Source: Tardiphaga sp. (GTDB lineage Bacteria > Pseudomonadota > Alphaproteobacteria > Rhizobiales > Xanthobacteraceae). Taken from it: DNA of 64,000 bases. Numbering within the stretch: position 1 is the first letter of the stretch; every line of letters starts with the position of its first letter. The stretch lies in contig NZ_JAQGJT010000138.1 of assembly GCF_028290495.1 (NCBI RefSeq), positions 1-64,000 of the forward strand. The letters are read 5' to 3'. Both the position numbers and the translations under genes were made by a program. Positions 1 through 64,000 of this stretch are shown here, piece by piece. The notes beneath the pieces are model-generated. The model was not told the origin of the DNA. It did no database searches and worked only from the letters and a program-made list of their open reading frames with translations.

Positions 1-207
1 GCCACTCGTATCCGCGAGAGGCTGCTGGCCGCTCGAAATGTCGATGATGGACAAGCGGGCATGTGCCAGTCCCGCGCGTTCGTCCCGGTACAGGCCCCGC
101 TCGTCGGGACCGCGATGGGCTAGCGCGCCGACCATGCGCATCAACGCCTCGCGTGAAGGTGGCGCTGCGGCGGAGCTTAACGACACGATTCCTGCGACAC
201 CGCACAT
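1..207 (-). CDS. asnB: Asparagine synthetase-type glutamine amidotransferase (N-terminal fragment, runs off window)
   Basis: The first 69 codons are visible, read from an ATG at 207 toward the left edge. The protein begins MCGVAGIV, so Cys2 would be the class II amidotransferase nucleophile. It continues with AHRGPDERG and AHARLSIIDISSGQQP, the usual AsnB glutaminase-domain signatures. The family transfers glutamine ammonia to an adenylated acid made by a C-terminal synthetase domain, which is not seen here. The start lies 5 bases after the stop of the NadE-like gene, with a GAGGA ribosome site inside that gene's end, so the two are co-translated. In this context it is more likely a pathway-specific amide-forming enzyme than the housekeeping asparagine synthetase, but that is inference. 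Confidence 0.9.
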   Translation of the reverse strand, partial: MCGVAGIVSLSSAAAPPSREALMRMVGALAHRGPDERGLYRDERAGLAHARLSIIDISSGQQPLADTSG

Positions 208-212
208 GCCGG

Positions 213-1217
213 TCAGTCCTCGAACACTTGAGCGACGAGCATGGGTCGTGCGTGGAGGTAGCGCGTGGCACGACGCTTGGCGTCGATATCCCTGAAGACC
301 ATCTCAACCTGCGCTGCCGTGAGTCCGACAATCCCTGCGACCTCGTCTGGGGGAATCCCGTGGTTCACGGCGTAGAGGCACAGATCCATCAGGTGATAAG
401 GCAGCGCGAAGTAGAACTCCTCCTGGCTCTGCGGCATCGAGAACGTATCCGTGGTCGGCGGCCTGTGCCGGATCTCCTCCTCGACCTCGAGGTATTCCGC
501 CAGCTGGTAGACCTGCGTCTTGTAGAGGTGCGCGATCGGCATCACGTCCGCGATCCCATCGCCTTGCTTGACGAAAAAGCCCTGGTCGTGCTCGAGACGA
601 TTCGGTGTGCCCACGACCGCGTATCTGAGGCGGTCGGCGTGGTAGTACTCCGTCATTTTGCGGACGCGCTGCTTATAATTGGTCGCGGCAACGATCTGCA
701 GATAGGCGTCCGAGGAAAGACGCACGGTGCGGGTGCCGTCGCGGCTCTGAACCGTGAGACGGGTGATATTCAGTCCGTTGCTGGCGAGAACGGACGGTAG
801 CACCAGCTTGCATTTCCAGCCGTCGTCATATTCAGGAACGACGGTCCGGATCGCCTCGATCTGCCGGCGATAGGCGCCGAGCCCCTCGAGGGCGAACGAT
901 ATATCTTCCAGCACGGTGCTGATGCCAAGCTGAGCCGCGCAACTGCGGCCCAGTCTCAACGAATCGTCCGAAGAATGGTGCTCGGGCATGAAGACGCCCA
1001 GGACCTTGTCGTTGCCGAATGCACGCACGCACAACGCCGCGACGACGGAGCTGTCGATACCGCCGGAAAGACCGATGACCGCGCCGCGACGCCCTAACGC
1101 GCCGAGGACCTGCTTGCGTAATGCTTCGACGATCCGCTCGACCTCCGCGGCGGCATCGAGCACCAATGCGTCCTTGCTGAATTCCGGCTTGGTCGGGATA
1201 CGCGCAGCGACGTTCAT
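213..1217 (-). CDS. Stand-alone NadE-like NAD synthase / ATP pyrophosphatase
   Basis: 334 residues from an ATG that overlaps the previous stop as ATGA. The PP-loop motif SGGIDSS lies near residue 55. NadE signatures follow: GTPNRLEHDQGFFVKQGDG near 215 and a PIAHLYKTQVYQLA stretch near 240. Family members adenylate nicotinate adenine dinucleotide and amidate it with ammonia. The N-terminal nitrilase-type glutaminase of the glutamine-dependent NAD synthases common in alphaproteobacteria is absent, so ammonia would have to come from elsewhere. The coupled downstream AsnB-type protein is an obvious candidate supplier. Linkage to an A-PCP-TE synthetase suggests a biosynthetic amidation role rather than NAD supply. 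The family is clear; the substrate is not. Confidence 0.85.
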   Translation of the reverse strand: MNVAARIPTKPEFSKDALVLDAAAEVERIVEALRKQVLGALGRRGAVIGLSGGIDSSVVAALCVRAFGNDKVLGVFMPEHHSSDDSLRLGRSCAAQLGISTVLEDISFALEGLGAYRRQIEAIRTVVPEYDDGWKCKLVLPSVLASNGLNITRLTVQSRDGTRTVRLSSDAYLQIVAATNYKQRVRKMTEYYHADRLRYAVVGTPNRLEHDQGFFVKQGDGIADVMPIAHLYKTQVYQLAEYLEVEEEIRHRPPTTDTFSMPQSQEEFYFALPYHLMDLCLYAVNHGIPPDEVAGIVGLTAAQVEMVFRDIDAKRRATRYLHARPMLVAQVFED

Positions 1218-3928
1218 GACCGCGCCTCCGGTTTGCAGTATTCGACTGACGCGTAGGTTTGCGCGACCGCCTTCTCGATCAAGACGCGGTTCGTGGCGAG
1301 GTGGGGCTCGACGACGAGATCGAGATGGCCGCCTGCAATTCGGACCACGTCCAGGCTTGCGAAGTTGCGATCCCAGCCGAGCGATTGCGGCACTCCCTCT
1401 CGGTCGCAGCGGAACACGGTGCCCGCGATCGGCAAGACTGGTTTCGGCTCTGCCAACCATTGGAAGAAAGCCCGGGACCGCAATACCTCCTGCAGTTCGA
1501 GCTTAATTCGGAAGCAGGTGGCATCGAACTTCCGTCGACTATAGCGATCAAGGAACCAGGCAAGCCGCGCCTCACAGCCGATTGCGACGGTACCTTTTGC
1601 AAGGACCCGGCAAGCCAACCGGTAAGCGTTGACGCGATTTGTCCGCATCCGCAGCAATGTGCGGGTGAGCGTCTCCCAATAATCGCGGCGCTCGTTCACG
1701 ATGGACGTATCGAGAATCCCCAGGAACTTGACGGACCGTCCCGCTTCCAGCAGCCGCGCCGCAACTTCAAACGCCACCACCCCACCAAGCGAATGGCCGA
1801 GAAGGCGGACATGGCCTACGGGTTGGGTCCGATGAATCTGCTCGACGGCGACGGCGGCCATGGCGGTAACCGTGTTCTTTCCGTCGAGGATGTTTCGGAG
1901 GTCGGGGTATTTGATCGGGGTGACCCGAGCGACCTTGCCCATGGCCGCTGCAAAGGACGCCATGCTCGGACCGTAGCCAACGGATCCGGGCAACAGGAAA
2001 AGGATGGGAGATGCATCCGCTTGCGGGCGCACGACTTGACCGGTTGTCTGACCTGACACAATCGCCTTGACCATCTCGGCGACTGTCATGTCGACGGTGA
2101 AGGCTTCGGCCGAGAGCTCCTGCCCGGTGGCGCTCTCGATCTCTATGACGCAATGCAGCAGCTTTAGTGAATCGCCTCCAGCTTCGTCCCAGCTTCCCGC
2201 GGTCTCGCGGGTGTTGAGAATCTTCGTCCATGCATCCTGCACGAGTTGATGAGTCGTCAACTCGTGTCCGGCATTGGCCGGCTGCGGATTTGGTGCGGTC
2301 TTTCGAGCCGACAGATCCAGCTCCCTGAGCTTCGCCACGTCGACCTTTCCGCCCGGGAGACGCGGGATATCGGCAATCGTGTGAAGCCGCAGCGGCCGCA
2401 GTGGCGGCGGCAGTTTCTGCTTGACGATTTGGCCGAGTTCAGCCGCAAGGTCCATGCCAGTCGGGCGCCGGGGAACGGCGAACGCGACCAGTTCGTTCGC
2501 CGCCGTTGCGATTGCCACCGCGTCTTCCACGGCGGGCACGCAACGCAAGACATGTTCGAGTTCAGCGGGTTCGACGCGTCGCCCGTTAATCTTCAACTGG
2601 CGCCCTTTCCGACCGATGATCCGCAGCAGGCCGAGATCGTCGAGCTGAACGAGATCACCCGTCGCAAAAATTCGAACGTCCGGATCGGAGTCGGAGGGGA
2701 CGACAGCACCGTTCTCCCAATGGCCGAGCGAGACATCCGGACTTTTGATCAGGAGTTCACCGCTGTCGCCCGGCTCAAGGAGACATCCCTCCTCGTTGAC
2801 GATCGCGAACGCGATCCCCGGAAGCAACCAACCGACCGGGACCGAGGCGCCATGATCTGACAGGTTTCGCGGCACGAACCATTGAGAACCGGTCGACTCC
2901 GTTGAGGAATAGCCGATCTGAATCAGGCAGGCGTTGGAAACGTTCTTGCGTAACAGGGCGATGTCGGTCCACGCCACCTTCTCGCCTCCGATCCGGACAA
3001 CCCTGAGCGACCTGAAGGCGTCGGCTGGGTCGTCGTCGGCCATGAGCGCGCGAAGCAACGTCGGCACCACATAGGCGATCGTCACGCCTTCGGTCTGCAT
3101 CCGACGGCGAACGACGCGCAGCCCGACTGCCTCGACCTCGAGGAGATGCAGCGTAGCGCCGGTCAGAAGGGCGGCGAAAATATCGCGGCAGCCGGCGATG
3201 GTGGCCGGCCCGGTCAAGAGAAGGACGACGTCTTCCGAATTGATATGGCAGGCATCGACATATTGCTGGACCCGCCGCAACAGGCTGCGCTGACTGTTGA
3301 CGATGCCTTTTGGGCGTCCGGTGCTGCCCGAGGTATAGAGCACGATGGCGGGCGCATCGACGGAGACGACATCGGGCAGATGTGACGGGGGCGTCCGCGA
3401 GTCCGTCGTCACGAGGTCGGCAGCCACATCGATCCATTGGACCTTCTGCGACAATCCGGCGTGGCGGACCTTGCCCGCGCCGATGACGGCCGAGAGCCGC
3501 GCGGCAACCGCGATCTCTCCAATGTGCCAACCCGGATCTCTCGTGTCGAACGGAACCGAAGGCCGGCCGGCCGCCATGCTTGCCAGCAACGCCACCGGGT
3601 ACCAGACCGAGCTGGCAAGAAGTATCCCGACCGCCTGTCCGTCGACAACGTCGGTGGCGATCCGCCGGGACAAGCTTTCAACCGCAGAGAAAAGCTCGGA
3701 GTAAGTCAGTCGATTGATGCCATCACTGACCGCGAGCTTATCGGGATATTGCTCAGCAATGTCTCTCAGATGGTCGAAAATACAAACGCTCGCGAAATCG
3801 AAACCCATCGGTCGATACGGGCGAAGGAGAGGACCATCCCTATCCAAAATGTAGTCGGCGACTTTTGACCAGTTCAAGGTGTCGGTCTGCCGGTCCACCA
3901 ATTCTGATTGCAGATAGGTCCCAGCCAT
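1214..3928 (-). CDS. Mono-modular NRPS-like synthetase: adenylation, carrier, thioesterase
   Basis: 904 residues. An AMP-binding adenylation domain occupies about 45-540, with the P-loop LYTSGSTGRPKGIV near 195, GYSSTES near 340 and ATGDLV near 420. A carrier domain lies about 560-635, with the phosphopantetheine serine in GGDSLKLL. A type I thioesterase fills about 645-895, with GHSLGG and a C-terminal GGHLDLV histidine. There is no condensation domain, so it can activate, tether and release one acid but cannot by itself make a peptide bond. It resembles A-T-TE enzymes that release dimerised or transferred acyl units. Its stop overlaps the NadE-like start by 4 bases. The upstream 284-base gap (3929-4212) shows no convincing gene. 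The substrate cannot be read from the sequence. Confidence 0.9.
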   Translation of the reverse strand: MAGTYLQSELVDRQTDTLNWSKVADYILDRDGPLLRPYRPMGFDFASVCIFDHLRDIAEQYPDKLAVSDGINRLTYSELFSAVESLSRRIATDVVDGQAVGILLASSVWYPVALLASMAAGRPSVPFDTRDPGWHIGEIAVAARLSAVIGAGKVRHAGLSQKVQWIDVAADLVTTDSRTPPSHLPDVVSVDAPAIVLYTSGSTGRPKGIVNSQRSLLRRVQQYVDACHINSEDVVLLLTGPATIAGCRDIFAALLTGATLHLLEVEAVGLRVVRRRMQTEGVTIAYVVPTLLRALMADDDPADAFRSLRVVRIGGEKVAWTDIALLRKNVSNACLIQIGYSSTESTGSQWFVPRNLSDHGASVPVGWLLPGIAFAIVNEEGCLLEPGDSGELLIKSPDVSLGHWENGAVVPSDSDPDVRIFATGDLVQLDDLGLLRIIGRKGRQLKINGRRVEPAELEHVLRCVPAVEDAVAIATAANELVAFAVPRRPTGMDLAAELGQIVKQKLPPPLRPLRLHTIADIPRLPGGKVDVAKLRELDLSARKTAPNPQPANAGHELTTHQLVQDAWTKILNTRETAGSWDEAGGDSLKLLHCVIEIESATGQELSAEAFTVDMTVAEMVKAIVSGQTTGQVVRPQADASPILFLLPGSVGYGPSMASFAAAMGKVARVTPIKYPDLRNILDGKNTVTAMAAVAVEQIHRTQPVGHVRLLGHSLGGVVAFEVAARLLEAGRSVKFLGILDTSIVNERRDYWETLTRTLLRMRTNRVNAYRLACRVLAKGTVAIGCEARLAWFLDRYSRRKFDATCFRIKLELQEVLRSRAFFQWLAEPKPVLPIAGTVFRCDREGVPQSLGWDRNFASLDVVRIAGGHLDLVVEPHLATNRVLIEKAVAQTYASVEYCKPEARS

Positions 3929-4212
3929 GGAGCACCTTTGCCGAACTCAAGACCGTTTATCGCCTCCCACGGAAATTTCGACATCCTGCATTCGAATGAT
4001 CCCAAGCCTCGATGATGGTCAGAATCTCTCGCAGAAGGCCCGCGATACCGGGCGAACGGAGACCGAACCCGACACATGCGTCGCTTCGTCGCATGCGCAG
4101 CTGCCTTTCGGCTCCAACATCTGCAATGCCTGGCATCGCTGCAACGACTGTCGTGCTGAGTTGAAGGAGCCGCCGGCGAGGCCTCGGCAAGTCGCCGCGC
4201 CGGTTGGCCTCC

Positions 4213-5709
4213 TCAATCTTCCCGCATGCCGCGCCGTATCGCATCCGTCATCGGCTGCGTCAGATAGGCAAGAACGGTGCGTTCGCCGGTCGCGATCAGG
4301 ACGTCGGCCACCATACCCGGCTTGAGCTTTTCTCGGACTTTCTCAGGAAATTTCGTCACCTGCACTGAAACTTTGACTTCGTAATAAGGCTGATGGGTAG
4401 CCTCGTCGCGAACCGCATCAGCCGCAATCGAAAGAACCTCGCCGACGGCGATCGGAGTCGAGCGGGCCTTGAACGAGGGAAGCCGCACTTCCGTAGGCAA
4501 GCCAATCTGGACGTGATTTATGTCAAGAGAGGATACTTTCGCGGCAACCACGAGGACATCGTTGTCCGGCACGATCTCCATCAAGACGTCGCCCGGTCGG
4601 ACCACGGCACCGATCGTGTGAACCTTCAAATTTACGATGCGTCCGGAGCGAGATGCGCGCACTTCCATTCGACCGAGAACCTCGACGGTCACGCGCCACT
4701 TCTCTCGCGCATCGGCGAGTTGGGCGCGGGTGTCGGTAAGCTTGGCGGTGGCCTCCTCCAGAACTTTCTGTCCGACCTGGTCGATCTGTAGTCGCGCTTC
4801 GTCGATGGTCCGTCCGAAGCGTGCAATGTCGGCGTCGTATGCGCCCATCCGCCCCTCGGTTTCGGCTTTGGAGCGCTCCAGCGTGGCCACCCGCGCAAAC
4901 GCAACAATCCCTTGCTCGACCAGCGGTTTGAGCTTCGTGTATTCCTGCGTGATACTGTCGAGCTGCGCGCGTGCGCCCTTGCTCTGAGCAGCGTTTCCCT
5001 CAATCTGCCGCTGCGACTGTCCGATCCGTTCCTCAAGGATCGAGATCTCAATCTTACGTGCAGCGCGGCGTTCCTCGAACCGTCGCTTCTGGTCGCCCAT
5101 GGCGCGTTGCGCAGAGGGGTCGGAGCTCTTCTGAATGAGTTCGGAAGGAAATGTAACCTTGTCGCTCCCCTCAGCTTCCGCCTGCAGGCGTGCCTCCTCC
5201 GCAATTGCCGAATACACGGCCGATCGAGCCATCTCCTCCCGTGCCCGTTCCTGGCTTGAATCGAGGCGCAACAGCACCTGCCCCTGTTTGACATGGGCGG
5301 CGCCCGTCACCATCAGGTCTTGGACGATGCCGCCTTCCAGATGCTGAACCGTCTTTCGGTCGCTCTCGACGACGATCGAGCCCGGAGCTATGACCGCGCC
5401 ATCAACAGACGCCATGCAAGCCCATCCACCAAACACACCAAAGGTCAGGAACACGACGCCAAAGCCTCGTCTCGCAGGTGTGCGCCAATCGCCCGACGGG
5501 GGGCCATTCCCGCTCCCTCCGTTTTCGCTCGACACGATCGAAAGACATGTCCTTGAAAGCCAAGCCAACGACCGTGTCTTGAACTCAACGAACTGTCGTA
5601 CGAACCGATGCGCGCCAAGCATCTTGCCGCGATTTCTCAAGCGCTTGCTGAGGCGCGTTAATTCAATTTGAAGAGCTGTCTCTGTTGCCCGCAGCCTAAT
5701 TTCGTTCAT
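4213..5709 (-). CDS. Type I secretion membrane-fusion (adaptor) protein, HlyD/PrtE family
   Basis: 498 residues. A single membrane segment lies around 85-108 (GFGVVFLTFGVFGGWACMA), followed by a periplasmic body. The lipoyl/barrel motif TVQHLEGGIVQDLMV is near residue 135. A long coiled-coil hairpin runs about 165-350, and a second barrel has RSGRIVNLKVHTIGAVV near 365. This is the standard layout of adaptors that link an inner-membrane ABC exporter to TolC. The N-terminal cytoplasmic part is longer than usual at about 85 residues. The start codon shares one base with the ABC transporter stop (TAATG), so the pair is one translational unit. No TolC gene is in the window, so an outer-membrane channel must be supplied elsewhere. 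Confidence 0.93.
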   Translation of the reverse strand: MNEIRLRATETALQIELTRLSKRLRNRGKMLGAHRFVRQFVEFKTRSLAWLSRTCLSIVSSENGGSGNGPPSGDWRTPARRGFGVVFLTFGVFGGWACMASVDGAVIAPGSIVVESDRKTVQHLEGGIVQDLMVTGAAHVKQGQVLLRLDSSQERAREEMARSAVYSAIAEEARLQAEAEGSDKVTFPSELIQKSSDPSAQRAMGDQKRRFEERRAARKIEISILEERIGQSQRQIEGNAAQSKGARAQLDSITQEYTKLKPLVEQGIVAFARVATLERSKAETEGRMGAYDADIARFGRTIDEARLQIDQVGQKVLEEATAKLTDTRAQLADAREKWRVTVEVLGRMEVRASRSGRIVNLKVHTIGAVVRPGDVLMEIVPDNDVLVVAAKVSSLDINHVQIGLPTEVRLPSFKARSTPIAVGEVLSIAADAVRDEATHQPYYEVKVSVQVTKFPEKVREKLKPGMVADVLIATGERTVLAYLTQPMTDAIRRGMRED

Positions 5710-7514
5710 TATTGCCTCGTCGCATGGATGGATCGCGCAGGGTTCGGAAAACGTGCGTGGCGTTGGCCGTCGTCAGCATGGTGACGTTCCGCCGCGACCC
5801 GCCCTTCGCGGCGCGCGGGTGCGGGCGCGACGGTTTCACTAACGAGCAAGGGAAGAAGCTCATCGCGCGTACCAGCGCGCCCGATGCGTCCCTCATGCAT
5901 AAAAACAATCTTGTCGACCAATGAAAGCAGATTGGGTCTGTGATTGATGATCACGATCGTCACCTGCCGTTTCCGGAGCATTTGGATGGCATCAGCCAGA
6001 GCGCGGTCGCCATCGCCATCCAGGTTGGCATTTGGCTCATCGAGTACGACGAAGACAGGCCTGCCAAAAAGCGCACGGGCCAATCCAATGCGTTGTCGCT
6101 GGCCGCCGGAAAGACCAGCTCCGTTTTCCCCTATGATGGTGTCATAGCCCTGCGGGAGCCGCTGGATCATGGCATGTGCCGAGGCCAATTGCGCCGCCTC
6201 AACGACCTCTTCATCTGAGACCTCCTCGCGGAAGCGGGCGATGTTGTCACGGACGCTACCGGCGAACAATTCAACATCCTGCGGCAGGTAGCCGAGTCTT
6301 TGCCCGAGAAAATTGGAGTCAAAGTGTCGTATGTCATTGCCGTCAATGCGCACGCATCCCTGTGCAGCCGGCCACGCCCCAACCAGGGCACGCGCCAGAG
6401 ACGATTTGCCGGAGCCGGACTGACCGACGATCGCAACGACTTCGCCAGGTGCGAGCCTGAAAGTGACTTCTGCAATGGCCGGTAGTTGCGATCCTGGTAC
6501 GATGACGGTCAAAGCTTCGACAGAGATTTCGCCGGTCAGGGGCGGCAACCGCATTGGCTGCCTTTCTGTCGCTCGCGTTCGAAAGGCCTCGTTGAGGCGG
6601 GAGAAAGAGGTGCGCGCCGAAACGAGCGCCCTCCACTGCGAGACGGTCGCCTCCACCGGTGCAAGCGCACGCCCCATAATCAAGGAGGCGGCGAACAGAA
6701 CGCCCCCCGAAATCTCCTGATGAATCGCCAGATAGGCGCCCACGCCCATGATGGCCACTTGAACTGCCATCCGCAGAAACTTGGAGACTGCGAGCAACGT
6801 ACCGCCGCGCTCTCCGGCCTTGGTGCTTTCAACGAGCGCTTGGCCATGCGTGGCGCTCCAGGCGGAGCGCACAGCAGATCCCATTCCGAGCCCACGAATC
6901 GCTTCCGCGTTGCGAAGCGAAGAGGTCAGCCGGTCCAAAGCATGAAGGCTCTTGAAAGAGGCTGCGATCAGCGGTGCCTTGGTGACGCGCTCGTTGAGAA
7001 AGGCAACGGCAAGGATAGCTAACGCGCCTATAAGGGCGACCATGCCGATTAACGGATGAAGAAGGAAACATATCCCGAGAAAGATCGGGGTCCACGGTAC
7101 GTCCATCAACGACGTTATCACGCCGCCTGAAAGGACATCGCGCAATGTGTCGACATCGCGCAGGAGCTGAACATGATGTGAGCTGCTGGTGCGCAGCGCC
7201 TGCGCAAGTGCCGTTTCGAAAGCCTCTCCCGAGAGGAGTTGGTCAAAGCGAATTCCGGTTTGCACAAGAACGCGGCTGCGAAAGTGCTCGAGTGCCGCGT
7301 AGCTGATAAAAAGCGCGAGCGCGATCAACGAAAGCAACAACAGAGTCGTCGCGTTTCGGCTCGTCAACACGCGATCGTAGATTTGCATGGTATAGAGCGG
7401 CGATACGAACACCAGAAGATTTATGAATATAGATATCCCACCGGCGGCAAGCAGGCCCGGACGTATCTGGCGGAACGCGTCTGCCAGCGTGGGTAGTTTC
7501 ACTGAAGCGTACAT
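5709..7514 (-). CDS. Type I secretion ABC transporter (permease fused to ATPase), PrtD/AprD type
   Basis: About 601 residues from the ATG at 7514. An upstream TTG at 7574 would add 20 residues but has no ribosome site. Six membrane spans lie within about 1-300, starting ADAFRQIRPGLL. The nucleotide-binding domain has Walker A GQSGSGKSS, signature LSGGQRQR and Walker B VFVVLDEPNANLD. The absence of an N-terminal C39 peptidase or C39-like domain places it with PrtD-type exporters that handle unprocessed substrates. The tail after about 560 is Arg/His-rich and low in conservation. It is coupled to the HlyD gene. The nearest plausible cargo is the signal-less protein encoded immediately upstream at 7736-9265. 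Confidence 0.93.
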   Translation of the reverse strand: MYASVKLPTLADAFRQIRPGLLAAGGISIFINLLVFVSPLYTMQIYDRVLTSRNATTLLLLSLIALALFISYAALEHFRSRVLVQTGIRFDQLLSGEAFETALAQALRTSSSHHVQLLRDVDTLRDVLSGGVITSLMDVPWTPIFLGICFLLHPLIGMVALIGALAILAVAFLNERVTKAPLIAASFKSLHALDRLTSSLRNAEAIRGLGMGSAVRSAWSATHGQALVESTKAGERGGTLLAVSKFLRMAVQVAIMGVGAYLAIHQEISGGVLFAASLIMGRALAPVEATVSQWRALVSARTSFSRLNEAFRTRATERQPMRLPPLTGEISVEALTVIVPGSQLPAIAEVTFRLAPGEVVAIVGQSGSGKSSLARALVGAWPAAQGCVRIDGNDIRHFDSNFLGQRLGYLPQDVELFAGSVRDNIARFREEVSDEEVVEAAQLASAHAMIQRLPQGYDTIIGENGAGLSGGQRQRIGLARALFGRPVFVVLDEPNANLDGDGDRALADAIQMLRKRQVTIVIINHRPNLLSLVDKIVFMHEGRIGRAGTRDELLPLLVSETVAPAPARREGRVAAERHHADDGQRHARFPNPARSIHATRQ

Positions 7515-7631
7515 GAGCACATCCGGGCCACCCCTGGTCGGGCGGCGTAAGCGGGTAAAAAATTCATGTGACAAAAAGGAGCGCGACTACGCGCTCGCAT
7601 TACAACATCCCGCAGCATGCGAGACGGTACT

Positions 7632-7704
7632 CCCCTCGCGGCGACTCGTCGTCGCGAGGGGTCCGCAGCCTGTTGGCATACGCGCGGCGTGCCGCGCGTA
7701 TGCC
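7632..7704. terminator. Two consecutive strong hairpins between the secreted-protein gene and the exporter
   Basis: The first hairpin (7632-7661) has 14-base arms, a 2-base loop and one G-U type mismatch. The second (7675-7704) has perfect 14-base arms GGCATACGCGCGGC / GCCGCGCGTATGCC around a 2-base centre. They lie 32 bases past the stop of the 7736-9265 gene and before the exporter start on the same strand. Neither is followed by a U-tract on either strand. They are more likely an attenuator, mRNA-stabilising structure or processing signal than a classic intrinsic terminator. The structures are seen directly; the role is inferred. Confidence 0.55.
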
Positions 7705-7735
7705 TGGCCTCAATACAGAAAGGGTTTCCCCTAAC

Positions 7736-9265
7736 TCACCAGTGCCACGCGTGATGATCCGTGTGCTGCACACCATGGTGATCGGACAGGTCGGGCGGCG
7801 GCAACTGAGCCGAGTCGGCGACACTGTTCGAAGTCGTATCCGTCACGGTGCCGACAGCTGCGGTCGTGGTGGATGCATGGTGATTCCCACTCCAGGAAGG
7901 CGTGCCGCCATTCACAAGTTGCGAGAAATCGAGCCCATGCCCATGGTGGTGCCCAGACCCAGTGGCATCTGTGGTCGGGGGAGTCGTCGGGTCACTCGGC
8001 GAGGTAGAGCCTGTCGCTATGCCACCGCTCGTGCCGCCACTCGACGATGTCGAGCCGGTCGTTGTGCCTCCGCTCGAGTTGTCGGTCGGCGTCGTGCTCC
8101 CGATCGTGCTGTCAACCAGCGGCGTGCTTCCGCTTGACGATGTCGAGCCGTTCCCTGCGCTGTGCCCATGGTGGTGATGCCCAGACCCAGTGGCATCCGT
8201 TGTCGGCGTCGTCGTCGGATCACTCGGCGATGTCGAGCCGTTCCCTGTGCTACCGCTCGCGCTCCCATCAACCGACGGCGTGCTTCCGCTTGACGATGTC
8301 GAGCCGCTCCCTGTGCTGTGCCCATGGTGGTGATGCCCAGACCCAGTGGCATCCGTTGTCGGCGCCGTCGTCGGATCACTCGGAGATGTCGAGCCGTTCC
8401 CTGTGCTACCGCTCGCGCTACCATCAACCGGTGGCGTGCTCCCATCCGGCGATGTAGGGCCGGTCGTTGTGCCACCGCCCGTGCTGGCATCAACCGGTGG
8501 CGTGGTTCCACCCGTATTGTGTTTCAGGAAGACGTCCTGGAGCTCTTTCGAACCTTCGAGTGACAGATCTCCGTTTTGCGCACCCCAGGCATATGCGTAG
8601 TCGAAGGCCGCATTCGGAACCAGCGCCGCCCAATGATCAAGCATTTGCTGCTCCTGGCCGGCAGTCGGCATTACGTAGTGGCCTCCCGAGTCGTCGACCC
8701 AGTTACCGCCTCCGAATGTCTGCAAGACGGGAACGATGTTAGACTGCGGAATCCCTGCGGCCTCGGCCGCAGCTACGGCCTTGTCGATCATGCTGTAGTC
8801 GACCGTTGAGGTGCCTGACCGTACCGGATACGGATCGATTCCGAAGAAATCGATATGGGTGTTTTCCGGAGTGTAGGTGTTCGCGAAACTCGGATTGTCT
8901 GAAGACCCCATATTCATCATGGTGATGAACGTCTTCGCGCCGGGAACGTTGGCGTGGATATAATCCGATTCAGCCTTCAGGTTTGCTGCCGTCACGAGCG
9001 TATTCCACTGTCCCGTAGGATCGGGCTCGTCTTTGAGGAAGAAGCCGAAGGCGTTCGGATTTCCGATGTAGGGTTTCACGGCATCGATGAAACTCTGGGT
9101 GACGCCATCGCCCTGATCGAGCCAGACAAGACCCTTCACACCCGCTGGCAATGCGTTCAACTGGTCCACCGACGAAACGTCGGCGAGGTTAAAGCCTGCT
9201 TGAGCTGGAGTGAAGTTACCGTTGGTGTCGATGTTATTTCCGGATGCGTAGTGTAATGTTGCCAA
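7736..9265 (-). CDS. Signal-less secreted protein: glycosidase-like domain plus His/Gly/Ser/Thr repeat tail
   Basis: I favour a TTG start at 9265, preceded by AGGGGA with 5 bases to the codon; it gives 509 residues beginning ATLHYASGNNIDTNG. The longer GTG start at 9364 has no ribosome site. Residues about 1-250 look like a TIM-barrel glycoside-hydrolase-like domain, with GFFLKDEPDPTGQW, DFFGIDPYPV and FDYAYAWGAQNGD. From about 255 the protein becomes Thr/Ser/Gly/Pro-rich, with a 52-residue repeat carrying HHHHGH clusters, then HHHGHG. The C-terminus is also His-rich. There is no signal peptide and there are no RTX nonapeptides. The adjacent HlyD/ABC pair suggests type I export. Polysaccharide cleavage and metal binding are hypotheses. 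Confidence 0.75.
   Translation of the reverse strand: MATLHYASGNNIDTNGNFTPAQAGFNLADVSSVDQLNALPAGVKGLVWLDQGDGVTQSFIDAVKPYIGNPNAFGFFLKDEPDPTGQWNTLVTAANLKAESDYIHANVPGAKTFITMMNMGSSDNPSFANTYTPENTHIDFFGIDPYPVRSGTSTVDYSMIDKAVAAAEAAGIPQSNIVPVLQTFGGGNWVDDSGGHYVMPTAGQEQQMLDHWAALVPNAAFDYAYAWGAQNGDLSLEGSKELQDVFLKHNTGGTTPPVDASTGGGTTTGPTSPDGSTPPVDGSASGSTGNGSTSPSDPTTAPTTDATGSGHHHHGHSTGSGSTSSSGSTPSVDGSASGSTGNGSTSPSDPTTTPTTDATGSGHHHHGHSAGNGSTSSSGSTPLVDSTIGSTTPTDNSSGGTTTGSTSSSGGTSGGIATGSTSPSDPTTPPTTDATGSGHHHGHGLDFSQLVNGGTPSWSGNHHASTTTAAVGTVTDTTSNSVADSAQLPPPDLSDHHGVQHTDHHAWHW
8125..8436 (-). repeat. 156-bp direct tandem repeat (2 full copies, degenerate flanks)
   Basis: Copies start at 8125 and 8281, exactly 156 bases (52 codons) apart. 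They share the stretch encoding Ser/Thr/Pro spacers and the HHHHGH cluster. A third start at 8437 and a left copy near 7936 are diverged. The repeat is in frame inside the secreted-protein gene, so copy number can change without breaking the reading frame. Confidence 0.85.
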
Positions 9266-9757
9266 ACTATTCCCCTGTTCTCTTGTATTGACGAAGTCCC
9301 CAACGCCATTGTGAATGTTAGTGAACAACCAACGCCACGTTTTGATCGAGGCGCCGTGATGCACGTTTGGTTAAAGTTTAAGGCGGGAGTTGGGTGCGTT
9401 ATTGGTCAAAACAAAGAGTTTGTTGTGCTGAAATCTTGGGATCGTTGCCAACACGCGATTACCTCACAGAATGATTTCAATGAGTTCGCAGCTTGTTTTG
9501 AATGATGATCGTCCTCGTTGTCGCAGATCGGTACGGTGATACGACTTTGTCATCGCCTCGCAGGTGAGTAACCAAATTCGACGTGAACGCTTCAATGTAA
9601 ATCACACGGCACTACCGACATACAGGAGCGCTCTCCGTTCCGGAAAGAGGTACCGCTGCGAGGATGTACGCTCTACCGATGAGAGCAGAGATTCTTCGAG
9701 GCGAAGAGTACGGCCGCTAGAATCACAACGGACGCAATACCTGGATGCCCGTGACGC
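9266..9757. other. Gene-poor A/T-rich gap upstream of the secreted-protein gene
   Basis: No supported gene. The region should contain the promoter of the 7736-9265 gene. A perfect 15-base inverted repeat AACAAA-GAG-TTTGTT lies at 9410-9424, about 145 bases upstream of the proposed start, and could be an operator. Its short reading frames show no family motif and their composition is unlike the flanking genes. Confidence 0.5.
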
Positions 9758-10546
9758 TTATCGTTTTCGCGACACGATGACAAAGCTCTCCGCAAACCAT
9801 CCGGGGATCTTAAGCTTGCGGCACGCTTTTTCGAATGGCTCAATCAGAACCTGGCAGAGGCGTGGAAAGAAACGGCCTGGTCGCGGGAGATAGCCGTAAG
9901 ACTTCGTATCCACGATCTCAAATCCCTCCTCGGTCAGCATCTTCGAAAACTGTTTCAGAGTCAGGGTGTTTCGAGGAATTTTCGGATAGGCCCAGTTCAG
10001 GAAACGACTGAACAATCCCATGGGCGACGTTGTATTCAGGTGGATGTTGCACACCAAAACACCTCCCTCGCGGAGATGCTGATAGATCGCCTGCAACGCC
10101 TCCCGTCTGAGAGCGTCTTCAGCATTCAGGAAAAACCGAAACGCGGTGACGACGTCGAATGTCCGCTCGAGAGGGATTTTTGTGATGTCGAGACAAAGGA
10201 GCGTTACGTTTTCGGGGACCGAGGCACCAGAAAGCATAGTTTCCGACACGTCGACACCGACGACCGAGCCGAAGAACATCGCTGCAACCCGCGTAATGCG
10301 CCCGGTTCCACAGGCAAAATCCAGGCTTGTTCGCTCGCGCCCACCTAAGGGACGCAAAATGCTTTTGAGCAAGGGCCGTTCGATTTTCCGCCAGAGCGCC
10401 GCGTGGTAGCCCAATTCATAGGTTCTGTCGTATGCGGGGCGAGCACCCGCAGCCTGGTGGCTCATGCGATAGGTATCGCTGGAATCTGTGTCTGCGTTGA
10501 GCACGAAGAAATCCCCGAGGGTCCAAGCGCCGGACGCTACCACCAT
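9758..10546 (-). CDS. Class I SAM-dependent methyltransferase
   Basis: 262 residues from the ATG at 10546. A later ATG at 10465 (MSHQAAGARPAYDRTYELGYHAAL) would remove 27 residues and is equally possible, because neither has a strong ribosome site. Motif I is LDFACGTGRITRVAAMFFGSVVGVD, motif II/III LLCLDITKIPL, and post-motif FDVVTAFRFFLNAED. The C-terminal half has LTLKQFSKMLTEEGFEIVDTKSYGYLPRPG, typical of methyltransferase-11/25-like enzymes acting on small molecules or lipids. It reads in the same direction as the synthetase/export genes but is separated from them by gaps. Membership of one pathway is therefore inferred from proximity only. Confidence 0.85.
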   Translation of the reverse strand: MVVASGAWTLGDFFVLNADTDSSDTYRMSHQAAGARPAYDRTYELGYHAALWRKIERPLLKSILRPLGGRERTSLDFACGTGRITRVAAMFFGSVVGVDVSETMLSGASVPENVTLLCLDITKIPLERTFDVVTAFRFFLNAEDALRREALQAIYQHLREGGVLVCNIHLNTTSPMGLFSRFLNWAYPKIPRNTLTLKQFSKMLTEEGFEIVDTKSYGYLPRPGRFFPRLCQVLIEPFEKACRKLKIPGWFAESFVIVSRKR

Positions 10547-11083
10547 CCCGAATGATGTCTTCGTGCATTTGCATGATGCCGGAATTGCAGCGAACCGTTA
10601 CACAGGGAGCCCGCCGGATCATTGCGGCGCCGACTCTCAGTTGCGGGCCTGGATTTCTATTGCAAGTTGGTCCGCAAGCCCAAGCAAGGAAACCTACCCA
10701 GACACCAGACAACGTCCGGTCTGGTCGAGCGTCCGCTTTTTCAAAGGCGCACGTCGAATGTACAAATGATCATGTTCGTCTGGTTACGAGAACCAAGCAT
10801 TCCGTGAATTGAGGGCTCGGCGACGTCATGCCAAGTCGACCGCCATGGCCTTGTAGAAACAGGCTACGTCCACACCCCGACAGCGGGGGCGTTGCGCGCT
10901 GCAGGTGGTCACAATGTCGATTGTGCGTATCCTGATACTTCAATGGCCTAGTTCCAGAAAGACAGCTGGCGCGAAGTGTCGGGAGCCAGGGGAATGGGCG
11001 GCTTATGGCCGATTTAAGCGCGATATGCCCAGCGACCAATGGCCGGCTCGCCAACTGGAACGGAATGCCGCTGTGAAAATTAA
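10547..11083. other. Gap at the right edge of the accessory region; nothing recognised
   Basis: The overlapping short frames here show no recognisable family. I see no tRNA, integrase or transposase remnant. To the right, the sequence changes abruptly to the GC-rich, well-ordered coding style of the rest of the window. The region therefore probably marks the island/backbone junction, but no attachment repeat could be identified by eye. Confidence 0.4.
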
Positions 11084-11152
11084 CATGCGATTTCAACTGG
11101 CTCTGGTGCTCCCATCTCCCAATTCGATTCCGACACCACCGAACAAGCGGAT

Positions 11153-12361
11153 TTGCGCGGCGGATGCTCGCCGTGGTTTGCAGGGCTGGTGCGGACTGTC
11201 CGCCGGCCGCTGACCGAAGACATCCGCTGTGACGTGTTGATCGTCGGTTGCGGCATCACTGGATCGCTGGTCGCGGAAGAACTGACGCGGCAGGGCCTCG
11301 ATGTCGTCGTCATCGACCGCGAACCGCCCGGCAAAGGCAGCACCGCTGCCAGCACCTCAATGCTGCTGTGGGAGATCGATCGCTCGCTGGTCGAACTGAC
11401 AGGTCTCTACGGATATGAGCGCGCCGCGCGCACCTATCGCGCCAGTCATCAGGCGGTGCGCGGACTCAAGTCGCTGGTGCACAAACTCGGCCTGCCCTGC
11501 GAGATGCGCGACAAGGATTCGCTATATCTGGCCGCCGGCGACAGCGCCAAGGGACTGACCGACGAACACGCGTTGCGGCTGCGCGCCGGGCTGCCCGGCC
11601 AATTTCTCGACCACCGGATACTGCTGTCGAAATACGAGATCGCCCGCGCCGGTGCGATGCTCTCGCCGGGATCGGCCGATGCCGATCCGCTGCAACTGGC
11701 GAGCGGATTGCTGAGGGTTGCGATCAGCCGCGGCGCGCGCCTGTTCGAGGGCGAAGCCGTCGCCTTCGATTCAGCCGCGCAGTCCGTTCGTGTGCAATTG
11801 CGCGATGGCCGCATGGTCGAGGCGCGCCATGTGGTGCTGGCCACCGGCTATGTGATGCCCGACATCGTTCGCGCCACCGTACAGAAGCCGTCGTCTAGCT
11901 GGGCGATCGCCACCCGCCCGCAGCCGGACAAATTATGGCGCGACGGCGCGTTGATCTGGGAGGACAACAAGGATTATCTTTATGCGCGGACCACCCAGGC
12001 CGGCCGCATCATCATCGGCGGCGAAGACAGCGACGAGATCATCGAACCCGATACCCGCGATGCGCTAATCCCCGTCAAGGCGCGCGCTCTGTCGGCCAAA
12101 CTGAAAGCGCTGTGGCCGCGCGCCGAACTCGACATCGAGTATCGTTGGGCCGGCACCTTCGATACCACCAGCGACGGCCTGCCCTTGATCGGTCCGGTGC
12201 CGCACCACAAAGGCGTCCATGCCGCCTACGGCTATGGCGGCAACGGCATCACCTTCAGCTACATGGCGGCGCAGCTAATCTGCGGGGCGATCGCCGGCGA
12301 GCACTCCGTGTTGCTGGAAGACTTCGCGCTCGACCGCGACGGAAGCGGAAAGACTGGATAA
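11153..12361 (+). CDS. FAD-dependent oxidoreductase, DAO family (5' end uncertain)
   Basis: 402 residues if translation begins at TTG 11153. The dinucleotide-binding motif is DVLIVGCGITGSLVAEELTRQG, followed by VVVIDREPPGKGSTAAST. The C-terminal DAO signature includes LPLIGPVPHHKGVHAAYGYGGNGITFS. The family oxidises amines, amino acids or sarcosine-like substrates. The open frame extends upstream to 11084 (ISTGSGAPISQFDSDTTEQAD, then LRGG) but contains no ATG, GTG or better start before the stop at 11081-11083. The natural start may have been lost at the junction with the left-hand island. It is followed by a 245-base gap without an obvious gene and then the molybdenum hydroxylase operon. Confidence 0.8.
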   Translation: MRGGCSPWFAGLVRTVRRPLTEDIRCDVLIVGCGITGSLVAEELTRQGLDVVVIDREPPGKGSTAASTSMLLWEIDRSLVELTGLYGYERAARTYRASHQAVRGLKSLVHKLGLPCEMRDKDSLYLAAGDSAKGLTDEHALRLRAGLPGQFLDHRILLSKYEIARAGAMLSPGSADADPLQLASGLLRVAISRGARLFEGEAVAFDSAAQSVRVQLRDGRMVEARHVVLATGYVMPDIVRATVQKPSSSWAIATRPQPDKLWRDGALIWEDNKDYLYARTTQAGRIIIGGEDSDEIIEPDTRDALIPVKARALSAKLKALWPRAELDIEYRWAGTFDTTSDGLPLIGPVPHHKGVHAAYGYGGNGITFSYMAAQLICGAIAGEHSVLLEDFALDRDGSGKTG

Positions 12362-12618
12362 TGTTGTGCAGTGCGCAATGCATTGGGCCGACCGGGATAC
12401 TGTAGCTGAAACTGCCCCTCGATCTATCCAGGAAACGACGCTCGATGTGGTTCGCCCCACTATCAAATTCCAGCCCCGGCAGCGCCTTGCTAACCGCGCG
12501 AAATGCGCTGCCAATGAAGGCAGCAAACGCCCCGATTTGCGCCAATGGATCAGATTGACTTCCAGGGGACGATTGTTAGCATACAAGCGATCTACAGCCT
12601 TCCTGCATGGGGTTTCCG

Positions 12619-13476
12619 ATGAAGCCGGCTCCTTTCACCCGACATACCCCGCGCACGGTCGAGGAAGTCGTCAGCGCGCTGGCGGAATTTGCGCCGCAGG
12701 ATGGCCGTATCCTGGCAGGCGGCCAGAGCCTGGTGCCTATCATGGCGTTCCGGATGGCGCGGCCGACGCATCTGATCGATATCAACGAGGTCGAAGGCCT
12801 CGACAGGCTCGCGGTTGATGGCGACTATCTGTCGATCGGTGCGCGGGTCCGGCACGGCGCGTTCCACAAGCCGGTGATCCCCAGCGTGCTCGGCCAGTTG
12901 CTGTCGTTTGTCTGTGGCCATATCGCGCACTACCCGATCCGGATGCGCGGCACGTTCTGCGGCAGCCTCGCCCACGCCGATCCGTCGTCCGAATGGTGCC
13001 TGGTCGCAGCGACGCTGGGCGCGAAGCTGGTGGTCAAGAGCGTGCGCGGCGAGCGAATCGTGGCGGTGGAAGACTTCCTCGAAGGCATCATGTCGACTTC
13101 GCTGGCCGAGGACGAGTTTCTGGCCGAAGCGCGGCTGCCGCTGCTGCCGGCCGACACCCGCTTCGGCTTCTATGAATTCAGCCGCCGCGCCGGCGATTTC
13201 GCGATGGCCGCAGCCTTGGTGACCTATCGTATCGAGAACGGCTTGATGGTCGACGCCCATGTCGGAATCGGCGGCGCCGAGGATCGCGCGCGACGCATAC
13301 CGGAAGCCGAGGCAGTGCTGAACGGAAAGACGCCGTCGCCCGAACTGTTCGTCGCGGCCGGCGAGGCCGCCGCCGACGCGATCGAGCCGCTGGAAGATAT
13401 CCAGACCACGGCCGAGTATCGCTGCGATCTGGTGCGCGCCGTGACGCGCCGCGCGCTGGAGCGCGCCGCAGCATGA
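12619..13476 (+). CDS. Molybdenum hydroxylase FAD subunit (CoxM/CutM type)
   Basis: 285 residues from the ATG at 12619, chosen because GGGG lies 6 bases upstream; ATG 12607 would add four residues. The FAD-binding motif is ILAGGQSLVPIMAFRMARP near 35. The second is RGTFCGSLAHADPSSEW near 110, then a CoxM-type C-terminal domain. It would pass electrons between FAD and the electron acceptor in a xanthine-dehydrogenase-family complex. Its stop overlaps the next start as ATGA. The complete operon reads FAD subunit, large subunit, iron-sulfur subunit, second large subunit. No XdhC/CoxD-type maturation gene is present. Confidence 0.92.
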   Translation: MKPAPFTRHTPRTVEEVVSALAEFAPQDGRILAGGQSLVPIMAFRMARPTHLIDINEVEGLDRLAVDGDYLSIGARVRHGAFHKPVIPSVLGQLLSFVCGHIAHYPIRMRGTFCGSLAHADPSSEWCLVAATLGAKLVVKSVRGERIVAVEDFLEGIMSTSLAEDEFLAEARLPLLPADTRFGFYEFSRRAGDFAMAAALVTYRIENGLMVDAHVGIGGAEDRARRIPEAEAVLNGKTPSPELFVAAGEAAADAIEPLEDIQTTAEYRCDLVRAVTRRALERAAA

Positions 13477-15806
13477 CGGTTCACACCAAGGGCTCCGGCA
13501 CCTGGGTCGGGCGTTCGATGCGCCGCGTCGAAGACCCCTCCCTCGTCACCGGACAAGGCCGCTTCACCGCGGACCTTCCTGCGGTGCACTGGGTGCGCTT
13601 CGTGCGCAGCAGTGTCGCGGCCGGCACGATCCAGAACATCACGGCGCCGGATGGCGCGGGTATCATCACCGCGGCTGATCTCAAGGCGCTGAAGCCGATC
13701 CGGCCGATGCTCAGCAAGTTCAACTATGTCCCGGTGGCGCAGCCCGTGCTGGCCGATGGCGTCGTGCGCTTCACCGGCGAGCCAATCGCCGCGGTCTATG
13801 CCCCCAGCAAAGACCTCGCGGAAGATATCGCCGAACAGGTCGAAGTCGAGATATCAGGGACGACGGCGCTGATCGACGGCATGGACGCGCTGGCCGACGG
13901 CGCGCCGCGGGTCCATGCCGAAGCGACCGGCAATGTGATCGTCGAAGGCCGCATCACCACGCCGAATTTTAGCGATGTCTGGAAGTCCGCCCACACCATC
14001 ATCCGCGTCGATGGACGCTCAAGGCGGCAGAATGCGGCGCCTATGGAGGCTCGCGCCGGCCACGCGGCTTACGACGCCTCGACCGGCCGGGTCACGCTGA
14101 CCTGCACGACGCAGATGCCGCATCTGGTGCGCACCGCCATCTGCGACCTCATCGGCATGCCGGAATCCGATTTGCGCGTGGTCGCCCCCGATGTTGGCGG
14201 CGGGTTCGGCCAGAAAATGTCACTGGCGCCGGAATATGTGCTGCTGGTGTGGCTGTCGCGAAAGCTGCGCAGCTCGGTGGCATGGACCGAGGATCGCCGT
14301 GAAAACCTGATCGCCAGCTTCCACAGCCGCGACCAGCATGTCGAACTCGAAGGCGCCTTCGATGCCGATGGCAAGCTGCTCGCGTTGTCCGGGGATATCG
14401 TCGCCAATGTCGGCGCCTACTCCTGCTTCCCCACCAGTTGCGGCGTCGAACCCCTGATGGCGCTGGCCGAACTTCCCGGCCCCTATGACGTCCGCAGCTA
14501 TGACTGCCGGTCGCGCGGCGTGCTGACCCACACCTGCCCGATAGCGCCGTATCGCGGCGTGTCGCGCCCGGTGATCACGTTTGCGCTGGAACGGCTGATG
14601 GACAAGGCGGCCCGCGCCTTCGGCATCGAGCCGACCGAACTGCGCCGCCGCAACCTGATCGATACTTTCCCCTACACTTCCGCGACCGGGCTCGTATTCG
14701 ACGACGGCAGCTACAAGGCGACGATGGAGATGGCGATCGCCGCAATCGGCCTGCCAGATTTTCGCGAGCGCCAGAAGATGGCTCGCGACAAAGGGCGCTA
14801 TCTCGGCATCGGCTTTGCGACCTTCTCCGAACGTACCGGCTACGGCACGCCCGCTTTTGCTGCGCGCGGTATGGCGATCTCGCCGGGCTTCGAGACCGTG
14901 CACCTCACGATCGATCCCTCCGGCTTCGTCGAGGCGCGGATCGGCTCGTCCCCACACGGCCAGGGACTTCGCACCTCGCTGGCGCAGATCATCGCCGACG
15001 AGATCGGCATCGATCCGCAGTTCATCAACGTCGTGCATGGCGATACCGACCGCTCGCCCTATGGCTGGGGCACCTTCGCCAGCCGCTCGCTGGTCCTGTC
15101 CGGCGGCGCCAGCCTGATCGCCGCGCAAAAAATCCGCGCCAAGCTGGTCAAGATGGCCAGCCACATGCTGGAAGCAGCGCCTGAGGACATCACGCTGCAA
15201 TCCGGTTCGGCGCATGTGATCGGCACCGACCGCTCGATCACCATCGCCGCGCTGTCGCGCGCCGCCTATCACCAATTGCAGATTTTCAACGGCACGATCG
15301 AGCCCGGCATGACCGAGACCGGCACCTACGATCCCTCCGGCACCTTCTCCAACGCCTGCCATGTCGCGATCGTCGAGGTCGACATCGACACCGGCCGCGT
15401 CGAGGTCGAGAAATTTCTGGTCGCCGAAGACGCAGGATTAATCATCAATCCGATGATCGCCGACGGCCAGGTGCATGGCGGCGTTGCCCAGGGCATCGGC
15501 AACGCGCTGCTGGAAGAAATCATCTATGACGAGACCGGCAATATCATGAGCAGCACGCTGGCCGACTTCCTGCCGCCGACGGCGCGGGAAATCCCCGAGA
15601 TCGAGCTGCACCACATCGAGACGCTGACCGGCAATTCCATCACCAAGGCCAAGGGCCTAGGCGAAGGCGGCGCGATCGGCGCGCCGGCGGCGGTGATCTC
15701 GGCGATCAACGACGCGCTCTCCTCGTTCGGAGTTTCCATCGACGAAATGCCGGCCACGCCGCAGCGGATTCGGGCGGCCCTGCGCAGCAGCGGAAAACTG
15801 AAATGA
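13473..15806 (+). CDS. Molybdenum hydroxylase large (molybdopterin-binding) subunit 1
   Basis: 777 residues. An Ald_Xan_dh_C-type N-terminal domain is followed by cofactor-binding motifs VGGGFGQKMSLAPE near 250 and APYRGVSRPV near 365. The near-C-terminal KGLGEGGAIGAP carries the family's catalytic glutamate. The APYRGVSR loop is not the AYRCSFR of form I CO dehydrogenase, so CO oxidation is unlikely. The family hydroxylates N-heterocycles, aldehydes or aromatic thioesters, and the substrate is unknown here. It overlaps the genes on both sides by 4 bases. A second large subunit is encoded in the same operon. Confidence 0.92.
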   Translation: MTVHTKGSGTWVGRSMRRVEDPSLVTGQGRFTADLPAVHWVRFVRSSVAAGTIQNITAPDGAGIITAADLKALKPIRPMLSKFNYVPVAQPVLADGVVRFTGEPIAAVYAPSKDLAEDIAEQVEVEISGTTALIDGMDALADGAPRVHAEATGNVIVEGRITTPNFSDVWKSAHTIIRVDGRSRRQNAAPMEARAGHAAYDASTGRVTLTCTTQMPHLVRTAICDLIGMPESDLRVVAPDVGGGFGQKMSLAPEYVLLVWLSRKLRSSVAWTEDRRENLIASFHSRDQHVELEGAFDADGKLLALSGDIVANVGAYSCFPTSCGVEPLMALAELPGPYDVRSYDCRSRGVLTHTCPIAPYRGVSRPVITFALERLMDKAARAFGIEPTELRRRNLIDTFPYTSATGLVFDDGSYKATMEMAIAAIGLPDFRERQKMARDKGRYLGIGFATFSERTGYGTPAFAARGMAISPGFETVHLTIDPSGFVEARIGSSPHGQGLRTSLAQIIADEIGIDPQFINVVHGDTDRSPYGWGTFASRSLVLSGGASLIAAQKIRAKLVKMASHMLEAAPEDITLQSGSAHVIGTDRSITIAALSRAAYHQLQIFNGTIEPGMTETGTYDPSGTFSNACHVAIVEVDIDTGRVEVEKFLVAEDAGLIINPMIADGQVHGGVAQGIGNALLEEIIYDETGNIMSSTLADFLPPTAREIPEIELHHIETLTGNSITKAKGLGEGGAIGAPAAVISAINDALSSFGVSIDEMPATPQRIRAALRSSGKLK

Positions 15807-16282
15807 CCGACAAGACCAACATCACACTCAACATCAACGGCCGCGACCACGCCATCTCGGTGGAGTCACGCCGCACGCTGGCGGATGCGATTCGCGAGGA
15901 ATGCGGCCAGACCGGCACCCATATCGGCTGCGAGCACGGCGTCTGCGGCGCCTGCACCGTGCTGGTCAACGGCGATCCCGTGCGCTCCTGCCTGATGTTC
16001 GCGCAGCAGGCGGCCGGCAAGGAAATCCGCACCATCGAAGGTCTCGCCAAAGGCGACGAGATGCACCCGATGCAGAAGGCCTTCATGGAGAACCACGGCC
16101 TGCAATGCGGCTTCTGCACCCCGGGCTTCCTGATGCTCGCCGTCGGCGTGCTGGAGAAGGAGCCGGACATTTCCGATCATGATCTGGTCGACGTGCTGTC
16201 GTCGAATCTCTGCCGCTGCACCGGCTATCAGAACATCATCAAGGCGGTGCGCGCCGCCGCCATCGAGATGCGGCAATCGTGA
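15803..16282 (+). CDS. Molybdenum hydroxylase [2Fe-2S] subunit (CoxS/CutS type)
   Basis: 159 residues, the normal size. The plant-type ferredoxin cluster ligands are in CEHGVCGACTV with a distal Cys in RSCLMF. The second cluster is in LQCGFCTPGF and NLCRCTGYQN. It transfers electrons from molybdenum to FAD. It starts by ATGA overlap with large subunit 1 and ends in a GTGA overlap with large subunit 2, so one small subunit is made between two large ones. Confidence 0.95.
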   Translation: MTDKTNITLNINGRDHAISVESRRTLADAIREECGQTGTHIGCEHGVCGACTVLVNGDPVRSCLMFAQQAAGKEIRTIEGLAKGDEMHPMQKAFMENHGLQCGFCTPGFLMLAVGVLEKEPDISDHDLVDVLSSNLCRCTGYQNIIKAVRAAAIEMRQS

Positions 16283-18591
16283 ACGCCCAGGCGAAACAGA
16301 AGCTGGTCGGTCAGTCCGTCACCCGCAAGGAAGACGGCCCGCTGCTGCGCGGCCAGGGCCTGTTCGCCGCCGACGTCAACTTCCCGAACCAGCTTTACAT
16401 GCGCGTGGTCCGCTCGACCTATGCGCACGGCAAGATCCTGTCGGTCGATCTGGCGCCGGCGCTGGCGATCCCCGGCGTGCATGCGGCCTGGAGTTTTGCG
16501 GATGTCGCCGACATCCCGCCGATCGACTTCCGCCTGACCAAGCTCGAAGCGCTCGCCGCCTATCGCCAGACCATCCTGGCGAGCGACCGCGTGCGCTATG
16601 TCGGCGATCCCGTCGCCGTGGTGTTTGCCGACGATCCCTACCTCGCCGAAGACGCCGCTGAACTTGTCGTCGTCGAGATCGAGGAACTACCCGTCATCCT
16701 CGACGCCGACGGTCCGACCGGTGAATTCCGGGAGGGGCTGCCGACCGAGCCGGCGATCATCCGCAAGGGCTATGGCGATGTCGAGGCGGCGTTTGCCGCG
16801 GCGCATGCCACGATCAGCCTGTCGCTGTCGATCGGCCGGCACTCCGGCGTGCCCCTGGAGACCCGCGGCGCGATCGGACGTTACAATACCGCGACCGACA
16901 TGCTGGAAATGTACGGCGCGGCAAAAGTGCCGCACTGGAATCGCGACCAACTGGCCAAGATGTTCGGCCGGCCGTCGCTGAGCATGAACCTGTTCGAGGG
17001 TCATGTCGGCGGCGGCTTCGGCGTGCGCGGCGAATTGTATCCGGAGGACGTGCTGGTGTGTCTTGCCGCAATGCGGCTCGGCCGGCCCGTCAAATGGATC
17101 GAGGACCGCCGCGAGCACCTGATCGCCGCCAACCATTCGCGGCAGCAGACCCATCACATCCGGGCCGCGGTCGATGCCGACGGCCGCATCCTCGCGATCG
17201 ACGACGAATTCTTCCACGATCAGGGCGGCTACATGCGCACGCATGCCGCGACGGTGCCGGACCTCGCCGCGGCGATGCTGCCCGGCCCGTACCGCGTGCC
17301 GGCCTACCGCGCCACCGGCCACATCCGCCTCACCAACAAGACGCCGGGCGGCACCTACCGGGCGCCCGGCCGCTATGAGAGCACGTTTGTGCGCGAACGC
17401 CTGATCGATGCCATCGCGGCCGAGATCGGCATCGATGCAGTTGAAGTCCGTCGCCGCAATCTGATCGACAAGAGCGAGATGCCGGTGACGCGCGCGCTGG
17501 AAACGCTCGGCACCCATATCGTACTCGACTCCGGCGATTATGAAGGACTACTCGACAAGGCGCTGAACGGCGTCAGCTGGGACGAATTGCAGGCGCAGAT
17601 CGGGCGACGCCGGCAGGCCGGCGAGCTGGTCGGCGCGGGCGTTGCCATGTTCGTGGAAAAAAGCGGGCTCGGCCCGTTCGACGACGTGCGGATCACGATC
17701 GATACCAAGGGCTACGTCGAGGTCGTCACGGGCGCGGCCTCCGTCGGTCAGGGCGTCGAGACGGTAATCGCGCAGATTTGCGCTGACACGCTCGGCGTCA
17801 CCTACGCTTGCGTGAATGTGATCCACGGCCAGACCAACCGCATCGGGCGCGGCCTCGGTGCTTTCGCCTCGCGCGTCAGCGTGATGACCGGCGAGGCAAC
17901 GCGGCTGGCCGCGCTCAAACTGCGCGACAAGGTTCTGAGCACAGCTTCAGAGCTGATGCAGTTGCCGACCGGCGAACTCGATATCGTCGATGGCGAGATC
18001 GTGCAGACCGGCAGCATGGTCGGCCCCTCGGTAGGGCTCGGCCAGATCGCTGCGGCGCTGGCGCCCGGCTCAAAACTGCTCGGCGACCGGGAGCCCGGCC
18101 TGTCGGCCGAGGCCACCTTCGAGTCGGCCCACATGACCTATCCCTATGGCGTCCATGTCGCCGTGGTCTCGCTGGCGCGCGACACCGGCGCGATCGATAT
18201 CGAGCGCTATCTGGTGGCTTATGACGTCGGCAAGGCAATCAACCCGATGCTCGTCGAAGGCCAGATCGTCGGCGGCGTCGCGCAAGGCATCGGCGGCGCA
18301 CTATATGAAGAGTTCACCTATGACGACCGCGGCGAGCCGTTGGCCGTGACGTTTGCGGACTATCTGATGCCGACGGCGCGCGAAGTGCCTCATGTTGACG
18401 TCATCGTCTCCGAGGACGCGCCTAGCCCGCTCAACCCGATGGGCCTGAAGGGCGCCGGCGAAGGCGGCACCAACGCAGTCGGCGCCGCGCTCGCCGCCGC
18501 GATCGACGACGCGCTGAGCCAGCCCGGCGCCATCACGCAGCTGCCGGTTTCGCCGCAGAGGATCCGGGAGTTGTTGCGGGAACGCGAGTGA
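16279..18591 (+). CDS. Molybdenum hydroxylase large subunit 2
   Basis: 770 residues from a GTG start overlapping the iron-sulfur stop. It has the same architecture as the other large subunit but diverged. Cofactor loops are VGGGFGVRGELYPED near 240 and GGTYRAPGRYES near 360, and the catalytic-glutamate motif is KGAGEGGTNAVG near the end. Both large subunits therefore retain catalytic motifs. They could form alternative enzymes sharing the FAD and Fe-S subunits, or a mixed complex. The substrate is unknown. The next genes on the opposite strand (MarR, HAAT transporter) may supply and sense it. Confidence 0.92.
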   Translation: MNAQAKQKLVGQSVTRKEDGPLLRGQGLFAADVNFPNQLYMRVVRSTYAHGKILSVDLAPALAIPGVHAAWSFADVADIPPIDFRLTKLEALAAYRQTILASDRVRYVGDPVAVVFADDPYLAEDAAELVVVEIEELPVILDADGPTGEFREGLPTEPAIIRKGYGDVEAAFAAAHATISLSLSIGRHSGVPLETRGAIGRYNTATDMLEMYGAAKVPHWNRDQLAKMFGRPSLSMNLFEGHVGGGFGVRGELYPEDVLVCLAAMRLGRPVKWIEDRREHLIAANHSRQQTHHIRAAVDADGRILAIDDEFFHDQGGYMRTHAATVPDLAAAMLPGPYRVPAYRATGHIRLTNKTPGGTYRAPGRYESTFVRERLIDAIAAEIGIDAVEVRRRNLIDKSEMPVTRALETLGTHIVLDSGDYEGLLDKALNGVSWDELQAQIGRRRQAGELVGAGVAMFVEKSGLGPFDDVRITIDTKGYVEVVTGAASVGQGVETVIAQICADTLGVTYACVNVIHGQTNRIGRGLGAFASRVSVMTGEATRLAALKLRDKVLSTASELMQLPTGELDIVDGEIVQTGSMVGPSVGLGQIAAALAPGSKLLGDREPGLSAEATFESAHMTYPYGVHVAVVSLARDTGAIDIERYLVAYDVGKAINPMLVEGQIVGGVAQGIGGALYEEFTYDDRGEPLAVTFADYLMPTAREVPHVDVIVSEDAPSPLNPMGLKGAGEGGTNAVGAALAAAIDDALSQPGAITQLPVSPQRIRELLRERE

Positions 18592-18622
18592 TGGTTAGCA
18601 GCTTCAGCAAACTCCACTGTCA

Positions 18623-18716
18623 TCGCCCGGCTTGACCGGGCGACCCAGTACACGCAGGTGTCGGTAAGGGAACGGCACTGACAACGTCTACTGGATCAAC
18701 CGCCTTCGCGGTTGAT
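18623..18716. repeat. Two palindromic hairpins after the hydroxylase operon
   Basis: TCGCCCGG-CTTGA-CCGGGCGA at 18623-18643 belongs to a repeat type I associate with Bradyrhizobium genomes. A perfect 9-base stem, ATCAACCGC-CTTC-GCGGTTGAT, follows at 18695-18716. They lie between convergent genes and may act as a bidirectional, U-tract-poor terminator or be mobile REP-like units. Confidence 0.6.
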
Positions 18717-18756
18717 GACAACTGAGTGCAGGCGCACTCGGCCACCTACTTTCAGC

Positions 18757-19215
18757 TCACGTAATCTTCTTCAACAGCCTGGTCAGAGTCCGCTGCTCTT
18801 CCGCCGTCAATGGCCGCAACGTCTTGACGCTGATCTCGGCGGCAACGCGGGTCGCGGCCTCGATTGCCTTGGCGCCCTTATCGGTGAGCGACACCGCGCG
18901 ACGGCGGCGGTCGGTGGGATCAGAGCCGGTGATGATGAAGCCGCGCAGGCCCAAGCGGTCGACCACGCCCTTGATAGTGGCGGCGTCAAGATAGACCAGA
19001 CGTCCGAGATGGTTTTGCGAGCTGGGCCCGACCTCATGCAACTTCGCCATCACGGCAAACTGGGTTTGCGTGAGATCCTCGATCATGTTGGTCATGAAGA
19101 TCGAGGTGTGGCGCTGCATCGCCACCCGCATCAGGAAACCGACCTGAGTATCGATGACATAGTCCGACGGCGGTTCGGTGCCCGCCGGGACCTTCAGCTT
19201 ACCCGGCTTCTGCAT
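18757..19215 (-). CDS. MarR-family transcriptional regulator
   Basis: 152 residues. A winged helix lies about 50-125: LTQTQFAVMAKLHEVGPSSQ, LDAATIKGVVDRLGLRGFI, then the wing GSDPTDRRRRAVSLTDKG. MarR proteins are dimeric repressors that usually respond to aromatic or other phenolic ligands. It sits between the hydroxylase operon (convergent) and the HAAT transporter operon (same strand, downstream neighbour upstream in transcription). Palindromes built on TTGCA or GCAAA occur at 24067-24086 and 26704-26718, and its own leader has two half sites. It may control the transporter and catabolic genes. Ligand unknown. Confidence 0.9.
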   Translation of the reverse strand: MQKPGKLKVPAGTEPPSDYVIDTQVGFLMRVAMQRHTSIFMTNMIEDLTQTQFAVMAKLHEVGPSSQNHLGRLVYLDAATIKGVVDRLGLRGFIITGSDPTDRRRRAVSLTDKGAKAIEAATRVAAEISVKTLRPLTAEEQRTLTRLLKKIT

Positions 19216-19284
19216 CGAATTGCCCCTGACATCACCTGCAAACTATGAACGATCTTCGGTTGCAATAAAAGCTGTTCCACACGC

Positions 19285-20013
19285 TCACACGGTCAGATAT
19301 GCGCGCTGGATCTCGATATTATCCGCGAGTTCCGCCATGCGCCCGCTCCACTGGATCTGTCCCTTCTCCAGTACATAGGCGCGGTCCGAAACCAGTTCGG
19401 CGAAATGGACATTCTGCTCCGACAGCAGGATCGAGACGCCAGCGTTCTTCAATTCGAGAATCGTATTGGCCATCAGCTCGACAATCAGGGGGGCTACGCC
19501 TTCCGAGGGCTCGTCGAGCAGGATCAATAACGGATTACCCATCAACGTGCGCGCCACGGTGAGCATCTGCTGCTCGCCACCGCTCATCCGGCCGCCCGGC
19601 CGATGCGGCATCTCGCCAAGATTGGGAAAAAGTTTAAGCAACTTGGCTTCGGTCCAGACCGGCGCGGGCACACCGTCGGCAAACTGGCGCGGCGGCTGGC
19701 GGCCGATGTCGAGGTTTTCCATCACCGTGAGGTCCGAGAAGATGCGGCGGTCTTCCGGCGTGAAGCCGAGCCCAAGCCGCGCGATCTCGAACGGCGGCTT
19801 GCCGGAGATGTCGGTACCGTTGAAATGGATGGCACCGCACGACTGCGCCATCAGACCCATGATCGCCTTCATAGTGGTGGTCTTGCCGGCGCCGTTGCGG
19901 CCCATCAGCGCCACCACTTCGCCGCGCCCGACTTCGAGGCTCAGCCCGTAGAGGATCTGTGCGGCACCATAGGAAGCGCCGAGATTGTCGACCGTCAGCA
20001 TCGGCGCGCTCAT
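19285..20013 (-). CDS. livF: Branched-chain-type (HAAT) ABC transporter ATPase, LivF class
   Basis: 242 residues. Walker A is GRNGAGKTTT, signature MSGGEQQ and Walker B LILLDEPSEG. It carries the LivF-typical QNVHFAELVSDRAYVLEKGQI ending. With LivG it powers import of amino acids, amides or aromatic acids bound by the 22734-23945 protein. The start overlaps the LivG stop as ATGA. The operon order is binding protein, fused permease, LivG, LivF. Confidence 0.93.
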   Translation of the reverse strand: MSAPMLTVDNLGASYGAAQILYGLSLEVGRGEVVALMGRNGAGKTTTMKAIMGLMAQSCGAIHFNGTDISGKPPFEIARLGLGFTPEDRRIFSDLTVMENLDIGRQPPRQFADGVPAPVWTEAKLLKLFPNLGEMPHRPGGRMSGGEQQMLTVARTLMGNPLLILLDEPSEGVAPLIVELMANTILELKNAGVSILLSEQNVHFAELVSDRAYVLEKGQIQWSGRMAELADNIEIQRAYLTV

Positions 20014-20780
20014 GAGGAAGCCTCCGATTTGGCAAAGGTTTTTCCAGTGCCGAAATACACTTCGCGAACCTGCGGATTATCGCGGATCGACCTGGCATCG
20101 CCGTCGGCAATCAGCCGGCCGCGTGCCAGCACGATGATGCGGTCGGCGAAGGCGAACACCACATCCATCGAATGCTCGGTGAACAGCACCGAGATGCCAC
20201 GTTCGATCACCAGCCGCTTCACCAGCGCGATCAAATCATTGCGTTCCTTCGGCGCCATGCCAGCAGTGGGCTCGTCCATCAGGAGCAGTCGCGGGTCGTT
20301 AGCCAGCGCGATCGCCAGCTCGACGCGCTTGACGTCGCCGTAAGCGAGTTCGCGGCTCGGCCGGTCGGCAGCGTCCTGCATGCCGACCTGCGCCAGCAGT
20401 TCCAGTGCGCGCGCACGGTGCAGGGATGATGCCGGCTTCCACAATCTGTAGGTCTGGTGGGCGTGCGAGATCAGCGCCATCTGCACGTTCTCAACCACCG
20501 TCATCGAATTGAAGGTGGCGGCGACCTGGAAGGTGCGGCCGATGCCGAGCCGCCAGATCTCGCGCGGCTTCTTGCCGACGAGCTCGGTGCCCTCGAACGA
20601 GATCTCGCCGGAGTCGGGCGCGAGCTGGCCGTTGATCATGTTGAAGCACGTCGACTTGCCGGCGCCGTTGGGGCCGATCAGCGCCAAAAACTCCCCGCGC
20701 TTGATGTCGAACGACACTTCGTTGACGGCGCGGACGCCGCCGAACGCCTTGGAGAGCTTTCGAATGGCCAGATCGCTCAT
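20010..20780 (-). CDS. livG: HAAT ABC transporter ATPase, LivG class
   Basis: 256 residues from ATG 20780, which overlaps the permease stop as ATGA. The open frame continues far upstream, but that part is antisense shadow. Walker A is GPNGAGKST, with the LivG-type GIGRTFQVAATFNSMTVVENV loop, LAYGDVKRVELAIAL signature region and LLLMDEPTAGM. The C-terminal BCA_ABC_TP_C tail includes NPQVREVYFG. Partner of LivF in the same transporter. Confidence 0.93.
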   Translation of the reverse strand: MSDLAIRKLSKAFGGVRAVNEVSFDIKRGEFLALIGPNGAGKSTCFNMINGQLAPDSGEISFEGTELVGKKPREIWRLGIGRTFQVAATFNSMTVVENVQMALISHAHQTYRLWKPASSLHRARALELLAQVGMQDAADRPSRELAYGDVKRVELAIALANDPRLLLMDEPTAGMAPKERNDLIALVKRLVIERGISVLFTEHSMDVVFAFADRIIVLARGRLIADGDARSIRDNPQVREVYFGTGKTFAKSEASS

Positions 20781-22663
20781 GACGAAGCCTTCCGACGCGA
20801 GACCAGCTTGAGGAAGCCGCCGACGATGCCGCTCGGAAACGCCAGCACCAGCAACAGAATGATGCCGCCGAGCAGCGCCCGCCAGTATTCCGTCGATCGC
20901 ATCATGTAATCCTGCAGCACCGCATAGACCGATGCGCCGACGATCGGGCCGGTCAGTGTCTGGATGCCGCCAAGCAGCACCATCACCAGGCCGTCGATCG
21001 AGCGGCTGACCCCGATCGTCTCCGGCGAGATCGAGCCCTTGGCAAACGCGAACAGTCCGCCGGCGATGCCGCACACCGCGCCGGCAATCGCGAAGGCCAG
21101 CCAGTGCACGCGCTTGACGTCGAGGCCGATCGCTTCGGCGCGCAGCGGGGAATCCCGCCCTGCCCGCATCGCATATCCGAACGGTGCGAACAGGAACTTG
21201 CGCAGCAACAGCACGCCGACGGCGGCCAGCGCCAGCGTCAGGAAGTAGAACGGCCCGCGGCTGTCGAATGGCGCCGACGGCCAGACGCCAAGCACGCCGT
21301 TGGAGCCGCCGGTCAGCGTCTCCCACTGGAACACCGCGGCCCAGACGATCTGCGCAAAGGCCAATGTCAGCATCGCCAGATACACGCCGGACAGCCGCAC
21401 GGCGAACCAGCCAAACAACAGTGCGCCAAGCAGCGCCAGCGCGGGTGCGGCGGCGAGCGCGAGGCCCATCGGGGCTGCGAAGAACTTCACCAGCAGCGCT
21501 GCGCCATAGGCGCCAAGGCCGAAGTACGCGGCGTGACCGAACGAATGCATGCCGCCCGGCCCCATGATGAAATGCAGGCTGGTGGCGAACAGCACCGCGA
21601 TCAGCACGTCGATGCCGAGCACCAGCGTATACGGCGAGTTCTTCGCGATCAGCGGCAGGCAGACCAGCACGACCAGCAGCACGAGGCCGGCGATCTTGGT
21701 TGAAGCCGTGGCGGGACGCATCGGCTCCTCCGGCTCGGAAACGCTGCGCACCACCACCTGCTCGCGGCCGAGCAGACCATAGGGGCGCGCGATCAGCACC
21801 GCGGCCATCACCAGGAATTCCGCAACCAGCGTCAGCTTGGAGAAGTTCACCGAGAAGCCGCCGAAGCTGACGACGCCTAGACCGATGCACAGCGCCTTTA
21901 CTTCGGCGATAATCACCGCGGCGAGATAGGCGCCGGAGATCGAGCCCATGCCGCCGACCACGACGACGACGAAGGCGTCGCCGATCACGATCAGGTCCGT
22001 CGCCAGCGTCGCCGGCTCGCGCGCGATCTGCAGCGCGCCGCCGAGACCGGCGAGCAAGGCGCCGAGCGCAAACACGCCGGTGAACAGCATCGCCTGGTTG
22101 ACGCCGAGCGCGCCGACCATTTCGCGGTCCTGGGTCGCCGCGCGCATCAACCGGCCGAAGCGGGTCTTGGCCAGCGCGAGGTGAAGCATCCACAGCACGA
22201 AGGGGCCGATAAAGATCAGGAAAATGTCATAGGTCGGCAGTCTGCGGCCGAGCACTTCGACCGAGCCGGTGAGGCCCGGCGCGCGTGGACCGAGCAGGTC
22301 TTCCGGCCCCCACAGCCACAGCGTCGCGTCGTTGATGACCAGCACCAGCGCGAAGGTGGCGAGCAATTGAAACAGTTCGGGCGCGCGATAGATCCGGCGC
22401 AGCAGCACGATCTCGATGGCCGCGCCGATCACGCCGACCAGCAGAGCGGTGGCGACGATGCCGCCCCAGAAACCTAGCGCGCCGCCAAGCTTGGTGGCGA
22501 TCGAATAAGCGATGTAGGTCCCGATCATGTAGAGGGACCCGTGGGCGATGTTGACGATCCGGGTGACGCCGAAGATCAGCGACAGCCCGGCTGCCACGAA
22601 AAACAGCCCGGATGCCGATGACAATCCGTTGATGGCCTGGAACAGAAAGGAATTGAAGGTCAT
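20777..22663 (-). CDS. Fused LivH-LivM permease of the HAAT transporter
   Basis: 628 residues, the sum of a LivH and a LivM. The N-terminal half (about 1-290) is LivH-like, with NGLSSASGLFFVAAGLSLIFG, GVTRIVNIAHGSLYMIG and GALLAGLGGAL. A hydrophilic linker around 295-325 (REQVVVRSVSEPEEP) joins it to a LivM-like half. That half has MGPGGMHSFGHAAYFGLGAY and GGIQTLTGPIVGA near the end. One polypeptide therefore supplies both membrane domains. It is flanked by the binding-protein gene upstream, with a hairpin between, and by LivG downstream with a 4-base overlap. Confidence 0.92.
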   Translation of the reverse strand: MTFNSFLFQAINGLSSASGLFFVAAGLSLIFGVTRIVNIAHGSLYMIGTYIAYSIATKLGGALGFWGGIVATALLVGVIGAAIEIVLLRRIYRAPELFQLLATFALVLVINDATLWLWGPEDLLGPRAPGLTGSVEVLGRRLPTYDIFLIFIGPFVLWMLHLALAKTRFGRLMRAATQDREMVGALGVNQAMLFTGVFALGALLAGLGGALQIAREPATLATDLIVIGDAFVVVVVGGMGSISGAYLAAVIIAEVKALCIGLGVVSFGGFSVNFSKLTLVAEFLVMAAVLIARPYGLLGREQVVVRSVSEPEEPMRPATASTKIAGLVLLVVLVCLPLIAKNSPYTLVLGIDVLIAVLFATSLHFIMGPGGMHSFGHAAYFGLGAYGAALLVKFFAAPMGLALAAAPALALLGALLFGWFAVRLSGVYLAMLTLAFAQIVWAAVFQWETLTGGSNGVLGVWPSAPFDSRGPFYFLTLALAAVGVLLLRKFLFAPFGYAMRAGRDSPLRAEAIGLDVKRVHWLAFAIAGAVCGIAGGLFAFAKGSISPETIGVSRSIDGLVMVLLGGIQTLTGPIVGASVYAVLQDYMMRSTEYWRALLGGIILLLVLAFPSGIVGGFLKLVSRRKASS

Positions 22664-22672
22664 CGGAGGATG

Positions 22673-22704
22673 ACCTCCCCCCGCTGATGAGCGGCGGGGA
22701 GAGG
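22673..22704 (-). other. Intercistronic hairpin between binding protein and permease genes
   Basis: A GC-rich stem with arms CCTCCCC-CCGCT and AGCGG-CGGGGAGAGG and a GATG loop lies just after the binding-protein stop and before the permease start. Such stems commonly protect the binding-protein mRNA and lower downstream expression. That role is inferred. Confidence 0.5.
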
Positions 22705-22733
22705 ACGAGCGGCGATCATGGCCATGCTTTCCA

Positions 22734-23945
22734 TTACTCGGAGGCGGGACGCAGCTTCTTCACTTCGGCGTCGCTGGGCAGCACGCTGGCGCCATCGACA
22801 TACTTGAAATCAGCCATCGTGCCCTTGCCGTTTTCCAGCGCGATCTTGCCGACGTAAGCGCCCATCGTCGCCTGATGATCGCTGGCGCGGTACATGAACG
22901 GACCGAACGGACTGTCGAGCTTGAGACCTTCGAAGGCGGCGATCAGCTTGTCGGTATCGGTCGAGCCCGCCTTGGCGATGCCGGCCGCCAGCGACTTCAT
23001 GGTGGTGTAGCCGACGATCGAACCGAGACGCGGATAGTCGTTGTACTTCTTCTGATATGCGGCGAGGAAGGTGGTGTAGTCCGGGGTCTTGATCTTGTCC
23101 CAGGGATAGCCGGTGACGATCCAGCCGACCGGGGCTTCTTCCTTGACAGGATCGAGATATTCCGGCTCGCCCGACAGCAGGCTGACCACGGTGCGGTCCT
23201 TGAAGGTGCCGCGGGTGGTGCCTTCGCGCACCAGCTTGGAGAAGTCGGCGCCGAACAGAACGTTGAAGATCGCGTCCGGCTTGGCATCGTCGATCGCCTG
23301 CGCCACGGCGCCGGCATCGACCTTGCCGAGCGGTGGCGCCTGCTCGGTGACGAATTCGATGTCGGGCTGCTTGGCCTTCATCATTTCCTTGAAGGTCGCC
23401 GCCGCCGCCTGGCCATATTCGAAATTCGGATAGACCAGCGCCCAGCGTTTTTTCTTGGCGGCCAAAGCATCCGGCAGCAGCATCGCCACCTGCATGTAGG
23501 TCGTGGCGCGCAGCCGGAAGGTGTACTTGTTGCCGTTCGCCCAGGTGATCTTGTCGGTCAGCGGCTCGGAGGCGAGGAAGAACACTTTCTTCTTGCCGGC
23601 GAATTCGGTGACGGCGAGGCCGATGTGCGACAGGAAGGTGCCTGCGATGATGTTGACGCCTTCGCGCGTCACCAGTTCGTCAGCGACACGGACCGCATCG
23701 CCCGGCGTCGAGCCGTCGTCGCGTGAGATGACTTCGAGCTTCTTGCCGAGCACGCCGCCGCCGGCGTTGATTTCCTCGATCGCCAGCTCCCAGCCCTTCT
23801 TGTAGGGGTCGAGAAAGGCGGTCTGGGTCTTGTAGCTATTGAGCTCACCGATCTTGATCGTGCCCTGCGCCAAGGCTGCCTGGCCGAACGAGACCGCCAG
23901 TGCGCCGGCGAGTGCGAATGAACCTAAGTGCCGAGCCGTCATCAT
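22734..23945 (-). CDS. HAAT-family periplasmic substrate-binding protein
   Basis: 403 residues from ATG 23945, preceded by CGGAG. A typical signal peptide (MMTARHLGSFALAGALAVSF, cleavage after AALA) is followed by GTIKIGELNSYKTQTAFLDPYKKGWELAIEEINAGGGVLGK, the start of a Peripla_BP_6 fold. It continues with ELVTREGVNIIAGTFLSHIGLAV. It binds the ligand for the LivHM/LivG/LivF importer. The neighbouring CoA-pathway and molybdenum hydroxylase genes suggest an aromatic or heterocyclic acid rather than leucine, but this is inference. Confidence 0.92.
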   Translation of the reverse strand: MMTARHLGSFALAGALAVSFGQAALAQGTIKIGELNSYKTQTAFLDPYKKGWELAIEEINAGGGVLGKKLEVISRDDGSTPGDAVRVADELVTREGVNIIAGTFLSHIGLAVTEFAGKKKVFFLASEPLTDKITWANGNKYTFRLRATTYMQVAMLLPDALAAKKKRWALVYPNFEYGQAAAATFKEMMKAKQPDIEFVTEQAPPLGKVDAGAVAQAIDDAKPDAIFNVLFGADFSKLVREGTTRGTFKDRTVVSLLSGEPEYLDPVKEEAPVGWIVTGYPWDKIKTPDYTTFLAAYQKKYNDYPRLGSIVGYTTMKSLAAGIAKAGSTDTDKLIAAFEGLKLDSPFGPFMYRASDHQATMGAYVGKIALENGKGTMADFKYVDGASVLPSDAEVKKLRPASE

Positions 23946-24066
23946 GATCGAACTCCGTTGTGATCGAGGAATGTCCCGAAAGCCGCATGTCGCGGCAGAA
24001 TACATCGTGCAGCTGTTCTGTCTTGCACGCGTCGCGCTGTCGCGACGCGCTCTCTAATTAGGATGT

Positions 24067-24086
24067 GTGCAAATAATCTTTTGCAC
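24067..24086. promoter_or_regulatory. 20-bp perfect inverted repeat, candidate MarR operator
   Basis: GTGCAAA-TAATCT-TTTGCAC lies about 120 bases upstream of the binding-protein start, in a region otherwise free of genes between 24006 and 24176. TTGCA half sites recur nearby at about 24112-24145. Related GCAAAT-TTC-ATTTGC occurs at 26704-26718 before the hydrolase operon. Confidence 0.5.
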
Positions 24087-24176
24087 CCCTTTGGTTGTCA
24101 AGCCGCGTCTTGTTGCAACGTGCCTGTTGCAGCGTCAAGCGCGCACGACAGCAATGCCATCGCACGCGCCATTTGC

Positions 24177-24986
24177 CTAGCGATCGCGGAAACGATCCAT
24201 CAGCGCCTTGTCCTGGCCGCCGTCGATCTCGATCATCGTACCATTGGCCATCTGCACCAGCGGCGATGCCAGCATCACGACCAGGGTGGCGACTTCTTCC
24301 ACTTCGGCGATGCGCCCGAGCGCGATAGAGGCCGGCGCCAGCTTGTCGGCTTCCTCATAGGAAATGCCCATGTCGCGCGACATCGCGGTGACCAGACCGG
24401 CCCAGCGTTCGGTGCGCACCGGACCAGGATTGACCGCGCAGAACGAGATGTTGTGACGGCCGTACTGACCGGCGAGCGACATCGTCATATTCTGGCCGGC
24501 GGCATTCGCCGCGCCCGGCGCGATCTCCCAGTACGACGGCTTGACGCCGTCATTGCCGATCAGGTTGACGACGCGCCCGCCGCCCTGCTTGACCATGATG
24601 GGTAGCGCATGACGCAGGCAGCGCACATAGCCCATGAACTTGAGCTGCATCGCCTGCTCCCAGTCCTTCTCGGTCAGCGTCTCGATGACGCCGCCCGGCG
24701 CGGATCCGGCATTGTTGATCATCAGGTCGAGGCTGCCGAGCTGCTTGGCGGCCTTCTCGACGAAGTTCTTGGCATCTTCGTCCTTGGTCAGGTCGGCGGT
24801 GATCGCGACCACCGTCACGCCGGTGGCGTTGCGGATTTCTTCGGCGGTCTTCTCGAGCGGCTCGAGACGGCGCGCGCAGATGGCGACGTTGACGCCCTCC
24901 TTGGCCAGCGTCATGGCGATCGCCTTGCCGATGCCTTCGCTGCCGCCGGTGACGAGAGCGCATTTGCCCTTGAGTTGCAGATCCAT
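24177..24986 (-). CDS. Short-chain dehydrogenase/reductase with degenerate active site
   Basis: 269 residues. The classical SDR cofactor motif TGGSEGIGKAIAMTLA near 12 and LDLMINNAGSAPGG near 85 are intact, so nucleotide binding is likely. The region that should hold the Ser and the YxxxK reads VVNLIGND and then PGAANAAGQ. In my alignment by eye, Pro replaces Tyr and Asn replaces Lys. The C-terminal AVNPGPVRTER is normal. It may catalyse a non-standard reaction or have lost redox activity. It is downstream of the enoyl-CoA hydratase gene in a three-gene operon (hydrolase, hydratase, SDR). Confidence 0.88.
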   Translation of the reverse strand: MDLQLKGKCALVTGGSEGIGKAIAMTLAKEGVNVAICARRLEPLEKTAEEIRNATGVTVVAITADLTKDEDAKNFVEKAAKQLGSLDLMINNAGSAPGGVIETLTEKDWEQAMQLKFMGYVRCLRHALPIMVKQGGGRVVNLIGNDGVKPSYWEIAPGAANAAGQNMTMSLAGQYGRHNISFCAVNPGPVRTERWAGLVTAMSRDMGISYEEADKLAPASIALGRIAEVEEVATLVVMLASPLVQMANGTMIEIDGGQDKALMDRFRDR

Positions 24987-25031
24987 GTAAAGCTCCTTCT
25001 GTTGCAGGGATGAATGACGGTGATCGGTGGC

Positions 25032-25820
25032 TCAGCCCCCGGTGAACACCGGGGGTCGTTTTTCGGCAAAGGCCTTGCGGCCTTCGGCGTAATCGGCGCT
25101 GGCGTCGGCCGCTGCATAGAATTGTTCGGCCAGGGCCAGCAGATCTGAATTGTCGGTCACGAGAGCGCGAATGGCGGCCTTCGCGGCCTTGATCGTCAGC
25201 GGCGCATTGCCGGCGATCTGCTTCGCCAGCGCGATCGCCCTCGCCTCGACCTCGCTCGCAGGCGCGACCACGTGCACGGCGCCCAGCATATGCGCGCGCG
25301 TCGCCAGCAGCCGATCGGCGGTGAACAGCACCTGCCTAGTTGCGCCCGCGCCGAACACGCGGATGAAGCGCGTGATGCCGCGAGGATCGTAGCCGAGGCC
25401 AAGCTTCGCGGCAGGCACCGCAAAGAACGCATCGTCGGCCGCGACGCGCAGGTCGCAGCTTGCCGCCACCGACGAGCCCGCCCCTATGCAGCCGCCGAAG
25501 ATCATGCCGATGGTCGGCTGCGGAATCGCCTCGATCGCCTTGCAGGTGTTTTCGACCAGATCGTCATAGGCGCGGGCCTGCCCCTCACCCGATCGCGCGG
25601 TGGCGAAGTCCGAAATATCGGCGCCCGCGGAAAACATCTGCTCGCCGTCGCCACGAATGATGACGACGCGAACGTCCTGGCGCGCCGGCACCTCGGCCGC
25701 GAAGGCTGCAATCTTCTGCCACATCGCCGATGACACCGCGTTGCGCCTGGAAGGATTGGCGAGGCGCAACGTCGCAATGCCGTCCGCAATATCGATTTGG
25801 ATATCGCCGGGCGTTTTCAT
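25032..25820 (-). CDS. Enoyl-CoA hydratase/isomerase (crotonase) family protein
   Basis: 262 residues. Crotonase motifs are MFSAGADISDF near 62-72 and the oxyanion-hole helix IGMIFGGCIGAGSSVAASCDLRVAADDAFFAVPAAKLGLGYDPRG near 103-147. The first position usually held by catalytic Glu in hydratases (here in GGCIGAG) is not an obvious Glu. The second region PAAKLGLGYDPRG has Asp near the position used by isomerases, so the exact reaction is open. It lies 3 bases after the alpha/beta hydrolase stop and 45 bases before the SDR start. Probably part of a CoA-thioester degradation pathway for the imported substrate. Confidence 0.88.
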   Translation of the reverse strand: MKTPGDIQIDIADGIATLRLANPSRRNAVSSAMWQKIAAFAAEVPARQDVRVVIIRGDGEQMFSAGADISDFATARSGEGQARAYDDLVENTCKAIEAIPQPTIGMIFGGCIGAGSSVAASCDLRVAADDAFFAVPAAKLGLGYDPRGITRFIRVFGAGATRQVLFTADRLLATRAHMLGAVHVVAPASEVEARAIALAKQIAGNAPLTIKAAKAAIRALVTDNSDLLALAEQFYAAADASADYAEGRKAFAEKRPPVFTGG

Positions 25821-25823
25821 GGT

Positions 25824-26684
25824 TCAGGCCGGCTTCCGGTGCGACATCCAGCTGCCGGTCGCGACCGCCGCGAACAGCTCGGCCAGCGCCGCATTGAAAG
25901 CCGCCGGCTCTTCCGAAGTAATGGTATGGCCGGAGCGCGGGATGACCAGCAGGCCGGCGGTCGGCACCGCCCGCTTGAGGAATATGCTGGGATCGAGGCA
26001 CCAGTCGTCCTCGTCGCCGACGATGATCAGCAGCGGCACCGAGAACGCGTTCAGCGCCTTCTCCATCTCCCACAGCATCGGCCGCTTGGCCTGCAATTCG
26101 CGCATCGTCAGCGCGTGACCGACCGGCGAGTGGTCCGCCAGCATCTTGGCGAATTCGGCAAAGCCGCGCGGATCCTTATTCTTCTGCGTCTGCCGCGTCG
26201 CGCCGTCGGCATAGCGGGCAGCGGCGGTCGGGAAGTCCACCGTCTCGAACATCTCGGCGGTTGCGCGCGATGCGGCACGGCCCTGCTCGACGAAGACGGG
26301 ATCGGGGCTCGATCCGTAGCCGCAGCTCGCCGCCGTCACCGACAGGCAGCGCTCGGGATAGTTGATGCCGACATGCAAAGCGGTGGAAGCGCCCATCGAA
26401 TGGCCGACGATGTGGGCCTTTTCGATCTTCAGCTCGTCAAGAATGGCAATGATATCATCGCGCGCAACGTCCTGGCCGTAGCGCGCCGGATCGGTCGGCA
26501 CGTCCGACGGCGGATAACCGCGCTGGCTCAGCGTGATGCAGCGATGGGAGCGCGTGAAGTAGCGCAGCTGCGGCTCCCAGGTGCGGTAATCTCCCGCATA
26601 CTCATGGACGAAAACAACGGGTCTCCCCTTGCCCGCCTCTTCATAATAGAGCCTGGTCCCGTCGGGCGTCGTCACATGCGGCAT
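25824..26684 (-). CDS. Alpha/beta-fold hydrolase
   Basis: About 286 residues from the second of two adjacent ATGs, 5 bases after GGAGG. The nucleophile elbow is VGHSMGAST near 98, the oxyanion region VVFVHEYAGDYRTWEP near 22-37, and the C-terminal His sits in VIPRSGHTITSEEP near 258. Asp is probably in VGDEDDWCLD. It is similar to ring-cleavage product and enol-lactone hydrolases (MhpC/PcaD-like), and the substrate is unknown. It is the first gene of the hydrolase-hydratase-SDR operon, diverging from the NitT/TauT transporter operon. Confidence 0.88.
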   Translation of the reverse strand: MPHVTTPDGTRLYYEEAGKGRPVVFVHEYAGDYRTWEPQLRYFTRSHRCITLSQRGYPPSDVPTDPARYGQDVARDDIIAILDELKIEKAHIVGHSMGASTALHVGINYPERCLSVTAASCGYGSSPDPVFVEQGRAASRATAEMFETVDFPTAAARYADGATRQTQKNKDPRGFAEFAKMLADHSPVGHALTMRELQAKRPMLWEMEKALNAFSVPLLIIVGDEDDWCLDPSIFLKRAVPTAGLLVIPRSGHTITSEEPAAFNAALAELFAAVATGSWMSHRKPA

Positions 26685-26703
26685 CATCGCCTCCTGCGTA
26701 GCA

Positions 26704-26718
26704 GCAAATTTCATTTGC
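26704..26718. promoter_or_regulatory. 15-bp perfect inverted repeat before the hydrolase operon
   Basis: GCAAAT-TTC-ATTTGC lies about 20-35 bases upstream of the hydrolase start. It resembles the palindrome at 24067-24086 (shared GCAAA/TTTGC arms). A regulator such as the MarR protein bound here would block the hydrolase operon promoter. Confidence 0.45.
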
Positions 26719-26779
26719 ACGCATACGAAATGCTAGTAGGCTTATTCCACGACTGCAAGAGGATTTAGTGAGTTATGTT

Positions 26780-26796
26780 TTGGCATATCGCTTGCT
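26780..26796 (+). promoter_or_regulatory. Sigma-54 promoter candidate of the NitT/TauT operon
   Basis: TTGGCATATCGCTTGCT matches the -24/-12 pattern (TGGCA, then TTGC). GG and GC are exactly 12 bases apart, as RpoN requires. The predicted start, about 12 bases further, gives a leader of about 70 bases to the ATG at 26879. No enhancer-binding activator gene is in the window. Confidence 0.6.
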
Positions 26797-26878
26797 TACA
26801 AACAAATCTCGGCAGGCCCGCCAGGACTTGAAAAACCGGTTACGCTGCAACGCACCGCTGCTTCAGGAGAGAGTGTCG

Positions 26879-27856
26879 ATGACTATTGTATCACGCCGTG
26901 CATTTACATTGGGCAGTGCGCTCGCGCTCGCCGGCACAGCCCTAGCGACCCCTTCGCTGGCGCAGGCCAAGCCGAAGATCAAGGTCGGCAGCCTCACCCT
27001 GCCGGTGTTCGCGCCGATCATTATCAACATCATGAAAGCCCGCGGCTTCGACGCCAGGAACGGATTTGAAGCCGACGTCACGGTCTATCCGGGCTTCGCG
27101 GCTTACTATGCCGGCCTCGCTACCGGTGAAGTCGATACGCTGATCGGCGGCCCGACCTACTTCCAGAAGCTGCGGCTGGAAGGCGTGCCGTTGCAGATCA
27201 TCGCCACCGGCGCGACGTTGGCTGACCTCGTGATCATTACCAAGGACCCGGCGATCAAGGGCCTTGCCGACCTGAAGGGCAAGCAGCTTGCCGCTGATAT
27301 GGGCAGCGGCCAGTTCCAGATCCTCTCGATCATCGCCAAGTCCGCCAAGATCGACATGGCCAAGGACTTGACGCTGGTGAACGCGAATTTCGCGGTGGCC
27401 CGCGCCCAGCTCGCCGCCGGCCGCGTCGAGGCCGCGATGATCATCGAGCCGATCGCCACCATGATGATGAAGGAAGACCCGTCGTTGAAGATCATCTTCA
27501 ACGCCAACGACGAATGGAAGAAGCTCACCGGCTTTCCCGGCTGGGAGCTGGTCTATGCGATGCGCGAAGACGCCATCAAGAAGACCGCGACCGCGCCGGC
27601 GATGCTCCTCGCCGCCTTGCAGGACGTCAGCAAGTTCCTCATCAGCGACCCCGATACCTGCGACCGCATCGCGACCGAAACCGCCAAGCTACCGCCGGGC
27701 ATCCTGAAGGACGCGGTGCTCGCCAGGCGCTGGGACTTCGACGCCAAGCCTTCATGGGGTGCGGAACGCAAGGGTATCTGGGACACGTTCGAGCGCGCGG
27801 TCGCGGCGGGCTTCCATCCCAAGCTGCCTGACGAAGCGATCATCTATGCCCCCTGA
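26879..27856 (+). CDS. NitT/TauT-type ABC transporter substrate-binding protein
   Basis: 325 residues from ATG 26879, after AGGAGAG. The N-terminus MTIVSRRAFTLGSALALAG fits a Tat signal (SRRAFT) with cleavage after SLAQA. The mature protein begins KPKIKVGSLTLPVFAPIIINIMKARG and contains PGFAAYYAGLATGEVDTLIGGP, the NMT1/SsuA-like periplasmic fold. The family binds sulfonates, nitrate, pyrimidines, thiamine precursors or aromatic acids. The ligand is not evident. It overlaps the permease start by 11 bases. Confidence 0.9.
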   Translation: MTIVSRRAFTLGSALALAGTALATPSLAQAKPKIKVGSLTLPVFAPIIINIMKARGFDARNGFEADVTVYPGFAAYYAGLATGEVDTLIGGPTYFQKLRLEGVPLQIIATGATLADLVIITKDPAIKGLADLKGKQLAADMGSGQFQILSIIAKSAKIDMAKDLTLVNANFAVARAQLAAGRVEAAMIIEPIATMMMKEDPSLKIIFNANDEWKKLTGFPGWELVYAMREDAIKKTATAPAMLLAALQDVSKFLISDPDTCDRIATETAKLPPGILKDAVLARRWDFDAKPSWGAERKGIWDTFERAVAAGFHPKLPDEAIIYAP

Positions 27857-28646
27857 TGACGTCCGCACAGCCACGCCGCTCGGAGAGCCGCGCCGCGCGG
27901 CTCTGATCAGTAGCCTGCCACGCGAGGCGATCGTCTCGATCGCGATCTTCCTGTGCCTGTGGCAGGTGATGTCCTATCTTGCGCCGACCCTTGGCATTCC
28001 GGCCTTCGCGATCCCCGGTCTCGGCCGCATCGCCATGAGCCTGACCAAGATCACGCCGGTGGATGTCGCCGTCACGCTGGCGCGCGTCATCGGCGCGCTG
28101 GTGCTGTCGTTCGTGATCGGCCTCGCCTTCGCCATCGTGATGTATCTCTCCGAAAGCCTGGAGAAATATCTGCGACCGATGGTGCGGGTGCTGATGGCGG
28201 TGCCCGTGGTGTCGTGGATCCTGTTCGCGGTGCTGTGGTTCAAGGGCGTCGAATTCCGCATCGCCTTCGTGCTGGTGGTGGTCTGCGCGCCGGTCTTCAC
28301 GGTGGACGCGCTCGACAACATGCGCGAAGTGTCGAAAGATCTGCGGCAGATGATCCGGTCGTTTCGGCCGACGCCGCTGCAGTTCTTCCACAAGCTGATG
28401 CTGCCGGCGATCACGCCGGGCCTGATTACCAGCTGGAAGATCACGCTCAGTCTGGCGATCCGCGTGGTGACGATCGCCGAACTGGTCGGCGCCGTCACCG
28501 GCATCGGCCACCAACTCTCGGTGGCGCAGGAATTGTTCTCGGTGGCAGATGTATTCGCCTGGACCTTGGTGCTCGTGGTGTTGCTGTTCATTCTGGAAGC
28601 CTTGCTGGTCCGGCTTGAGACCCGCGTATTGCGGTGGCGGGCATGA
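27846..28646 (+). CDS. NitT/TauT-type ABC transporter permease
   Basis: 266 residues from ATG 27846. Six likely membrane spans begin at EAIVSIAIFLCLWQVMSYLAP. The BPD_transp_1 coupling loop is around LRQMIRSFRPTPLQFFHKLMLPAITPGLITSWKITLSLAIRVVTIAELVG, in the position of the EAA motif. It forms the membrane channel with the ATPase encoded next, whose start overlaps by 4 bases. Confidence 0.9.
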   Translation: MPPDDVRTATPLGEPRRAALISSLPREAIVSIAIFLCLWQVMSYLAPTLGIPAFAIPGLGRIAMSLTKITPVDVAVTLARVIGALVLSFVIGLAFAIVMYLSESLEKYLRPMVRVLMAVPVVSWILFAVLWFKGVEFRIAFVLVVVCAPVFTVDALDNMREVSKDLRQMIRSFRPTPLQFFHKLMLPAITPGLITSWKITLSLAIRVVTIAELVGAVTGIGHQLSVAQELFSVADVFAWTLVLVVLLFILEALLVRLETRVLRWRA

Positions 28647-29425
28647 GTGCTTCCGCCGCGATCGAAATCGCACAGTTGCGAAAAGTGTTCCGCCAGACCA
28701 CTTCCGGGCAATCGGTGGTGGCGATCAACGAACTGACATTGCGCATCGAGCCCGGCGAGATGGTCGCCATCGTCGGCCAGACCGGCTGTGGAAAATCGAC
28801 TCTGTTCGATCTCTTGATCGGGCTCGAACATCCGACCAGCGGTCGCATCAGCATCGGCGGCAAGACGCCGTATGACGACTTCAACGCCTTCCGCGGCAAG
28901 ATCGCTACCATCTTCCAGCAGGACCGGCTGTTTCCGTGGCGCTCCGCACTCGACAACGTCAAGCTTCCGCTGGAACTGATCGGCATCGCCGAGGACGTGC
29001 AGCACACCCGCGCGATGGACTGGCTGAAGCGGCTGGGCCTGGAGAAATTCGCCAACGCCTATCCGCGCGAACTATCCGGTGGCATGCGCCAGCGCGTCGC
29101 CATAGCCCGCGCCTTCGCCGTGCAGCCGGAGATCCTGCTGGCCGATGAATCCTTCAGCGCGCTCGATGAAGTCACCGCCGGCGAATTGCGAAAGACCTTT
29201 GTGGCGCTGGCGCGGGAGTTCAACTCGACCGCGATCCTGATCACCCATCAGCTCGAGGAAGCGATGAGTGTCGGCGATCGCATCATCGTGTTCGGCAAGT
29301 CGGCCGCGTTGCTGGCCGACGTGCGCGTCGCCGACTGGGCGCCGGCGGATTATCCGGTGCTGCGCGCGGCGATCCAGAACACGTTGCAGGCGAATGCACC
29401 GGATGCGCGGCTGGCGCGGACGTAA
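28643..29425 (+). CDS. NitT/TauT-type ABC transporter ATPase
   Basis: 260 residues from ATG 28643. Walker A is GQTGCGKST, Q-loop IFQQDRLFPW, signature LSGGMRQRVAIARA and Walker B ILLADESFSALDE, with the H-loop in LITHQLEEAM. These are all SsuB/TauB-like. Last gene of the three-gene importer. The operon end is followed by a large inverted repeat rather than a U-rich terminator. Confidence 0.92.
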   Translation: MSASAAIEIAQLRKVFRQTTSGQSVVAINELTLRIEPGEMVAIVGQTGCGKSTLFDLLIGLEHPTSGRISIGGKTPYDDFNAFRGKIATIFQQDRLFPWRSALDNVKLPLELIGIAEDVQHTRAMDWLKRLGLEKFANAYPRELSGGMRQRVAIARAFAVQPEILLADESFSALDEVTAGELRKTFVALAREFNSTAILITHQLEEAMSVGDRIIVFGKSAALLADVRVADWAPADYPVLRAAIQNTLQANAPDARLART

Positions 29426-29441
29426 CACCGAGCGCAGATCT

Positions 29442-29591
29442 TTCTTCCCCTCTCCCCTTGTGGGAGAGGGTGGGCGCGCGTAGCGCGGCCGGGTGAGGGG
29501 TAGCCGCAAGCTCTGAACTTCGTTGCCCCCCCCTCATCCGTCGCGGCCTTCGGCGGCGCCACCTTCTCCCACAAGGGGAGAAGGAAGAAAG
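29442..29591. repeat. Long inverted repeat (about 31-bp arms) between convergent genes
   Basis: Arms at 29442-29473 and 29561-29591 both contain CTCCCCTTGTGGGAGA and are nearly perfect reverse complements, separated by about 87 bases. This composition recurs widely in Bradyrhizobium-type genomes as an intergenic mosaic element. Here it separates the convergent transporter and cyclase genes and may stop transcription in both directions. Confidence 0.75.
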
Positions 29592-29604
29592 TGCGAACGC
29601 TCGC

Positions 29605-30456
29605 CTACCGCTCCATGATCGCCTTCGCCGCATTGCCCATCGCTTCGACGCCGACGTCGCCGGTGTCGGTGAAGCACAGGATGCGGCACGGGCAGGATTC
29701 CAGACCGTCATAGCGCCACGGGAACGCACCGATCAGGCAGCGCTGGTTCAGCATCAGCTCGATGTCGCCGCCGATATTCTCGGCATGCAGCAAGCCTTCC
29801 TGGAACGCGTAGTTGTGGAACGGGAACATGTCGGCGGTGACGTGACGGCCGGACAGCTTGTGCTTGTACTCGAAGCTGCCGAAGAACTCTGCCGGGGTCT
29901 TGCCGTGCCGGCGCGTGAATTCAGCCGCGATGTCCGGACGCATGTTGCGGATCGAGGTGTTCATCGAATGGTCGCACGAGCCGGTGTCCATGCCGAACCA
30001 CTTGATCTTCTTCTCCAGCATCCAGTGCAAGGTATCGAGGTTCGGACCGGGATGGTAGCAGAAGTACTTCACCAGATCCTGCTGCGGCTGGCCCTCATAG
30101 TGCTTGTGCCAGCCGGTGTGCAGAATGAGAATGTCGCCCTCGCGGATGTCGGCGCCTGACTTCTCGATCATTTCCGGCGTGATCACCGACCAGTCATCGA
30201 CCTGATCCGAAATATCGACCACCACGCCCTTGTTGAACAGGTAATCCAGCGGCAACGACGCCATGTCGCCCTTGCGGCCGTCGGTGGCATGCATCGCGCC
30301 GTCAAAATGCGTGCCGGCGTGCAAGGCGGTTTCGATCCGCTGCGCGACGATCATCTGCGTCTGCAGGTTCTGCGCATAATACATCTTGTTGCCGGCGTAA
30401 CCGACCCAGCCGGGCGTATGAATATTCATGACGTGGGAGAGATCGACGACTTTCAT
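29605..30456 (-). CDS. Cyclase-family (kynurenine-formamidase-like) metal-dependent hydrolase
   Basis: 283 residues. The family motif HxGTHxDxxxH is present as HAGTHFDGAMH near 46-56, and further metal/active-site residues are likely in HTGWHKHYEG and DTGSCDHSMN. Members hydrolyse formamides, isatin or cyclic amides using Mn or Zn. No signal peptide, so cytoplasmic. It diverges from pncB. A palindrome at 30502-30519 lies about 45 bases upstream. The convergent transporter may deliver its substrate, but the exact substrate is unknown. Confidence 0.88.
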   Translation of the reverse strand: MKVVDLSHVMNIHTPGWVGYAGNKMYYAQNLQTQMIVAQRIETALHAGTHFDGAMHATDGRKGDMASLPLDYLFNKGVVVDISDQVDDWSVITPEMIEKSGADIREGDILILHTGWHKHYEGQPQQDLVKYFCYHPGPNLDTLHWMLEKKIKWFGMDTGSCDHSMNTSIRNMRPDIAAEFTRRHGKTPAEFFGSFEYKHKLSGRHVTADMFPFHNYAFQEGLLHAENIGGDIELMLNQRCLIGAFPWRYDGLESCPCRILCFTDTGDVGVEAMGNAAKAIMER

Positions 30457-30501
30457 GGGCTGTTCCTTGATCGGTTACGGGCGCTCTCTTGCGCATGAGA
30501 A

Positions 30502-30519
30502 TTGTAGGTACACATACAA
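30502..30519. promoter_or_regulatory. Inverted repeat upstream of the cyclase gene
   Basis: TTGTA-GGTACACA-TACAA lies in the 289-base divergent region between the cyclase and pncB. It resembles GntR- or MarR-type operators. No other recognisable element was seen in the rest of that intergenic region. Confidence 0.35.
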
Positions 30520-30745
30520 ATGTCAACTCACTGCCAGATGCAGGATCAGGGCCAGTTGCCGAGTTTTCCGTGCGATGAAGGCGATCGCAATCACGGGTGG
30601 CAGCAGCGCATTGCAGCCACTGCGTTGACATCGACAAACCCGGCGGATACCTCCATTTTGTGGATCTGCCGATGCGGCGCCACCGGTGCCAAAACGCCGC
30701 TTCGACTTTGCCGATTGCCGGCAGCTATCTAGGATTGGCGTCGCC

Positions 30746-32044
30746 ATGATGGATTTCGCCACCCGGGTCCACAACCACAATTACCGACTCGACCCGATCA
30801 TCCGGTCGTTACTGGATACGGACTTCTACAAGTTCCTGATGCACCAGTTCATCTGGATGCTGTACGCCAAGGTTCCCGTCACCTTCGGCCTGATCAACCG
30901 CACCAAGACGGTGCGCCTCGCCCAGATCATTCCGGAAGCCGTGCTGCGCGCGCAACTCGACCATGCACGCACGCTGCGATTTCGCGAGAACGAGTTGATC
31001 TGGCTGGCGGGTAACCGCTTCTACGGCCGCCGCGATATTTTTCGCCCGGAATATATCGAGTATCTGCGCAGCTTCCGGTTGCCCGGCTATCACCTCGAAA
31101 CCATCGACGGCCAGTATGTGCTGACCTTCGAGGGCCCGTGGGCCGACGTCACGATGTGGGAGATCTACGCGCTGGCCATCGTCAGCGAGCTCCGCACGCG
31201 CTGCGCGATGTCCACGCTCGGCAAGTTCGAGCTCGACATCCTCTACGCCCAGGCCAAGACCAAAATCTGGGGCAAGGTGCAGCGGCTGCAGGCGCATCCC
31301 GAGCTGCGGCTGGCCGAGTTCGGCACGCGGCGGCGGCACAGCTTCCTGTGGCAGGAATGGGTCACCGACGTGATGGCCAACGAACTCGGCCGCACCTTTG
31401 TCGGCACGTCGAACGCCCTGCTCGCCTTCAAGCATTCCTTCGAGGCGATCGGCACCAACTCGCACGAACTGCCGATGGTGGCGGCGTGCCTGGCCAATAC
31501 CGACGAGGAGTTGAAGCGCGCGCAATATGACGTGCTGGCGAAATGGCAGGAAGTCTATGACGGCGAATTGCTGATCATCCTGCCCGACACGTTCGGCATG
31601 ACGCAGTTCCTGCGCGATGCGCCGGAGTGGGCCGCGGGCTGGACCGGCATGCGCATGGACTCAAAGGAACCGGTCGCCGCCGGCGAGGAGATCATTGCCT
31701 GGTATGCGGCGCGCGGCGAGGACCCGCGCAAGAAGCGCGCGATGTTCTCGGACGGGCTGGAAGTCGATTTGATGATCGACCTGCACCAGAAATTCCGCGG
31801 CCGGATTCGCGAGAGTTTCGGCTGGGGCACGATGGCCACCAACGATTTCCGCGGCGCCCATCCGCGCGGGCTGGACACACTCGATCCGATCAGTCTGGTC
31901 TGCAAGGTCACCTCCGCCAACGGTCGCGCCGCCGTGAAACTGTCGGACAACCCGGCCAAGACCACCGGCAGCCCGGCGGAGATCGAACGCTATCTGCGCA
32001 TCTTCGGCCGCGAAGGCGCGGCGGAGCTTCCGGTGATTGTGTAA
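30746..32044 (+). CDS. pncB: Nicotinate phosphoribosyltransferase
   Basis: 432 residues from ATG 30746. The N-terminal signature is [16 protein letters not shown] and the phosphohistidine region [25 protein letters not shown] near 237-262. The C-terminal part has [29 protein letters not shown]. It converts nicotinate and PRPP with ATP to nicotinate mononucleotide in NAD salvage. The length fits PncB. It is transcribed alone, followed by a dispersed repeat. The nearby molybdenum hydroxylase cannot be assigned to nicotinate on this evidence. Confidence 0.93.
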
Positions 32045-32046
32045 AG

Positions 32047-32172
32047 CCGTCGTTCCGGGATGTGCTTCAAGCGGCGAAGCCGATTGGAGCACATCCCGGA
32101 ATCCCGAGATATTTTGAACACATCCGGATTCCGGGTTCGCTCGCGGCTATGCCGGTCGCGCCCCGGAATGAC
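32047..32172. repeat. Dispersed palindromic repeat, family 1 copy 1
   Basis: Begins CGTCGTTCCGGGATGTG and ends CGCGCCCCGGAATGACA, with an internal inverted pair around GATGTGC/GCACATC. It shares CCCGGAATCCCGA and CCCGGAATGACA blocks with the copy at 46336-46462. Bradyrhizobium-type intergenic element; not a gene. Confidence 0.7.
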
Positions 32173-32194
32173 AACTTGATGGGTCAGCTCTGAA

Positions 32195-32225
32195 CAAAAA
32201 ACGCCGCCCGATTTCCTGGGCGGCG
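32195..32225 (-). terminator. Intrinsic terminator of the acyl-CoA ligase gene
   Basis: On the minus strand, stem CGCCGCCC / GGGCGGCG is followed directly by seven U-encoding bases, about 25 bases past the ligase stop. Textbook intrinsic terminator. Confidence 0.9.
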
Positions 32226-32249
32226 CTCTCGTGTGGGGTGTAAGGCTGC

Positions 32250-34412
32250 TTACAGCAGGCCCGCGCCGCGTGCCCACTTGTACTTGGCGCCGAGCACTTC
32301 CACCGGAAGCTCGGTCGAATAGGCATAAGACGGGATGCCGTTCTGGTAGAGATATTCGGCGGCCTCCTCGACCTCGACGTCGCCGGCGAGCGAGGCCACC
32401 ATCGGCTTCTCGATGCCCTTGGCCTTCATCTCGTTCTTGATCTCGACCATGTTGCGCGCGAACACCATCGGCGGGGTGACGATGGTGTGCCAGTAGCCGA
32501 GGATCAGCGAATGCACGCGGTCGTCGGTGAGGCCGAGCTTCACGGTGTTGACATAGGTGATCGGCGGCTCGCCGCCGGTGATGTCGACGGGGTTGCCGGC
32601 CGCGCCGAACGGCGGGATGAACTTGCGGAAGGCCGCATCGAGATCCGGCGGCATGGTCATCAGCGACATGCCGTTGTCGACCACCGCATCCGACAGCAGA
32701 ACGCCCGAACCACCGGCGCCGGTGATGATCAGCACGTTCTCGCCCTTCGGCGTCGGCAGCACTGGAATGCCGCGGGCAAACTCCAGCAACTGGCGCAGCG
32801 AACGGGCGCGGATCACGCCGGACTGCTTCAGCACGTCCTCATAGATCTTGTCGTTGCCGGCGAGCGCGCCGGTGTGCGACGACGCCGCCTTGGCGCCGGC
32901 CGAGGTGCGGCCGGCCTTGAGCACGACCACCGGCTTGATCTTGGAGACGCGCTTGGCGGCTACGGCGAAGGCGCGGCCGTCCTTCAGATCCTCGCAATGC
33001 TGCGCGATGATGTTGGTGTTAGGGTCCTGCTCGAAGAAGGCGAGCAGATCGTCCTCGTCGATGTCCGACTTGTTGCCGAGGCCGACGATGGCCGAGACGC
33101 CCATCTTGGCCGAGCGCGAGAAGCCGATGATCGCCATGCCGATGCCGCCGGACTGCGACGACAGAGCCGCCGAACCTTTCACGTCATAGGCGGTGCAGAA
33201 CGTCGCGCAGAGATTGGCCGGCGTGTAATAGAAGCCATAGATGTTCGGCCCCATCAGGCGGACGTCGTACTTCTTGCCGATCTCGACGATCTCTTCCTGC
33301 AGCGCCGGCTCGTTGGCTTCGGCAAATCCCGACGGGATCAGCACGGCGCCGGGAATTTTCTTCTCGCCGCATTCGATCAGTGCACCGGCAACGAACTTGG
33401 CGGGAATCGCGAACACCGCGGTGTCAATCACGCCCGGAACGTCCTTGACGCTCTTGTAGGCCTTGCGGCCCATGATCTCGGTGGCCTTGGGGTGGATCGG
33501 ATAGATCTCGCCCTTGTAGCCGCCGTTGATCAGGTTCTTCATCACCGAATTGCCGATCTTGCCGTCCTCGGCGGAGGCGCCGATCACGGCGACCGCCTGC
33601 GGCATCATGATGCGGTTCATCGCGGTGACGATTTCGGCGTTGGAGCGCGGCGCCGGGCGCGGCTTGTAGTCGAAGTCGACGACGATGCGCACGTCGGCGG
33701 CGATCGCATCCTTCTTGGTCGCGAATACCGGGTTGAGATCGAGCTCGACCATTTCCGGGAAGTCGCTGACCAGTTCGGAAACCTTGACGATGATATCGGC
33801 CAGCGCCTCGCGGTTGGCCGGGTCGCCGCCGCGCACGCCATGCAGCATTTCGGCTGCCTGAATGCCGTCGAGCATCGACAGCGCGTCGTCATTGGTGGCG
33901 GGGGCGAGACGGAAGGTCACATCCTTCAGCACTTCGACCAGCACGCCGCCGAGGCCGAAGGCCACCAGCTTGCCGAACGAACCGTCGGTGATCGAACCGA
34001 TGATCACCTCGGTGCCGCCCATCAGCATCTGCTGGACCTGGATGCCCTCGATCTTGGCATCGGCCTTATAGTTCTTGGCGTTGGCCAGAATGGTGTCGTA
34101 GGCCTTCAGCGCTTCGTCAGCGGACTTGACGCCGACAATGACGCCGCCGGCTTCGGTCTTGTGCAGGATATCCGGCGAGACGATCTTCATCACCACCGGA
34201 AAGCCCATGCCTTCGGCCATCTTGGCGGCTTCGGCAGCGGATTTCGCCACGCCTTCACCGGGCACCGGAATGCCGTAGGCGTCGCAGACCAGCTTGCCTT
34301 CCGGCGCGGTCAAGCTGGTGCGGCCGTCGGCTTTGACGGCGTCGAGAACTTTGCGAACGGTTTCTTTCGCGGACGGCGCGGCAACCTGCTTGGCGAGATT
34401 CGTTGGGGACAT
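32250..34412 (-). CDS. ADP-forming acyl-CoA synthetase (acetate-CoA ligase family), oxalate island
   Basis: 720 residues, well placed after AAGGAGAGGAAG. An ATP-grasp half comes first (about 30-265: VCDAYGIPVPGEGVAKSAAEAAKMAEGMGFPVVMKIVSPDILHKTEAGG). A CoA-binding domain follows (about 280-400: MMPQAVAVIGASAEDGKIGNSVMKNLI), then succinyl-CoA-ligase-like domains. The phosphohistidine is probably in AKAASSHTGALAGND. The domain order is beta-alpha, the reverse of the usual acetate-CoA ligase fusion. The reaction would be acid + CoA + ATP to acyl-CoA + ADP. It diverges from gntR-oxc-frc through a region with two copies of the island operator. Activation of oxalate or formate, or recovery of CoA-ester energy, are reasonable inferences. 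Confidence 0.88.
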   Translation of the reverse strand: MSPTNLAKQVAAPSAKETVRKVLDAVKADGRTSLTAPEGKLVCDAYGIPVPGEGVAKSAAEAAKMAEGMGFPVVMKIVSPDILHKTEAGGVIVGVKSADEALKAYDTILANAKNYKADAKIEGIQVQQMLMGGTEVIIGSITDGSFGKLVAFGLGGVLVEVLKDVTFRLAPATNDDALSMLDGIQAAEMLHGVRGGDPANREALADIIVKVSELVSDFPEMVELDLNPVFATKKDAIAADVRIVVDFDYKPRPAPRSNAEIVTAMNRIMMPQAVAVIGASAEDGKIGNSVMKNLINGGYKGEIYPIHPKATEIMGRKAYKSVKDVPGVIDTAVFAIPAKFVAGALIECGEKKIPGAVLIPSGFAEANEPALQEEIVEIGKKYDVRLMGPNIYGFYYTPANLCATFCTAYDVKGSAALSSQSGGIGMAIIGFSRSAKMGVSAIVGLGNKSDIDEDDLLAFFEQDPNTNIIAQHCEDLKDGRAFAVAAKRVSKIKPVVVLKAGRTSAGAKAASSHTGALAGNDKIYEDVLKQSGVIRARSLRQLLEFARGIPVLPTPKGENVLIITGAGGSGVLLSDAVVDNGMSLMTMPPDLDAAFRKFIPPFGAAGNPVDITGGEPPITYVNTVKLGLTDDRVHSLILGYWHTIVTPPMVFARNMVEIKNEMKAKGIEKPMVASLAGDVEVEEAAEYLYQNGIPSYAYSTELPVEVLGAKYKWARGAGLL

Positions 34413-34455
34413 GGCTTCCTCTCCTTGACGTCTGTTTCAGTCGAGACGTGATTGA

Positions 34456-34472
34456 TGGCATTTGGTATGCCA
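34456..34472. promoter_or_regulatory. Oxalate-island operator, site A
   Basis: TGGCATTTGGTATGCCA, a perfect TGGCAT-N5-ATGCCA palindrome 44 bases upstream of the ligase start. It is one of seven 17-bp sites with the same geometry found only in this island. Confidence 0.75.
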
Positions 34473-34536
34473 GAAACAGGCTTGTCAAGGCGGTGCGCAC
34501 TGCACAATTGCCGAAATCGCCGGAAGCTTGACACCG

Positions 34537-34553
34537 TGGTATTTGGTATGCCA
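34537..34553. promoter_or_regulatory. Oxalate-island operator, site B
   Basis: TGGTATTTGGTATGCCA lies 55 bases upstream of the gntR start, 81 bases from site A. Together the two sites would let one regulator control both divergent units, including its own gene. Confidence 0.75.
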
Positions 34554-34607
34554 AAAATCTGGCACTATTTATTCTGTTATAGGAACGTCTCCCGATGGAG
34601 ATGATTC

Positions 34608-35363
34608 ATGCCCGCTCGAAAACCAACCAAGGCGCGGACAACAATGGCTGAGGCAGATATCGCGATCGTCCGGATCGCGCCCGAGACGAGTTTCAAGAAC
34701 AAGGCCTACGATGCCTTGAAAGAAGCCATTCTCAAAATGGATATCTACACCACCGCCGATCCGGTGATGCTCGACGAGCGCGCTTTGTCGGAACGCCTCG
34801 GCGTCAGCCGCACGCCGATCCGCGAAGCGATCGCGATGCTGGAACAGGATGGTTTCGTCAAGACGATGCCGCGCCGGGGCATCGTGGTAGTCAGACGGAC
34901 CAAGGTCGAGATCGTCGACATGATCCGCGCATGGGCGGCGCTGGAAAGCATGGCCGCGCGGCTGATCACGACGACCGCGCGCAAGAAGGACATCTCGGCG
35001 CTGCGCGACTTCTTCAAGGATTTCGGCAAGGACCGGCTACCGCAGGATCACGTCGAGGAATATTCCAAAGCCAACATCGCTTTCCACCAGGCGCTGATCT
35101 CGCTCAGCGAATCGCCGGTGCTGGTCGACATGACCAACGACATTCTTCTGCATGTGCGCGGGTACCGGCAGCTCACGATCGGTCGCACCGACCGCACCGC
35201 GACCTCCCTGCCCGAGCATCTGGCGATCATCGAGGCGCTCGAGGAGCGCAACACCGAACTGGCGGAAAAGCGCGCGCGCGATCACACGCTGGGGCTGGCG
35301 GCCTATGTCGAGGCCCACGGCCAGGAGCTGTTCACCAAGCCTTCCGACATCAAGGCTTCCTGA
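34608..35363 (+). CDS. GntR-family regulator (FadR/FCD type), probable regulator of the oxalate island
   Basis: 251 residues from ATG 34608, with GGAG 8 bases upstream; an internal ATG at 34644 is also possible. The N-terminal winged helix has LDERALSERLGVSRTPIREAIAMLEQDGFVKTMPRRGIVVV, about residues 50-100. The FCD ligand domain follows, with candidate metal or ligand His in IAFHQALISLSESPVL and LPEHLAIIEAL. FCD regulators bind short-acid effectors. It is the first gene before oxc and frc and lies under operator site B. FadR-type proteins recognise TGGT...ACCA-like palindromes, matching the seven sites here. Oxalate, oxalyl-CoA or formyl-CoA as effector is a guess. Confidence 0.9.
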   Translation: MPARKPTKARTTMAEADIAIVRIAPETSFKNKAYDALKEAILKMDIYTTADPVMLDERALSERLGVSRTPIREAIAMLEQDGFVKTMPRRGIVVVRRTKVEIVDMIRAWAALESMAARLITTTARKKDISALRDFFKDFGKDRLPQDHVEEYSKANIAFHQALISLSESPVLVDMTNDILLHVRGYRQLTIGRTDRTATSLPEHLAIIEALEERNTELAEKRARDHTLGLAAYVEAHGQELFTKPSDIKAS

Positions 35364-35442
35364 AAGAAGCCCACCGATTTCGTATCCACGCACACGCTGA
35401 CAACAACACGTCGCATCAAAAAAAGTACAGGGAGAACGCGGA

Positions 35443-37185
35443 ATGTCCGCTACGGTTCAGAGCATTGCAGTCGCCGCCCCGGAAGTTGAGCAGGACCTGA
35501 CGGATGGCTTTCATCTGATCATCGACGCGCTCAAGCTGAACGGCCTCAACACGATCTACGGCGTGCCGGGCATCCCGATCACCGACTTCGGCCGCATGGC
35601 GCAGGCCGAGGGTATCCGCGTGCTCTCGTTCCGCCATGAACAGGCCGCCGGCTATGCCGCCTCGATCGCCGGCTACCTCACCAAGAAGCCCGGCGTCTGC
35701 CTGACGGTGTCGGCACCCGGCTTCCTCAACGGCCTCACCGCGCTGGCGCATGCCACCACCAACTGCTTCCCGATGATCCTGATCTCCGGTTCGTCGGAGC
35801 GCGAGATCGTCGATCTGCAGCAGGGCGACTATGAGGAGATGGACCAGCTCGCGATCGCCAAGCCGCTGTGCAAGGCCGCGTTCCGCGTGCTGCACGCCGC
35901 CGACATCGGCATTGCGGTGGCCCGCGCGATCCGCGCCGCAGTGTCCGGCCGTCCGGGCGGCGTCTACCTCGATCTGCCCGCCAAACTGTTCGGCCAGGTG
36001 ATGGACGCCGGCCTCGGCCAGAAGTCGCTGGTCAAGGTGATCGACGCCGCGCCGGCGCAGATCCCCGGACCGGATTCGATCAAGCGCGCGCTCGACGTGC
36101 TGAAGGGCGCCAAGCGCCCATTGATCATTCTCGGCAAGGGCGCGGCCTACGCGCAGGCCGACGACGCCATCAAGGCGCTGGTCGAGACCTCCGGCATTCC
36201 GTTCCTGCCGATGAGCATGGCCAAGGGCCTGCTGCCCGACACCCATCCGCAATGCGCGGGTGCGGCGCGCTCGACGGTGCTGAAGGACGCCGACGTGGTG
36301 ATGCTGATCGGCGCCCGCCTGAACTGGCTGCTGTCGCACGGCAAGGGCAAGAGCTGGGGCGATACGCCCAAGAAGTTCATCCAGATCGACATCGAGCCGA
36401 AGGAAATGGACTCCAACGTCGAGATCGTCGCGCCCGTGGTCGGCGATATCGGCTCCTGCGTCGCGGCCCTCCTCGATGGCATCGGCAAGGGCTGGACGAA
36501 GCCGTCCACCGACTGGACCGGCGCCATCACCAAGAAGCGCGACGACAACATTTCGAAAATGGCGCCGCGCCTGATGAACAACAACTCGCCGATGGATTAC
36601 CACGGCGCGCTCGGCGTGCTGCGCACCATCATCGCAGAACGTCCCGATGCCATGCTGGTGAATGAAGGCGCCAACACGCTCGATCTCGCCCGCGGCATTA
36701 TCGACATGTACAAGCCGCGCAAGCGCATCGATGTCGGCACCTGGGGCATCATGGGCATCGGCATGGGCTACTGCATCGCCGCCGCCATCGAGACCGGCAA
36801 ACCGGTGCTCGCGGTGGAAGGCGACAGCGCGTTCGGCTTCTCCGGCATGGAGGTCGAAACCATCTGCCGCTACAATCTGCCGGTCTGCATCGTCGTCTTC
36901 AACAATGACGGCATCTACCGCGGCACCGACGTCAATCCGACCGGCGGCGAGGACGTGGCCCCGACCGTGTTCGTCAAGGGCGCGCGCTACGACAAGATGA
37001 TGGAGGCCTTCGGCGGCGTCGGCGTCAACGTGACTTCGCCGGACGAACTCAAGCGCGCCGTCAACAACGCCATGGATTCGGGCAAGCCGACGCTGATCAA
37101 TGCGGTGATCGACCCGGCCGCCGGCAGCGAGAGCGGCCGCATCGGCAACCTCAATCCGCAGAGCGTGCTGAAAAAGAAGAAATAA
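35443..37185 (+). CDS. oxc: Oxalyl-CoA decarboxylase
   Basis: 580 residues, after CAGGGAGAACGCGG. A ThDP enzyme: the N-terminal domain has [17 protein letters not shown] and the catalytic Glu in [12 protein letters not shown] near residue 68. The central domain has [15 protein letters not shown], and the C-terminal ThDP/Mg motif runs from [19 protein letters not shown] to [11 protein letters not shown]. It splits oxalyl-CoA to formyl-CoA and CO2. With Frc it forms the classic oxalate catabolic cycle. It lies 79 bases after gntR without an operator copy between, so it is probably cotranscribed with it. Confidence 0.96.
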
Positions 37186-37196
37186 TCTGTTTCAAC

Positions 37197-37218
37197 GACG
37201 GGGTCGCAAGGCCCCGTC
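37197..37218 (+). other. Hairpin between oxc and frc
   Basis: GACGGGG-TCGCAAGG-CCCCGTC lies 11 bases after the oxc stop. The run after it is mixed pyrimidine (CCTGTTCTTTCT), so it may cause partial termination or stabilise the oxc message. Confidence 0.5.
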
Positions 37219-37265
37219 CCTGTTCTTTCTGCCCGCGCGGCAACCATAGACTACGGAGCAAGACC

Positions 37266-38543
37266 ATGACACAGGCGCTGAAGGGCGTTCGCATTCTCGA
37301 TTTCACCCACGTCCAGTCCGGACCTACCTGCACGCAGCTGCTGGCGTGGTTTGGCGCCGACGTGATCAAGGTCGAGCGACCGGGCGTCGGTGACATCACC
37401 CGCGGCCAGTTGCAGGATATCCCCAACGTCGACAGCCTGTATTTCACCATGCTGAACCACAACAAGCGCTCGATCACGCTCGACACCAAGAACCCCAAGG
37501 GCAAGGAAGTGCTGATCGCGCTGATGAAGTCCTGCGACGTGCTGGTCGAGAACTTCGGCCCCGGCGTGCTCGACCGTATGGGCTTCTCGTTCGAGAAGAT
37601 CCAGGAGATCAACCCGAAACTGATCGTCGCTTCGATCAAGGGCTTTGGCCCCGGTCCCTATGAGGACTGCAAGGTCTACGAGAACGTCGCGCAGTGCACC
37701 GGTGGTGCAGCCTCGACCACCGGCTTCCGCGACGGCCTGCCGCTGGTCACCGGCGCGCAGATCGGCGACAGCGGCACCGGCCTGCATCTGGCGCTCGGCA
37801 TCGTCACCGCGCTCTATCAGCGCACCGTCACCGGCCGCGGCCAGAAGGTCACCGCCGCCATGCAGGACGGCGTGCTGAATCTCTCGCGCGTAAAACTGCG
37901 CGACCAGCAGCGCCTCGCGCATGGCCCGCTCAAGGAATACAGCCAGTTCGGCGAAGGCATTCCGTTCGGCGACGCCGTGCCGCGCGCCGGCAACGATTCC
38001 GGCGGTGGCCAGCCCGGCCGCATCCTGAAGTGCAAGGGCTGGGAGACCGACCCCAACGCCTACATCTACTTCATCACCCAGGCGCCGGTGTGGGAGAAGA
38101 TCTGCGACGTGATCGGCGAACCCACCTGGAAGACCGACCCGGCCTACTCGAAGCCCGCGGTGCGGCTGCCCAAGCTCAACGAGATCTTCGCGCGCATCGA
38201 ACAGTGGACGATGACCAAGACCAAGTTCGAGGCGATGGACATCCTGAATGAAGATGACATCCCGTGCGGCCCGATCCTGTCGATGAAGGAACTCGCCGAG
38301 GACCAGTCGCTGCGCGCGACCGGCACCGTGGTCGAGGTCGACCATCCCGAGCGCGGCAAGTACCTCTCGGTCGGCAACCCGATCAAGATGTCCGATAGCC
38401 CGACCGAAGTGACCCGCTCGCCGCTGCTCGGCGAGCACACCGACGAGATCCTGCGCCAGGTGCTCGGCTTCAGCGACCACCAAGTTGCCGAAATCCACGA
38501 CTCCGGCGCTCTCGATCCGCCGCGTAAGGTGGCCGCGGAGTAA
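37266..38543 (+). CDS. frc: Formyl-CoA:oxalate CoA-transferase (class III)
   Basis: 425 residues, the normal length. It starts [35 protein letters not shown]. The catalytic Asp is in AQIGDSGTG (Asp168, equivalent to Asp169 of the Oxalobacter enzyme). The active-site glycine loop is NDSGGGQPG, and the terminal motif is [12 protein letters not shown]. It moves CoA from formyl-CoA to oxalate, regenerating oxalyl-CoA for Oxc and releasing formate. Residue 48 is Gln; from memory the Oxalobacter enzyme has Trp there. It is followed by a strong terminator, closing the gntR-oxc-frc unit. Confidence 0.96.
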
Positions 38544-38572
38544 GCGAACGCCATATTGGCTTTGACATCACA

Positions 38573-38599
38573 GGCCGCCGGTATCCCCGGCGGCCTTTT
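38573..38599 (+). terminator. Intrinsic terminator after frc
   Basis: GGCCGCCGG-TATCC-CCGGCGGCC followed by TTTT, 30 bases past the frc stop. Confidence 0.88.
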
Positions 38600-38685
38600 G
38601 CGTGGAACTTTGATAAGAAAATCAAATCGATTGATTTTGCACTGCAAAAAATTTCATGCTGCCATGCAAACAAACGCATTGTTGG

Positions 38686-38702
38686 TGGCATCTGGTATAC
38701 GT
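38686..38702. promoter_or_regulatory. Oxalate-island operator, site C
   Basis: TGGCATCTGGTATACGT has the full left arm and the first four bases of the right arm (ATAC) in the same 17-bp geometry. It lies 54 bases upstream of the small gene at 38756. It is the weakest of the seven sites. Confidence 0.6.
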
Positions 38703-38755
38703 AGATTAGCCCTCAGACGAACACGGCGCCCCGGCGCCAAACTGAGGGATCGATC

Positions 38756-38893
38756 ATGTCCAACACTGCTTCGCTCGGCCTCACGCCTTCCACCACTCTG
38801 TTCAGCCGCCTGATGGCGCAGATCGACCGCCTGCTGATGAGCAGCGCCCGGATCTCGGTACGCAATGCCGACCTGCCCTATTTCGGTCTTTGA
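38756..38893 (+). CDS. 45-residue small protein under the oxalate-island operator
   Basis: ATG at 38756 has GAGGGA 6 bases upstream. The product is basic in the middle and amphipathic, containing LFSRLMAQIDRLLMSSARIS and ending VRNADLPYFGL. No cysteine, signal peptide or membrane span. I know of similar short Bradyrhizobium proteins ending in RNxDLPxFGL, but no function. The gene has its own operator-like site and its own terminator, between frc and the tct operon. It is therefore a stand-alone transcription unit and a plausible small regulator or RNA-coding locus. The same transcript could instead act as an sRNA. Confidence 0.7.
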   Translation: MSNTASLGLTPSTTLFSRLMAQIDRLLMSSARISVRNADLPYFGL

Positions 38894-38949
38894 TCAACGG
38901 ATTATCTGACGACGCGTGACCGCGTCATCAGACTGTTTCCTCCCAGACT

Positions 38950-38980
38950 GGCCCCGGATTTTTCCGGGGCCATTTTTTTT
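38950..38980 (+). terminator. Strong intrinsic terminator after the small gene
   Basis: GGCCCCGG-ATTTTT-CCGGGGCC followed by A and eight T. A second stem (TGACGACGCG / CGCGTCATCA, near 38907-38930) precedes it. The rest of 38981-39365 holds operator site D and a long leader before tctC, with no supported gene. Confidence 0.92.
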
Positions 38981-39054
38981 GCGCGCATAGGGATTGTTTC
39001 CGCCTGCGGCATTTCAGCCCGTCCCGCGTTTAACTACTCTAACCGCTTGCGGCT

Positions 39055-39071
39055 TGGCATATCGCATACCA
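39055..39071. promoter_or_regulatory. Oxalate-island operator, site D
   Basis: TGGCATATCGCATACCA, flanked by a further T/A pair, is about 295 bases upstream of tctC. The long distance implies either a long leader or an unrecognised short transcript. Confidence 0.7.
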
Positions 39072-39365
39072 AAGTGAGCGCTAGGTAATGCTTCGCGTTT
39101 AAATGAAAGCATACCTGGGAGGATGATGGCCGACAGACCCGCACAGGGCTGCTGCCGCAATTGCCATGATGCAAGCACCCGACCTCACATTTTCGCCGAT
39201 TGGCCGAACAGCTAACTTGTTCGGCAGAATACTCCACTCCAAGCTGGACTGCGACGACGCGCCTCTGCGCTCGCCGCCTCGCTTACCAAAGGAATTCCTT
39301 CGCTAGTACACCACGATTGAAAGTCGACGCACGATCGACGCGATCAAAACGAATGGGAGAGAAAC

Positions 39366-40376
39366 ATGAAACGTTCTGCCTCTTGTCTCGCGATTGGCGC
39401 CGTCGCGTCATGCCTGGCGACGATTGCCGGCCCGGCCGTTGCGGCCTGGGAGCCGGTACGCCCGGTGGAATTCGTCATCCCGGCCGGCACAGGCGGCGGC
39501 GCAGACCAGATGGCGCGCACCATTCAGGGCATCGTCACCAAGCACAATCTGATGAAGCAGCCACTCGTCGTGATCAACAAGTCGGGCGGCGCCGGCGGCG
39601 AAGGCTTCCTCGACCTCAAGACCGCCAACAACAATCCGCACAAGATCATCATCACGCTGTCGAACCTGTTCACGACGCCGCTCGCCACCGGCATTCCGTT
39701 CAACTGGAAAGACCTCACGCCCGTCGCGATGCTGGCGCTCGACGAGTTCGTGCTCTGGGTCAATGCCGACAAGCCGTACAAGGACACCAAGGAATTCATC
39801 GCAGCCGTGAAGGCCGCACCGGCCGGCTCGATCAAGATGGGCGGCACCGGCTCGAAGCAGGAAGACCAGATCATCACCGTCGCCTTCGAAAAGGCCATCG
39901 GCAGCAAGCTCACCTATATCCCGTACAAGGGCGGCGGCGAAGTCGCGGTGCAGCTGGTCGGCAACCACGTCGATGCCACCGTGAACAATCCGATCGAGGC
40001 CGTCGCACAGTGGCGCGGCGGCAAGGTGCGTCCGCTTTGCGTGTTCGACAGCAAGCCGATGAACTATGACGAGCAGGTCGCCGACGGCAAGGCGTGGAAG
40101 GACATTCCGACCTGCAAGTCGCAGGGGCTCGACATCGAATATGTCATGCTGCGCGGCATCTTCATGTCGCCCAAGGCGACCAAGGACCAGGTCGAATATT
40201 ACGTCGAACTGTTCAAGAAGATCCGTGCCACGCCGGAGTGGCAGGACCTGATGAAGAACGGCGCCTTCAACACCACCTTCATGACCGGCGGCGACTATTC
40301 CGGCTGGGTCGAGAAGGAAGAGAAGCGTCACGAGACGCTGATGAAGGAAGCCGGCTTCCTCGCACAAGGTAACTGA
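39366..40376 (+). CDS. tctC: Tripartite tricarboxylate transporter substrate-binding protein
   Basis: 336 residues, after GGGAGAGAAAC. The signal peptide ends around VASCLATIAGPAVAA. The mature TctC/Bug fold starts WEPVRPVEFVIPAGTGGGADQMARTIQGIV and includes VINKSGGAGGEGFLDLK and MGGTGSKQEDQIITVAFEKAIG. It binds a carboxylate in the periplasm for the TctA/TctB permease. Its place under the island operator suggests oxalate or a related C2-C4 acid rather than citrate, which is inference. The TTT family is rarely linked to oxalate. Confidence 0.93.
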   Translation: MKRSASCLAIGAVASCLATIAGPAVAAWEPVRPVEFVIPAGTGGGADQMARTIQGIVTKHNLMKQPLVVINKSGGAGGEGFLDLKTANNNPHKIIITLSNLFTTPLATGIPFNWKDLTPVAMLALDEFVLWVNADKPYKDTKEFIAAVKAAPAGSIKMGGTGSKQEDQIITVAFEKAIGSKLTYIPYKGGGEVAVQLVGNHVDATVNNPIEAVAQWRGGKVRPLCVFDSKPMNYDEQVADGKAWKDIPTCKSQGLDIEYVMLRGIFMSPKATKDQVEYYVELFKKIRATPEWQDLMKNGAFNTTFMTGGDYSGWVEKEEKRHETLMKEAGFLAQGN

Positions 40377-40506
40377 TCAGCACCACTGATCGAGACGTAC
40401 TGATCGTTCCGCGAACATCCCCGGCGCCTGGCAATGGCCAGGCCCGGGCAGCCACACGATTTCAAGACTTTCGATTCAAGCCTCAGATTCAAGACCTGGA
40501 GTTTCC

Positions 40507-41004
40507 ATGACAGCGCAACATTCACGCAATGCAGGCCCGACTCACAAGGCCGTCGAATCCGGCGTCACTCTGGTGATCGGCCTGTTCGGCGCCATCGTCG
40601 TGTACGGCAGCGTCAAGGCCGGCATCAACTGGGGCGCGGAAGGCCCGCGCGCCGGCTTCTTCCCGTTCTATGTCGGGCTCTTCATCATCGTGTCCAGCGC
40701 CATCAATCTCTGGAACACGAGGCGCGACGAGGACAGCAGCCTGTTCGCCGAATGGGGTCAATTGCGTCAGGTCTTCAGCGTCGTGATCCCGACCGCCATC
40801 TATGTCGCGTCGATGCCGTTCATCGGCCTGTATTTGGCCTCGATGATCTTCATCGGCTGGTTCATGCGCTGGCTCGGCAAGTACGAATGGCCGCTGATCG
40901 CCGGCATCGCGCTCGGCATGCCGATCGTCACCTATTTCATCTTTGAACGCTGGTTCCTGGTGCCGTTGCCCAAGGGACCGATCGAGGACTGGCTCGGTCT
41001 GTAA
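40507..41004 (+). CDS. tctB: Tripartite tricarboxylate transporter small membrane subunit
   Basis: 165 residues, after CCTGGAG. Four predicted hydrophobic segments (GVTLVIGLFGAIVVYGSV, GFFPFYVGLFIIVSSAINLW, VVIPTAIYVASMPFIGLYLASMIFIGWFM, PLIAGIALGMPIVTYFIFERW) match the TctB family. It lies between tctC and tctA with 130- and 35-base spacers. Confidence 0.9.
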   Translation: MTAQHSRNAGPTHKAVESGVTLVIGLFGAIVVYGSVKAGINWGAEGPRAGFFPFYVGLFIIVSSAINLWNTRRDEDSSLFAEWGQLRQVFSVVIPTAIYVASMPFIGLYLASMIFIGWFMRWLGKYEWPLIAGIALGMPIVTYFIFERWFLVPLPKGPIEDWLGL

Positions 41005-41039
41005 CAAGCGTCTGCATAAGTTTTCGGGGGAAATTCGAT

Positions 41040-42551
41040 ATGGAAGAAATCGCCAATCTGTTCCAGGGCTTCGCCGTCGCCCTGCAACCGTTCAATATCG
41101 CCGTGATGATCCTGGGCATTGTGCTCGGCGTGGTGATCGGCGTGTTGCCGGGGCTCGGCGGCGCCAACGGCGTGGCCATCCTGCTGCCGCTGACCTTCAG
41201 CATGCCGCCGACCTCGGCGATCATCATGCTGTCCTGTATCTACTGGGGCGCGTTGTTCGGAGGTGCGATCACCTCGATCCTGTTCAACATACCGGGCGAA
41301 CCCTGGTCGGTGGCGACGACCTTCGACGGTTATCCGATGGCCCAGCAGGGCAAGGCCGCCGAAGCACTCACCGCTGCCTTCACCTCCTCCTTCGTCGGCG
41401 CGCTGTTCGCCGTGATCATGATCACGCTGGTGGCGCCGCTGGTGGCGAGCTTCGCGCTACAATTCGGGCCTGCGGAGAAATTCGCGGTCTACTTCCTCGC
41501 CTTCTGCAGTTTCGTCGGGCTAAGCAAGGAGCCACCGTTCAAGACCATTGCGGCGATGATGATCGGCTTCGCGCTGGCCGCCGTCGGCCTCGACTCCATC
41601 ACCGGCCAGTTGCGTCTGACCTTCGGCTCGCACGAACTGCTCAACGGCTTCGACTTCCTGATCGCCGTCATCGGCCTGTTCGGCCTCGGCGAAATCTTCC
41701 TGACGATGGAGGAAGGTCTCAGCTTCCCCGGCGGCAAGGCCAAGATCGACCTGCGCATCGTGCTCAAGACCTGGAAGTCGCTGCCGCGCTACTGGATGAC
41801 GTCGCTGCGCTCCTGCGTGATCGGCTGCTGGATGGGCATCACGCCGGCCGGCGCCACGCCCGCCTCGTTCATGAGCTACGGCATCGCCAAGCGTGTCTCG
41901 AAACAAGGCCACAATTTCGGCAAGGGCGAGATCGAGGGCGTGATCGCGCCGGAGACCGCCGCACACGCCGCCGGCACCGCGGCCTTGCTGCCGATGCTGT
42001 CGCTCGGCGTGCCGGGCTCGCCGACCGCAGCGGTGCTGCTCGGCGGGTTGCTGATCTGGGGTCTGCAGCCCGGCCCTATGCTGTTCGTCGAGCAGAAGGA
42101 GTTCGTCTGGGGCCTGATCGCCTCGATGTATCTCGGCAACCTCGTCGGCCTGATCGTGGTGCTGACCTGCGTGCCGCTGTTCGCCGCGATCCTGCGGGTG
42201 CCGTTCAGCATCATCGCGCCGCTGATCCTGGTGCTGTGCGCGATCGGCGCCTACTCGGTCCACAACTCGACCTTCGACGTGGTGATGATGCTGGTATTCG
42301 GCCTGATCGGCTACGCGCTGAAGAAGTGCAACTATCCCCTCGCGCCCCTGGTGCTGGCGATCGTGCTGGGCGACAAGGCGGAGGAAGCGTTCCGGCAATC
42401 GCTGCTGGGATCGCAGGGCTCGCTCGGCATATTCTTCTCCAACACGCTGGTCAGCTCGATCATGATCCTCGGCCTGATCGCTCTGTTCTGGTCGGTGATC
42501 CAGAACGGTATTTCGCGGCTGCGGACGACGACGCCTCAGGCCGCCGGGTAG
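41040..42551 (+). CDS. tctA: Tripartite tricarboxylate transporter large membrane subunit
   Basis: 503 residues, after GGGGGAAA. TctA signatures are GVLPGLGGANGVAILLPLTFSMPPTSAIIMLSCIYWGALFGGAITSILFNIPGEP near the N-terminus and GVPGSPTAAVLLGGLLIWGLQPGP in the middle. Many membrane helices. It forms the channel of the secondary transporter. A strong terminator follows. Confidence 0.93.
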   Translation: MEEIANLFQGFAVALQPFNIAVMILGIVLGVVIGVLPGLGGANGVAILLPLTFSMPPTSAIIMLSCIYWGALFGGAITSILFNIPGEPWSVATTFDGYPMAQQGKAAEALTAAFTSSFVGALFAVIMITLVAPLVASFALQFGPAEKFAVYFLAFCSFVGLSKEPPFKTIAAMMIGFALAAVGLDSITGQLRLTFGSHELLNGFDFLIAVIGLFGLGEIFLTMEEGLSFPGGKAKIDLRIVLKTWKSLPRYWMTSLRSCVIGCWMGITPAGATPASFMSYGIAKRVSKQGHNFGKGEIEGVIAPETAAHAAGTAALLPMLSLGVPGSPTAAVLLGGLLIWGLQPGPMLFVEQKEFVWGLIASMYLGNLVGLIVVLTCVPLFAAILRVPFSIIAPLILVLCAIGAYSVHNSTFDVVMMLVFGLIGYALKKCNYPLAPLVLAIVLGDKAEEAFRQSLLGSQGSLGIFFSNTLVSSIMILGLIALFWSVIQNGISRLRTTTPQAAG

Positions 42552-42575
42552 CACTGCTACACTCCTCCAGGTACA

Positions 42576-42607
42576 AAGCCGGCGGTTGATCCGCCGGCTT
42601 TTCTTTT
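42576..42607 (+). terminator. Intrinsic terminator after tctA
   Basis: AAGCCGGCGG-TTGAT-CCGCCGGCTT followed by TTCTTTT, 25 bases past the tctA stop. Confidence 0.9.
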
Positions 42608-42673
42608 GCGCAATGCTGCAGTACAGCGAGCGCAACATTACTGCGACAAACTGGCAAAATTTCGCTTGTCTAC

Positions 42674-42690
42674 TGGCATATCATATACCA
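42674..42690. promoter_or_regulatory. Oxalate-island operator, site E
   Basis: TGGCATATCATATACCA lies 53 bases upstream of the first MFS gene. Same 17-bp geometry as the other sites. Confidence 0.75.
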
Positions 42691-42742
42691 AACTACCCGA
42701 AGTAGCGCTGCAAAAAACAGAATGGCGCCTCGGGAGAAAACT

Positions 42743-44032
42743 ATGACGGATGCAGTTCACGGAGCGACTCCGGCGGCCGCGCGGGTAAGTGACGCGTATC
42801 GCTGGACCCAATTGGCCATCGGCGTCGGCGCGATGGTGATGATTGCCAACTACCAATATGGCTGGACGTTCTTCGTCCCCGATATTCAGAAAAAATTCGG
42901 CTGGGACCGCGCCTCGATCCAATGAGCGTTCACGCTGTTCGTGCTGTTCGAGACCTGGCTGGTGCCGATCGAAGGCTGGTTTGTCGATAAATACGGCCCG
43001 AAGCTGGTCGTGCTGGTCGGCGGAATCCTGTGCGGCATCGGCTGGGCGATCAACGCGCAGGCTGAGACGCTAAACGGCTTTTACCTCGGCATGATCGTGG
43101 CGGGCATCGGCGCCGGCGGCGTCTACGGCACCTGCGTCGGCAACGCGCTGAAGTGGTTTCCCGACAAGCGCGGCCTAGCGGCCGGCATCACCGCCGCCGG
43201 CTTCGGCGCCGGCTCCGCGCTGACCGTGGCGCCGATCCAGGCGATGATCGCAGGCTCGGGCTTCCAGACTACCTTCCTGTACTTCGGTCTCGGCCAGGGC
43301 CTGATCATCGTGATCCTCGCCTTCTTCCTGTTTTCGCCCAAGCCCGGCCAGGTGCCGGCCGTCACTGTGAACGCCAATGTGATCCAGACCCGCCGCAACT
43401 ACGCCCCGACCGAAGTGATCCGCCATCCGATCTTCTGGCTGATGTACTTCATGTTCGTGATCGTCGGTGCCGGCGGCCTGATGGTGACGGCGAATCTGAA
43501 GCCGATCGCCGCCGACTGGAAGATCGACAACGTGCCGGTCACCTTGATGGCCATGACGATGACGGCCGTGACTTTCGCCGCCACCATCGACCGCGTCCTC
43601 AACGGTCTGACCCGGCCGTTCTTCGGCTGGATCTCCGACCAGATCGGCCGTGAGAACACCATGTTCATCGCCTTCGGCATGGAAGGCGTCGGCATCTATT
43701 TGCTGTACATGTGGGGCCACGATCCGCTGTGGTTCGTGCTGCTCTCCGGCTTCGTGTTCTTTGCATGGGGCGAGATCTACTCACTGTTCCCCTCGACCTG
43801 CACCGACACGTTCGGCTCGAAGTTCGCCACCACCAATGCCGGCCTGCTCTACACCGCGAAGGGCACGGCAGCGCTGCTGGTGCCGGTCGCGAACTACATG
43901 CAGCAGTCGTCGGGGACATGGGACAACGTGTTCCTGATCGCCGCCGGCGCCAACATCCTGGCCTCGCTGCTGGCGCTGTTCGTGCTCAAGCCGTGGCGCA
44001 AATCGGTGGTCAGCAAGGCGCTGGCCGCCTAG
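42743..44032 (+). pseudogene. OxlT-like oxalate/formate MFS antiporter interrupted by one in-frame TGA
   Basis: Translation from ATG 42743, after CGGGAG, gives VSDAYRWTQLAIGVGAMVMIANYQYGWTFFVPDIQKKFGWDRASIQ and then TGA at 42923-42925. The same frame continues without another stop as AFTLFVLFETWLVPIEGWFVDKYG to a normal C-terminus at 44032. The intact neighbour has IQLAFTLFVVVETWLV at this point. One base change (TGG to TGA) from a Trp codon would explain the break. Everything else, including ribosome site, operator and terminator, looks maintained. It may be a recent nonsense mutation, a sequencing error, or a readthrough/reinitiation case (GTG at 42941). Confidence 0.85.
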
Positions 44033-44055
44033 ACTGCAACTCACGCACCTCCATG

Positions 44056-44087
44056 AACGCCCGGCCGAAAGGTCGGGCGTTTCTTTT
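44056..44087 (+). terminator. Intrinsic terminator after the first MFS gene
   Basis: AACGCCCG / CGGGCGTT around a GCCGAAAGGT loop, followed by TCTTTTT, about 24 bases past the stop. Confidence 0.88.
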
Positions 44088-44227
44088 TGCGGATACGTCG
44101 CCGAAAGGTGCGCTCCTGACAGGCAACATCCGGGAGGGATCGGGGTAAGCGCGCTGCGCCCCGGCACTACGGTCGCGCGCGCCATGCTGCGCCGCATCAT
44201 AACTAAGTCCAAGACGGGCTTGCGTAG

Positions 44228-44244
44228 TGGAATATAATATACCA
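44228..44244. promoter_or_regulatory. Oxalate-island operator, site F
   Basis: TGGAATATAATATACCA lies 83 bases upstream of the second MFS gene. The left arm has A where others have C or T. Confidence 0.7.
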
Positions 44245-44326
44245 GTCTCCGCCGGCGACGCTTGCGACAATAAGTCACAACCTTGCGGCAATACGCCGCG
44301 AAAAGAAGCGCGCAACGGGAGGTCTT

Positions 44327-45637
44327 ATGATTTCACAAACCGACGCGACTACACCCACCATTTCAGGCAACTTCCGCTGGATCCAGCTTGTCATGGGCAT
44401 CGTCTGCATGGCGATGATCGCCAACCTGCAATACGGCTGGACGCTGTTCGTCGATCCGATCGACGCCAAGTATCATTGGGGCCGTGCCGCGATCCAGCTG
44501 GCCTTCACCCTGTTCGTCGTCGTCGAAACCTGGCTGGTGCCGGTCGAGGCCTGGTTCGTTGACAAGTATGGTCCGCGCGCCGTCATCATGTTTGGCGGCG
44601 TGATGATCACCCTGGCATGGATCCTGAACTCCTATGCCGACTCGCTGGCCATGCTCTACGCTGGCGCGATCATCGGCGGCATCGGCGCCGGTTCCGTCTA
44701 CGGCACCTGTGACGGCAATGCGCTCAAGTGGTTTCCGGACCGGCGCGGTCTCGCCGCCGGCGCCACCGCCGCCGGCTTTGGCGCGGGCGCTGCGATCACC
44801 GTCGTGCCGATCGCCAACATGATCGCCGCCAGCGGCTACCAGCACGCCTTCTTCACCTTCGGCATCGGCCAGGGGGTCATCGTCTTCATCCTCGCATTCT
44901 TCATGCGCAAGCCGCTGCATGCGATGCCGGCGAAGAAGAAGCAACTCCACCTTCCGCAGACCAGGATCGACTTCACCCCGCCGCAAGTGCTGCGTACTCC
45001 GATCTTCTGGGTGATGTATCTGGTGTTCGTGATGGTCGCCGCAGGCGGTCTGATGACTGCGGCTCAGATCGCGCCGATCGCCAAGGACTTCAAGATCGAC
45101 AATGTCCCGGTCAGCCTGCTCGGCTTCCAGATGGCCGCACTCACCTTCGCGATCTCGCTCGACCGGATTTTCGACGGCTTCGGCCGACCGATCTTCGGCT
45201 GGGTGTCCGACACGATCGGTCGCGAATACACCATGTTCATCGCCTTCGGAACCGCAGCCGTGATGCTGCTGATACTGTCTGCCTACGGCAACAATCCCGT
45301 CGTCTTCGTGCTGGCGACCGCGGTTTATTTCGGCGTATTCGGCGAAATCTACAGTCTGTTCCCGGCGACATCAGGCGACACCTTCGGCGCCAAGTATGCG
45401 GCCACCAACAACGGCATGCTGTACACCGCCAAGGGCACGGCAGCGTTGCTCGTGCCGGTGGCGAGCCTCATAGCCGCACACTACGGCTGGCAGGCGGTGT
45501 TCGTGATCGCCGTCGTGTTGAATGCCACCGCGGCGTTGCTGGCGCTGTTCGTGATCAAGCCGATGCGACGCAGCTTCATTTTCGGCAACGAGGCTCAGTC
45601 GGCAGATACCGCCGCGGCAAGTGCAAAGACGGCGTAA
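44327..45637 (+). CDS. OxlT-like oxalate/formate MFS antiporter (intact paralogue)
   Basis: 436 residues, after AACGGGAGG. Twelve likely membrane helices; the first is WIQLVMGIVCMAMIANLQYGWTLFV. MFS loop motifs are VDKYGPRAVIMFGG and WVSDTIGREYTMF, with YGTCDGNALKWFPDRRGLAAGATAAGFGAGAA in helices 4-5. Oxalate:formate exchangers import oxalate dianion and export the formate made by Frc/Oxc. Closely related in sequence to the interrupted gene just upstream, indicating tandem duplication. It has its own operator and terminator. Confidence 0.9.
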   Translation: MISQTDATTPTISGNFRWIQLVMGIVCMAMIANLQYGWTLFVDPIDAKYHWGRAAIQLAFTLFVVVETWLVPVEAWFVDKYGPRAVIMFGGVMITLAWILNSYADSLAMLYAGAIIGGIGAGSVYGTCDGNALKWFPDRRGLAAGATAAGFGAGAAITVVPIANMIAASGYQHAFFTFGIGQGVIVFILAFFMRKPLHAMPAKKKQLHLPQTRIDFTPPQVLRTPIFWVMYLVFVMVAAGGLMTAAQIAPIAKDFKIDNVPVSLLGFQMAALTFAISLDRIFDGFGRPIFGWVSDTIGREYTMFIAFGTAAVMLLILSAYGNNPVVFVLATAVYFGVFGEIYSLFPATSGDTFGAKYAATNNGMLYTAKGTAALLVPVASLIAAHYGWQAVFVIAVVLNATAALLALFVIKPMRRSFIFGNEAQSADTAAASAKTA

Positions 45638-45654
45638 CGATCCGTTTTTCGGCC

Positions 45655-45684
45655 AAGGGGCGCATTGCAATGCGCCCCTTTTTC
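45655..45684 (+). terminator. Intrinsic terminator after the second MFS gene
   Basis: A perfect 26-bp palindrome, AAGGGGCGCATTG and its complement, is followed by a T-run, 17 bases past the stop. Confidence 0.9.
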
Positions 45685-45826
45685 TTGCCCTGATCTGGCA
45701 TGCCAGAGACGCCGTGAAGGCGATATTCGCACCAAGGCAGTAACCGCCGTTGCGCGATAAAGTCAGAAATACTGACACTTAATTGCCGATTTAGTGCCAA
45801 CGACGACGTTGACAGTTGGCATAACG

Positions 45827-45843
45827 TATACCAGTATTAGGAC
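45827..45843. promoter_or_regulatory. Oxalate-island operator, site G
   Basis: TGGCATAACGTATACCA lies 54 bases upstream of the CBS-pair gene. This is the last island site to the right. Confidence 0.75.
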
Positions 45844-45896
45844 AATAACAGTCCTGAACCCAGGGACTTTACACCACTGACGCCAGGGAGGCTGCC

Positions 45897-46328
45897 ATGA
45901 AAGTCGGAGACGTTCTGCGCAACAAGAGCACCCGCATCGCCACGGTCCGCATGAATGAAACGGTCGCGATCGCCGCCCAGTTACTGCGTGCCGGCAATAT
46001 CAGTGCCCTCGTCGTCAAGGATGTCTGCCGGACAGAAGGCAATACCGCGGTCGGCATGTTCTCGGAGCGCGACGTGGTGCGTGCGGTCGCCGAACATGGC
46101 GCGGCCGGCCTCGCCCTCAAAGTATCCAACCTGATCTCGGTGCAGCAGCTGATCTCCTGCCACTCCAGCGACACGCTCGAACACGTTCGCCATCTCATGA
46201 ACAAGAACCACATCCGGCACGTGCCGGTGATCGACGAGTACACCCTGATCGGCGTCGTCAGCATCCGGGACATCAGCACCGCGCTCGAGCATGACGATAT
46301 CGAGGCGAAAGAGTCCGCGGTCGCCTGA
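45897..46328 (+). CDS. CBS-pair protein in the oxalate regulon
   Basis: 143 residues, after CAGGGAGG. Two CBS domains: about 8-65 (STRIATVRMNETVAIAAQLLRAGNISALVVKD, then GMFSERDVVRAVAEHG) and about 78-135 (LISCHSSDTLEHVRHLMNKNHIRHVPVIDEYTLIGVVSIRDI). No other domain, no signal. Such stand-alone CBS pairs bind adenosyl ligands (AMP, ATP, NADH, SAM) and act as small allosteric partners. The upstream island operator ties it to oxalate use. It may sense energy or CoA status while oxalate is being burned. Partner unknown. Confidence 0.88.
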   Translation: MKVGDVLRNKSTRIATVRMNETVAIAAQLLRAGNISALVVKDVCRTEGNTAVGMFSERDVVRAVAEHGAAGLALKVSNLISVQQLISCHSSDTLEHVRHLMNKNHIRHVPVIDEYTLIGVVSIRDISTALEHDDIEAKESAVA

Positions 46329-46335
46329 TCCAAAT

Positions 46336-46462
46336 TGTCCTTCCGGGGCGCGCGAGCATGGCTCGCGCGCCCCGGAATCCCGAAATAGTAGATGAACATC
46401 TCGAGGTTCCCCGTCTGCACGTCCGCCGGCCTCGCCGACCGACGCGCATCCCGGAATGACAT
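46336..46462. repeat. Dispersed palindromic repeat, family 1 copy 2
   Basis: A long hairpin GGGGCGCGCGAGC / GCTCGCGCGCCCC opens the element, and CCCGGAATGACA closes it. It is mosaic with the copy at 32047-32172. It fills most of the 274-base gap after the CBS gene and marks the right border of the oxalate island. Confidence 0.7.
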
Positions 46463-46560
46463 CCCCCGCGCAACCGCCATTTGCGCATGGCGTGCCGGCG
46501 CGCGCCCGATGGACATTCCCCGATCGGGGCGGCATCCTCCCTCCCAAGATAAAACAATAA

Positions 46561-47598
<1,038 letters not shown>

Positions 47599-47638
47599 TC
47601 CCAGCCGAAACCAGAATGACGATGAAAGACCGAGACTG

Positions 47639-48613
47639 ATGAAAGCCTATGTCTACGGCGCCGATGGCGCAGTGATCGCCGATATCGCAAAGCCCTCCCC
47701 CACCGGTACCCAGGTTTTGATCCGCGTGCGCGCGAACGGCCTCAACCGCGCCGACCTCGGCATGACCAAAGGCCATGTCCACGGCAGCGCCGGCGGCGTC
47801 GGCACCGTGCTCGGCATGGAATGGGCGGGCGAGGTCGCAGAACTCGGACCGGACGCCCGGGGCGTTGCGGTCGGCGACCGCGTGATGGGCTCGGGCGGCG
47901 CGGCGTTTGCCGAGTACACGCTGGCCGATCACGGCCGGCTGTTTCACATCCCGTCCAACGCCAACATGAGCTTTGAGCAGGCGACCACTCTGCCCGTCGC
48001 GCTCAGCACCATGCACAATGCGCTGGTGACCAATGGCGGGTTGCAGGCCGGCCAGTCGGTGCTGATCCAGGGCGCCAGCTCAGGTGTCGGCCTGATGGCG
48101 ATGCAGATCGCCAAGCTCAAGGGCGCGAAGCTGGTGATCGGCTCGTCGACCGACCCCGCGCGCCGCGACCGGCTGCATGAATTCGGCGCCGACCTCGCGG
48201 TGGATTCAAGGGATCCCGGCTGGGTCGATCAGGTATTGAAGGCGACCAATGGCGAAGGCGTTGACCTGATCATCGACCAGATCTCCGGCCCGGTCGCCAA
48301 CCAGAACCTGAAGGCGACCAAGGTGATGGGCCGCATCGTCAATGTCGGTCGGCTCGGCGGCACGCATGGCGATTTCAATTTCGATTTGCACGCCGCTCGC
48401 CGCATCCAGTATATCGGCGTCACCTTCCGCACCCGCTCGGTGCAGGAAATCCGCGACATCTTCAGCGCGGTGCGCGCCGACATCTGGCCCGCGGTGGAAT
48501 CCGGCAAGCTCCAATTGCCGATCGACAAGATCTATCCCTTCGCCGAGATCGGCGCCGCCTTCGCCCACATGGACGCCAACCAGCACCTCGGCAAGATCGT
48601 GGTGACGCTGTAG
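47639..48613 (+). CDS. Zinc-type alcohol dehydrogenase / quinone oxidoreductase (MDR family)
   Basis: 324 residues from ATG 47639. GroES-like N-terminus, then a Rossmann domain with QSVLIQGASSGVGLMAMQIAKLKGAKLVIGSS near 142-172. It lacks the Cys cluster of structural-zinc dehydrogenases, as in QOR-type NADPH:quinone oxidoreductases. Follows the nitronate monooxygenase gene. Its last 34 bases reappear with one mismatch at 50728-50761, evidence for a local duplication. Confidence 0.88.
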   Translation: MKAYVYGADGAVIADIAKPSPTGTQVLIRVRANGLNRADLGMTKGHVHGSAGGVGTVLGMEWAGEVAELGPDARGVAVGDRVMGSGGAAFAEYTLADHGRLFHIPSNANMSFEQATTLPVALSTMHNALVTNGGLQAGQSVLIQGASSGVGLMAMQIAKLKGAKLVIGSSTDPARRDRLHEFGADLAVDSRDPGWVDQVLKATNGEGVDLIIDQISGPVANQNLKATKVMGRIVNVGRLGGTHGDFNFDLHAARRIQYIGVTFRTRSVQEIRDIFSAVRADIWPAVESGKLQLPIDKIYPFAEIGAAFAHMDANQHLGKIVVTL

Positions 48614-48631
48614 CCGGACAAGCGACCGGAC

Positions 48632-49894
48632 TCAGCCGAACAGCAACGATGCGCCGATCGCCGCCAGCAGCGCTGGCGGCATCACCAGCACGCCGATCTT
48701 CAGGAACGCTCCCGCGCTCACCGACAGGCCTTCGCGCCGCAGCGCGTTGAGCCACAGGATCGTCGCCAGCGATCCGGTCACCGACAGGTTCGGACCGAGA
48801 TCGACGCCGATCAGAATGGCCCGCGTGATCTGGTCGGGAATGTCGGCGCTCTGAACCGCGCTTCCGGCGATCAGGCCGGCGGGAAGGTTGTTCACCAGGT
48901 TCGACCCCACCGCGATCGCCACGCCGGCACCCCAGGCCGCGCCGGCAATCGAGCCCTGCGCCGAACTTCGCAGCAGCGCTGCGATACTGGCGATCAGCCC
49001 GGACTTGTCGAGCGCTTCGACCAGAACGAACAGCCCGGCCACCAGCGGCAGCACGCCCCAGGAAATATCCTTCACGGCATGCCACGGCGACCGGCGTCCG
49101 ACGATCAGGACGATCGTCGCGGTCGCCGCGCCGGCGATCGCGGTCGGCAGTCCGAGCTGCAGGTCCTTCGCCGAGGCCGCCAGCAGAACGACCGCCGTGG
49201 CGACGATCCCAAGGCCCGCCACCTTGCCGCCGAGCGAAAGCTTCGGCACCGTCATTTCACTTTCGATCGTCTGCCGCAGCGCATCGCGCTGCGTCCAGCG
49301 CAGCACCAGATAGGTGACGAGGATGGACAGGATCGACGGCAGCAAGTAGCGCGGCAGCCACTGCAGCAGCGGCGGCATGTGGGCGCCGTAGATCACCAGG
49401 TTCGCCGGGTTCGAGATCGGAAGCACGAACGAGGCCGCGTTGGCGATGAACGCGCAGATCAAAAGGTACGGCAACGGCTTCTCAGCCTTGACGGCCTTTA
49501 CAGCCGCAGCAACGGCGGGCGTCAACACCACGGCGGTCGCATCATTGGACAGAAAGATCGTCACCACGGTCCCGACCAGATAGATCAGCAGGAACAATCG
49601 CGTCGGCGATCCCTTGGCACGGTTGGCGGCGAGCGCTGCGAGCCAGTCGAACAACCCTTCGAGACGCGCGACCTCTGACAACAGCATCATGCCTATCAGG
49701 AACAGATAGACATCGGTGCCCTTGGCGATTCCCGATAGCGCATCGTGCGGCGACAGCAGTTGCAGCAGCACGATCAGCGCCGCGCCGGCGACGGCCCAGA
49801 TCGCTTCGGGCAGCGCGAACGGCCGGACAATGACCCCCGCCGTGGCAAGCCCGACGATGCCCCAAATCAGAACGTTATGATCCACCTGCAACAC
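48632..49894 (-). CDS. ArsB/SLC13-type anion or arsenite carrier
   Basis: 420 residues from GTG 49894; TTG at the next codon is possible. About ten membrane helices. Family features are GTDVYLFLIGMMLLSEVARLEGLFDWLA, VTIFLSNDATAVVLTPAV, ANAASFVLPISNPANLVIYG and GSNLVNNLPAGLIAG. It resembles ArsB arsenite efflux permeases, but no arsR, arsA or arsC is nearby. The substrate could be arsenite or another anion. Convergent with the dehydrogenase gene. Confidence 0.85.
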   Translation of the reverse strand: MLQVDHNVLIWGIVGLATAGVIVRPFALPEAIWAVAGAALIVLLQLLSPHDALSGIAKGTDVYLFLIGMMLLSEVARLEGLFDWLAALAANRAKGSPTRLFLLIYLVGTVVTIFLSNDATAVVLTPAVAAAVKAVKAEKPLPYLLICAFIANAASFVLPISNPANLVIYGAHMPPLLQWLPRYLLPSILSILVTYLVLRWTQRDALRQTIESEMTVPKLSLGGKVAGLGIVATAVVLLAASAKDLQLGLPTAIAGAATATIVLIVGRRSPWHAVKDISWGVLPLVAGLFVLVEALDKSGLIASIAALLRSSAQGSIAGAAWGAGVAIAVGSNLVNNLPAGLIAGSAVQSADIPDQITRAILIGVDLGPNLSVTGSLATILWLNALRREGLSVSAGAFLKIGVLVMPPALLAAIGASLLFG

Positions 49895-49943
49895 CGCTCT
49901 AATTCGAGAAACAACAAGGTTGAAAAACGACGCGCCTGCGCGA

Positions 49944-50440
49944 TCAGGCCGCGGTCACCGGAACGGCTGGCGCTTCGGGCTGGGACGAACTTGCAGACAG
50001 GGCCGGCTTCAGCAACTGCGCAAACGAAAGCCAGATCAGGATCGATCCAAGCGCAAAACTCCCCAGGATCATAGAGGCGGCGGGATAGCCAAGCTTCTGT
50101 GCAATCCAGCCGCCAATGGCCGGGCTGAGCGAGCCACCGATGCCCTGTACCGTCATCACCGCCCCCTGCCCGACATTGACCCTGCCGGTACCGTTCAGGA
50201 TTCGCGCCACTTTGCAGGCCGGCATCGATGCCGTCGAGGGCTTGAACGGGAAATACGCCCCACCCCGTGATGACGTAGGCCGCCACCAGCCCGCGCAGCG
50301 CGCAATGCCAGAAAGGAAATCAGCAACACCAGCCAAAGCCCCTCCTTCTCGGACATCCGCATCGCGGCAATTGACGCGAGAATCATCACCGCCTGCGCCA
50401 CAACGATGGTCATGGCCACGAAGCTCGCCGCATCGCGAGC
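49944..50440 (-). pseudogene. Decayed MFS transporter, at least two frameshifts, N-terminal half missing
   Basis: Three minus-strand frames read successive pieces of one MFS protein. VAMTIVVAQAVMILASIAAM then EKEGLWLVLLISFLALRA comes first (about 50430-50290). VITGWGVFPVQALDGIDAGLQS follows (about 50280-50205), then RVNVGQGAVMTVQGIGGSLSPAIGGWIAQ to a normal-looking C-terminus (about 50185-49944). No single frame spans it and no start region is found. Confidence 0.8.
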
Positions 50441-50556
50441 GCGACGATACCGCGCGGCCGTCCGATCGGCTTGCCACCTGTTGCGTTCACCATTTGCGAC
50501 CGTTCTTGTTCGGACCAGGCTGAGAACCAGGCAGGTGCCGTTCACCCCTCTGCGGT

Positions 50557-50767
50557 TTGCGCTTCAACCACGGCTCTGCAGTCCATTGGCGACGCGGTAC
50601 AGTGCACCGCTCCATACATCGGGCGCCGCGACAACCATTTCGACGTCGCTCCCGTCTGCGATCAACCGCACGCGGGTCACGCCAGCACCGAAGATTTTGG
50701 CACGGACCTCGAACGTGTTGCCCGGCGCCAGCACCTCGGCAAGATCGTGGTGACACTGTAGGCGCAT
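50557..50767 (-). pseudogene. Coding-like fragment plus 34-bp copy of the dehydrogenase 3' end
   Basis: Minus-strand reading gives GNTFEVRAKIFGAGVTRVRLIADGSDVEMVVAAPDVWSGALYRVANGLQ. It looks like a fragment of a real protein, but no family is identified. At 50728-50761 on the plus strand, 33 of 34 bases match the end of the dehydrogenase gene (48580-48613), including its stop codon. Together with the MFS relic this marks a rearranged stretch. The rest of 50441-51134 holds a dispersed repeat and no other gene. Confidence 0.55.
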
Positions 50768-50789
50768 GTTTTGCGCTAACGCCTGCGGC

Positions 50790-50906
50790 CGTCATTGCGA
50801 GCCAGCGAAAATCGCCGAAGGCGAATTTCGCTGAGCGAAGCAATCCGGAAAGTCTCTCGCGCGAAAGAGCTGGATTGCTTCGTCGCGAGGGCGCCTCGCA
50901 ATGACA
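50790..50906. repeat. Dispersed palindromic repeat, family 2
   Basis: Starts CGTCATTGCGAGCCAGCGAA and ends GCCTCGCAATGACAG. Internal palindromes are ATCGCCGAAGGCGAAT and CTCTCGCGCGAAAGAG, with paired AAGCAATCC/GGATTGCTT. Common intergenic mosaic element of Bradyrhizobium-type genomes. Confidence 0.75.
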
Positions 50907-51134
50907 GCAGCAAGAGCGCCGTTCGATCGTGCGCATCGACTCAAAACGTTCCTGTTTCGGACTCATCGCACGCACCGCAACAGCTAACTTTCCTTGGGAT
51001 AGAATTTATTTCACGTTAACGTTTCGTTGACTCTCGACACCCCGGGCAAAGTGGATTCATATCATTTTATGATTCGAGGCGGCGGGGCAGTCTTTTCGAG
51101 CATGTGCATACGGACACTCCGAGGGGGCTAAGGC

Positions 51135-53456
<2,322 letters not shown>

Positions 53457-53481
53457 AACTACCCGAAGGCGACACCCTGCT

Positions 53482-53808
53482 CTACCCGCCCTTCCTGACG
53501 GCCATGCGGGTCATCGATCCCAGCCACCGGGGTGGCCAGCTCAGCGTGGCGACCACGGCGACGGCCGCAACGGTCACGCTGGTCACCCACACCAGCGCGC
53601 CGTAGTCGAGCCCGTCCCGCGCCACCGCCAGCATGAGGCCAGCCGCCAGCAGCAGCCCGCCGCCGGTCCTGAGCAGCGCCCGCGTCGCCGGCGGGCATGC
53701 ATGCGTGCCGGTGACGGCCTGCCAGTGACGCGACTGTCCCAGCGCCAGGCAACCGAAGCCGAGATATTCGGCCGCGAAGATCATCGCTAACAGCACCATC
53801 TCACGCAT
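53482..53808 (-). CDS. DUF3325 small membrane protein of a siderophore-uptake operon
   Basis: 108 residues with three hydrophobic stretches (VLLAMIFAAEYLGFGCLALGQ, LLRTGGGLLLAAGLMLAVA, VWVTSVTVAAVAVVATLSW). It matches the small inner-membrane DUF3325 family found downstream of PepSY proteins in TonB/siderophore clusters. The start overlaps the PepSY gene end by 8 bases. Function unknown. Last gene of the four-gene unit. Confidence 0.75.
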   Translation of the reverse strand: MREMVLLAMIFAAEYLGFGCLALGQSRHWQAVTGTHACPPATRALLRTGGGLLLAAGLMLAVARDGLDYGALVWVTSVTVAAVAVVATLSWPPRWLGSMTRMAVRKGG

Positions 53809-55360
53809 GGCTGCCTGCGCCCTTCAGGGCCGCGACGGCCGCTGCCGAACGTCGCCTCGACGCAGCCAGCCGGCGGCTCGAAGCCAACGCACCGGCGGCC
53901 AGAAGCAGCAGCGCCACGTCGACTCCGGCCACGGGCCACAGATGCGCATGTGCCAGACTGCGCAGCGGGTGATCCCCTGTCGTCAGTCCGTTCAGCACCA
54001 TCGCCGCCAGCGCCAGCGCTGCGATCGCCTGACATTGCTCGACCCAGGCCGTGCGGGAACGCATCCACGCATGGGCGAATGCGGCGATCCATACCAGATG
54101 AAACGTCCAGATCTCCAGCTCATGCCGTTCGTAACCCGCCAACGTAACGTCGAGCGGCAGCAGCCGGTTGATCACCATGAAGCCCGCGGTGGCCATGACG
54201 ATGCCCGCGGTCGCGCCGATCGCCAGCCCTTGCACCAGCCGGACGCCGCGCAGCCCTTCCGCCGCATGCCGCTTGCGCCGCATCTCGAGCCAGAAAAGGA
54301 CCCCGGTCATGATCAGCGCGCATCCGAGCAGGCCAAGCGCGAAATACATAAAGCGCAGCGTCCAGTGCCTGAACTGGATCCGGTGTACGCCGGTCAGGAA
54401 GCGTTGCGCCACCGCCACCGGGCGAAGTGCTTCGCTCCGATGCAACACCGCCCCCGTAGCGGCATCGAAGGTGATCGACGCCGAATGCCTGACGATCCGC
54501 TCTTCGATGGATTGAAACATCGTCACGAAACCAGCCGCATCGCCGGGATGCCTGACCAGGATGGCCCGCGGCTCGACGCCGTCCCACAGCCGGCGGGCCT
54601 CGCCGGCCATCGCATCCAGCGACCCGAGGCTACCCGGTTTGTTGGCCTTGGGGCGCGCATAGCTGCTGCCGCCATCGGCATTGAACGCCTGCTTGTCGGC
54701 ATAGACGGCCTGCCATCCGCTCGGAAAATACACGGCGAAGAAAATGATCAGGCCGGACAGCGTGATCGCGATGTTGAACGGCAGGCCGAGCACGCCCGAC
54801 ACCGTATGCAGGTCGAGCACCACGCGCTGCGATTTCTGCTGCGGGCGCAAAGTGAAGAAGTCGACGAAGATCTTGCGGTGAATGACCACGCCGGACACGC
54901 ACAGCAGCAGCATGGCCATGCCGGCAAAGCCCACGATCCATTGACCGATGTTCCAGATCTTCAGGTGCAGCCCATAGTGATACGGATACAGAAAGCGGCT
55001 GCCAGCCCAGGTGCCGGGCTCCGGCAGCACCGCACCGGTCGCCGGATCGAAGGAGCGGTTCACGACGCCGGTCTTGTCGCGATAGGCGACGCGGACGTAG
55101 GGCTGACGCTCCGTCGCCTGCAACACCGTCCAGGTCGGCGACCGCACCGCCACCGCGGTGTCATAGGTGGCGCGAAGCTCATCGAACGCGCGCGGACTGT
55201 CGGGCAATGCAATCCGCGTCATCGGCGCCATCCAGCGATCGATCTCGCGATCGAACACCGCCAGCGTGCCCATCCAGAAGATCGCAAACAGCATGGCGCC
55301 GACCACCACACCCGCCCAGGTGTGCAGCCAGCCCATCGATGCGCGAAAGCCCTGCTCCAT
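53801..55360 (-). CDS. PepSY-associated membrane protein (probable ferric-siderophore reductase)
   Basis: 519 residues. First span LHTWAGVVVGAMLFAIFWMGTLAVF, later spans near 150, 195, 335, 375, 420 and 450. Periplasmic PepSY-like segments occur between. Conserved His in MGWLHTWAG, YHYGLHLKIW and LDLHTVSG could ligate heme. This family is proposed to reduce iron in siderophores in the periplasm. Start follows the DUF3649 stop by one base. Confidence 0.82.
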   Translation of the reverse strand: MEQGFRASMGWLHTWAGVVVGAMLFAIFWMGTLAVFDREIDRWMAPMTRIALPDSPRAFDELRATYDTAVAVRSPTWTVLQATERQPYVRVAYRDKTGVVNRSFDPATGAVLPEPGTWAGSRFLYPYHYGLHLKIWNIGQWIVGFAGMAMLLLCVSGVVIHRKIFVDFFTLRPQQKSQRVVLDLHTVSGVLGLPFNIAITLSGLIIFFAVYFPSGWQAVYADKQAFNADGGSSYARPKANKPGSLGSLDAMAGEARRLWDGVEPRAILVRHPGDAAGFVTMFQSIEERIVRHSASITFDAATGAVLHRSEALRPVAVAQRFLTGVHRIQFRHWTLRFMYFALGLLGCALIMTGVLFWLEMRRKRHAAEGLRGVRLVQGLAIGATAGIVMATAGFMVINRLLPLDVTLAGYERHELEIWTFHLVWIAAFAHAWMRSRTAWVEQCQAIAALALAAMVLNGLTTGDHPLRSLAHAHLWPVAGVDVALLLLAAGALASSRRLAASRRRSAAAVAALKGAGSHA

Positions 55361-55361
55361 C

Positions 55362-55691
55362 TCAGGCCCCCGTCAATGCCGCGAGCATCAGGCCGAGCCC
55401 CGCAATCACCAGCAGATCGACTGCGACGCGCAGCAGGCGTTGTCGTGCAAAGCCGAGGATCAGCACCGCGAGATAGATGACAAAGCCCAGCATCGACGCC
55501 AGGACCACGCCGTCAATGCGGGCAAGCCCGAGCGACGGCAGCGCCCTGGCGAGACCGGCCACCAGCGCCGACGACGCCACATAGCCGCCGCCGATCACCA
55601 ACAGCAACCGCAAGCCGACGCTCCACCCCTGCCCCTTCCGGTTGGCCGTGATGGATCGGGTGCCACTGCGCGCGACGATCGGCTCTGTCAT
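55362..55691 (-). CDS. DUF3649 small membrane protein
   Basis: 109 residues from ATG 55691, with AGGA 8 bases upstream; ATG 55709 would add six residues. Three hydrophobic segments: VGLRLLLVIGGGYVASSALVAGLA, GVVLASMLGFVIYLAVLILGF and VAVDLLVIAGLGLMLAAL. DUF3649 proteins accompany TonB receptors and PepSY proteins in iron uptake loci. Role unknown. Tightly packed between the receptor and PepSY genes. Confidence 0.72.
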   Translation of the reverse strand: MTEPIVARSGTRSITANRKGQGWSVGLRLLLVIGGGYVASSALVAGLARALPSLGLARIDGVVLASMLGFVIYLAVLILGFARQRLLRVAVDLLVIAGLGLMLAALTGA

Positions 55692-55808
55692 TGCTCGGTC
55701 CTGCCGCATCGGGATCGGCTTGCGTTCCGACCCAGCAATGCAGCACACCGAAGGCGACGTGACGCATTGCGTCCGGGAGAGATATTCATGAGCACCGCTC
55801 CGTCGCGC

Positions 55809-58073
55809 CTAGAAGTTGAACGTCGTCGATACCAGATAGGTGCGTGGCGCGCCGAGGATCAGGTACTTCTCGTTGGTCGCGGCCTGCCAGTAGTTGGTGT
55901 CGAGCAGATTTTCGACCGAGAACCGCAGCACCACCGGCTTGTTGTTCCACGGCGACGCGAAAGTGTAGCGCGCACCGGCGTCGTAGCGGGTCCAGCTCGC
56001 GCCGGTGATCCGGTTGGCCTGATCCGCAAAGAACTCGCTGGTGTGAATGGCGCGGCCGGTCAGCGTCAGCCCGCGCAGGAACGGCACGTCCCATTCACCA
56101 CCGAGGTTGAATTGCGTATCCGGCACGTTGAAGGTGCGGAAACCACCATAGGTCGCGTTATCGGTCTTCTCCTGCCGGGCATCGAGGAACATAACGCCGC
56201 CGAGCAACCGCAGGCTTTCGGTGACCTCGCCGAAGACATTGATCTCGACGCCGCGGTTTCGGCTAGCTCCCGACTGGGTCACGATATTGGTCGTGCGATC
56301 CACCAGTTGCAGCGGACGCGTGATATCGAAGGCGCTGACCGTGGTGGTGATCCGCCCCCAGTCGATCTTGACGCCCACCTCCTGCTGCTGCGTCCTGTAG
56401 GGCGGCAATACCTGGCCGGCATTGGCGAAGCTTTCACCGACGATTGATCCCGCTTCCAGACCCTCGATGTAGTTGGCATAGACCGAGACGTTGTTCAGCG
56501 GCTTGATCACCAGCGCATAGGCAGGCGTCGTCGCCGAGGTTTCATAACCGCCGGTCTTGGCGCCGGTCACCGAATTGAACGACCCCGATTCGACCACCTG
56601 ATGGCGGACACCGACGGTGAACTGGATGCGATTGTTCAGGATCGACATCGTATCCGAGACGCCATAGCTCGTGAGATGTGAGTCGGAGATCTTACCGGGC
56701 GTACCGACCTCTACCGTGGGAATCGGGCTCGGCCGCGGATTGTAGAGGTTCGACGTGTAGGGAGTGCCCGTGGTGTTGAGGATCGCGACTTCGCCATCTG
56801 ACCGCGCGGCATTGAAGTTGATGGCGTGCGCAACGGGTCCGGTATCCACCGAGGCGCGGAAGCCGGCCTGGGCGGCCGTCTGGTCACGCGCCTGGTTATT
56901 TCGCCGCGCGACGCCGGAGAAATCGCCGTTCAGATTGGTCATCCGGATATCGGAATAGAGATACTTCGTCTCCCCCGTGACGATGCCCGCTTGCGCATAG
57001 GCGGTCAGGTTCTCGCTGATGTCCACCTCGCCCTGCACGAGCCCGAAACGCGCCTCGGAGTCCCAGAAGCCCCAGCTTGGCATATAGCTCGCGCGGCCAT
57101 CCGGCGGCACCGGGATCGCCGTCAGCGCGGTTCCAAGATCGACGAAGCGTGTCATCGCGCTCGTCTTGTTGCGCTCATAGCCGAAATCGGCCGACAGCCG
57201 CACGCGCTCGCCGCGATAGTCCAGCCCGACAGTTGCGCTGCCGACTTCCTGGTTCTGGTTAGCGAGTTCCGTGGCGCCGTTCTTGTAGGTGCCATTGAAG
57301 CGGACGCCGAACTCCTTGAATTCACCGAACCGCTGCCCGACATCGACATGCGTGCCGAACTGCGACTGCGATGCATAGGTGTTGGTAATCTGCGCCAGCG
57401 GCACATCGCCGGCGCGCTTGGTCAACAGATTGACGCTGCCGCCCACGCCGCCGCCGGCGGGCGGCATGCCGTTCAGCAGCGCGCCCGGTCCCTTCAGCAC
57501 TTCGACGCGCTCGATGGCGGCCAGCGACGACATCGAATATGCGGACGCGATTCCGTAGAGGCCGTTCAGTCCATAGGCCTGGCTGGACACGCCGAAGCCG
57601 CGAATGTTGACGGAGTCGAAGCCATAGGCACGCGGCACGGTAACGCGCACCGAGGGATCGTTGGCGAATACGTCGTCGAGCTTGCGGGCCTGCTGGTCCT
57701 GCAGGGTCTTGGCCGTATAGCTGGTCTGGTTGAACGGCGTGTCCATCACGCTGCGATTGCCGAGCAGACCGACCTGACCGCCGGATGCCACCTGCCCACC
57801 CGCGTAAGCCGCCGGCAACGAGCCGATCATGCCGGTCACCGGCGTCGTCGGTGTGCGGCGTTCGACCGGCCGCGGCGCTGCTCGCGGCGCGACCGCGACA
57901 TTTCGGCGCGGCGCAACACGACGTACCGCGCGCGGCGTCGGTGCATCGACCTGAACGGGCGGCAACACTTGTGGTGTCCGCGCAACGGCTTCCCCGCCTG
58001 TATCGAGCGTCAATGCGAGCGCGCTCGCTGCAGCCAGAAGGATTGCCTTGTGAAGTGTAGTTGCACGCGTCAT
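55809..58073 (-). CDS. TonB-dependent ferric-siderophore outer-membrane receptor
   Basis: 754 residues. The signal peptide ends near GGEAVA. A Pro/Arg-rich stretch, TonB-box-like PPVQVDAP and a plug domain follow (TSYTAKTLQDQQARKLDDVFANDPSVRV, NIRGFGV, IERVEVLKGPGALLNG). A 22-strand barrel ends LVSTTFNF with terminal Phe. No N-terminal signalling (FecA-type STN) domain, so it is not a surface-signalling receptor. Similar to FhuE/FpvA-class siderophore receptors; ligand unknown. Upstream lies an Irr-like palindrome. The other 58074-58336 sequence shows no gene. Confidence 0.92.
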   Translation of the reverse strand: MTRATTLHKAILLAAASALALTLDTGGEAVARTPQVLPPVQVDAPTPRAVRRVAPRRNVAVAPRAAPRPVERRTPTTPVTGMIGSLPAAYAGGQVASGGQVGLLGNRSVMDTPFNQTSYTAKTLQDQQARKLDDVFANDPSVRVTVPRAYGFDSVNIRGFGVSSQAYGLNGLYGIASAYSMSSLAAIERVEVLKGPGALLNGMPPAGGGVGGSVNLLTKRAGDVPLAQITNTYASQSQFGTHVDVGQRFGEFKEFGVRFNGTYKNGATELANQNQEVGSATVGLDYRGERVRLSADFGYERNKTSAMTRFVDLGTALTAIPVPPDGRASYMPSWGFWDSEARFGLVQGEVDISENLTAYAQAGIVTGETKYLYSDIRMTNLNGDFSGVARRNNQARDQTAAQAGFRASVDTGPVAHAINFNAARSDGEVAILNTTGTPYTSNLYNPRPSPIPTVEVGTPGKISDSHLTSYGVSDTMSILNNRIQFTVGVRHQVVESGSFNSVTGAKTGGYETSATTPAYALVIKPLNNVSVYANYIEGLEAGSIVGESFANAGQVLPPYRTQQQEVGVKIDWGRITTTVSAFDITRPLQLVDRTTNIVTQSGASRNRGVEINVFGEVTESLRLLGGVMFLDARQEKTDNATYGGFRTFNVPDTQFNLGGEWDVPFLRGLTLTGRAIHTSEFFADQANRITGASWTRYDAGARYTFASPWNNKPVVLRFSVENLLDTNYWQAATNEKYLILGAPRTYLVSTTFNF

Positions 58074-58165
58074 TGACTCGGTCGCCCCAAATTCCTCGCC
58101 GACTTCTGCCGACCAACACGACGTGGCCTACAGTAAGACATGGTGCGATCACAATGCGGTGGGGC

Positions 58166-58180
58166 TTAGAGAACGTCTAA
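58166..58180. promoter_or_regulatory. Irr/ICE-like palindrome upstream of the TonB receptor
   Basis: TTAGAGAACGTCTAA matches 10 of 12 fixed positions of the TTAGAA-N3-TTCTAA iron-control element as I recall it for alphaproteobacterial Irr. It is 93 bases upstream of the receptor start. Confidence 0.5.
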
Positions 58181-58336
58181 CTCTGCACGCCGATCCATCG
58201 ACGTGCAGCATATACAACTCACCGTTCCGCAAAGCGCGATTTGACATCGGCTGCTGGTTATGGGCGGGGTCGGGTGCGAATTGTAGTTCTGCAGATCATG
58301 CCGCGCAGATGCGCGCGCCATGCGTCGCGGCGACGA

Positions 58337-59350
58337 TCACTCCGGACGTTTTGCCGTGGTGCCGACCCGTCCGACCTGATTGGCCTGCGAAGTGAACCAC
58401 ACCACGCCGTTCGGTCCGCGCGTCATGCCGAACGGCTGCGCATTGGCTGTCTTCAGATCGAACAGCGAGACGACGCCCGCGGGCGTGATACGGCCGATCT
58501 TGTTCGACTTGAAGGCGGTGAACCAGATATTGCCGTCGACGCCTGCGGCGATACCGATCGGCTTGGTGTCCGCTGGCAGCGGGAATTCCGTGATCTCGCC
58601 GCGCGTGGAGATGCGGCCGATGTGATCGGACCCGTTCATCGAAAACCACAGATGCCCGTCCGGTCCCACCGTGATGTCGCGTGGACGCGACTGTGCATGG
58701 CTCAGCGGGAATTCGGTGATCTGTTTTGTTGTCACGTTGAAACGCCCGATTTTTCCGGCGCCGCTCTCGGTGAACCACAGATTCTGATCGGGGCCGGTGA
58801 CGATACCATAGGCCTGCGCGTTCTCGGTCGGAATCTCGAATTCGGTGAATGCACCGGTCAGCGTCACCCGGCCGATCTTGTTCGCCGCCAGTTCGGTGAA
58901 CCAGATATGTCCATCCGGGCCGACCGTGATGCCGCGCGGCCATGAGCCCTTGTTCAGCTTGGTGGGCAGCGTGGCCTGCGACGGAATCGCGAAGCTGCCG
59001 TTGAACTCACCCTTGGTGGACACGCGGCGAATGGCGTTTTCCTCGCGCGAGGTAAACCAGAGATGCCCGTCCGGCCCCGAAGTGATGCCTTGCAGAACGC
59101 CCACCGCCTCGCCCGGCACGGCGAAGGCCGTCATCTCGCCCGCGGGCGTGACGCGAAAGATCTGATGCTTCAGAACTTCGGTGACCCACAGGTTTCCGTC
59201 CGATCCGACGACGATGGCCTGCGGGCGCTGCCCTTCGCCGGGCAACGACTGTTCGACAAGGGCGACGTCCTGCGCGTGCAATGGTCCCGCAACGCCGGCA
59301 GCCAGCAAAGCGAATACAACACCGGCGGAGCGAAGGCCTCGGATCTGCAT
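58337..59350 (-). CDS. Secreted virginiamycin-B-lyase-like beta-propeller protein
   Basis: 337 residues from ATG 59350, after GGAG. Signal peptide VVFALLAAGVAGPLHA. Then about seven blades with the recurring pattern GPDGHLWFTE...KIGR(I/V), for example GPDGHIWFTELAANKIGRV and VDGNIWFTAFKSNKIGRI. This is the Vgb/SMP-30-like propeller. True Vgb linearises streptogramin B lactones; export and context argue for another periplasmic role, possibly on siderophore lactones. Its upstream region is a near copy of that of the TonB receptor. Confidence 0.85.
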   Translation of the reverse strand: MQIRGLRSAGVVFALLAAGVAGPLHAQDVALVEQSLPGEGQRPQAIVVGSDGNLWVTEVLKHQIFRVTPAGEMTAFAVPGEAVGVLQGITSGPDGHLWFTSREENAIRRVSTKGEFNGSFAIPSQATLPTKLNKGSWPRGITVGPDGHIWFTELAANKIGRVTLTGAFTEFEIPTENAQAYGIVTGPDQNLWFTESGAGKIGRFNVTTKQITEFPLSHAQSRPRDITVGPDGHLWFSMNGSDHIGRISTRGEITEFPLPADTKPIGIAAGVDGNIWFTAFKSNKIGRITPAGVVSLFDLKTANAQPFGMTRGPNGVVWFTSQANQVGRVGTTAKRPE

Positions 59351-59423
59351 GTCGACTCCATATCGGAAAAGTTGAATGCCTCTCTTAGCGACGTCGCCAC
59401 ACGCCGGCGAGAGCCAGGGCGCG

Positions 59424-59475
59424 GTCACAATGACGCGGAGTTTTAGAGAAAATCCAATAGTTCACGCCGATCCAT
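59424..59475. promoter_or_regulatory. Near copy of the TonB-receptor upstream region, with degenerate Irr-like site
   Basis: The stretch aligns with 58146-58198 through shared TCACAATG, TTAGAGAA and CACGCCGATCCAT blocks at the same distance (about 90 bases) from the next start. The palindrome here is TTAGAGAAAATCCAA (59443-59457), 9 of 12 positions of the recalled iron-control consensus. Confidence 0.55.
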
Positions 59476-59529
59476 GCGCCTCATCCCGAATGCAACTCGG
59501 ATCCGCACACAGCGTGACGTGCCTGTGGA

Positions 59530-62496
59530 CTACTGCTGGCCTTCGACAACTGCCAGGAACACGCGCCGCACTTCGCCCTGCGTCTCGCGCAGTTGCGCTT
59601 CCAGCGAGGAGAAGTCCGGGGCGTCGCCGGCGCGGGTCAGGATGCGCAGCAGGTCGGCGCCGGCCGTCTCCGGCTTGAAGCCGCTGCTGACGCAAAGGCG
59701 CAGAATCTGCGTCAGGTCATGATAGAGCCGTGCGGCCGGGCGCAGCACGTCGGCGTCGGCCGCCGGCAACACGCCGAGGCGCGCGGCATTGTCCAGCACC
59801 TGCTGGGTCGAGACGCTGAGGATCGCGGGGAATGTCGCGGCATGCACCAGTTGCAGATATTGCGCGAGGAACTCGATATCGACCATGCCGCCGGCGGCAT
59901 ATTTAAGATCCCAGATATCGCCGTCGCCTTTTTCCAGCGCGATGGCCTCGCGCATCTCAAGCACGTCGCTGGCGATCACCGATCGGTCGCGCGGGCGCAT
60001 CAGCACGTCGCGGATCACGCGCTCGATCTTGTCGCGGAATTCCGGCGGCGCCGAAATCACCCGCGCTCTGGTCAGCGCCATGTGTTCCCAGGTCCAGGCC
60101 TCGTTCTGCTGATATTCGGCGAATGAATCGATCCGCGACGCCAACGGCCCTGCCCCGCCCGACGGTCGCAGCCGCATGTCGACGTCGTACAGCACGCCGT
60201 AATTGGTCTTGGTGCGGAACGCCGAGATCAGGCGCTGCGTCAGCCGCGCGAAATACTGCGAGCCGTGCAGCGACCTTGCGCCGTCGGAATCCGGCTCATC
60301 GGAATCGAAATCATAGATCAGGATCAGATCGAGATCGGACGACGCCGTCATCTCGCGACTGCCGAGCTTGCCCATCGCCAGAATCGCCGTCTGCTGGCTT
60401 TTGATGTGGCCGTGCTGGCTGGCGAACTGGTCAACGACCAGGCCATGCAGCGTATGCGCGATGCCCTCGGCGACGTCGGCGAAGGCCAGGCTCGCTTGCG
60501 GTGCGGTGACCGTGCCGGAGAGAATGCGAGTACCGATCAGGAACAGGCTCTCCTGCCCGAACAGCCGCAAGCGATCGAGAAATTCCTCATAGGAGTTGGC
60601 GTCCTGCAAGGTCGCAGCCAGCCGCCGCGATAATTCGAGCCGGTCGGGCATCGCGCCGAAGAAGCGCGGATCGATCAGCCCGTCCATGATCTGCGGCTGC
60701 CGCGCCAGCATGTCGCCCAGCCGTGGTGCAGCGCCGAGCACCAAGGCGGCCAACGCTACCAATTCGCGGTTTTGGCTCAAGAGCGAGATCAGCCGCCCGC
60801 CGCGATGCAGCGCCTGCAGCAGCCGGTCGAAAGCTATCAGCGCGTTATCGGGCTCTTCGGCCTGCGCCAGGCCGGAAATCAAGGCGGGAATGAATTCGAT
60901 CAGCGCCTGCCGCGTCGTGTCGATCTTGAGTACGCGGTACTCGCCGGCCATCCAGTGCTGCAGTGTCTCCGCCACCATGATCGGCTTCTTGAAGCCGAGT
61001 TTGGCAAGATGCTCAAGCAGCCGCGGTTCTTTCGGCCCGCCGCTGTAGTCGATGTCCGGCAACTGCATATCGCCGGCCGGATCGCCCTCGAACAGCCGGC
61101 TATAATGGCCCTGCACGCAATCCAGATGGTGCAGCAGCTCGCGCGCGAATGCTGCACGGTCCGCATGGCCGAGGAAGCGCGCAAAGCGCTCCATCGCCTC
61201 GACGCTGTCGGGCAGCGTATGGGTCTGCTCGTCGGCGACCATCTGCAACCTATGCTCGACGCCGCGCAGAAATTCGTAAGCCTTTGAGAGTTCGTCGCGC
61301 GCCGCAAACGTAATCCAGTTGCTGGCGGCCAGAATGGTCAGCGCTTCCAGCGTCGGCTGCACCCGGAGCTCGGGATGCCGGCCACCGGCAATCAACTGCT
61401 GGGTCTGCGCGAAGAACTCGATCTCGCGGATGCCGCCACGTCCGACCTTGACGTTGTGCCCCTCGACCGAAATCTCGCTCTGGCCGCGAAAGGTCTGCAT
61501 CTGCCGCTTCATGTCATGGACGTCGGCCAGCGCCGCAAAGTCCAGATGCTTGCGCCACACGAACGGCGCGATCTCCGCCAGCAGGGCTGCACCCGCAATA
61601 TCGTCACCGGCGCAGACACGCGCCTTGATCATGGCGGCGCGTTCCCAGGTGCGGCCCTCACGTTCGTAATAGTGCAACGCCGAGGCGGTCGAGACCGCCA
61701 CCGGCGTCGAGGCCGGATCCGGACGCAACCGCAGATCGACGCGAAACACATAGCCGTCGCCGGTGCGCTGCTGCAGCAGCCGCGACAGGCCCTGCGCCAC
61801 GCGTACGAAAAACGGCTGCGGCTCGACATGTTCCGCAAGCGAATGGACCTCGAGGTCGAAGAACACGATCAGGTCGATGTCGCTGGAATAGTTCAGCTCA
61901 AAGGCGCCCATCTTGCCCATCGCCAGTACGATCAGCCCGCTGCCGGCTTCCGGCCGCTCGACGTCCGGCGGCAACAGCCGGCCGCGCGCGGCTTCCTGCT
62001 GCAGCAAATAACGCAGCGCGGATTGCACCGAGACATTGGCAAGGTCGGTCAGCGCCCTGGTCACCCGCATCACCGGCCAGACGCCGCCGATGTCGCACAG
62101 AGCGACCAGCAGCGCGGTCTCGGCCTTCATCCGCCGCAACGCTGTCATAACCACGGCGTCGTCGCCGGCGGCGCCGACGGCCAGCGTGGTCTGCTCGATC
62201 AGAGCGGAGAGGTGCGTGTCGGGATCACAGCGCAGCAGCGCAAGCGCGCGCGCGGGATCGCCGCGGATCAGGTCGAACAGATAAGGGGAAGCTTCGGCCA
62301 CGCCGAGCAGGATCGCCTGCGCAAAAGGGAATTGCGCGGCCACGGCACGAAACGCAGCGGCCTGCGCCGGCTCGATATCATCGAGCCAGGCCGCGAGTCG
62401 TTGCCCTGCCTCATCAGGCGCCATCAATCGGGGGGCGCTGACGAACTGTGCGGCCAAATGGAACTGGTCGGCATCGCCTGCGGCGGAGGAGATCAT
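59530..62496 (-). CDS. glnE: Bifunctional glutamine synthetase adenylyltransferase/deadenylase
   Basis: 988 residues, full length. Two nucleotidyltransferase domains: the N-terminal deadenylase (MGKMGAFELNYSSDIDLIVFFD, about 193-214) and the C-terminal adenylyltransferase (AMGKLGSREMTASSDLDLILIYD, about 690-720). Helical GlnD-UR/PII-responsive regions lie between. It modifies glutamine synthetase according to PII state in nitrogen control. Its start overlaps the histidine kinase stop as ATGA, so the two are made together. Confidence 0.95.
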   Translation of the reverse strand: MISSAAGDADQFHLAAQFVSAPRLMAPDEAGQRLAAWLDDIEPAQAAAFRAVAAQFPFAQAILLGVAEASPYLFDLIRGDPARALALLRCDPDTHLSALIEQTTLAVGAAGDDAVVMTALRRMKAETALLVALCDIGGVWPVMRVTRALTDLANVSVQSALRYLLQQEAARGRLLPPDVERPEAGSGLIVLAMGKMGAFELNYSSDIDLIVFFDLEVHSLAEHVEPQPFFVRVAQGLSRLLQQRTGDGYVFRVDLRLRPDPASTPVAVSTASALHYYEREGRTWERAAMIKARVCAGDDIAGAALLAEIAPFVWRKHLDFAALADVHDMKRQMQTFRGQSEISVEGHNVKVGRGGIREIEFFAQTQQLIAGGRHPELRVQPTLEALTILAASNWITFAARDELSKAYEFLRGVEHRLQMVADEQTHTLPDSVEAMERFARFLGHADRAAFARELLHHLDCVQGHYSRLFEGDPAGDMQLPDIDYSGGPKEPRLLEHLAKLGFKKPIMVAETLQHWMAGEYRVLKIDTTRQALIEFIPALISGLAQAEEPDNALIAFDRLLQALHRGGRLISLLSQNRELVALAALVLGAAPRLGDMLARQPQIMDGLIDPRFFGAMPDRLELSRRLAATLQDANSYEEFLDRLRLFGQESLFLIGTRILSGTVTAPQASLAFADVAEGIAHTLHGLVVDQFASQHGHIKSQQTAILAMGKLGSREMTASSDLDLILIYDFDSDEPDSDGARSLHGSQYFARLTQRLISAFRTKTNYGVLYDVDMRLRPSGGAGPLASRIDSFAEYQQNEAWTWEHMALTRARVISAPPEFRDKIERVIRDVLMRPRDRSVIASDVLEMREAIALEKGDGDIWDLKYAAGGMVDIEFLAQYLQLVHAATFPAILSVSTQQVLDNAARLGVLPAADADVLRPAARLYHDLTQILRLCVSSGFKPETAGADLLRILTRAGDAPDFSSLEAQLRETQGEVRRVFLAVVEGQQ

Positions 62497-63956
62497 GCCT
62501 GCTTCTGTGGCACATTCGACGTTTGGGCCGCAAGGCCCTCCCCAACTAACGCCGGCAGCGCCAGCGTCGCGCGCAGTCCAGGATGACCGTCGCCGAGCTG
62601 CAGCGCGCCGCCATGCAAGGTCGCGACCGCCGAGGCCAGGCTGAGGCCGAGGCCAGATCCGGGCTGGGTGCGGCTGGCTTCCAGCCGCACGAAACGCTCG
62701 ACCGCGTGCTTGCGATCGGCCTCGGGAATGCCCGGCCCATGATCGATGACGCTGAGCAGCACTTCGTTGCCTTCGCGCCGCGCCTCGATCAGGATTTCAT
62801 TGCCGCCGGGTGCGGCTACCGCATCGGCGCCGGGCGGCTGCACAGCGGCGGGTCCACCATATTTGATCGCGTTCTCCACGAGATTGGCGAGCGCCTGGCT
62901 GACCAGCTCGCGGTTGCCGTGCAGAAACGCCGGCGCAGCCTTGACGTTCAGCGTCAGGCCGCTGTCCTCGGCCAGCGGCTCGTAGAGTTCATGGATCCCC
63001 ACGGCCACTTCGGCGGCGTCGAAGTCGTTCATGTTACCGCGCGCCTGCCCGGATTCGGCGCGCGCGATCATCAACAGTGCGTTGAAGGTGCGGATCAGCC
63101 CGTCGGATTCCTCGATCGTGCGCTCCAGCGCCGCGCGGTATTCCGCCTCGTTGTGGGACTTTGCCAGCGCCTCCTCGGCGCGGTTGCGCAACCGCGTCAG
63201 CGGCGTCTTGAGGTCATGGGCGATGTTGTCGGAGACTTCCTTCAGCCCGGTCATCAGCGCCTCGATGCGCTCCAGCATGGCGTTGAGGTTTTCGGCGAGG
63301 CGATCGAGTTCGTCGCCGGAGCGGCCGACCGGCAGCCGGCCGGAGAGATCGCCGGACATAATCCTCTGCGTGGTGCCGGTCATCGCATCGATCCGGCGCA
63401 ACACGCGGCGCGCCACAAAGATGCCGCCGCCGAGGCCGAGCACCACGACGATCAGCACCGACCATTGCGCCGCATTCGCGACGATGCCGTACAGCCGCCG
63501 GCGCTCCTCCAGGTCATGGCCGATCAGCAGCCGGAAGCCGCTGCTCAATTGCTCGACCCGCACCAATGCGTGGTGGTCGATCGCCTCCTGGTCGTCGAGC
63601 CGGTGATAGGCGGTCTCGCTCCAGCCGGTGGAAGCCATCACACCGGGCTGCAGCGACGCGACGTTGCCGGCCACCGACTGCCCGGCGGGCGTGGTGATCA
63701 GATAGAGGTTGGCCCCCGGCCGCAACGCGCGGTTCTCGATCGCAAACACGGTACCGCGTAAGCCCCGGCGGGCGAACAACTCGCTGAGCTCGCTCATCTC
63801 CGCGTCCACCGTGGTGGTGATCTGTTCGTTGATCAGCCGCCGCGTATTCCACGCGAAATAGCCCAGCAATGATGCCGCAAACAGCGCGAACAGCAGCAGA
63901 TAGGCCAGCGTCAGCCGGAACGCCGTGGTGCGAATGAGTTTACCGAAGGCGGTCAC
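62493..63956 (-). CDS. HAMP-domain sensor histidine kinase upstream of glnE
   Basis: 487 residues from GTG 63956. Membrane spans are about 13-35 (TLAYLLLFALFAASLLGYFAW) and 165-187 (WSVLIVVVLGLGGGIFVARRV), with a roughly 130-residue periplasmic sensor between. HAMP runs about 188-240. HisKA has NIAHDLKTPLTRLR, and HATPase has NLVENAIKYGG, DHGPGIPEADR and GSGLGLSLASAV. A response-regulator gene is probably just past the window edge; 63957-64000 contains nothing identifiable. Coupling to glnE hints at nitrogen or envelope sensing, unproven. Confidence 0.92.
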   Translation of the reverse strand: MTAFGKLIRTTAFRLTLAYLLLFALFAASLLGYFAWNTRRLINEQITTTVDAEMSELSELFARRGLRGTVFAIENRALRPGANLYLITTPAGQSVAGNVASLQPGVMASTGWSETAYHRLDDQEAIDHHALVRVEQLSSGFRLLIGHDLEERRRLYGIVANAAQWSVLIVVVLGLGGGIFVARRVLRRIDAMTGTTQRIMSGDLSGRLPVGRSGDELDRLAENLNAMLERIEALMTGLKEVSDNIAHDLKTPLTRLRNRAEEALAKSHNEAEYRAALERTIEESDGLIRTFNALLMIARAESGQARGNMNDFDAAEVAVGIHELYEPLAEDSGLTLNVKAAPAFLHGNRELVSQALANLVENAIKYGGPAAVQPPGADAVAAPGGNEILIEARREGNEVLLSVIDHGPGIPEADRKHAVERFVRLEASRTQPGSGLGLSLASAVATLHGGALQLGDGHPGLRATLALPALVGEGLAAQTSNVPQKQA

Positions 63957-64000
63957 GGGGCACGTTTCATTAGCATGTGAATAGCTTAAATTCCTTTTGT

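Follow-up and report, generated by a model that had tools for sequence, protein, structure and literature searches.

A 17-bp palindrome, TGGNAT-N5-ATNCCA, recurs at the promoters of an oxalate island in Tardiphaga sp., and comparison across genomes indicates that it very probably serves as operator for the island's own FCD-domain GntR repressor (34608), with the local transcription units as well as sucCD and probable formate dehydrogenase genes recruited to it. The predicted regulon is larger than claimed in an earlier note on this DNA, extending beyond the units listed there to sucCD and formate dehydrogenase. The genes and sites of the island in the window, by which we mean the whole 64,000-nucleotide stretch analysed, are as follows:

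32250..34412, minus strand: fused NDP-forming acyl-CoA ligase, substrate unassigned (ATP-grasp_5, CoA_binding_2, Succ_CoA_lig, Ligase_CoA_2)
34456..34472, minus strand: putative operator before the NDP-forming acyl-CoA ligase, in the gap divergent with gntR; exact
34537..34553, plus strand: putative operator before gntR-oxc-frc; exact; a -35-like CTTGACA ends 3 nt upstream
34608..35363, plus strand: GntR-family regulator with FCD domain, 251 aa, proposed reader (PF00392, PF07729)
35443..37185, plus strand: oxc, oxalyl-CoA decarboxylase (TIGR03254, 1022.7 bits, cut-off 739.4)
37266..38543, plus strand: frc, formyl-CoA transferase (TIGR03253, 742.2 bits, cut-off 504.2)
38686..38702, plus strand: diverged putative operator before the 45-aa gene; 2 mismatches, decayed right arm
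38756..38893, plus strand: conserved orphan protein, 45 aa
39055..39071, plus strand: putative operator 294 bp before tctC; exact
39366..42551, plus strand: tctC-tctB-tctA, tripartite tricarboxylate-type transporter (PF03401, PF07331, PF01970)
42674..42690, plus strand: putative operator before MFS antiporter 1; exact
42743..44032, plus strand: MFS oxalate/formate antiporter 1 (TIGR04259, 568 bits after the stop, cut-off 335)
44228..44244, plus strand: putative operator before MFS antiporter 2; left arm TGGAAT, 1 mismatch to TGGYATN5ATRCCA
44327..45637, plus strand: MFS oxalate/formate antiporter 2 (TIGR04259, 639.5 bits, cut-off 335)
45817..45833, plus strand: putative operator before the CBS gene; exact
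45897..46328, plus strand: two-CBS-domain protein (PF00571)

With oxc and frc equivalogs both above cut-off, the island encodes an oxalate catabolic pathway. The fused acyl-CoA ligase reaches no NCBIfam cut-off, and the orphan protein, which is 45 aa long both in the window and among the 46 related copies listed, has no Pfam match at E up to 1. In the window's genome an in-frame stop at codon 61 interrupts the MFS1 gene, a defect that the earlier note does not mention. That the 294-bp leader of tctC holds a known RNA element was considered and rejected, as the leader is little conserved and has no Rfam match at the gathering threshold.

With exact arms, the word is found six times in the window, every time inside the oxalate island; 200 dinucleotide-shuffled versions of the window contain 0.045 copies on average and never more than one. 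The earlier note had listed seven copies of TGGYATN5ATRCCA; all seven are present, six with full TGGNAT-N5-ATNCCA arms, and the seventh (38686) has the decayed right arm already described there. A window scan allowing up to two mismatches finds this pattern exact at 34456, 34537, 39055, 42674 and 45817, with one mismatch at 44228 and with two, both in the right arm, at 38686; the scan places the CBS-gene site at 45817, which corrects the coordinate of 45827 given previously. The same scan returns two-mismatch matches outside the island at 1439, 12151 and 56648, so that the statement that the window holds no other copy is true at zero or one mismatch. As 4.3 matches are expected by chance at up to two mismatches (10 were reached in 2 of 100 shuffles), the count at that laxity carries no significance. 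All seven island sites are intergenic, as had been claimed, in a stretch of which 17% is intergenic. Most fit the 44-83 bases before a start codon proposed earlier (ligase 43, gntR 54, 45-aa gene 53, MFS1 52, MFS2 82 and CBS 63), the exception being tctC at 294.

Across the window's whole genome, eight places have exact arms: the six in the island, one located 52 bp before sucC (C212:12005), and one at C67:14932 that has no evident meaning. A further site, C21:64252, has one mismatch. At up to one mismatch there are 81 places, compared with 22 for a reversed control; the loose pattern is therefore common, and specificity resides only in the strict pattern. We accept that most matches with one or two mismatches, in the window as in the genome, are due to chance. 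Nine Tardiphaga genomes contain 57 strict sites, and the reversed control gives 2; when sorted by hand (with the word as sole basis for the sucC-type assignments in G003, G007 and G008), 49 lie in island contigs, lie before sucC or formate dehydrogenase, or are identical in word to one of those sites, and the remaining 8 lie elsewhere, unexplained. Fifteen Bradyrhizobium genomes contain 92 strict sites against 5 in the reversed control, their placement being established only among the matches listed. The genome-wide scan that the earlier note had proposed thus finds the strict motif rare and concentrated at oxalate genes, rather than common and unlinked to them. A chance origin of the strict sites was rejected on the basis of the genome scans, controls and shuffles.

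The abundance of strict sites also follows the regulator. Family genomes encoding a GntR protein of at least 78% identity (n = 11) hold 48 strict sites against 1 in the control (hand-summed), genomes with a 45-57% relative (n = 41) show a modest excess of 31 against 9, and family genomes without a GntR match (n = 8) hold 1 against 1. The operator before gntR is exact in 80/80 related loci and in all 11 close family loci, which represent 10 genomes (L331, too short upstream, is omitted); a conserved operator before the regulator's own gene is the pattern of local autoregulation. All 80 relatives have two exact-arm sites no more than 200 bp from the gntR operator. At greater distance, gntR is preceded by an exact or one-mismatch operator in 4 of the 19 family loci that share 47-57% identity, the other 15 having none, in 4/4 further loci and in 13 of 17 scored loci of other alphaproteobacteria; the shuffles give 0.5-2.5%. 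Nine oxc-adjacent GntR loci at 50-56% identity lack the operator and have in common another palindrome at the same promoter (eight found by a scan allowing one mismatch, L186 by eye). Together, the close loci, the genome co-occurrence and this sub-clade's own palindrome lend good comparative support to the earlier proposal that the GntR protein reads the site, and the FCD-type GntR appears to be the best candidate reader.

The 34608 product carries the domains of the FadR/FCD subfamily (PF00392, 46.5 bits, cut-off 27; PF07729, 79.1 bits, cut-off 24.3), and falls below the cut-off of every listed NCBIfam model, including phnR_burk, NanR, CsiR, LldR and GlcC. Its best match is TIGR03338 (92.8 bits, cut-off 271.5), followed weakly by NanR (63 bits, cut-off 260). 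Residues N156, H160, H182, R184, R187, H204 and H226 are invariant in 35 sequences. FCD metal sites consist of Asp/Asn-x3-His plus two more His, which N156, H160, H204 and H226 supply by sequence; the invariant residues are compatible with an FCD metal/carboxylate pocket.

The operator recurs at the tctC, antiporter and CBS promoters despite island rearrangements. It is exact in 22 and has one mismatch in 9 of 31 tctC loci, and the corresponding figures are 21 and 2 over 23 CBS loci. For the antiporters, the MFS1 and MFS2 groups share 24 sites, as one antiporter is matched by both queries, and the pooled set of 44 distinct sites comprises 29 exact, 14 with one mismatch and 1 failing. The site before the 45-aa gene has one or two mismatches in 38/38 scored loci. 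Promoter geometry is also conserved: a TTG exactly 5 nt upstream and a T at +4 downstream of the operator are found at 43/43 distinct antiporter sites and 23/23 CBS sites, and among the tctC sites (n = 31) the TTG keeps the -5 phase in 25 and the T its place in 29. This arrangement reads TTGNNN-17-CANNNT, in which the operator fills the -35/-10-like spacer, a position that fits repression. At the formate dehydrogenase promoters, the left arm of the operator makes a TTGGCA -35 in 13 of 21 cases. The gntR operator has a TTG at constant phase in 81/81 loci, window included; the phase of the gntR and sucC operators to the -35-like TTG differs from that of the antiporter and CBS promoters. Promoters of the form TTG-N16-18-TATA have been reported for Bradyrhizobium (PMC4842269); the inferred -10, CANNNT, resembles these poorly. 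Overall, the phasing agrees with the promoter-overlapping repression suggested earlier, which we infer from sequence.

The sucC site extends well beyond the window's genome. Among loci fetched by sucC and not by motif, an exact operator whose first base lies 67-78 bp upstream of the start codon is present at sucC in 27 of 30 Bradyrhizobium loci (the best 30 of 61 genomes by score), and both Tardiphaga loci carry it exactly; four more Tardiphaga genomes with the operator before sucC come from loci fetched by motif. In 30 sucC loci with an exact operator, all five free spacer columns are at least 90% identical, compared with 6 of 90 flank columns; the arm columns prove nothing here since the loci were chosen for exact arms. 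Inheritance alone was rejected as an explanation of the sucC site, given that the spacer is preserved between diverged flanks and that separate second sucCD copies also carry operators. In some genera a second sucCD adjoins or sits within the oxalate island, in several cases with its own, often one-mismatch, operator. Such operators, mostly with one mismatch, precede the island or second copies in G037, G028, G071, G119 and G086, in which the best-match sucC has no site. In G010 and G050 a SucC-type gene likewise has an exact operator in front; this gene passes the cut-off for succinate-CoA ligase beta (430 and 373 bits, cut-off 370), and a malate-CoA ligase identity was rejected (MtkA, 386 and 321 bits, cut-off 604). 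The sucC site is absent despite a close GntR in G052, G058, G017, G062, G040 and G114, and no operator was detectable before the second or island sucC copies of G055 and G034 or in the sub-clade islands of G069, G053, G072 and G030.

A probable NAD-type formate dehydrogenase operon, named from its domains and context, was matched in 21 genomes, with an operator that is exact in 14 and has one mismatch in 3 and two in 4. Its diaphorase subunits are a NuoE/NuoF-like fusion that reaches no equivalog cut-off (formate dehydrogenase gamma model NF004638, 40.1 bits, cut-off 198). A search at E up to 1e-150 found no match to this operator-bearing enzyme in the window's genome, and of 9 other Tardiphaga genomes searched 7 likewise gave none. 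A single G010 cluster with two operators brings together formate dehydrogenase, sucCD-like genes and tctCBA.

We propose that a GntR dimer, with 11 bp or about one helical turn between the centres of its two half-sites, would occupy the core promoter of each unit and exclude RNA polymerase in the absence of substrate. A metabolite of the oxalate pathway, be it oxalate, oxalyl-CoA or formyl-CoA, would bind to the FCD domain and so detach the dimer from the DNA. Import (tctCBA, MFS antiporters), CoA activation (Frc, acyl-CoA ligase) and decarboxylation (Oxc) would then be co-expressed, together with the CBS protein, the 45-aa protein and GntR itself. SucCD (succinyl-CoA synthetase) may provide the donor from which oxalate first receives its CoA; many relatives would further convert formate to CO2 and NADH through the probable NAD-type formate dehydrogenase.

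It is rather unlikely that the regulon is the island alone, with the sucC and formate dehydrogenase sites real but read by a different regulator that recognises a similar sequence. Other FCD regulators could act on tricarboxylic-acid-cycle genes, and several genomes with a close GntR have no sucC site; against this, several genera have operator-preceded second sucCD copies next to or within oxalate gene clusters, and the G010 cluster unites all three gene sets. Some FadR-type regulators activate, and the same protein acting through the same operator as an activator, or in both ways, would suit the off-phase gntR and sucC operators and the weak inferred -10. We nevertheless consider activation distinctly unlikely, as an operator that fills the spacer at the tctC, antiporter and CBS promoters and covers the -35 at formate dehydrogenase occupies positions that normally block polymerase.

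Family genomes encode up to dozens of first-look GntR-like candidates, any of which could potentially read the palindrome with GntR merely one target. This is very unlikely: GntR is the sole regulator gene among the island genes traced, it keeps its operator across rearranged islands and in 91/91 close loci, and strict sites drop to control level where gntR is absent. The fixed phasing at the antiporter, CBS and most tctC promoters could also be expected if the word were part of a sigma-factor promoter class (TTG-N5-TGGCAT-N5-ATACCA-N3-T) and no repressor operator; this we regard as exceedingly improbable in view of the twofold symmetry, the other phasing at gntR and formate dehydrogenase, the two copies in the ligase-gntR gap and the tie to one regulator gene.

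The protein and its sites resemble the FadR subfamily as described in the available part of Suvorova et al. (2015; PMC4494728): a wHTH_GntR domain joined to FCD, palindromes with TGGY half-sites, a site before its own gene and two sites in a divergent gap. Published operators of the subfamily are palindromes with TKGT/ACMA boxes in which GT and AC lie 2-3 nt apart (PMC4494728); the arms TGGY/RCCA match, but at the conserved sites GT and AC are 9 nt apart, which makes the site a wide 17-mer and, for a protein that had been called FadR-type, a non-canonical operator. An inner TGGTATGCCA in some sites has the 2-nt spacing but lacks conservation at the other promoters. NanR operators are direct repeats of TGGTATAW (PMC4494728); the half-site TGGTAT is alike, and gntR-class sites hold an inner TGGTAT that gives a 7-bp direct repeat, whereas the conserved arrangement here is an inverted repeat with a 5-bp spacer.

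The oxalate pathway of Bradyrhizobium diazoefficiens was reportedly treated by Koch et al. in 2014. This species has the same oxc-frc pathway, with Frc and Oxc more abundant on arabinose, and the available text names neither GntR nor any oxalate regulator or operator (PMC5996035). The Escherichia coli yfdXWUVE operon similarly places oxc and frc homologues under one regulator, but its activator is the acid-response regulator EvgA and not an FCD repressor as proposed here, and priming is by an acetyl-CoA:oxalate CoA-transferase instead of the proposed sucCD route (available part of PMC3720670). EvgA is the only oxalate regulator among the literature matches listed, which include no GntR-type oxalate regulon, in line with the earlier note, to which no described regulon of exactly this composition was known; the motif core TGGTATACCA likewise returned no title on bacterial regulation among the matches listed. 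The word 'oxalate' is absent from the available main text of PMC4494728, and PMC5987411, in which oxalate, GntR, formyl-CoA and transcriptional regulator co-occur, was rejected as a prior account since its available text only counts GntR among regulator families.

Taken together, one FCD repressor and one wide operator may define an oxalate regulon across several alphaproteobacterial families, running from uptake to NADH, rewiring sucCD and including a 45-aa protein, a reading to which we give an even chance. As part of it, the operator stands at the housekeeping sucCD in Tardiphaga and most Bradyrhizobium read, and in several genomes with two sucCD copies at the second copy and not at the housekeeping one. 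The operator before sucCD leads to the prediction that SucCD supplies the succinyl-CoA that first charges oxalate. YfdE and UctC do not use succinyl-CoA with oxalate (available part of PMC3720670), so that this role would rest on Frc or the ligase accepting it; if true, SucCD would fill the starter step left open in organisms that lack a separate priming enzyme, and succinyl-CoA synthetase is predicted to be an oxalate-induced enzyme. The wide operator would broaden the range of sites ascribed to FCD-type GntR proteins, and its definition could provide a promoter set for reporters, oxalate biosensors and a candidate ligand screen. Oxalate consumption is an important soil carbon flux and a trait of legume symbionts.

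All seven copies of the 17-bp operator (TGGYAT-N5-ATRCCA) reported in the earlier note were recovered by a pattern scan of the window, the last of them at 45817 rather than 45827. They belong to the following region:

32250-46328, ligase gene divergent from gntR (gene and domain/family assignment): oxalate island, with a fused acyl-CoA ligase gene (divergent), gntR-oxc-frc, a 45-aa gene, tctCBA, two oxalate/formate antiporter genes (MFS1 and MFS2) and a gene for a two-CBS-domain protein (CBS gene)

Five of the seven sites match the pattern exactly, while those at 44228 and 38686 have one and two mismatches, respectively. As claimed, all seven are intergenic, where intergenic DNA makes up 17% of the window. 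Six sites have exact arms (strict form, TGGNAT-N5-ATNCCA) against a mean of 0.045 in shuffled windows, which together with the intergenic placement rules out a chance origin.

Several other features of the island can be described. Directly 3' of the MFS2 gene, TGGCATGCCA (45696-45705) consists of two half-sites with zero spacer. The MFS1 gene of the window's genome is interrupted by an in-frame stop at codon 61 (42923-42925); homologous frames are open for at least 410 aa in 31 of 34 cases in the fetched loci, some of which are perhaps duplicated. The 45-aa protein (38756-38893), which typically starts with MSKTAS and ends with RNGDLPxFGL, has the same length in all 46 related copies listed, and a Pfam search with it gave zero matches. 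Its gene is preceded by its own, weaker operator. In relatives the tctC operator lies roughly 270-330 bp upstream of tctC; the leader between them (39072-39365 in the window) has a short conserved patch (GCggATGccgC), and an Rfam search of this leader found no match.

The window's genome is a draft of 231 contigs and 5.77 Mb. It contains eight exact-arm places: the six in the island, one at position 12005 of contig C212 in the mdh-sucC gap, 52 bp upstream of the sucC start, and one at 14932-14948 of contig C67 (locus L007; TGGCATCGGTGATACCA), close to where a 104-aa ORF begins. The last has no obvious link to oxalate and is probably due to chance. With up to one mismatch the pattern is common (81 places versus 22 for the reversed control), and therefore only the strict form is informative.

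The window's GntR, which is 97% identical to a Tardiphaga sp. GntR, has relatives whose gntR is preceded by the operator in all 80 loci from Tardiphaga, Bradyrhizobium or near relatives; in each, the ligase-gntR gap holds it as a pair. Despite differing gene order and content, the operator recurs at the tctC, antiporter and CBS promoters. Scored against TGGYAT-N5-ATRCCA, with the window's own sites counted in, tctC promoters gave 22 exact and 9 one-mismatch sites (n = 31), CBS promoters 21 and 2 (n = 23), and antiporter promoters 29 and 14 with one failing (n = 44 distinct sites, the separate MFS1 and MFS2 groups overlapping). All 38 promoters of the 45-aa gene carry one or two mismatches, and none is exact. 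Nine Tardiphaga genomes together contain 57 strict sites and fifteen Bradyrhizobium genomes 92, against 2 and 5, respectively, in the reversed control; both genus names were assigned from best matches. Of the Tardiphaga sites, 49 were assigned to island, sucC or formate dehydrogenase positions, leaving 8 without explanation.

The sucC association extends beyond the island. Among Bradyrhizobium loci fetched by sucC, independently of the motif (the best 30 of 61 genomes), 27 have an exact operator starting 67-78 bp upstream. The three lacking it are G119, G086 and G114; in G119 and G086 a second sucC is preceded by operators, in G119 adjoining an antiporter gene, and G114 is a plain miss. Both Tardiphaga loci fetched by sucC have the operator, as do four more fetched by motif, and in a wider family sample it was found in only three of the best 30 sucC loci (two Tardiphaga, one Bradyrhizobium). 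Across 30 sucC loci preselected for an exact operator, hence with arm identity forced, each of the five free spacer columns was at least 90% identical, compared with 6 of 90 flanking columns. In genomes G037, G028 and G071, an island-borne second sucCD has a one-mismatch operator upstream and the housekeeping copy has none. The operator was undetected at sucC in or near the islands of G055, G034 and four members of a sub-clade with GntR proteins 50-56% identical to ours; in G052, G058, G017, G062 and G040, all with a closely related GntR, the sucC locus read lacked the operator. G010, from another family, has formate dehydrogenase, sucCD-like genes (SucC scoring above the succinate-CoA ligase cut-off) and tctCBA together in a single cluster, whose divergent gap contains two operators. 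Exact TGGTAT-N5-ATACCA sites also lie directly upstream of sucC in G043 (L256, 1501-1517) and of mdh in G022 (L258, 1501-1517), distant genera that each carry a 46-50% identical GntR elsewhere in the genome.

Outside the island the operator recurs at one further position, in front of a NuoE/NuoF-like fusion gene; 5' of this site, some loci have an OxlT-like transporter gene and another has moeA. From domains and context we assign the product to an NAD-type formate dehydrogenase as its putative diaphorase part; it reached none of the equivalog cut-offs. The gene was found in 21 of 33 chosen genomes (E up to 1e-150), with 14 exact, 3 one-mismatch and 4 two-mismatch operators. At the same threshold it had no match in the window's genome nor in seven of nine other Tardiphaga searched; the two that have it, G003 and G006, both carry an exact operator.

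Co-occurrence points to GntR as the candidate reader. Among 60 other genomes of the family, grouped by best GntR relative, the 11 with at least 78% identity held 48 strict sites (1 in the control), the 41 with only a 45-57% relative held 31 (9 in the control), and the 8 without a match (E up to 1e-30) held 1 (1 in the control). Comparable GntR genes occur in 19 of 289 genomes of a class-wide sample (E up to 1e-60, own genome counted). Farther relatives keep the pairing in part: of the 19 family loci at 47-57% identity, 4 have an exact operator before gntR, and an exact or one-mismatch operator precedes it in all 4 further loci and in 13 of the 17 scored from other alphaproteobacterial families, against a shuffle rate of 0.5-2.5%. 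In nine sub-clade loci with gntR beside oxc (L185-L192, L198) the operator was not found before gntR, and all nine promoters share another palindrome, ATACWGTACACWGTAT or a near variant of it. We read this as reader and operator having changed together, but it also means that an oxalate GntR gene can do without the 17-bp operator.

Three small alphaproteobacterial genomes (L344-L346; 1.4 Mb, 94-99% complete), with a 37-38% identical GntR adjoining tctA, carry an exact operator, TGGTATAATGTATACCA, where a TPP enzyme gene begins. In several islands (L178:10020, L323:1099-2781, L344:17-1441) the place of oxc is taken by the gene for a TPP enzyme only 25-26% identical to Oxc; the best models for this enzyme, acetolactate synthase and 2-hydroxyacyl-CoA lyase, both score below cut-off, and in L178 and L323 its gene adjoins frc. 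The pathway in such islands may be different.

The operator keeps a fixed position relative to promoter-like elements. TTG exactly 5 nt upstream and T at +4 downstream occur at 43/43 antiporter and 23/23 CBS sites, and in 25 and 29, respectively, of 31 tctC sites. Among the antiporter sites, TTG is absent at every other offset from 0 to 19. The resulting layout, TTGNNN, 17 bp, CANNNT, is a promoter-like pair with the operator as spacer. B. japonicum promoters are reported as TTG-N16-18-TATA (PMC4842269), to which the predicted -10 (CANNNT) is a poor match, and this would also allow for activation. In 13 of 21 formate dehydrogenase loci the operator's left arm forms the -35 (TTGGCA), with TANNNT downstream; at gntR, CTTGACA lies 3 nt upstream of the operator, with TTG in phase in 81/81. 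These positions would suit steric repression. Across 35 GntR sequences the FCD domain has an invariant N-x3-H, two additional His residues and an invariant H-x-R-x-x-R segment. These are consistent with a pocket for a metal or a carboxylate, which would make a small acid, or the CoA ester of one, a sensible candidate inducer bound by this domain.

The operator differs from those of the FadR subfamily, for which PMC4494728 gives a GT-AC distance of 2-3 nt, compared with 9 nt here. Its TGGTAT half-site resembles NanR direct repeats, and gntR-class sites contain an additional inner TGGTAT. An oxalate regulon of this kind was not found among the papers listed by searches of the openly accessible literature; the one near match, PMC5987411, only counts GntR among regulator families. 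Genome scans and the comparison of relatives bear out the proposed oxalate regulon in substance: the island promoters carry the operator, and the set is larger than claimed, adding sucCD and putative formate dehydrogenase sites. The priming problem in oxalate CoA activation is set out in PMC3720670, according to which a promiscuous Frc may make a separate priming enzyme unnecessary; its authors observed no succinyl-CoA use by YfdE and UctC, enzymes different from those considered here. Having SucCD in the regulon would fit the need for a CoA donor before formyl-CoA is available.
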